Positions 1 to 64,000 of a stretch of DNA of 64,000 nucleotides are shown piece after piece. The position numbers and the translations under genes were made by a program. The DNA is from Glandiceps talaboti (Eukaryota; Hemichordata; Enteropneusta; Spengelidae), in the NCBI RefSeq assembly GCF_964340395.1, contig NC_135549.1, positions 32,446,832-32,510,831 on the forward strand, read 5' to 3'. Under the pieces are notes generated by a model, which was not told where the DNA came from, did no database searches, and worked only from the letters and a program-made list of their open reading frames with translations. Each line of letters opens with the position of its first letter. The first letter of the stretch is position 1.

Positions 1-207
1 CCTGGTGTCTTTTGTCATGTCCTACATACATGAAGAGATGTCATATGTGCATGGTGTCTTTTGACATGTCCTACATACATGAAGAGATGTCATATGTGCA
101 TGGTGTCTTTTGTCATGTCCTACATACATGAAGAGATGTCATATGTGCCTGGTGTCTTTTGTCATGTCCTACATACATGAAGAGATGTCATATGTGCATG
201 GTGTCTA
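1..207. repeat. 49-bp minisatellite, about 4.2 copies
   Basis: Head-to-tail repeat of a unit beginning ctggtgtcttttgtcatgtc, with only c/a and t/a differences between copies. It runs to the window edge, so the array may be longer. It lies upstream of the first visible exon of the adhesion GPCR and is probably intronic. Confidence 0.9.
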
Positions 208-494
208 ATGTCTGTCTTAACTTGGTGGTCGAATCTGACTAGCTGAGGTCAGCATTATGTCAAAAGAAAATGTTTCAGGTGAATAGTGTGTGTCAATTCT
301 GTCGTGCTATTAAACAATGCTAAAAAAAGCTGTAATGAGATATGACTTGGAAAACTGTCATTTAATGTTTGATTTTGAATATGTGTACCTCAGAATAATA
401 CTATAAGAAAACCATTCCACTGTAAACAGTCCATATAATGTACCATCAAATTCATTGTACCTAGAAAATGATAAATGTGTTTGTTTTTTTCCAG

Positions 495-24088
<23,594 letters not shown>

Positions 24089-24565
24089 TACAGGTTTCTT
24101 CCTGCCTAGCTATATGTAATCGTAGTTCATGCAACACTTGAAATTGTGATAACCATGATGTAACCTTCAAAAAGTTTGATTTTGGAAATGTTATGCATGC
24201 CAACAACATATGTATTATTTAATGTACTGTGAAAACTGTAATATTTTTAATCTTAGAATAGTAATTTCTAAACTTGTGCCACTTTACTGTTATTTTAAAG
24301 TGTCAATTAGCTACTTTAGCTCAATCCAACTTTGTGGATTATGAGAAAGAATCATGTAGACTCTAAACAGTATATGATTTAAAATTACAACCAAATGAAG
24401 GTACCGTACCTACTCAGGTTAGCGCCCTCACACAGGCAAGTGCCAGAGTGTTTGTTTAGACAATGTCTATTTTTAGAATAGTTGTGGTTGACCGCCCACC
24501 CCACCCTCCCAACCACGTATTTGTTCATTTGTTCATCAAGGAAGACTGGCAAGCCCACAATAAGG

Positions 24566-24571
24566 AATAAA
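24566..24571 (+). terminator. Candidate aGPCR polyadenylation signal AATAAA
   Basis: First canonical hexamer seen after the stop codon, 478 bp downstream. The interval 24089-24725 is otherwise plain 3' UTR/flank. Confidence 0.4.
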
Positions 24572-24728
24572 TTGTTTGCAATCTAGGTACCTTACCCAAA
24601 TCAGATTTATTGTACAGTGGTTGTGAATTATCCAAACAGTTAAAATAATGACTTTTATCAATTATTGTATAATGATATGAACTAACAGCCATGTGAGGCT
24701 GTATTTTATAGTCATACTGAGACCAGCT

Positions 24729-25574
24729 GTATGTAGGATATCTTGATAACTTAACATTTGTAGGATATCTTGATAACTTAACATTTGTAGGATATCTTGA
24801 TAACTTAACATTTGTAGGATATCTTGATATCTTGCCTTGATAACTTAACATTTGTAGGATATCTTGATAACTTAACGTTTGTAGAATATATTGATAACTT
24901 AACATTTGTAGGATATCTTGATAACTTAACATTTGTAGGATATCTTGATAACTTAACATTTATAGGATATCTTAATAACTTAACATTTGTAGGATATCTT
25001 GATAACTTAACGTTTGTAGGATATCTTGATAACTTAACATTTGTAGGATATCTTAATAACTTAACATTTGTAGGATATCTTGATAACTTAACATTTGTAG
25101 GATATCTTGATAACTTAACATTTATAGGATATCTTAATAACTTAACATTTGTAGGATATCTTGATAACTTAACGTTTGTAGGATATCTTAATAACTTAAC
25201 ATTTGTAGGATATCTTGATAACTTAACGTTTGTAGGATATCTTGATAACTTAACATTTATAGGATATCTTGATAACTTAACGTTTGTAGGATATCTTGAT
25301 AACTTAACGTTTGTAGGATATCTTGATAACTTAACATTTGTAGGATATCTTGATAACTTAACATTTATAGGATATCTTGATAACTTAACATTTGTAGGAT
25401 ATCTTAATAACTTAACATTTGTAGGATATCTTGATAACTTAACATTTATAGGATATCTTGATAACTTAACATTTATAGGATATCTTGATAACTTAACATT
25501 TGTAGGATATCTTAATAACTTAACATTTGTAGGATATCTTGATAACTTAACATTTGTAGGATATCTTGATAACG
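24729..25574. repeat. 27-bp minisatellite, about 31 copies
   Basis: Unit ggatatcttgataacttaac plus atttgta, 3' of the aGPCR. The open frame through it (YLDNLTFVG per unit) follows from 27 being a multiple of three and is not taken as coding. Confidence 0.95.
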
Positions 25575-25639
25575 GACGTGTCTTATGTAATTTGAATTGT
25601 ATAACATGGCATTTTTAGATCCACTGTAAGTGAAGGCTG

Positions 25640-26565
25640 CATGGAGCTTAAGGGTTAGGCTGATTCTCCGTCTCCTGTTGTCCGTCAACCTTGCATCAGC
25701 TTTTCTACCTTCATTTTGTCCTCTAAAATTACTGGGTGAATTGACCTCAAATTTGATGTCTAGGTGTCATTTGATAAGCAGATATAAGTTTGTTCAAGAC
25801 AAGTTGATTTAGTCATTGTTATGCAAATTAGGTCTAAAATTAGAATTTTTGGTAGAAATGCTTCAAAAATCTTCTCCGAAACTACTGGGAGTTGAGATGT
25901 TTTGTGTAGGTGTCATATGATAAGCAGATATAAGTTTGTTGCAGACAAGTTGATTGGGTCTTTGTTATGCAAATTAGAGGCAAACATGATTTTAAAATCT
26001 TAAACTGAAAAACCACTCAACCCATTGCCTTGATATTTGGTGGGGACATTACTTTTGGAGTTTAGTTGAGAAATTGTTGAGAAATGATCACATCACAGAT
26101 GTCCGTTTGGGTAAAAAAAAAATGTGAATTTTTAAACTAAAAAAAACAAAACTGAAATTTAATGGGGATGAATGCATCTAGCGATATGTAGATGAAGGTG
26201 TATTCACAACATGATGATTTCATAGGTGATATATGTGGAGGTCTAAAAATCTCAATTTTGGTCAAAAACTTAAATATTCAAAACCACCTGGTGAATGGGG
26301 CTGAAACTTGGTGAAAATGTTTCTGGAGGTGTTATTCTGAAGTTATTGTTCAAACCATTTTGACACAACTGGCCCTAGCAACTATGACCATGCCCTTAGC
26401 AACAGTGAAATGATTATGCATATGACAAAGATATGAACAGGGATGGGTAGGTAAGCGCATACATATTCAAAAAAAATGTATGCAAATATGCCTAGCAACA
26501 AGACCCAGAGCAAAAGCTAAATACAGATGTGCTACAGTGCCATTAGCACTATTTTTGCAAAATGC
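25640..26565 (+). mobile_element. Diverged family A copy
   Basis: Lacks the clean 5' end and TG tract but keeps the body text (gatatgcaaattagg-type phrases, ggggctgaaacttggtg), tagcaacaagaccc and the 3' end gtgctacagtgccattag. Confidence 0.65.
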
Positions 26566-26989
26566 TTACTATAATATAAAAGTACAATATTTTACAACCT
26601 TCTGTATGAAATGTATTCTATAGTGTGTGTGTCGTCATATGAAACCACTAACCACTTTATTACTTTAATTTGCTAAAACAAAACTGCATAGTGGAAGAGC
26701 TGAATAGCAGAACCATTTCTACACATGTTACAAAAACAAAAAAAAGAACAAAAAACCCATCAGAGCTATTCTGACCGACAGGTCGCTTGTTTTAAATTTA
26801 AATCAGTGATATTTTTATAATTTTCTGAACGTTCATGATCTTTTGATCTCTAACATCTATTTACTATTGAAATGTATTTGAGTATAAATTCTATTGACAT
26901 TATTGTTGTAGGTAAATTTAAAAGTGCCTTTAACTTATAAGAATGTATAGATGGACTTAATTGGTATGATACTAAGAATCCACATTTGA
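26566..26989. other. AT-rich intergenic DNA, nothing recognised
   Basis: No open frame of note, no repeat and no RNA gene that I can support. Confidence 0.5.
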
Positions 26990-27815
26990 TGTCAATATGT
27001 CACTTTGTGTTGTCAGCAGTTGATGTCAATATGTCACTTTGTGATGTCAACATTTAATGTCAATATGTCACTTTGTGATGTCAACATTTGATGTCAATAG
27101 AGAGTTTCGGCTACACGTTCAACGTGTACGCGCACGTGTGACGTAGGAGATTTTGTGCTACTACGTCGCAATTTTGACCTACTTCTCTGCGTACTGACAA
27201 GTTTCGCGGGCGTTTCGAACGTGGCGATGGCTGTTTACACGTAAGTAAACAACGTGAAATTTCTTTTAAATTTATTTGTAAAATCATAACTAATATAATG
27301 AAAAATTTTGATGCTTTTAGCAAGGTTGACCCCTCACAACATAATACACCTCAGTAATTTTGTTTTCCTTGATACAATATTTAAAATGCAGCCTTGAATC
27401 TGTGGCTGCCTTCACGTAACTGATTTTGCACAGAAATCACGATGTATGATGATGACTGTCGCTGCAATCTTCAAGATACTACAGGGTGATTCTATTGTGA
27501 ACATACGAGATTATTCAAGTAAAAATTTGTCTTGTCATAATGTCGAGCCATACGGTTATTGTCATTGCGCTATTTATGTCATATAACCAAAACATTAATG
27601 TAATATTTCGGTTAACCATGTAATCTATTATTGATATACGTAAACGGCTAGCCGAAGCAAAACTAGGTCACAGCTGGTACGCGAACGTGAACGTGAGTGA
27701 GTTGCGCGTTCGCGTACACGTTGAACGTGTAGCCGAAACTCTCTAATATGTCACTTTGTGATGTTGTCAGCAGTTGATGTCAATATGTCACTTTGTGATG
27801 TTGTCAACTGTTGAT
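26990..27815. repeat. Roughly 30-40-bp tandem repeat interrupted by a DNA element
   Basis: Units of tgatgtcaatatgtcacttt gtgatg occur at 26990-27098 and resume at 27745-27815. The intervening 646 bp is the TIR element listed separately. Confidence 0.85.
27099..27744. mobile_element. TIR element (MITE-like), 646 bp, perfect 34-bp inverted ends
   Basis: Left end begins AGAGAGTTTCGGCTACACGT and its 34 bases are repeated exactly, inverted, at the right end (...GTGTAGCCGAAACTCTCT). The flanks show a 3-bp duplication AAT, and the pre-insertion site is readable from neighbouring tandem copies (gtcaatatgtcac). Each end contains the palindrome ACACGTTCAACGTGT. No transposase. Confidence 0.85.
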
Positions 27816-27839
27816 GCTAAGGTATATCAAAATATAATT

Positions 27840-28480
27840 TTATATGACATTTGATAAACAATCATTTTGGATTAGATATATAGATATGATAAAAATAAAT
27901 AAACTTCCACATACCCATAAAAGATTTTGGTATTTTCTTTGGTATTGCAGTAGACCACATATGCACATCACGTTATTTAGTGACCTTTGCAATAATGGCC
28001 ATATGGTGGCCATATTTATTGTAAAAATTTGTATCATGCCCACTATCGCTGGAAGCCGCAAAAGTCATAGACACCTTTTTGAGTGACTATATCCATTTTA
28101 TCCATTAAGAGTTTTTGTATGGGACCTTGACTTATATGTTCAAGGCCAAATAACCTAAAATTTCCCAAGTGTATACATATATGTTGTGCACCTGGCATGC
28201 AGGAGGCGATCGCAATCTGAACCAAACCTAAGCTAGCACAAAAGTGAGATACTATAGGCTGCATATGCACATCACTTTGATTTTCAACCTTTGTTGGTGT
28301 TCATGATATGCATGGACCAATTTCAGACAAACCTGGCACTGTTGGTTACTGTAGTCCAAATATGTATATTGCTTTATTTCCAGACCTTCACAATAAACAC
28401 CACATGCATGACGGCCATATTTGTCGTAAAAATTCAGAATGTGAATGAATAAGTTGAAATGTTGGTAGTATGGCTTCAAT
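27840..28480. repeat. Interspersed repeat of unknown class (family B)
   Basis: Phrases such as catatgcacatcac, tggccatatt and ttgtaaaaatt recur here in two forms and again around 56.7-58.2 and 63.4-63.6 kb. No coding region recognised. Confidence 0.5.
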
Positions 28481-29335
28481 TAAGACTTGTTAGTATATGA
28501 CAAAGTCATGTTTCTTGTCACATATATGAATTATAATGCTGTAATTGTATTATTTATATGATAATAAATTAATGTTTACACTACTTATTCACAGATGGTG
28601 TATTGATTTTATGTTATTGGGTAATACATATTGTCTAGTCACAAATAAAAAATCTGATATAAATATACATACTTGATACAAAATATAACTGAATACTGAC
28701 CTTTGCAAGGATAAACAAAAAAGGTTTTAAAACTTATTTCCACTGCAATCCTCTCACATAAAAAGCATGCAAGTACAAGAATAATTGGATACAGTATATA
28801 ACAGACAAAATATATTAAAAAGAGAAAAGTTGACAGAATTACACACAGATAAAACTTGATTTAAAACAAATACAGACTAAACCGACGAACTCACTTCCTT
28901 GACGGTAATTCAGTTTGTTTAACACACATAACCTTGTCCTTAAAGGGGAACAAAGGAGTTACTTGTTTTATCTTGGCTATATTTCTGTATGCTTCAGAGG
29001 ACCCACAAATGTTAATACAATACATTAATACATTCTACAATATGATATCTCTCTAAAATAGAGTTATAATATATGGCACATCTGGCTGGGAGCACACCTA
29101 CTATACAATTTGGCAAGGTATCTCGAAAATAGTCTCAGTTACCCTGCCGCTTGCCACTGGGGGCTCTGCTTATGAGATCACCCACCCCCAAACGAGAGTC
29201 TCGGGAAACAAACCAACTATCCCATGCTAGACTGGAGCAGTGCATCATGGGGAATACTTCACATTCAACATCACAGGCTGAACAATTTGGATACCTTTGC
29301 TACAGATTATCACTTCTCAAGTGACTGATATGTAA
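28481..29335. other. AT-rich intergenic DNA, nothing recognised
   Basis: Holds no supported gene. A GC-richer patch at 29085-29235 (tgagatcacccacccccaaa, gagagtctcggg) is not identifiable by eye. Confidence 0.5.
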
Positions 29336-29385
29336 TTAGCACAACTGAACTAGGTTCGGTAGTGCTATAGCCTAATGAAATGTGT

Positions 29386-29445
<60 letters not shown>

Positions 29446-30022
29446 ATGACTAAAAGTCAAAAACCACCAAACTGATTGGCTTGGTGGGGAAATGTAATTT
29501 TTAGTCAGAAAACTTAAACTCCAAAACCACTTGGCAGATTGGCCTGAAATTTGGTGGGAACGTTCTTGGAAATTAAGATTTGTTCATGACATGATGATTC
29601 CATAAGTGATATGCAAATTAGGGCTAAAAAATGTGTCTTTTTTGTCAAAAGTCTATAATTCCAAAACTACTGAGCAGATTGACTGAAATTTGGTGGGAGC
29701 GTTCTTAGGGGTGTTTAGTTTAAGAATTGTTCATGACATGATGATCCCATCAGTGATATGCAAATTAGTGCTAATATGTGGTAAGGATCGATGTTTTTGG
29801 AGGTGTTATCAGTTTTTGTTAAAAAGGTTTTGACACAACTGACCATAGCAACCATGGTCACGCCCTTAGCAACAGTGAAGTGATAAATGCATATTACTAA
29901 CAACAGACAGGTTGGTAAGTGAATAAAGAATCAAACAATGTATGCAAATATACCTAGCAACAAGACCATGCCCATAGCAACAGCCAAATACAGTTGTGCT
30001 ATGACGCCATTATTGGCACTAT
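29336..30022 (+). mobile_element. Interspersed repeat family A, short copy
   Basis: Begins ttagcacaactgaactaggt, has a TG tract, the body and a single tagcaacaagaccatgccca unit. Ends cagttgtgctatgacgccat. Internal tandem units are reduced compared with the 10- and 14-kb copies. Confidence 0.75.
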
Positions 30023-30170
30023 TTTAATATTGTTAATTTCAAAAATGCAAAATAAAAATGTGTGTAGTTTGAAATTGCCATGGAATGGAAGATATTATTT
30101 ATGATCTACAGAAAGATCTACAGAGGACTGCCAATGTCAACCGTTGAGGGCTTGTGGAAATTGATCCATG

Positions 30171-32596
30171 TTAATTTCGTCCACTGTCAGTCCAAATTGT
30201 AGTCACGTACTAGTAGTTATCAATTTCGGCCACTGTCAGTCCAAATTGTAGTCACGTGCTAGTAGTTATCAATTTCGTCCACTGTCAGTCCAAATTGTAA
30301 TCACGTAGTAGTAGTTATCAATTTCGTCCACTGTCAGTCCAAATTGTAATCACGTAGTAGTAGTTATCAATTTCGGCCACTGTCAGTCCAAATTGTAATC
30401 ACGTACTAGTAGTTATCAATTTCGTCCACTGTCAGTCCAAATTGTAGTCACGTACTAGTAGTTATCAAGTTCGGCCACTGTCAGTCCAAATTGTAATCAC
30501 GTACTAGTAGTTATCAATTTCGGCCACTGTCAGTCCAAATTGTAATCACGTACTAGTAGTTATCAATTTCGTCCACTGTCAGTCCAATTTGTAATCACAT
30601 GCTAGTAGTTATCAATTTCAGCCACTGTCAGTCCAAATTGTAATCACGTACTAGTAGTTATCAACTTCGGCCACTGTCAGTCCAAATTGTAATCACGTGC
30701 TAGTAGTTATCAATTTCGGCCACTGTCAGTCCAAATTGTAATCACGTGCTAGTAGTTATCAATTTCGGCCACTGTCAGTCCAAATTGTAATCACGTACTA
30801 GTAGTTCTCAATTTCGACCACTGTCAGTCCAAATTGTAGTCACGTACTATAGTAGTTATCAACTTCGGCCACTGTCAGTCCAAATTGTAATCATGTACTA
30901 GTAGTTATCAACTTCGGCCACTGTCAGTCCAAATTGTAATCACGTGCTAGTAGTTATCAACTTCGGCCACTGTCAGTCCAAATTGTAATCACGTGCTAGT
31001 AGTTATCAATTTCAGCCACTGTCAGTCCAAATTGTAATCACGTACTAGTAGTTATCAATTTCGGTCACTGTCAGTCCAAATTGTAATCACGTAGTAGTAG
31101 TTATCAATTTCGGCCACTGTCAGTCCAAATTGTAATCACGTACTAGTAGTTATCAATTTCGACCACTGTCAGTCCAAATTGTAGTCACATACTAGTAGTT
31201 ATCAACTTCGGCCACTGTCAGTCCAAATTGTAATCACGTACTAGTAGTTATCAATTTCGGCCACTGTCAGTCCAAATTGTAATCACGTACTAGTAGTTAT
31301 CAATTTCGGCCACTGTCAGTCCAAATTGTAATCACGTACTAGTAGTTATTAAGTTCGGCCACTGTCAGTCCAAATTGTAATCACGTAGTAGTAGTTATCA
31401 ATTTCGGCCACTGTCAGTCCAAATTGTAATCACGTGCTAGTAGTTATCAATTTCGTCCACTGTCAGTCCAAATTGTAGTCACGTACTAGTAGTTATCAAT
31501 TTCGTCCACTGTCAGTCCAAATTGTAATCACGTGCTAGTAGTTATCAATTTCGTCCACTGTCAGTCCAAATTGTAATCACGTCCTAGTAGTTATTAAGTT
31601 CGGCCACTGTCAGTCCAAATTGTAATCACGTGCTAGTAGTTATCAACTTCGGCCACTGTCAGTCCAAATTGTAATCACGTGCTAGTAGTTATCAATTTCG
31701 GCCACTGTCAGTCCAAATTGTAATCACGTACTAGTAGTTATCAATTTCGACCACTGTCAGTCCAAATTGTAGTCACGTACTAGTAGTTATCAACTTCGGC
31801 CACTGTCAGTCCAAATTGTAATCACGTGCTAGTAGTTATCAACTTCGGCCACTGTCAGTCCAAATTGTAATCACGTACTAGTAGTTATCAATTTCGGCCA
31901 CTGTCAGTCCAAATTGTAATCACGTACTAGTAGTTATTATGTTCGGCCACTGTCAGTCCAAATTGTAATCACGTAGTAGTAGTTATCAATTTCGGCCACT
32001 GTCAGTCCAAATTGTAATCACGTAGTAGTAGTTATCAATTTCGGCCACTGTCAGTCCAAATTGTAATCACGTAGTAGTAGTTATCAATTTCGGCCACTGT
32101 CAGTCCAAATTGTAATCACGTACTAGTAGTTATCAATTTCGGCCACTGTCAGTCCAAATTGTAATCACGTACTAGTAGTTATCAATTTCGTCCACTGTCA
32201 GTCCAAATTGTAGTCACGTACTAGTAGTTATCAATTTCGTCCACTGTCAGTCCAAATTGTAATCACGTGCTAGTAGTTATCAATTTCGTCCACTGTCAGT
32301 CCAAATTGTAATCACGTCCTAGTAGTTATTAAGTTCGGCCACTGTCAGTCCAAATTGTAATCACGTGCTAGTAGTTATCAACTTCGGCCACTGTCAGTCC
32401 AAATTGTAATCACGTGCTAGTAGTTATCAATTTCGGCCACTGTCAGTCCAAATTGTAATCACGTGCTAGTAGTTATTAATTTCGGCCACTGTCAGTCCAA
32501 ATTGTAATCACGTAGTAGTAGTTATCAATTTCGGCCACTGTCAGTCCAAATTGTAATCACGTAGTAGTAGTTATCAATTTCGGCCATTGTCAGTCT
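30171..32596. repeat. 49-bp minisatellite, about 49 copies
   Basis: Unit atcaatttcggccactgtca plus gtccaaattgtaatcacgta and ctagtagtt. The g/a/c/t variant after cacgt makes about fourteen units carry the palindrome CACGTG. Distinctive variants (gtcctagtagttattaag) recur about 735 bp apart, i.e. 15 units, showing block duplication. Intergenic, 1.3 kb upstream of the Shisa gene. Confidence 0.95.
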
Positions 32597-32626
32597 TTGT
32601 TCAAACTAGTATAATCAAATACACAA

Positions 32627-32720
32627 AACAAAACAAAACAAAACAAAACAAAACAAAACAAAACAAAACAAAACAAAACAAAACAAAACAAAACAAAACA
32701 AAACAAAACAAAACAAAACA
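32627..32720. repeat. (CAAAA)n microsatellite
   Basis: About 19 pentanucleotide units. Confidence 0.95.
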
Positions 32721-32849
32721 ATAAAGGGAGGTATATGATATGTTTAATATGATATGTTTGATTTTATTCTCTGAAAGATTTTGAGTCTGGTCTTTATCGA
32801 TATTATTTACAGTTTTCGGCCAATTAATTCCAAATCAGTTTTGTCATAT

Positions 32850-33360
32850 TTTTTTCAGATTCCTCACTAATGGAATTGAGATTGTTAAAGACACATTTAG
32901 TCCATCGTGATTCGTCTAAATTTCAGTCTTTTAAAGTACTTCAATCTCAACAAATTCAATCTACTTGACATTGTGTTCCAGCCAAGGTCACTGCTTCATT
33001 GGCAGTATATTTACATCCAATAAATATGAATTTTCCCACTGTTCGTTGATTTTTTTTTCAAAACAGTCCACATCAGTTTGACTTAATATGAGTAATTCAT
33101 CTGCATATTCAAGTACAGGACGAACTATGAGGTTCCATAAAGACAGACCATGCATAATCAACCATATTGATGTTACTTTGGCTACCTAGAATATATTTCA
33201 TGATGGGGAATAAAATGTCAAATTTCTTCGACACTTTCATAAAATGAGTATGATCCGAAAGATTGCGAGTGATCCAGTATAGTAGTACCCTAGATACTTG
33301 TATTCATTTGTCTCTTTTATATTCAAATTACCAATTACCAGTTCTTTTGTCAGTCTACTT
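32850..33360 (-). mobile_element. Degenerate LINE reverse-transcriptase 3' fragment
   Basis: The minus strand shows LVIGNLNIKETNEYKYLGYY, then WNLIVRPVLEYADELL and FIGCKYTANEAVTLAG. These follow the order of the post-catalytic part of a LINE ORF2 (the KYLG block, then the W....RPVLEYA block). Frame interruptions mark an old dead copy. Confidence 0.65.
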
Positions 33361-33369
33361 TCTTATTGA

Positions 33370-33462
33370 TTACCAGAACATTTGATTTAACCAAAATATA
33401 CTGCCATTTGGTTGTTGCTAAGGGCGTGGTCATGGTTGCTAGGGCCAACTGTGTCAAAAGCA
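33370..33462 (-). repeat. Short family A fragment, inverted
   Basis: Contains gccatttggttgttgctaag and gtggtcatggttgctagggc, the reverse complement of the family's internal unit. Confidence 0.7.
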
Positions 33463-33599
33463 GTAACTGTTCGCTCGATTCGTCGAAATTTCGGAAGAAG
33501 AGCTGGCCAACATCATCTTTGAGAAAGACTCTTATAAAAACCATCATCAAGACAGCGGTTGGTATTTTGGAGAACTATTGCGCCGTTATTTATTGAAAA

Positions 33600-33903
33600 T
33601 TTATTGAAGCTTATATGGAGAAGTTTGTCATAAATATTTTAGTGTGCTGTGGTGTACGATTCTTGTTCGGTGTGTTATAAAACACATGTTGACTGACATT
33701 ATTCGGGCGATACCCGGCCACCCTCGGGGAAACAAGATTGTTATGGTGTGACTGGCTAGTCCCTCGGGAACAAATGTACGCTATCGCCTCTCATGTATAA
33801 GCAATGCTGAACGGCGGCGGCGCTTGCCATCCCTGGGACTGGTTAGGGTTGTGGTTTTTTGTCATTCTAAATTATTTTTCCCGTGTTAAGGAGTCTTGAC
33901 AAG
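33600..33903 (+). promoter_or_regulatory. Shisa 5' flank and 5' UTR
   Basis: Relatively GC- and CpG-rich for this window (cattattcgggcgatacccg, aacggcggcggcgcttgcc), ending at the Kozak-compatible aagatgg. No clear TATA box next to a start; transcription start not determinable by eye. Confidence 0.4.
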
Positions 33904-33955
33904 ATGGCGACTAAGTTTGGGTGTGTGTTACTTTCACTGTTATTCGTAACATTGG
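33904..33955 (+). CDS. Shisa exon 1: signal peptide
   Basis: ATG to acattgg|gtgagt. 17 full codons plus one base, phase 1. Confidence 0.8.
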
Positions 33956-36900
33956 GTGAGTAGTTTTGTACTTTTGTTAATTCTCAGACTTAAGGTGCGT
34001 AGTTAAATAATTAGGTATTATTGTAATGTGATGAACAAACAAATTAAACCAAATCAAATATCGATAAACTAGTCTAAGAATGTATCTCTAATCTACGTCA
34101 CGTCACGTACATGACGTAACAGGCAAGCAGCAAGAGTCAAATCACGTTATCCGGTATCAACATAATCTGATAATTGTCTAAAAACAGAACGTAAAATAAC
34201 TAATAATCGCATAGTCCTGTTTGCAGATCGAGTGCTGTACTCTGTCTGCTAATCCTGATTGCATGCACATGTACGGAGTCGTCCCTTCCTTCTCCGTCCT
34301 GTAAAGAGACAACCGTGACCTTGGCTTACCAGATATGCTGGTGACTAAAGAACATTAATGAACCCTGTGGTCAAATATTAGCAATAAATCGACTATTTAG
34401 TAATTTTACCTCGCGTTCCTACAAAAGTCCCACTTCGGAGGACCCGAAATCACAAGTTCAACCGTAATTTCTGGCCTCATACACAGCAAGGCACACCTAG
34501 ACCAAAACAAAGATTTTCTCCTTAATTATCAGGAGAATTCTCCTGATTGGGGTTCAAAATGGTCACCTTATCCATGATTCCGAGAGTACTGTCCCTGATT
34601 AGGAGATTTTCTCCACTGTGGGAGATGTTTCCCGATCAGATGACTCCTATGAGATATCCCTAGTTATATAGTAGACACTATTTTCAACTACTGATGATGA
34701 TCAACATAATTTAATATGTTCCAAATCTCTGATGAAATATGTTATTAGTATATTACTACACAAAGAGATCTCTTGAATGGTGACATTTTTATGATTTCTT
34801 ATTCATTGTTTTCCAAGAATTTTTAGAAAGACAATTACTAATATCAAATAGCTGTAAATGAAATGTAATGTTTTGCTGATTACTGTAGGCATATGACTTG
34901 AAAATACTAATAGGTTTTCTTACTTCTAAAGTGTACAATCGGGCTTTGACTTTCCACTTTCTTGATAACAGTAATGAAAATTAGACATTGACACTCACAC
35001 CACTCATTCTCAATAGTAGTCACAGGGACAATGCTTTTATAATAATTATGACAGTTGACCTTTTTATTTAACTTTGTCAAATGAAAATTAAATATTCACA
35101 ACATGTGAAAAGGTGAAAACATCAATTGAACTTCACATTCACAAACGTGAGGTATGTAAAGGTCCCGAAATTGACAAAGTGCGCATAAGAGTGCTCAAAG
35201 CTCACTTTGTCGAAAATGGCAAAGTGAGCGTCAAACGGCACATAGAAGTACTCAATCCCAGACTGTCATCGCCAAGGTTCGATCAGAAATATTAAAACAT
35301 CACCATAGACAAACACTACAAAAAGTAACACATCATTGCTGTTGAGACATTTTCCTTAGGGTCTTTTTCAATTGGTTTTAAAGTCAGAAATAACTTTGTG
35401 GATTATGAAGTCCTCAAATTTATTACCCTACATCAATGACTTAGTACTCAGACGACAGTATTGGCACATGGTATTCGGACACGAACTTCAACACTGATTT
35501 ATGTAATTGTTGCATAAATTATGAGTTTCACCACTCCGCTTGATCTGAATATTGGGCAAAAACATTGGTATTGTGGTACATGTACTCTAACAACTGTTAC
35601 ACTAAAGTTGATTGTTTTTGCAAAGGAATTATCATGAACACTGTCCTACTACCAAATAGACCTGGAATTCACTAATAGTCCATGGAACCACTTGACAGTA
35701 CAGTCTACATCTTGGGTGTGCAAACGTGAACACTGTCCGATATCTGAGACACTTCTTTTCTCCAGATACTTACCATATACACCCAGATTTCATGGAAAAT
35801 ATCTCCTAGTTTGAATTGAGCTCTGGGAGAAAACTATAAATGAGATATTTGTAGATTTAAATTTGAGCGAAATGATATTTAAGTGATTTTGTAATTGTAT
35901 AGTTTTGCTTTAGCAAAAACATTGACAACTACGACAGTGTTGGTACATACTGTAACTATGACATTGTTGGTACATACGATAACTACGACAGTGTTGGTAC
36001 ATATGGTAACTACGACAGTGTTGGTACATACGGTAACTACGACAGTGTTGGTACATACGGTAACTGTGTGTTTGCTGATAGTAGTGCTCTCAAAACCGAT
36101 ACCACAAAATTAGTCGTGGATCAAAACTTTAATATCTCCTGATCTTTCTTACGAAAGTTTGAGCATGACAATATGAATCCTTTATGATCGTTCTGGAGAA
36201 AACAGTGAGGATCTTGAGACAAATCGATATCTGCCCAAAAACAGACTGTGACAGTGAGTATAGCTCCTTACTTGTCTGGTGTAGTGTGGTAGTAGTCTTT
36301 CTCGTCTCAGTTTGACACTCATTTTGCCATTTTCGACAAAGTTAGCATTGAGCACTTCTACACACACTTTGTCAAATTTGGGACCCTTACATACCTGAAC
36401 ATATGAGAAGGTAAAACATCAACAACTGAATCTCAAATTCAAAAACATGGGAAAAGGTGAAACATCAACAACTGACTCTCTTTAGATGTTCAGGCGTTAC
36501 ATTATCTTCAATCACTCATGGCTTCTTGAAATTTTATACCCAAATGATAATAACAATACAATTCAGCACCTCCCCCAGGAGTGTTGTGACCACCTCTGTG
36601 ATGCTGAAATCGTTGATTGGCACGAGGATTAATTGTTTGATGTACATGTACCTAAAAAATAGGAAAATGGTATGCTAATGACACAGTATAAGACATTTTC
36701 AATTTTTTTTCATGTTTCTGAAATGAGTATCATGTGAAGCTAATCTGTATGTTGATGAATTAAAATTGTCAATCTCAGAGTATGGAACAAACCACTCAGA
36801 AAAGTGGGTTAATTGTTGTAACATCTTGATAAGATAACAGTAGCACAATAAATACAGAAATCAAATCAGTTTTATTATGAAGTGAGTGATCAACTGCACA

Positions 36901-39900
36901 AAGCTACCAAAGAATACAATGTAGATAATAATTAAGCTGACTTAAGTGACAAGGTTTTGCTACTGAAATCATTTTATTGTGTCACTTATCATGTGATATA
37001 ACATTCATATGTTGCACATTTTCCATTGTATACATGTACAGTACATTTGTATTTCTAATAAAGATTGTTTTGTTGAAATCAAATCCTAATTACATACCTG
37101 CACAAACAAGTTTTTTCTCCTTTTCAAGAATGAATCGATTGTTGTCTTTTCCTCTTGTCTTTTTCATAATCCAGTATCATAGTTTAGCATCTCGACTGGA
37201 CTGTATTAACAGACTGCATGAATACATATCCAGTCTAGTCAATCTCATTCCTAAAGGTTCTTAATTGTGGTTCGACCCTATAGTGAGTGAATTGCAAATG
37301 GCACACATCAGTACATAAACAAGATGGTCAGTAGCAGTAGATTGGTAATGACTATTGTTCGAGGTGTTAATCTGGGGATTAACAGTGCGATCCTTGCCTC
37401 GGTTACGCTACAAGGGTCTCTAGCACTTTCAACGTTACACCGAAAGTTACTGAAGTCCCTCTTCGAGAACTATCATCGGTGTTTTGTTGTTTAAACAGCA
37501 CCATGTCATCGGTTAGGGTCAAAGGTCCGATAGCGTTATTTTCAACCGGAAGCTGACAATTTCTGTGGAAACAGCTTGAAAATCGAGCGAGATTTAGCCG
37601 AGTTATCGCCTTGTAAAACTTGCTTGTTTGTTACGGTCAAAATCATGAATATATAATGAACATATTTGATTTAAAAATGCAGAAATATGGAATTTGTTAC
37701 ACAGTATACAACAAATTATGACGATAAGGCAAGTTGTGTTCTAATGGCTCTATAGTAAGTTACACTCTGGGATTTTCGTCCTACCCACTGGGATTTTTGT
37801 CAGAAAAGTACATACTTTATTCAATAGTCGTAACATTTCCGATGTTTACATGAGGGTCTGTGCATTCATCACCCATGTCAAAATGAACACACAGGCTGTG
37901 AACGGGTTCCCCGATCAATTTACCGGAGCGGAGTTCCCAGCGACCCCACAGCAGTACAAGTGTGGCCATGATCAAAGTGAAACTGTACAACAGAAAACAT
38001 ACAAAACGCTTTGAAAATGATGTTTTAACTAATAAAGAAGGCAAGCTAGCTTCACATCATAAAATATCTTCAGTATGATTGTAATTTTTCTTGTCTTATT
38101 GTATGTTTTGCTTTCCAGCATGGTACTGAGAGTCGATTGTTTTTATTTTGATTCATAATGTGCATGTACATGTACATGTACCCCTATCCAGTGTTTTTGC
38201 TAAGGTTTGGGAACCCCGGTAACAGAAAGGGGGAAAGAGGTAAAACTGGTAGTACTTCCCATGCAATGTATCATAGTTTAGGTGGGGAACCCTGGTAAAA
38301 TGATATGGGAACCCCGGTAGATTTTACCTACTTACCGCCCTTAAATAAAACACTGCCTATCACAATCAATGTAAAAAGACACATCACTAACTTTTGTTGC
38401 AACAGTGTTGTGTCTACTGTGACCTGGAAAATTACCTGCATCAAACATATGTTTATGTATATAGTGTCGGTCGACAACACGAGACGGTATGTATTTACAT
38501 GTCAATGATATAGAATTCTGGCAGATTCACACATTGGAAAGTTATTTTCATGACAATAGAGTAATGTTTACCCAAGGCTATGATTGAACAATGGGAGAAG
38601 GTTTGTTACAATCTGTCTATTCTTGTCTGTGTCAGTAGTAATCCATTACAAATTGACAAACCCTTGTCATCCCTCATTAATATTCATTTGGTACAGCTGT
38701 TTTGACAAGCCCTCATCATCGCTCATTAATATTCATTTGGTACAGCTGTTTTGACAAGCCCTCATCATCGCTCATTAATATTCATTTGGTACAGCTGTTT
38801 TGACAAACCCTTGTCATCCCTCATTAATATTCATTTGGTACAGCTGTTTTGACAAGCCCTCATCATCGCTCATTAATATTCATTTGGTACAGCTGTTTTG
38901 ACTATCACAGGAATTCAGCAGGTAATAACAAGTTCATGTTGTCTTTACCCCACCTCCAGTAAAATCAGGTGGGGACGCAGCAACGTCATCATGCTTATAA
39001 ATATGAATGATTTTCAATTTGACATTTATGATATTTAGAAATGTTTGTATTGGGGTGTAAGACAGATTTCATTATAAAAGACCTCCTCTGTCACCCCCCC
39101 CCCCCACACACACACACACACATGCACACACACACTAGAAGAATTGAGGGGGTGGGGGGTTCACTATTTTTAAGTACAATGATAACAAAAAGTCACCGGC
39201 CTACATGTACCTCCGGCCGTAAAAACTGATCGCTCCCTAAGTATTCAAAAAATATATGTAAATTTGCCTAGCAACAAGACCACGCCCCCATAGCAACAGC
39301 CAAATGATCACATATATTGCAAAGGTAACAGGAATTGAAAGACTAATGAATAAACATTCAAAAAATGTATGTAAATGTGCCTAGCAACAAGACCATGCCC
39401 ATAGGAACAGCCAAATGATCACATATATTGCGAAGATAACAGGGATTAATAGACAATTGAATAAATATTCAAAAAATGTATGTAAATTTGCCTAGCAACA
39501 AGACCACGCCCATAGCGACAGCCAAATGATGGCGTATATCGCAAAGATAGCAACATTGTTGGATAGGCAACTGGATTCAGCAAATGAACACATTGTTAGC
39601 ATGGACTGACATATGGATAAACATTTTTAAAAACTGTACAGTTGTGCTACAATGCCATTGGCGGTAATTTTTCAAATCCCCCTCAATTTCTCCCCAGGCC
39701 CCCTGTTGTAAACTATGACCACAGCTTTGGGAGACACTTCTGTTAACTAAAAACTTGATCTAACACCCATACAAATATACTTGGTTCTCTGGTTAACAAA
39801 ATACCATACACTTGATATTATATTGCAGGTGTTCCAAGTCAACTAGTCCCCTTCCCTTTTATTAAAAATCCATACTAGGCAATCAACTGTTCAAATAAAA

Positions 39901-42900
39901 TTGGAAGGCAATTATGATAGAAGGCATGCATGTACATTAACTATAATAATTTTAATAGTTTTGTCAAGGTTTTATGTAAATATTTTCATTTGAGTAAAAA
40001 GTTTATAAACTCAGCTTGTACCTCTTTAAAAGTCCTCATGTGTATGTCCACTTTAAAAGTCCTCATGTGTATGTCCACTTTAAAAGTCCTCGTGTATGTC
40101 CACTTTAAAAGTCCTCATGTGTATGTCCACTTTAAAAGTCCTCATATGTATGTCCACTTTAAAAGTCCTCATGTGTATGTCCACTTTAAAAGTCCTCATG
40201 TGTATGTCCACTTTAAAAGTCCTCATGTGTATGTCCACTTTAAAAGTCCTCATGTGTATGTCCACTTTAAAAGTCCTCGTGTATGTCCACTTTAAAAGTC
40301 CTCATGTGTATGTCCACTTTAAAAGTCCTCATGTGTATGTCCACTTTAAAAGTCCTCATGTGTATGTCCACTTTAAAAGTCCTCATGTGTATGTCCACTT
40401 TAAAAGTCCTCATGTGTATGTCCACTTTAAAAGTCCTCACTTGTATGTCTTCTTTAATGTGTAACTTTTGATGACGACATCTGTGTCCTTTTTTAATCTC
40501 TGATTTATTACTAGTGTCATCCGAATACTGTAATAGCTACTATGATTCAAATGGCGATTTCCAGGATGGCTTTTCGTGTCCAAGAGATTCATTCTTTGAT
40601 GATGATATTTATTGCTGTGGTTCATCAACATATAAGTATTGTTGTGATGATGCCTTTGACTACATAGAAAATGATGTGGTAGAGGGCTGGTAAGTAGAAT
40701 TTCCAACATCATGTGTTGCATGTTAGCAAAGAAACATATCTGTACATCAGAAATAGATGTATTTTTCAATCAATGTGTCAATCAACAGAATACTCCTCTT
40801 TCATTCAGAATGTACTAGAAGTTGAAAAAAGTACATATGATTTTGGAAAGTTTGGCATTCTTTCCCCCGATAAATATTTAAAGGATAAGATATTAAGAAG
40901 TGAGTCTTACAGAGAGATTTGAAGGTTTTTCATTTGTTATGCACAATTGCAGTGAAATGTAAAGCTAAGACATGCACAATTGCAGTGAAATGTAAAGCTA
41001 AGACATGCACAATTGCAGTGAAATGTAAAGCTAAGACATGCACAATTGCAGTGAAATGTAAAGCTAAGACATGCACAATTGCAGTGAAATGTAAAGCTAA
41101 GACATTCTCAATGTTATTGTCGCTACCTTGCACTTGACCTATGTGATCATCACAGTCACCTGTTCACTCTAGCTTAGATTCACTATACTTTCAGCAGAAA
41201 ATGCAGTAACAATAACTAGGTCCTAAGTTCACCTTTCTCTGTATATTATTTGTAGCATAAATGAAACAACCCCTATCATTTATGAAATATGATAATCGTG
41301 GAAACTATATACAAGTTGTTGAAATCACAAATAAACAATTACAATTGAATATGAGAATGAATGTTCATGGAAACACATCACAAATTTTCACTGACATCTT
41401 ATTAGCATGTGAAGAGTGTACTAGAATGGAGTGTTTCTCTCAAGATCATTTCATGTGTCTCTTTCAAGACACACTACCCCATTGTAGTACTCCCCTGATG
41501 ATGCCGATGAGACATCAATGAAAATCTGGGATTATCTTCCAAGAAATTATCATTTGAGTAGAATCTGAAATTTCATGAGTTAACAACTTCATGTTTTAAC
41601 TTTTCTTCTAAGGGCTGGTATAGTGGCATCAGTGATTAGTGCCATTGTTTTCATTGTGATCGTTGGTGTCATCATATGCTGTTGTCTATGCAGTTGCTGT
41701 CTAATTAATAAGAGAAGGCGTATGCCTAGAACCAGTAAGTTTACAACCCAATTACATAACATCAGAACGCTTACAACCCAGTCACATAGAACCAGTAAGT
41801 TTACCATCCAATCACATAAAACCTGTAAGTTTACCATCCAATCACATAAAATCATAAGTTTACCATCCAATCACATAAAACCTGTAAGTTTACCATCCAA
41901 TCACATAAAACCAGTAAGTTTACCACCCAATCACATAAAACCAGTAAGTTTACCATCCAATCACATAAAATCATAAGTTTACCATCCAATCACATAAAAC
42001 CAGTAAGTTTACCACCCAATCACATAGAACCAGTAAGTTTACCATCCAATCACATAAAACCAGTAAGTTTACCATCCAATCACCTAAAACTAGTAAGTTT
42101 ACCATCCAATCACATAGAACCAGTAAGTTTACCATCCAATCACATAAAACCAGTAAGTTTACCATCCAATCACATAAAACCAGTAAGTTTACCATCCAAT
42201 CACATAAAACTAGTAAGTTTACCATCCAATCATATAAAACCAGTAAGTTTACCATCCAATCACATAAAACCAGTAAGTTTACCATCCAATCACATAAAAC
42301 CAGTAAGTTTACCATCCAATCACATAAAAGTAGTAAGTTTACCATCCAATCACATAGAACCAGTAAGTTTACCATCCAATCACATAAAACCAGTAAGTTT
42401 ACCATCCAATCACATAAAACCAGTAAGTTTAGCATCCAATCACATAAAACCAGTAAGTTTACCATCCAATCACATAAAACCAGTAAGTTTACCATCCAAT
42501 CACCTAAAACTAGTAAGTTTACCATCCAATCACATAGAACCAGTAAGTTTACCATCCAATCACATAAAACCAGTAAGTTTACCATCCAATCACATAAAAC
42601 CAGTAAGTTTACCATCCAATCACATAAAACTAGTAAGTTTACCATCCAATCACATAAAACCAGTAAGTTTACCATCCAATCACATAAAACCAGTAAGTTT
42701 ACCATCCAATCACATAAAACCAGTAAGTTTACCATCCAATCACATAAAAGTAGTAAGTTTACCATCCAATCACATAGAACCAGTAAGTTTACCATCCAAT
42801 CACATAAAACCAGTAAGTTTACCATCCAATCACATAGAACCAGTAAGTTTAGCATCCAATCACATAAAACCAGTAAGTTTACCATCCAATCACATAAAAC

Positions 42901-44877
42901 CAGTAAGTTTACCATCCAATCACATAGAACCAGTAAGTTTACCATCCAATCACATAGAACCAGTAAGTTTACCATCCAATCACATAAAACCAGTAAGTTT
43001 ACCATCCAATCGCATAAAACTAGTAAGTTTACCATCCAATCACATAAAAGTAGTAAGTTTACCATCCAATCACATAAAATCATAAGTTTACCATCCAATC
43101 ACATAAAATCATAAGTTTACCATCCAATCACATAAAACCTGTAAGTTTACCATCCAATCACCTAAAACTAGTAAGTTTACCACCCAATCACATAAAACCA
43201 GTAAGTTTACCATCCAATCACATAAAACCAGTAAGTTTACCACCCAATCACATAAAACCAGTAAGTTTACCATCCAATCACATAAAACCAGTAAGTTTAC
43301 CACCCAATCACATAAAACCAGTAAGTTTACCATCCAATCACCTAAAACCAGTAAGTTTACCATCCAATCACCTAAAACTAGTAAGTTTACCACCCAATCA
43401 CATAAAACCAGTAAGTTTACCATCCAATCACATAGAACCAGTAAGTTTACCATCCAATCACATAAAATCATCAGTGTACCATCCAATTACATAAAACCAG
43501 TAAGTTTACCATCCAATCACATAAAACCAGTAAGTTTACCATCCAATCACATAAAATCATCAGTGTACCATCCAATTACATAAAACCAGTAAGTTTACCA
43601 TCCAATCACCTAAAACTAGTAAGTTTACCATCCAATCACCTAAAACCAGTAAGTTTACCATCCAATCACATAAAACCAGTAAGTTTACCATCCAATTACA
43701 TAAAACCAGTAAGTTTACCATCCAATCACATAAAACCAGTAAGTTTACCATCCAATCACATAGAACCAGTAAGTTTACCATCCAATCACATAAAACCAGT
43801 AAGTTTACCATCCAATCACATAAAACCAGTAAGTTTACCATCCAATCACATAAAACCAGTAAGTTTACCATCCAATCACATAAAACCAGTAAGTTTACCA
43901 TCCAATCACATAAAACCAGTAAGTTTACCATCCAATCACATAAAACCAGTAAGTTTACCATCCAATCACATAAAACCAGTAAGTTTACCATCCAATCACA
44001 TAAAACCAGTAAGTTTACCATCCAATCACATAAAACTAGTAAGTTTACCATCCAATCACATAAAACCAGTAAGTTTACCATCCAATCACATAAAACCAGT
44101 AAGTTTACCATCCAATCACATAAAACCAGTAAGTTTACCATCCAATCACATAAAACTAGTAAGTTTACCATCCAATCACATAAAATCATAAGTTTACCAT
44201 TCCAATCACATTCCAATCTTGTCATCACCATATCAAAGACACAGTTATGAAATGCACGATATGGTATATGTGATGTTGAAACTACATATATTGCCATATT
44301 AATGCCTAGTGGTCAGCTGTAACTGAAATTTGTAACTTATTCTGATGAGGATCATCAACCAAGACAGATTGAAAGCTCATTGCTAAAAAGTTTGAAGTTC
44401 TGTTTGTAACTTATAGTCTGTAAATGATTCGATCTACCAAGCTGATCAACATTCTTGGGTAATACCATAATTTATTGTTTCATTCTTGGATGTTTGTTTT
44501 TTCCAACAGCCGTTGTAACAGGAACAAGAGCTCCTATGACAACAGTTACAACTACCAACTACCCAGTAGGAACCAATCCACCACCAACATCTCAGGCATA
44601 CCCCCCACAGCCTTACCCACCACAACCCTACCCACAGCAGCCATACCCACAACAACCCTATCAACAGCAGCCATACTCACAACAACCCTATCAACAACAA
44701 CCCTACCCACAGCAACCATACCCACAACAACCCTACCAGCAGCAACCCTATCAACAACAACCACCTCCATCCCAACCCAAAATTGATGACCAACCACCCC
44801 CATACCCAGCAGTAGCAGCATCAGCTCCTCCATACCCACCTCCAAGCAATGCTCCCCCTTATCCTGTCAAGGAGTAA
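33904..44877 (+). CDS. Shisa-family membrane protein, complete, four exons
   Basis: Exons 33904-33955, 40515-40689, 41613-41734 and 44510-44877 join in phase (1, 2, 1) to 238 residues. Residues 1-18 (MATKFGCVLLSLLFVTLG) form a signal peptide. Next comes the Shisa Cys-rich ectodomain (EYCNSYYDSNG, GFSCP, YCCG, YCCDD) and one membrane helix (IVASVISAIVFIVIVGVIIC) followed by CCLCSCC and a KRRR stop-transfer. The cytosolic tail is Pro/Gln/Tyr-rich with PPPY, a WW-domain-binding motif. This order matches SHISA4/5-type proteins, which act in the endomembrane system; the role of this one is not shown. The start is the only ATG giving a signal peptide that splices in phase. Intron 1 is 6.6 kb. Intron 3 is a splice-donor minisatellite. 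Confidence 0.88.
33956..35099. other. Shisa intron 1, first part: nothing recognised
   Basis: Unique-looking AT-rich sequence. A gagaattctcctgatt-type short repeat near 34.5 kb is the only local structure. Confidence 0.5.
35100..36420. mobile_element. Long inverted repeat, probable old DNA element
   Basis: The left arm at about 35100-35250 (aggtatgtaaaggtcccgaa, ctttgtcgaaaatggcaaa) recurs inverted at about 36290-36420 (ttgccattttcgacaaagtt, gggacccttacatacct). A spacer of about 1 kb has no transposase. Confidence 0.6.
35920..36075. repeat. 27-bp minisatellite, about 5-6 copies
   Basis: Unit aactacgacagtgttggtac plus atacggt, inside the inverted-repeat element. Confidence 0.9.
36421..37815. 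other. Shisa intron 1, middle: no supported gene
   Basis: 36.4-37.3 kb is AT-rich. 37.37-37.63 kb is distinctly CpG-richer (cggttacgctacaagggtct, gatagcgttattttcaaccg) and could be an exon or a transposon remnant, but I see no usable frame. Confidence 0.45.
37817..37994 (-). CDS. Possible terminal exon nested antisense in Shisa intron 1
   Basis: On the minus strand, an exon after tttctgttgtacag would read a membrane-like segment (MATLVLLWGRW), then SGKLIGEPVHSLCVHFDMGD and ECTDPHVNIGNVTTIE. It ends at TAA, which overlaps an AATAAA. The Cys/His/Asp composition and overlapping polyadenylation signal look gene-like. I do not recognise the family and find no partner exon, so this is tentative. 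Confidence 0.22.
38656..38902. repeat. 49-bp minisatellite, 5 copies
   Basis: Unit tgacaagccctcatcatcgc plus tcattaatattcatttggta and cagctgttt. Flanking 38045-38655 holds nothing recognisable except short gggaaccccggta repeats at 38.2-38.3 kb. Confidence 0.92.
39095..39137. repeat. (C)n(CA)n microsatellite
   Basis: A run of about 14 C followed by CA dinucleotides. Confidence 0.9.
39238..39685 (+). mobile_element. Family A fragment (3' part)
   Basis: Three internal units (tagcaacaagaccacgccc etc.) and the 3' end cagttgtgctacaatgccat; the 5' half is missing. Confidence 0.75.
40028..40450. repeat. 27-bp minisatellite, about 15 copies
   Basis: Unit aaagtcctcatgtgtatgtc plus cacttta; two units lack 3 bp (cctcgtgtatg). 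It ends about 65 bp before Shisa exon 2. Confidence 0.93.
40515..40689 (+). CDS. Shisa exon 2: Cys-rich ectodomain
   Basis: After tttattactag, ending gagggctg|gtaagt, phase 1 to 2. It contains the Shisa Cys pattern C...C...CC...CC and many acidic residues. Confidence 0.85.
40939..41104. repeat. 33-bp minisatellite, 5 copies
   Basis: Unit atgcacaattgcagtgaaat plus gtaaagctaagac, nearly identical copies, in Shisa intron 2. The rest of the intron holds nothing recognised. Confidence 0.93.
41613..41734 (+). CDS. Shisa exon 3: transmembrane helix
   Basis: The exon follows tttcttctaag and ends agaacca|gtaagt, phase 2 to 1. It encodes the membrane helix, the CCLCSCC cluster and KRRRMPRT. Its donor is the first unit of the following array. 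Confidence 0.85.
41728..44205 (+). repeat. 30-bp minisatellite built on the Shisa exon-3 splice donor, about 82 copies
   Basis: Unit accagtaagtttaccatcca plus atcacataaa. The first unit is the exon-3 end and its GT donor, and most units retain GTAAGTTTACC. Distinctive variants recur exactly 420 bp apart (cacctaaaactagt at 42082 and 42502; agcatccaat at 42430 and 42850), showing a duplicated 14-unit block. The minus frame open through it is an artefact of the 30-bp period. Confidence 0.96.
44510..44877 (+). CDS. Shisa exon 4: Pro/Gln/Tyr-rich cytoplasmic tail
   Basis: The exon follows ttttttccaacag and ends at TAA. After a Thr-rich start it has about ten PYPQQ/PYQQQ pentads, then PPPYPAV and two APPYP motifs. 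The pentads are encoded by a 15-bp tandem repeat, so length may vary between alleles. Confidence 0.87.
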
Positions 44878-45713
44878 GGTTTGTGACCAAACAGTAGAGG
44901 AATTTCATAACTACCATCCAACATCAACCACCACTATTTACTTACATAGATACAACTTTAAGGACGGAAGGGGATATTTGTGTTTAAAAACGCCAGAAAC
45001 TTGAAACATTGAACAATTTCACAGACAGATTACCAGTAAGGATTTCTCCATATGTGTTTTAAAACCATAGCTGTTGGAGAGAGAGAGGGACAGGAACTAT
45101 GGCATTTCCTTTGAAGTGATGTGGTTTGGAATACATTATCAGTTTTTATCTCAAGGCATTGTCTATGATTAATTGTATTTTTACAAGTCAGACTGGTGAC
45201 TAATGTTTAATTTCCCTTGTAGCCGTAATTGTTGTGTTTTCTTTATACCCACTCCATTTCTTTACAAATGTTATGAATTCAGTTGATTTTACCAGTAATG
45301 ATGGGGAAAATAGATAATCTGTAACAGAACTTGCCAAGTAAACCCAACACAATGACAAATTCAACAGCTAAATTGCACATTATCACCAGGGTGCCAGAAC
45401 AGATGTTCAGTTACAGAATACACTGAATGCCTTCCGTAAGGGTAAAGTCTTGAGATTTTCATTCCTACACATAATAATTGTTGGAATGCAACAGAACATA
45501 TGCAATTAGTTATGTAACAGTTTTAAATATGTACCAAATTTAAATGAATTTGAAGAGTACATTTTTAAAATATAGCCTAATTACTGAAAATCATTAATTA
45601 TGCAAATGAATCATTAAAACTAAAAGCTACATCACCAAGCTTTTCAGAACATATGCGATTAGTTCTGTTTGATGTATGTACGAAAGTAAATTGAATTTGA
45701 AAAGTGCACTTTT
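44878..45713 (+). other. Shisa 3' UTR/flank
   Basis: AT-rich sequence with no open frame. No canonical AATAAA is visible, only ATTAAA at about 45614, so the 3' end is undetermined. Confidence 0.4.
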
Positions 45714-46722
45714 AGCACAACTGAACTGATAAGGTTCAGTAGTGCTGTAGGCATTACATGGAAAGTGTCTGTCTGTCTGTATGTGAGTATGTGTGAACAA
45801 ATTAAATTTAGAAAAATATGCTGGACCGATTGCCATGATATTTGGTGGGTATATTACCTTGGGTGTCTAGTTGGCAAATTGTTCAAATCAAAAGATGAGC
45901 TTATCACAGGTGTGTGATTTGTGTCAAAAATGTGACTTTTGGTCAAAAAACTTAAACTTGACAGATTGGTCTGAAATTTGGTGGGAACATTGTTAGGGGT
46001 GTTTATATTAAGAATTGTTCATAACCATAACATGATGATCCCATCAGTCATGCAAATTAGGTCTAAAAATGTGTCTTTTTTGAAAAAAATGTATAATATC
46101 AAAATTACTTGGCAGATTGAGCTGAAATTTAATGGGGATGCATATGGGGATCTTGATGAAGATCATGTTGATCCCATTGACAATATGCAAATTAGGTCAA
46201 AAATTCTCAACTTGGTCAAAAACATGTCTCGAAAACTACATTGGTAATGGGGCTGAAACTTGGAGGGGATGTTTGAGGTGTCATTGTAGTTATTTTTCAA
46301 AACACTTTGACCAAACTGGCCATAGCAATCATGAAATTGCCCTTAGCAACAGTGAAATGATCATGCACATTACAAAGATAACAGGGATGGGTAGGTACAT
46401 ACGTGAATAAAGATTTTTAAAATGTACGCAAATATGCCTAGCAACAAGATCATGCCCATATCAACAGCCAAATAATGGGGTTTATGTTGTAAATATTAAA
46501 AGTGGGAATGGTAGGCAAGTGAATAAAGATTGTATGCAAGTATGCCTAACAACAAGCAACATAGCAACAGTCAATTGATGGTGTATATTGTAAAGATAAC
46601 AGGTTAATAGGCAAGCAAGTAAACATTCAAAAAATGTAAACAGATATGCCTAGCAACAAGACCATGCCCATAGCAACAGCCAAATACAGTTGTGCTACAA
46701 TGCCATTGGTTCTATATTTCTA
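45714..46722 (+). mobile_element. Interspersed repeat family A copy
   Basis: Starts ttagcacaactgaactgata, has a short ctgtctgtctgtatgtg tract instead of a long TG run, then body and internal units. Ends cagttgtgctacaatgccat. Confidence 0.75.
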
Positions 46723-47012
46723 ATTTGACAATATAATACTGTCCATTATAAATATTTTATAAAGTTTTTGAGCTAAAAACTTTTGGTGCATCCTACATGA
46801 ATTGATAGGTTTAATATTAATGTAATGTTATCTTTGACTGAGTGACTAATAAAAATTGTAACTTTTAACATACTAGTAGTATACATAGTAGTATATTTCA
46901 ATGTACTTCAGTACAGAAAGACTGTCAGTGAATGACGAACACAGTTGCATGCAATTTGTAAACATTTGTAATTATACAATAAACAAAAGTATGGATGTGT
47001 TTTGAGAAAATT

Positions 47013-47503
47013 TCGTGGGTTGCTATGACAACAGGAAAACGCCCATGGGTTGCTATGAAAACAGGCAAAACTCCATTGGTTGCTATGACAACAGGAAAAC
47101 TTCATGGGTTGCAATGACAAGAGGGCAAACTTCATGGGTTGCTATGACAAGAGAGAACTCCATGGGTTGCTATGACAACAGGAAAAACGTCATGGGATGC
47201 TTTGACAAGAGAAAATTTCTTGGGTTGCTATGACACGAGGGAAAACTTCATGGGTTGCTATAACAAGAGGGAAAAGTCCATGGGTTGCTATGACAACAGG
47301 AAAACCTTCATGGGTTGCTATGACAAGAGAGAAAATTTCATGGGTTGCTATGACATGAGGGAAATTTCATGGGTTGCTATGACAAGAGAAAATTTCATGG
47401 GTTGCTATGACATCAGGGAAATCTTCATGGGTTGCTATGACATGAGGGAAATCTTCATGGGTTGCTTTGACATGAGGGAAAATTTCATGGGTTGCTATGT
47501 CAA
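47013..47503. repeat. 28-31-bp minisatellite, about 17 copies
   Basis: Unit catgggttgctatgacaaca plus ggaaaactt, with length variation, downstream of Shisa. The stretch 46723-47012 before it holds nothing recognised. Confidence 0.9.
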
Positions 47504-47543
47504 GCAATACATTTGGGGAGTGTTTATCGTTGCCTGTACACAG

Positions 47544-47804
47544 AAACTCCCTCCTATAGGATCCTTGACCTACCACAGGTGTATGCTACGAATTACTGTG
47601 AGACTAATACATCCATGGTCCCACTCAAGGGATGTACTTAAAAGTCTGCCTCTCCTATTTAAACGGCGAATGCCTTTGTGGGGTCATTTTGTCAAAATGC
47701 ATTTAGAGCAAAAGCCCTCCGATTCCAGTGACTGCATGCACTATCACAACACAAGGAATATATGTCATATTCATTTGCTCTTTCCATTACATAGCTTTTA
47801 CTAA
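47544..47804 (+). CDS. Possible SOCS-box-like terminal exon
   Basis: A plausible acceptor (tgcctgtacacag) opens a frame reading PPIGSLTYHRCMLRITVRLI, then DVLKSLPLLFKRRMPLW, to a stop. This loosely follows the SOCS-box pattern SL..LCR..IR......LPLP..L. No partner exons are identified, and the end of the frame looks non-conserved. It may be a decayed exon or chance. Confidence 0.2.
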   Translation, partial: KLPPIGSLTYHRCMLRITVRLIHPWSHSRDVLKSLPLLFKRRMPLWGHFVKMHLEQKPSDSSDCMHYHNTRNICHIHLLFPLHSFY

Positions 47805-48622
47805 TTAGCGGATAGTTTATAAAGTTTAGAACGATATTTAGACGCGATAATTAGCGGATATATCCTTGTAAAACCTTTTAACCAAGGACGGTCTGTCTAA
47901 TTAGCTGATAGTTTATAAAGTTTAGAACGATATTTAGACGCGATAATTAGCGGATATATCCTTGTAAAAGATTTTAAACCACGAACGGGCTGTCTAACTA
48001 GCGAATAGTTTATAAAGTTTAGAACGATATTTAGACGCGATAATTAGCGGATATATCGATGTAAAATTATTTTCACTAGAAACGGTCTGTCTAATTAGTG
48101 GATAGTTTATAAAGTTTAGAACGATATTTAGACGCGATAATTAGCGGATATATCGATGTAAAATTATTTTCACTAGAAACGGTCTGTCTAATTAGTGGAT
48201 AGTTTATAAAGTTTAGAACGATATTTAGACGCGATAATTAGCGGATATATCCATGTAAAATTATTTTCACTAGAAACGGTCTGTCTAATTAGTGGATAGT
48301 TTATAAAGTTTAGAACGATATTTAGACGCGATAATTAGCGGATATATCCTTGTAAAAGATTTTTAACCAAGGACGGGCTGTCTAACTAGCGAATAGTTTA
48401 TAAAGTTTAGAACGATATTTAGACGCGATAATTAGCGGATATATCCTTGAAAAACTTTTTTAACCAAGGACGGTCTGTCTAATTAGCGAATACAAAATGT
48501 AGTTCATAAAGTTTAGAACGATATTTAGACGCTATAAGTAGCAGTTATATCCATGTGAAATTGTTTTCACTAAGGACGGCCTAATTAGCGGATAGTTTAT
48601 AACGTTTAGAACGATATGTAGC
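47801..48622. repeat. 96-97-bp tandem repeat, about 8 copies
   Basis: Unit ctaattagcggatagtttat plus aaagtttagaacgatattta and so on. Each unit holds the core taattagcggata twice. CpG-containing (gacgcgataatt) and diverging at the right end. Confidence 0.92.
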
Positions 48623-49572
48623 CGCTAAAGTCATGTAGTTTAGCTGTGTTTATCTAGTTTAGCTCTCGTAGGTAATACATAGAGTTTAGCTACATACCTT
48701 AGCATGTTAGGGAAAGACAGTTCCGCACCTAACTCGGAAAATGGACAAGCTACTAGTTACGAAATTTCTCGTGTTTGATCAACGAACCAGGCAAAATGTA
48801 ACGTAATTCTTTGAATACTGTTATTCCGAAATTCAAACGATACATTTGTAGCGGGAAATCTGCTGGGAAAACAGGACCGCTATCGATAGCATCGTGGATC
48901 TGCCTCCGGACAGATTAACATCATAATCTTGAACTTGACTGTGGCCATGCCTGTGATTACTAATTATGAGATGACGTCAATATTCTATGCTTCCCGCCAT
49001 TTGCAATGTGATCTTGTGTATCACATTCCAGTCGAACTACCTTCATTTTCCGTGTTTCTACGATATTACAAATTGTAATATACAAAATGACAATTAGAAT
49101 AACTGAAGACTCGTTTTATCCACTGCTACGTGATATTTTTATTGCATGGCAAGTTGTGAAATGTTCTGCAAGTCAAATTGTACGTCATATAACGAAAATC
49201 AGCATTTTTACCATTTACATTTTCAAGCCTCCAACCTTCTGAAATTTTCTTAGGTATTTTCTTAGGTATTGTTCTTAAAAAGTATGTCTGGGAATGTTTA
49301 ATTTCGCTCTATTACGTGTGAAATTGGTGATTAAGTGAGAACAAGACCATTTGATATCCGGGGGGGGGGGGGGAATTTCGGGGGAAAGAAAGATGCCAAA
49401 TGGAGTTGCTTGAAAAAAAAATCCGAATATGAGTGGGTGATGGAAAAAAAAGATTGACCACTGCTGCTAGAAAAAAATGTCTTGGCAGGGAAATGATGCA
49501 CATGTTTGAGTATACTGTTCAACCTGCTCGTACCTCTCCAACCAGGACACTTGTCAAATCATGACAAACATT
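48623..49572. other. Intergenic, no supported gene
   Basis: Unique-looking sequence with a poly-G run at about 49361. The Pro/Phe-rich frames around the run are composition artefacts. Confidence 0.5.
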
Positions 49573-49992
49573 TTCAAACACATGTCAGGGACCAGTCAGT
49601 TTCGTTAGCCTGTGGTACATATATATATTTGTTCTTGTCCCTGTTTCTTTCATAAATTGTTTAAATATTACTTCATGTAAGGGTTCAAACATAACTATAC
49701 ATAAAATTACACATATACATGTATTACCTAGCTACCACAAGGGTTACAGAACATGCCATGTATGTGTTTGGCTGTTTCACAATCAGTGCTTCACTTATCT
49801 TGCACTTTGGGGCAAAAGTGAACTTGAAGGTTTTGTTATCGTAATCTTCATACTATTAGATAGTTTATAAAAGAACTTAATCTAAATTGTTCTAGTCTCT
49901 TCAGTATGAATTTGTCCTATTTCGGACACTACATGTATCGACACCACAACTCAAATTCAAGTTTCTATTGTACACTAGGTATGACCTCCTAA
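49573..49992. repeat. Left-end fragment of TIR family C, duplicated
   Basis: Begins agggaccagtcagtttcgtt. The following 350 bp (tttgttcttgtccctgtttc, ttacctagctaccaca) repeat inside the next element at about 50165-50510. Confidence 0.6.
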
Positions 49993-52363
49993 GGGATCGG
50001 TCAGTTTCTTCGGCCTGGGGGGGGGGGGGGTCCGGTGGATTGGTAGGGGGTCACCCTGTTTTTGAAATTGGCAGTAGGGGGGTCATGCTGTTTTCAAAAT
50101 TGTGATGGAAGAAAAAAAATCCTTTCTACAATGGCATATAGCCTTGTCTGAAATGTGGTAAATGTCAATATTTGTTCTTGTCCCTGTTTCTTACATGAAT
50201 TCTTTAATATTACTTATTAGTTCAAACATAATTATACATATACATATACATATACATGTATTACCTAGCTACCACACTAGTTACAGAACATGTCATGTAA
50301 ATGCTTGGCTTTTTCACAATCAATGCTTCACTTATATTGCAGTTTGGGGCAAAAGTGAACTTGAAGGTTTCGTAATGGCAATTTTCATACTGTTAGATAG
50401 TTTATAAAAGAACTTAATCTAAATTGTTCTACTCATCAAGTTATTGACACTACAAATCACCACATCTCATCAGATTCCAGTTTCTATTATACACTAGGTA
50501 TGACCACCTAAAGTTCTCTAACATACCGGTGACTTTATTATACATATATTAATGCCCCTATACTAATGTTACATGTCTATTTTATGTGATATAGGAAACT
50601 CATTTAAAACGTACATTTACGTTAGCTTTTCGAAGCTTGGAAATATTACCTCAAAGGTTATGAATAACCTAAACATTGCCTTAATATCTCAAGCAAAATA
50701 CTCCAGATCTGCCAGGGGGAAAATCCCAAGGACTTCCTCACCCCCAGAGGTCACTCATGCATTCAACCAACAATCAGATGCACCAACAACCTTTTTACTG
50801 TCATAATGGTATTAAACTTTTCTTAAATATTTTCACCCTATTCTAATTTGAGATGATATTGTCTTTTCAAGATGTGAAATGTTTGCCAAGATAGTCTAAC
50901 ATTGCCTTAATCTCCAAATCTCCCCTACCAATGATACTACCATTAGATGTGCTGACCTTTACTAGATGTATATAATGATGCCATTTAACTTTTTAAGAAC
51001 ATATTTCAACCCTTAGTGTAAGTTATAAAGAATAGTTTCTGATACTTGTTGTCTTGTAAAGCATGGATTAAGTTATTGCTTGAGAGGGTCTAAATAGCGT
51101 AAATATTGGCTATAAGAGTAAAAATCCTCCAGGGCTTCTAGAGGGAGACCCCCTCAGACCCCCCGCATGAGGTGGACATATCCCAGTCTCAAGCTCTTCC
51201 CCTCTTACTGTCAAGATGCTATCAAAGTATATTTCAAAAGTATTTCAACCCTATGTAGTTGTTTTTTACATGTTGGTGTTGTCTTGTAAGGCTTGGAAAT
51301 TATTGTCTGAAAGGGTCTGAATAGTCTCAAAATTGACTTTTCAGAGTTAAAAACCTCCTGGGCTTCTAGGGGGAGACCCCTAGGACCCCCCCCCCCCATG
51401 ACAGCTGTACATATTCCCTTCTCAAGCTTTCCCCCTACCTTTCACTGTCAAGATGCTATTAAACTCCTTTTCAAATATATTTACCCTGTGTAGTCAATAA
51501 TTATAGTTATGATAGTGCTAACCCGGGGTCTTATAAAGTAGATGCAAGACGGTCAAGCAGTCCACACTGAGTCACGATCAAAAAATACCTGTCACTCATG
51601 CAAATATCATATATGGGGGGGGGGGGGTGTCATCATGTTTTAGAATTAAGTGATAGGGGGGTCAGCCTGTTTTGGGTTTTACAGATAGGGGGGTCAGTGA
51701 CTTTTTGTCGGCCCGATTTAAGACCAATTGTATGTGTGTTACTCTTGCTCAAACTAAGATTCGTCGTATTCCTTCAATATACTTGAATGGAGTTAGACTA
51801 GGGGTTGTTGCTAAGAAAAAACATCTGGGTTTCTTGTTGACTAATAACTTTCGAGACGATGATGACATTGAACGGCAGATCAGATCTTTTTATATATCTG
51901 CTAATATGCTTATGAGAAAATTCTCAAAATGTACCTTTAATGTGAAGTGTATTTTGTTTAAAGCATACTGCTACCAGTTGTATGGAGGGCCACTATGGCT
52001 CAATCATACGTAAAGGATAATGAGAAAATTGAAAGTTGCATATAACAATGCTGCACGCCTATTGTTAGGTTATGATAAACGAAGTCGTGCAAGCTCTATG
52101 TTCACATCGAATAGGATGTATACGTTTGATGCCCTGATGAGAAAGCAAGTGTTTAGTTTGAGAAGACGACTTTCAGTAAGTTGTAACAGCATAATTAGAT
52201 GTACATGTGATTTACTGTATTTCAGATCCCATATGGTGGAATTATGGGACAAGTTACTTTTTGTTTAATTTATGTTAAGATTCTTATATTTAAGAACATC
52301 AGTCATGTAGCTTTTCTGTAACATATATTTATATGGACGTTGTTGTCCGAATTAAAGTCTATA

Positions 52364-52400
<37 letters not shown>

Positions 52401-52918
52401 TTACTATTGTTAGCTTTTCGATGCTTGGCAATATATATCTCAGAGGCTATAGGGGGACCCCTTGGACTCCATCACCCCAGAGGCCACTCATTCGTTAAAC
52501 CAACAATAAGATTCACCAAAATTGGTAAAAAAAATTCAAAAGCTTCTAGGGAGACCCCATAAGAGGTAGACATGTCCAAGCCTCAAATCAAAGTTCTTTC
52601 CTCCACCTCTTACTGTCAAGATGCTATGAAACTTTATTTCAAAAATGTTTCAACCTCACGTAGTTGCTTTTTACATGTTAGAGCTGTCTTGTAAAGTTTG
52701 TAAATTGTTGTCTGAAAGTGTCTGTGAATAGCCTAAACATTGCCTTTAGAAGTAAAAATCCTCCAGGGCTTCTAGGGGGAGACCCCCTCCCCCATTCACA
52801 CAAGAGGTGGACATATCCCAGTCTCAAAGCTCTTCCCCCTACAGCTTACTGTCAGATGCTATGAAACTTTATTCATGGGGGTCAGTGACTTTTTGTCGGC
52901 CCCAAGCTGGAGAAACTG
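49993..52918. mobile_element. TIR family C DNA element, about 2.9 kb, carrying a nested LINE
   Basis: Left end gggatcggtcagtttcttcg, right end ggagaaactgaccggtctat, in inverted orientation. The interior has several near-identical blocks (tcttgtaaagcttggaaatt, gcttctagggggagacccc) and poly-G runs. A second, inverted partial copy is at 56.1-56.7 kb. No transposase frame recognised. The LINE at 51.7-52.4 kb interrupts it. Confidence 0.6.
51700..52405 (+). mobile_element. LINE 3' fragment, same family as the 16.6-18.3-kb copy
   Basis: Reads the post-catalytic part of a reverse transcriptase: IYLNGVRLGVVAKKKHLGFL, DDDDIERQIRSFYISANMLM and LKVAYNNAARLLLGYDKRSR, to ALMRKQVFSLRRRL, with one stop between blocks. 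It ends in gtccgaattaaagtc and a (TAA)n tail at 52365-52405. Severely 5'-truncated. Confidence 0.8.
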
Positions 52919-53590
52919 ACCGGTCTATCTGAATGTTTGAGTTTCCAATTTGTATATTCAGTGTGTCATCATACCATGGCATAAAAACTGTCAATGACGT
53001 TTATTTAATTGAAAATAAAAAACATGTATGAAATATGTAGTTTTCTAAATATAATCTGTGTGTGTGATAGAACAGCATCTTTTTACTCTCTGTATTACCA
53101 TGTGCGAAAACCAAACAGAAAATTGTGGCAACAAATGTAGGTGTTCAACATTGACGTAAAAAAATCCAGATATCTCAAAGAAACAAAGAAAAAAAAAGTT
53201 GCCAGCATAGGCGGAGAAAAAAAATAATTCTCAGGCAAGCAAAAAATAATGACTCTCCACCAATCTTCCAAGCCCCCCCCCCCCCAGGATATCGAATGGT
53301 CTACCCCTAGAGCGTCCCATTCTAATTTGTCAACTTTCGAGGCATATTGTAAAAGAACGAGAGATGACAGAAAAAAAGCGAGACACTTTTGTCATGTGGA
53401 AAGTGAACATTCCAAAACATTAAGAATTGGAAAATCGATCTCTTCCGTGTTGGCGCCTTGAACACCTTAAACAAAATCTCACTTTCTGTCAGAGAGATTA
53501 GAAAACACCATAGCATTAAAGAGAAGAGAAAACCCTTTCAGAAAATGTATGGGTTGATGGTGTAAACTTTATTTATTGTTGGGAAACCAC
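52919..53590. other. Intergenic, no supported gene
   Basis: AT-rich with poly-A and a poly-C run at about 53273. Nothing recognised. Confidence 0.45.
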
Positions 53591-53596
53591 CTTAAG

Positions 53597-54470
53597 GGAG
53601 CCTTCAGTATTTACAAAGGTGGGGAGGGGGTCACATTTTACAAACCTGTTCTTGGGGGAGAGTCATATTTTGCATTGCAATATTTGGGGAGGGTCACATT
53701 TTACAATCCGTAGTTTTGTGACCAAATTGTAGATTCAATTACTGTCAATTTGTTTTGTGTGTTTGGAGATGTAAAAGTGAGATGAGCACTCAACATTTAT
53801 TTTATGAATACTTTACAAGCCAAAATACAAAAATAAAAATACATATATTGTAAGAAAATTGTTTAATAAAACGATGCATTCTGTTGAGTGTACCATCTCA
53901 CCTTATCATTCACACTGTCCGTGAATGTTGGTTAAAATATGATGATGATGGTAGCAGTGATGATGATGATTTAGTTTTGAATGTCATAGAGAACACGCAC
54001 AGTGATACATGTACTAACTCAAGTAGTAACAATGAGTCAGATTAGAGTGGCACTGATAATGGCAATACTGAAGGTGAAGGTGATGATGATGACAATGATA
54101 TCAGGTAACTTTTACAAGTGACCAGATCAGGCAGAGTATATGCACAACATGGAACACATGTTTTAGATACTAACTAGATTGTGTATGATTATAAGAGAAA
54201 GATCACTAGCCAGTCTTTTACTGTTTGTCACTTTATATGTACAAATATTGCTTTCTAATACAGAGTCAAAATTAATTAATTTGTATGTATACATATCACG
54301 GGAATATTGATTAACTTTCAGTATATACAATTGTCATGGGGAGGGTCATGTTTGACAAAATGAGACAAATGGGAGGGTCACTTTTTACAAATGGAGAATG
54401 GGGGAGGGCCATGTTTTTCTTAACAGACCATGTGTGATTTCCTCTGCCCCCTGTATATACTGAAGAGTCA
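53597..54470. mobile_element. TIR-type element, about 0.87 kb
   Basis: Left end ccttcagtatttacaaaggt and right end tgtatatactgaagagtc are inverted copies. Both flanks carry gggggagggtcacattttac-type text. The interior includes an Asp/Ser-rich relic (gatgatgatggtagcagtga) with no identified family. Confidence 0.5.
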
Positions 54471-54522
54471 CATACATTTCTTACTTGTCTGTAGAAGAGA
54501 GAAGGTGGAATACTTGGAAAAA

Positions 54523-54704
54523 CAGCTGTTCTTTTGTTTATGGAATGAACATATATTTGTTAACAGCAGCTGTTCTCTTGTTTATGTATAAAAATAATGA
54601 ACATAATATTTGTTACCAGCTGTTCTTTTGTTTATGTAATGAACATATATTTGTTACCAGCTGTACTCTTGTTTATGTAATGAACATATATTTGTTAACA
54701 TTTG
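54523..54704 (-). repeat. 41-bp minisatellite in the GNS 3' UTR, about 4 copies
   Basis: Unit gaacatatatttgttaccag plus ctgttcttttgtttatgtaat. It directly adjoins the GNS stop codon, so it should be transcribed. Confidence 0.85.
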
Positions 54705-54893
54705 CTAAACATTGTCTGGGTGTGCTATCCATTTTGGAGGAATGGGTCCAACATAACGACAAGATGCACCTTGACATAAACTCAACATTTGAAGTCTCTG
54801 GTCTTGTTGTTCTATGATATACGGATCAACTTGGTGTACGATGTTTGTTAGTTGATCTGGGTCTTTGTTCAAGTCATACAGTTCCACAAAACT
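54705..54893 (-). CDS. GNS: GNS terminal exon
   Basis: After acceptor atcttatag on the minus strand. Encodes [20 protein letters not shown] and the Cys pair LCQGASC. Ends TAG about 35 residues after the DPDQ block, shorter than the basic tail of vertebrate GNS. Confidence 0.88.
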   Translation of the reverse strand, partial: SFVELYDLNKDPDQLTNIVHQVDPYIIEQQDQRLQMLSLCQGASCRYVGPIPPKWIAHPDNV

Positions 54894-57582
54894 CTATAAG
54901 ATATAAGAAAGTTAAAACATGTTTTATCAAACAAAATAGATGTTATGTGTGCTTGACCCAAATCAAGTAGTAAGTATATTAACTAACAGCATGTTTTGCA
55001 GAGTTAGCAAATCTATCCATGCTACTATAATCATTACGTAACCCTTTACTTCATGGCATCATCGGTCTTTCCAGAGGCCATTCAACCACATTTGATTCAG
55101 TCACAAAACAAACTTAAGTGCATATGTCTCACATAGTACCTTTGCACCAGGTTTGGTTGAAATCAGTTGGTGTATACATCCCAGAGATATAAGAGTGGAC
55201 ACACAGACAGACGGAGAGATGGATGGATGAACACATGCATGCAAGGACAAACAGAACCAATGTAATAGCCCCCCCCCCTCCCCCACCCAAGCTTAGATAG
55301 TACACTCACCTCATCATCATTGAATTCACAATACATCATGCTAGTTGTTGAATTTATTGTTCTTGAACAGGAGTATGTGTTGTTCTTTGCATCCTCACAT
55401 GAACAGTCGATGGGTGAGCATCCCTGTCAAGAAAAATATACTTTTTTAGTTGGGACTATCCATTTACAATGTACAATATGAACTGTGATTGGTTGTGACT
55501 ACATCTATAAAGTGAACTGTGATTGGGTGGTGACTACATATATAAAGTGTACTGTGATTGGTTGTGACTACATCTATAAAGTGAACTGTGATTGGGTGGT
55601 GACTACATATATAAAGTGTACTGTGATTGGTTGTGACTACATATATAAAGTGTACTGTGATTGGTGGTGACTACATATATAAAGTGTACTGTGATTGGTT
55701 GTGACTACACATATAAAGTGTACTGTGATCGGTTGTGACTACATATATAAAGTGTACTGTGATTGGTTGCGACTATTGTACTGTGATTGGTTGTGACTAC
55801 ATATATAAAGTGTACCGTGATTGGTTGTGACCACACATATAAAGTATACTGTGATTGGTTGTGACTATATATATAAAGTGTACTATGATTGGTTGTGACT
55901 ACATTATACAAAGTGTACTGTGATTGGTTGTGACTACACATATAAAGTGTACTGTGATTGGTTGTGACTACATATATAAAGTGTACTGTGATTGGTTGCG
56001 ACTACATATATAAAGTGTAGTGTGATTGGTTGTGACTACACATATAAAGTGTACTGTGATTGGTTGTGACTACACATATTGAGAGTGAACTTTTCAAGAA
56101 TGTTGATTTTGGATGAAAAAAAGTGCAAAATGACATTATTGGTCAAATTTACCAAGTATTTACTACATAAGTAGGTTTTTTACTCTGAAAAGTCAATTTT
56201 GAGACTATTCAGACCCTTTCAGACAATAATTTCCAAGCTTTACAAGACAGCATCAACATGTAAAAAGCAACTACACAGGGTTGAAATACTTTTGAAATAT
56301 ACTTTGATAGCATCTTGACAGTAAGAGGGGAAGAACTTGAGACTGGGATATGTCCACCTCATGTGGGGGGGCCATGTGGTGTGGTAGCTAGGTAATACAT
56401 GTATATGTGTATATTTATAGTTATGCTTGAACTAATAAGTAATATTAAAGAATTCATGTAAGAAACAGGGAGAAGAACAAATATTGACATGTACCACATT
56501 TCAGACAAGGCTGATGATGCCATTGTAGAAAAAGGATTTTTTTCTTCCATCACAATCCAAAACACAATGACCCCCCCCCCCCCCTATCCACAATTCTGAA
56601 AACAGCATGACCCCCCTACTGCCAATTTCAAAAACAGAGTGACCCCCCTCCCAATCCACCGGACCTCCCCCCCCCCCCCCCCCAGGCCAAAGAAACTGAC
56701 CGGTCCCTTATATTGTATCGTTACAAAAGTTGACATACATATGAAGAATATAGTACAATATATATCCCTGTACCAAGTTTGAAGGGAATATTGGATCGTA
56801 TTATGACATAAATTGACATGCACATGTAACCTACCGGTAGATAGGGTATGTATTATAGAACATTGTCCTTATACCAACTTTGAATGAGATCTATTCAGGG
56901 ATGTCTGCGTAATGGGTTTGAACATGAACAATTTGTAACAAAATGGCTGTCTGGCAGCCATATTGAATTGTATCACAAAATAATTGACATGCATATGTAT
57001 GCCATATTGTGTTGCCCTTGTACCAAGTTTGATAGAAATCGGTCCAGTCTATGATGTTCAAGTAATGGTTCTGGACATGAAAAATTCGTAAAAAATGTGG
57101 CTGCCTGGAGGCCATATTGAATCGTATCATGACATAAATTGACAGGCATATATGTATAAATGTAATAGAACACTGTCCTTATGTCAACTGTGAATGAGAT
57201 CTGTTCAGGCATATCTGCCGTCTGGCAGCCATATTGGATTGTATCATAAAATAAATTGATGTGCATATGTATGACTAAGTGTGTTTTCTTTGTATCAAGT
57301 TTGAAAGTACCTCATTTCCGAGAAATGGCTCCAAACACACAGACTGAAGCACGGATGCACAGAACCCAATTTTTAAGCCCCCCCCCCCCCCCCCCCCCAC
57401 ATTGTCCAGCAGGGACTAATGAATATTTGTGGCAGAAATGAATGTGACACTGTCAGTATACTCACAGCAAGATTGATGGTGTTATTGCAATCTGGTTGAC
57501 CCAGTGGATAATACATGCCTTCATGTTCAATCAGGAAGTCTTCTCGCCATGCAGAACTCATCAAGGTTGTCTTGTTAGGGTG
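54705..57582 (-). CDS. GNS: N-acetylglucosamine-6-sulfatase, last three exons (gene continues beyond window)
   Basis: Lysosomal sulfatase that removes 6-sulfate from N-acetylglucosamine in heparan and keratan sulfate. Minus-strand exons 57582-57466, 55423-55310 and 54893-54705 join in phase 0 to 139 residues and a stop. The match to the animal GNS C-terminus is position by position: [36 protein letters not shown] and [15 protein letters not shown], then [13 protein letters not shown]. The DLxxDPxQLTNI block separates it from arylsulfatases. The catalytic FGly domain lies upstream, outside the window. The gene is convergent with Shisa and its introns are filled with minisatellites. Confidence 0.88.
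55040..55295. repeat. Interspersed repeat (family B type)
   Basis: Contains ccaggtttggttgaaatcag and tccagagatat-like text followed by gacagacgg and gatggatg, the same order as at 57.9-58.3 kb. Confidence 0.5.
55310..55423 (-). CDS. GNS: GNS penultimate exon
   Basis: Minus-strand acceptor cttgacag, donor gatgag|gtgagt, 38 codons, phase 0 to 0. Encodes [20 protein letters not shown] and the YCEFNDDE end. The Cys-rich block is diagnostic for GNS. Confidence 0.9.
55475..56085. repeat. 34-bp minisatellite, about 18 copies
   Basis: Unit gtactgtgattggttgtgac plus tacatatataaagt, in a GNS intron. Every unit holds ATTGG (CCAAT on the other strand), and most hold ATATATAAAG. Confidence 0.93.
56115..56705 (-). 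mobile_element. Inverted partial copy of TIR family C
   Basis: Reverse complement of parts of the 50-52.9-kb element (tttcagacaataatttccaa, agcatcttgacagtaagagg). Ends aaagaaactgaccggtccct. Confidence 0.7.
56706..57465. repeat. Family B-type interspersed repeats in GNS intron
   Basis: Four or so diverged blocks with ccaagtttgatagaaatc, gcagccatattgaattgta and acataaattgacatgcatat, then a poly-C run at about 57380. Confidence 0.5.
57466..57582 (-). CDS. GNS: GNS antepenultimate exon
   Basis: Minus-strand acceptor tttctcaacag, donor aatcttgct|gtgagt, 39 codons, phase 0 to 0. Encodes [14 protein letters not shown], aligning to the W-R-x-D-x-L-x-E segment of GNS, and two Asn glycosylation motifs (NKT, NNT). 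Confidence 0.85.
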
Positions 57583-58500
57583 CTGTTGAGAAAAACACAA
57601 GGAACTCATCAGAGAACTGTACAATATAGAAAATTTACACAGGGAACTCATTCAGGTTTTCATCAGTGAACTAGCCAGTACAGAAAACAGTGTTTTGTAG
57701 AGTATTGAGAACCCAGTATTAAAAGAATCCCATCATTTATAACCATGATGAAGGCACTTGAATAGGGTCTCTATCTGTTAAGCGTCAAGACTTATCGGCC
57801 AAAATGTGAATATTTATGACAAATATGGCTGCCATTTTGCCTTTATCGAGGGGTTGTTTAACAAAGTGATGTGTATATGCACACTATAGCATCTGACAAT
57901 TGTACAAGGTTTGGTTGAAATCAGTCCATGCATATCAGAGATATACATACACACTTTGACAATAGTACGGCTATTTGACCTTGCAGATGGAGGTCAAGGT
58001 CAAAAGTCAATATGCCATTAAAAAGCTCATGATTGATTACATGGGTGAAGACACTTGAATGACGTCTCTATGTATATCTGTTAAACTTCAAGAGTCATTG
58101 GGCAAAGTGTGATTATTTACAACAAATATGGCCGCCATTTCGCTGTTGTCGTGAGAGTTGTAAAACCAAGTGACATGCATATGCCGTCTATAACATCTGA
58201 TGTTTGTAACAGGTTTGTTTGAAACTGGCACATGCATATTGGAGATACAGGTGGATATGGATGGATGGACAGAAGGACGGACGGATGGACAGACGATTAG
58301 GGCCCAATGTAGTAGCCCCCATCAGGCTTTGCCCTTTGGGGGCTAAATATCTACACCACTGGTTAGAACACTCCAACATGCGAACATCAAAAGCTATAAT
58401 TAGCTTGCACAAAAACATAAAGAAAATCCATATGTTCTACTTTTGAATTCGTGATGGTTCATATTCATGAAGTGAAAACAAAATTATATATGTTATATAA
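57583..58500. repeat. GNS intron with family B-type repeats
   Basis: Two related blocks (57.76-58.0 and 58.0-58.35 kb) with caaatatggccgccatttcg-type text, caaggtttggttgaaatcag and aggtcaaggtcaaaagtcaa. No exon found. Confidence 0.5.
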
Positions 58501-58504
58501 ATAT

Positions 58505-58725
58505 GATAGACCCTAGTTAAAATAGTTGATATATAAAATGTTGTACTTTGTAGCATTCTATGTTACCATAGCAACCCTGGTTAAAATAGTCTTATGTTGA
58601 TTCATACTTTGTAGCATTCTAGGGTTACCATAGCAACCAAAGTTAAAATAGTCTTATGTTGATTCATACTTTGTAGTATTCTATGGTTACCATAGCAACC
58701 GTAGTTAAAATAGTCCTGTGTTGAT
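58505..58725. repeat. 62-bp tandem repeat with perfect X-box (RFX-type) motifs
   Basis: Three copies of GTTACCATAGCAAC at 58562, 58624 and 58686, exactly 62 bp apart, each within attctatggttaccatagca-like text. The motif fits GTNRCC-NN-RGYAAC. Confidence 0.85.
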
Positions 58726-59672
58726 TTCACTCTTTGTAGCATCCGTGTTAGGCAGCCCTAGTTAAAATAGTCCTGTGTTGATTTCACTCTTTGTAGCATC
58801 CGTGTTAGGCAGCCCTAGTTAAAATAGTACTGTGTTGATTTCACTCTTTGTAGCATCCGTGTTAGGCAGCCTAAAATAGTACTGTGTTGATTTCACTCTT
58901 TGTAGCATCTGTGTTAGGCAGCCCTAGTTAAAATAGTCCTGTGTTGATTTCACTCTTTGTAGCATCCGTGTTAGGCAGCCCTAGTTAAAATAGTCCTGTG
59001 TTGATTTCACTCTTTGTAGCATCCGTGTTAGGCAGCCCTAGTTAAAATAGTCCTGTGTTGATTTCACTCTTTGTAGCATCCGTGTTAGGCAGCCCTAGTT
59101 AAAATAGCACTGTGTTGATTTCACTCTTTGTAGCATCCGTGTTAGGCAGCCCTAGTTAAAATAGTCCTGTGTTGATTTCACTCTTTGTAGCATCCGTGTT
59201 AGGCAGCCTAAAATAGTCCTGTGTTGATTTCACTCTTTGTAGCATCCGTGTTAGGCAGCCCTAGTTAAAATAGTCCTGTGTTGATTTCACTCTTTGTAGC
59301 ATCCGTGTTAGGCAGCCCTAGTTAAAATAGCACTGTGTTGATTTCACTCTTTGTAGCATCCGTGTTAGGCAGCCCTAGTTAAAATAGTCCTGTGTTGATT
59401 TCACTCTTTGTAGCATCCGTGTTAGGCAGCCTAAAATAGTCCTGTGTTGATTTCACTCTTTGTAGCATCCGTGTTAGGCAGCCCTAGTTAAAATAGTCCT
59501 GTGTTGATTTCACTCTTTGTAGCATCCGTGTTAGGCAGCCCTAGTTAAAATAGTCCTGTGTTGATTTCACTCTTTGTAGCATCCGTGTTAGGCAGCCCTA
59601 GTTAAAATAGTCCTGTGTTGATTTCACTCTTTGTAGCATCCGTGTTAAGCAGCCCTAGTTAAAATAGTCTAA
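58726..59672. repeat. 57-bp minisatellite, about 17 copies
   Basis: Unit tagttaaaatagtcctgtgt plus tgatttcactctttgtagca and tccgtgttaggcagccc; three units lack the ccctagtt segment. It evolved next to, and shares its left part with, the 62-bp X-box repeat. Confidence 0.95.
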
Positions 59673-60240
59673 GACAGTTACTGATCTCTTGCCAATTATA
59701 AGATTAGGAGTGTTTTAATTTACATGTGGATAAGAGGAGAAGACTTAAGAATGGACAAGGCGTCTTTATTTAGTCAATAAAGAAAAGAGAGAATTACATA
59801 CAGCCTCAGACTTTTAATGGTCTGAGATACAGCTGACAGCAAATTAACCAGGGAAAGAAAAAATAGTTTTAAACTCAAAATTGAGTGAATTGATCAATAT
59901 TACACACAAAATAAGATATATTGCACCACAAAAATTGATCATGCAATCGATCAATCATTCAACTAAATAATGCTCAATCAATCAATAAATCAATCAATCG
60001 ATCTATTGATCGATCAGTCAATCAATTACATGCTTGCTGCCCCTGTGGTCAGATCAGTAGATGTTATACACTCACTGCATAATGTGTTGATTGGGCAAAT
60101 AGTCCTTGAGTTTGTTCTAGGATTAGCAATCTACCAATTAATGCAAAGTTAATAATCTCTGATAATACTGCCAATTGTAGGAAATTTGAAAAAAAACAGA
60201 GAGGAAAAAATAGTTATGATGGTAATATTCAAAACTTTAT
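59673..60240. other. No supported gene
   Basis: AT-rich sequence with a degenerate ATCA/GATC-rich stretch at 59940-60030. Confidence 0.45.
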
Positions 60241-60251
60241 TTGAAATATAG

Positions 60252-60590
60252 AGAAAATATGAAAATAATATTAGAAATTCGGGAAACTGTGAGAACAAAC
60301 TTAAGAATTTATCCTGTTCCCTGTGGTTAAATGAAATTTCATCACAGAGTAGGTGTACTAAAGAACAACCTCTGGTATGCCCTAGTTGTCATATAGGTTC
60401 AATTGGGCTTAATGTTGCATTTATTGCTAACCATCATAGTGTATCAGATATTTCTATCTCAGGAATTTGTAAGGTTTCTGGTGATGAGGATCGATTGAGG
60501 TTGAAGGAGGAGGAAATCATTTTTCATCTCAGAATGCTGGAACCCCAAGGAATTAATAGATTACTTACACCATTCCTTAATATCTAACTA
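60252..60590 (+). mobile_element. Relic of a Penelope-like element, GIY-YIG endonuclease C-terminus
   Basis: About 110 codons in one open frame with CPSCHIGSIGLNVAFIANHH, SVSDISISGICKVSGDEDRL and RLKEEEIIFHLRMLEPQGIN before a stop. The last block (E-E-x-I...L..LEP.GIN) is the usual end of the GIY-YIG domain in Penelope-like retroelements. The reverse transcriptase part is absent. The downstream text (gatgaagaatattgatgaaa) is of the type found after such ORFs. Recognition is by eye only. Confidence 0.5.
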
Positions 60591-60854
60591 TGTTTATTCT
60601 ATCTTTCAGGCATGTTCTATAGGGTTCTTTTCGGTGCGCGTGACTTTTAGATATTTCTTCGCCTATTTTACCATTTATGTGAACTTTCGTTTTATTTCAT
60701 GACATTTAGATATAGGCAGGTGATAACCTACTATACATCTTGCCATGATAACCTATGATGAAGAATATTGATGAAACATCATATCAGGATTGAATTTCTT
60801 TATCAGGATGGTTCTACGCATTGCTTTTGCACTCCTACATACCTACCTACCTAG

Positions 60855-60865
60855 TATACAATACA

Positions 60866-60897
<32 letters not shown>

Positions 60898-60986
60898 ATA
60901 TTATGCATACCCATACATACATACATACATACATACATATAATATTATACATACCCATACATACATACATACATACATACATACAT

Positions 60987-61026
<40 letters not shown>

Positions 61027-61075
61027 ACATACATACATACATACATACATACATACATACAAACACACACAGTGC
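60855..61075. repeat. (CATA)n/(CA)n microsatellite
   Basis: Tetranucleotide catacata runs with a CA stretch at 61003-61024. Confidence 0.95.
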
Positions 61076-61249
61076 CAAACTACACAGAATGTCAAGTAAG
61101 CCATTTTTTATTTTACTCCATACATGTATATATATTTTACCTTGCTACACTTCAATACCAAATGAAACTACAAACAGTATCAGTGTTGATGCAATCATTA
61201 TACAAAAGAATACACAACATTACAGAGAAAGGTTTTAGGTTTTTATATT

Positions 61250-62125
61250 AAAAAATACCGCCAATGGTGTTGTAGCACAACTGTCCAGTTTTTAAAAATG
61301 TTTATCCATATGCTAGTCCATGCTAACAAGAAGTGTTCATTTGATGAATGACTATCCAGTTGCCTATCCAACCATGTTACTATCTTTGCGATATACGCCA
61401 TTATTTGGCTGTTGCTATGGGCGTGGTCATGTTGTTAGATATATTTACATACATTTTTGTATGTTTTTGTTCACTTTTGTATGAATTCCTGATATGATCT
61501 TTGCAATATACATAATCATTTGGCTGTTGCTATGGCTGTGGTCTTGTTGCGAGGCAAATTTACATACATTTTTTGAATGTTTATTCAATTGTCTATTAAT
61601 CCCTGTTGTTATCTTTGTGAAATACATGACCATTTGGCTGTTGCTATGGCGTGGTCATGGTTGCTAGGGTATTTGGATACATGTTTTGAATGTTTATTCA
61701 CTTGCCTACCAGATTTGACCAAAATATACTGCCATTTGGTTATTGCTAAGGGCGTGGTCATGGTTGCTAGGGCCAATTTTGTCAAAATGTTTTGAATAAA
61801 ATCTGCAGAATAACACTTTCAGAAACATCTCACCTCTCAGTTTCAGAAACATCTCATCTCTCAGTTTCAGATTCACTGACCAAGTATTTTTTTGAGACGT
61901 AAGTTTTTGACCGAACATTTTTACACCTAATTTGCATATCACTTTTGGAATCACTGTATGCTTAATATTTCTTTGTCCATGCATCCCTAGATGCATTTCC
62001 ATTAAATTTCAGCCCAATCTGTTCAGTGGATTTGGAATTATAGATTTTTTTCTAAACAGACACATTTTTAGTCCCAATTTGCATATTACTGACGGAATCA
62101 TCATGTCATGAACAATTCACTTACT
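61250..62125 (-). mobile_element. Family A copy, inverted
   Basis: Reads atggtgttgtagcacaactg at the 3' end, then internal units inverted (tttggctgttgctatgggcg), then body text. Its 5' part is cut off by the next minisatellite. Confidence 0.75.
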
Positions 62126-63330
62126 ACCTGTGACCAGCAAATGATCACTTACCACCAGTTATCGGCAAATGATCACTTACCACCTGTGACCAGCAACTGA
62201 TCACTTACCACCTGTGACCAGCAAATGATCACTTACCACCTGTGACCAGCAACTGATCACTTACCACCTGTGACCAGCAAATGATCACTTATCACCAGCA
62301 AATGATCACTTACCACCTGTGACCAGCAAATGATCACTTACCACCTGTGACCAGCAAATGATCACTTACCACCAGTTATCGGCAAATGATCACTTACCAC
62401 CAGTTATCGGCAAATGATCACTTACTACCTGTGACCAGCAACTGATCACTTACCACCTGTGACCAGCAACTGATCACTTACCACCTGTGACCAGCAAATG
62501 TTCACTTATCACCTGTGACCAGCAAATGATCACTTACCACCTGTGACCAGCAAATGATCACTTACCATCTGTGACCAGCAAATGATCACTTACCACCAGT
62601 TATCGGCAAATGATCACTTACCACCGGTTATCGGCAAATGATCACTTACCACCTGTGACCAGCAACTGATCACTTACCACCTGTGACCAGCAACTGATCA
62701 CTTACCGCCTGTGACCAGCAAATGATCACTTACCGCCTGTGACAGCAACTGATCACTTACCACCAGTTATTGACAAATGATCACTTACCACCGGTTATCG
62801 GCAAATGATCACTTACCACCTGTGACCAGCAACTGATCACTTACCACCTGTGACCAGCAACTGATCACTTACCGCCTGTGACCAGCAAATGATCACTTAC
62901 CACCTGTGACCAGCAACTGATCACTTACCACCTGTGACCAGCAACTGATCACTTACCGCCTGTGACCAGCAAATGATCACTTACCGCCTGTGACAGCAAC
63001 TGAACACTTACCACCAGTTATTGGCAAATGATCACTTACCACCTGTGACCAGCAACTGATCACTTACCACCTGTGACCAGCAACTGATTACTTACCACCA
63101 GTTATCGGCAAATGATCACTTACCGCCTGTGACCAGCAACTGATCACTTACCACCAGTTATTGACAACTGATCACTTACCACCTGTGACCAGCAACTGAT
63201 CACTTACCACCAGTTATCGGCAAATGATCACTTACCACCTGTGACCAGCAACTGATCACTTACCACCAGTTATCGGCAAATGATCACTTACCACCTGTGA
63301 CCAGCAAATGATCACTTACCACCAGTTACC
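62120..63330 (-). repeat. 27-28-bp minisatellite, about 43 copies
   Basis: Plus-strand unit cagcaaatgatcacttacca plus cctgtgac, with a second variant cagttatcggcaaatgatca. On the minus (GNS sense) strand most units contain GGTAAGTGATC, a donor-like sequence. Variants recur as blocks about 250 bp apart. Confidence 0.95.
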
Positions 63331-63394
63331 AATCACTACACATTTCCTTATGATTATCTGGTTCTTGCAAGGTTGTCTTACTTGGTTATCACTT

Positions 63395-63640
63395 TCCATG
63401 GCAGAAGCTAGCTATGTGTTATGGCTATTGGGGGTCAAGGTCAAAATTTCAGCTCTCATTAGCAACCTCATTATTGATAATGTGGGGTACACACTTAAAT
63501 GGTGTCTGTATGAGGTATGGGGAAAAATGTTCATTTTTAACACAAATATGGCTGTCCAAGGTCAAGGTTGATAAATTAAGTGATATGTATAAAGTTGTAC
63601 TGTTCAGTGTTTGATGTGTATGCCAGGTTTAGTTATTATT
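63395..63640. repeat. Family B-type fragment
   Basis: Contains gggggtcaaggtcaaaattt and aaatatggctgtccaaggtc. No exon recognised. Confidence 0.45.
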
Positions 63641-64000
63641 AAGAACACAAATGGCGTTGTAGAACAACTGTTGACAGTACACTTTAATTTTCTGCAATTA
63701 TTATGTGGTCTACTTACTAGACATATTTGCATACATTCTTTGAAGATTTATTCCCATGCCTTCCCATCCATGGTGTTATATCTGCAATATACACCATCAT
63801 TTAATGTTGCTATGGGCATGGTCTTATTGCTAGGCATATACAATTTTTGCAATGTTTATTCATTTACCTTCCCATCACCGGTGTTATTTTGGCATTGTAC
63901 TTCATTGTTTACCTGTTGCTATGGGCATGGTCTTGTTGCTAAGCGCATTTACATTTTAAAAAAAATAATGTTTATTCAATTGCCCACTCATCTCTGTTGT
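63640..64000 (-). mobile_element. Family A copy, inverted, running off the window
   Basis: Starts aatggcgttgtagaacaact (inverted 3' end), then inverted internal units (gttgctatgggcatggtctt) to the edge. Confidence 0.7.

Follow-up and report, generated by a model that had tools for sequence, protein, structure and literature searches.

The stretch of Glandiceps talaboti DNA analysed here (the window, 64 kb) carries on its plus strand a Shisa gene, for which our gene model covers exons 2–4. The exon borders are predictions, drawn from reading frame, consensus sites and the domain match in exon 2 rather than from cDNA. Exon 2 (40515–40689, donor GT at 40690) encodes the Shisa N-terminal domain: the open reading frame 40475–40690 matched PF13908 (Shisa_N) with an E value of 4.3e-13, the sole Pfam family at E ≤1 for this exon. 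Exon 3 (41613–41734, plus strand, 122 nt) is frame-consistent with exons 2 and 4, ends in AGAACCA before a donor GT at 41735 and encodes a hydrophobic segment that, by reading, would form the membrane span. Exon 4 (44510–44877, plus strand) encodes a Pro/Gln/Tyr-rich tail with C-terminal PVKE, closed by a TAA stop at 44875–44877, and carries a 15-bp coding tandem repeat of the PYPQQ type (44599–44762). Neither exon 3 nor exon 4 gave a Pfam match above cutoff. Intron 2 has 923 nt and intron 3 has 2775 nt.

Most of intron 3 is a minisatellite on the plus strand, spanning 41730–44211 as delimited by TRF and by splitting into units, with the 30-bp unit AACCAGTAAGTTTACCATCCAATCACATAA in 82 full copies, the first of which is the exon-3 donor. 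TRF reported period 30, 82.9 copies, 94% matches and 0% indels; 76 of the 82 units are 30 nt long and six are 29 nt. The array makes up 89% of the intron, leaving 298 nt without it. The unit consensus, allowing ≤3 mismatches, was found at 75 places in the window, all within the array, and at none in 100 window shuffles; the unit pattern had no match in viral contigs, a search with a window repeat gave none in genome contigs and an Rfam search gave none. An earlier note, made from sequence alone, had described this minisatellite at 41728–44205. The array is indeed there, its start moving to 41730 by TRF, with identity between the exon-3 end and the array units extending back to 41727. Two adjacent 14-unit (420-bp) blocks at 42028–42867 lie on the best diagonal of the string of unit labels, at an offset of 14 units, and are alike at 12 of 14 units as counted by eye on that string; we read this likeness as a block duplication inside the array.

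The splice-donor motif GTAAGT is present in 75 of the 82 units, being lost from those starting at 41760, 41849, 41968, 43077, 43106, 43465 and 43554. The claim that most units keep the donor thus held, as did the figure of roughly 82 units, but the number of intact donors is 75 and not about 80. Of the 75 donors, 59, the real one among them, share a single sequence from −3 to +8, and the others read CTA (10), CCT (3) or GTA (3) before the GT. Predicted pairing with the 5′ end of U1 lay between −5.4 and −5.6 kcal/mol for all 75 donors across these four types, which bears out the description of dozens of equal donors as far as predicted U1 pairing goes. The donor of exon 2 is predicted to pair at −10.7 kcal/mol. 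Pairing at least as strong as −5.6 was predicted for 5.5% of 7739 GT sites on both strands outside the two arrays with GTAAGT units, and the Shisa array donor is therefore of moderate strength. By reading, the units have the form CCA/GTAAG, without the AG/GT ratchet point of recursive splicing.

Unit 1 spans the predicted exon-3/intron-3 junction, and a repeat unit lying across such a boundary is what marks a mirage; as had been claimed, the first unit is the real exon-3 donor and the unit includes bases common with the exon end, the boundary being a predicted one. Among the 74 other donors, 11 carry the last eight exonic bases, TAGAACCA, ahead of the GT, and 58 carry at least the last five. 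From the GT onward, ten bases recur in 72 of the 74 and nine in the remaining two. The unit adjoining unit 1 (41760), which has lost its donor, is the most diverged of the 82, with nine differences from the consensus. The array fits a history in which its exon edge is older than its interior, and this weakly favours growth from the junction, the gradient in age being itself weak because unit 1 shows only three differences while two interior units show five each. Such growth would have begun with a tandem duplication of a boundary segment of about eight exonic and 22 intronic bases, and the array would then have lengthened by slippage of units and by block duplication, of which the two 14-unit near-copies would be a product. 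From these comparisons, we infer a direction of growth in which the array likely arose from its own 5′ splice site.

Mirages have, to our knowledge, been reported so far from cephalochordates, and they tend to be unstable in length between haplotypes or in the soma; the block duplication in the single Shisa sequence at hand bears on such instability only indirectly. Those of amphioxus are tandem repeats over exon–intron boundaries, in Adh3 and the globin genes BflGb6 and BflGb9 (PMC3087553) and in the troponin C and PGBD5 genes (PMC3902484), and these two citing papers bear out what had been said of minisatellites overlapping splice sites at an amphioxus Adh locus. Like the Shisa array, they are minisatellite-like tandem copies of a boundary. 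They occur at donors or acceptors and often keep splice signals in the copies, as the Shisa array does in 75 of 82 units. They differ from it in host gene and in copy number: the Shisa array has 82 units of 30 bp, whereas BflGb6 has three or six of 150–160 bp, PGBD5 has 2–7 of 60 bp and 3–6 of 108 bp, and Adh3 units measure 10–72 bp (PMC3087553, PMC3902484). By its sequence, the Shisa array appears as a very long example of this known kind.

Minisatellites are abundant throughout the window, where 35 arrays with a period of at least 10 cover 37% of the sequence (a list merged from TRF, omitting periods below 10, overlapping rows and rows of 24–32 bp in a GATG tract near 12.8 kb). We asked how often local copies span splice junctions, using 23 predicted ones (five from Shisa, 13 from an adhesion GPCR gene and five from a minus-strand sulfatase-like gene). 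Only two of the 23 were spanned, the Shisa donor and a GPCR acceptor at 11763, compared with 613 of 1500 random positions (binomial 0.0008, Fisher 0.0011), a crude control, given that exon sequence makes up half of every junction segment; for any local copy, the counts were 3/23 and 702/1500. An array edge lay within 60 nt of five of the 23 junctions, and only 41734 fell inside a listed array. A special affinity of minisatellites for splice sites is thus unsupported; the under-representation would follow if arrays can start at any position and selection mostly removes those at exon ends. Enrichment of minisatellites in GTAAGT is not supported either: the motif is repeated in two of 32 arrays, and its density elsewhere in the window would predict about 1.1, as computed on the list of 35 units. 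The other such array, at 62117–63331 on the minus strand, has a 28-bp unit with GTAAGT in 42 copies, and its donor lies inside a self-complementary stretch. It was set aside as a third mirage: by reading, 63331 is not the end of any exon, and the open reading frame 63452–63628 had no Pfam match.

The adhesion GPCR gene, with 7tm_2 matches at E values of 4.6e-16 and 1.6e-15, holds a second, smaller mirage. Its acceptor, reading TTTGTTCCAG before and ATTGAAGTGACCAATGAG after the boundary, recurs at intervals of 42 bp. Three copies of this boundary (acceptor AG and exon start) lie at about 10120–10245 on the plus strand, and a fourth at 11711–11752 directly precedes the real boundary (11753–11794, exon from 11764). 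Compared with the 42 bases of the real boundary, these copies match at 33, 29, 32 and 32 positions, and the frame read from the acceptor of the nearest copy meets a TAA. About 1.46 kb of other sequence interrupts the series; it has short inverted ends, AGCACAACTG and CAGTTGTGCT, seen by eye and absent from the results of a search for inverted arms of at least 14 nt.

Other features of these neighbouring genes were noted in passing. A 45-bp minisatellite of about 169 copies (1784–9371, 98% matches) lies inside the GPCR gene region. At the third of the junctions with local copies, the GPCR acceptor 18414, whose exon has a GPS-like motif by reading, only the intronic sequence from −44 to −6 (18370–18408) is duplicated, in tandem, about 1.8 kb upstream at 16565–16638, and a minus-strand reverse-transcriptase open reading frame (17110–17601, PF00078) lies between the two places. 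Three minus-strand exons at 54708–57582 resemble the C-terminal part of a sulfatase, which we take this gene to encode; its only Pfam hit was SGSH_C at E 0.024, below cutoff, and its three open reading frames had no match in PDB at E ≤1.

What each of the 75 donors would yield depends on reading frame. The frame stays open to the end of exon 4 from only three of them: 41735 and the second and third intact donors, with GT at 41795–41796 (+60 nt, 20 residues if used) and 41825–41826 (+90 nt, 30 residues), both on the plus strand. This agrees with what had been said of the next two GT donors, with the correction that the unit directly after the real one (41760) has no donor, and the frame shifts past a 29-nt unit as claimed. 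Donors 41884, 41914 and 41944 are frame-shifted, with a stop just inside exon 4; from 42003 the stop falls 29 nt ahead of the exon junction. With any of the remaining 68 of 75, translation would meet a stop over 55 nt ahead of the junction. Transcripts of that kind are mostly removable by nonsense-mediated decay, so the products of distal donor use would mostly be removed.

Donor choice itself may follow proximity. When a pair of identical strong donors competed in minigenes whose flanking introns measured 365 nt, splicing took place solely at the upstream one, and a switch from intron to exon definition was placed near 250 nt of intron in human systems (PMC9225289). That work also found that the upstream member of near-equal donor pairs won genome-wide in 60% of cases, not all, and that larger exons were skipped when both minigene donors were weakened (PMC9225289). 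The Shisa locus is like these minigenes in having equal-strength donors behind one acceptor with flanking introns above 250 nt; it differs in that two designed strong donors in human cells are replaced by 75 moderate ones in a natural array (PMC9225289). Since the introns on either side of exon 3 are long (923 and 2775 nt), its recognition probably proceeds by exon definition, and this mode would favour 41735, the donor nearest the upstream acceptor. We infer that 41735 will probably win, with at best minor use of 41795 and 41825, that distal donors, if used, would mostly give early stops and degraded transcripts, and that the two in-frame donors could yield rare isoforms whose tail is longer by 20 or 30 residues. 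The suggestion that the array buffers, competes for or tunes exon-3 splicing finds no support here, with the exon-proximal donor favoured in PMC9225289 and 68 of 75 donors leading to an early stop; the suggestion that it diversifies splicing is narrowed in its useful part to those 20 or 30 residues. Most decoys in the array are probably inert, and the array itself is probably neutral or harmless.

A use of downstream units as donors is nevertheless what a human gene would lead one to consider. A splice-donor minisatellite in IFI6 (6-16, G1P3) was reportedly described by Turri, Cuin and Porter in 1995. Two downstream repeat units of this minisatellite serve as donors, giving three mRNAs (PMC4526556), and it is the nearest functional precedent for the Shisa array. 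In both genes a minisatellite at an exon end, with the donor in its units, supplies several donors after one exon. The gene, however, is unrelated to Shisa as far as Pfam shows (exon 2 of the host gene here matches Shisa_N only, which sets IFI6 family membership aside), downstream use in IFI6 is attested by mRNAs whereas the Shisa donors are known from sequence alone, and only two Shisa units are in-frame alternatives. On the IFI6 pattern, chiefly 41795 and 41825 would be used, lengthening the cytoplasmic tail by 20 or 30 residues, and copy number would matter little. Both donors are open and in frame and pair with U1 within 0.2 kcal/mol of the real donor, but an equal donor lies 60 and 90 nt upstream of them and is favoured by the proximity evidence (PMC9225289), and splicing seems undisturbed at amphioxus mirages (PMC3087553, PMC3902484). 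We regard such diversification as unlikely. Minisatellites near alternative exons in C. elegans (PMC4039745) play no part in this argument. The order of events might alternatively be reversed, an older intronic array having reached or created the boundary, with the present donor an array-derived unit. Sequence alone leaves the direction unfixed, and the last eight exon bases match array units; against this order, divergence is greatest in the unit adjoining the exon, a functional (predicted) boundary is kept in unit 1 and arrays at junctions are under-represented in the window, and we hold it to be somewhat less likely still.

Other possibilities concern the RNA itself. Counting two G-U pairs, the donor decamer GUAAGUUUAC is complementary to itself, and units might pair with each other through it, keeping decoys from U1. 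Over 28 units in the first 1000 nt of the array, the mean unpaired probability was 0.08–0.22 at the ten decamer positions compared with 0.80–0.99 elsewhere in the unit. In a first test with fully shuffled units, the dyad gave p 0.01 for the Shisa array and 0.005 for the 62117–63331 array, and three other arrays gave p ≤0.05 on one strand. A stricter shuffle that kept GTAAGT weakened the signal, with 33 of 400 shuffled units hiding the donor as well for Shisa and 11 of 400 for the minus-strand array (combined, 0.016). This pattern was noticed after the fact, however, and the Shisa array taken by itself did not reach significance; the prediction hides the real donor too (unpaired 0.26, in a range of 0.12–0.31 over 16 donors examined), the 300-nt fold is ordinary (z −1.3, 19 of 200 shuffles as good) and two donors pair with each other (−4.6) no more strongly than a donor does with U1 (−5.6). 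Hiding by this means seems very improbable. A broader version, in which splice-site minisatellites neutralise themselves, array growth lengthening the intron and thereby favouring the upstream donor while self-complementary units hide decoys in donor–donor helices, is doubtful, although less so. Without the array, intron 3 would have 298 nt, close to the switch of about 250 nt in human systems, so growth to 2775 nt may itself favour the authentic donor and may reinforce the rule protecting the exon. If true, self-neutralisation would account for an exon withstanding dozens of perfect decoys. Finally, with 75 GTAAGT sites in 2.5 kb, the array might recruit U1 against premature polyadenylation of a long intron, or retain the transcript; but intron 3 is short without the array, its sites are of moderate strength and it holds neither AATAAA nor ATTAAA to protect against, which also sets telescripting aside. 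We give this idea the least credence of all.

Together, these results make it quite probable that the Shisa array is a mirage born at the exon-3/intron-3 boundary, mainly as a by-product of the great abundance of minisatellites in the window and presumably in the genome at large, and that it would be tolerated because splicing stays accurate. The earlier reading of the array is, as a whole, partly supported. The locus, where a single acceptor is followed by 75 donors of which 59 share the same 11 bases, is a natural competition experiment: if 41735 alone were used, this would argue strongly, in vivo, that proximity across the exon governs donor choice, and if several donors were used, copy number could set isoform ratios. 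Repeat growth at junctions has been proposed as a route to new introns (PMC3087553), and the 64-kb window, with one mirage at a donor and another at an acceptor, shows splice junctions being drawn into such growth.
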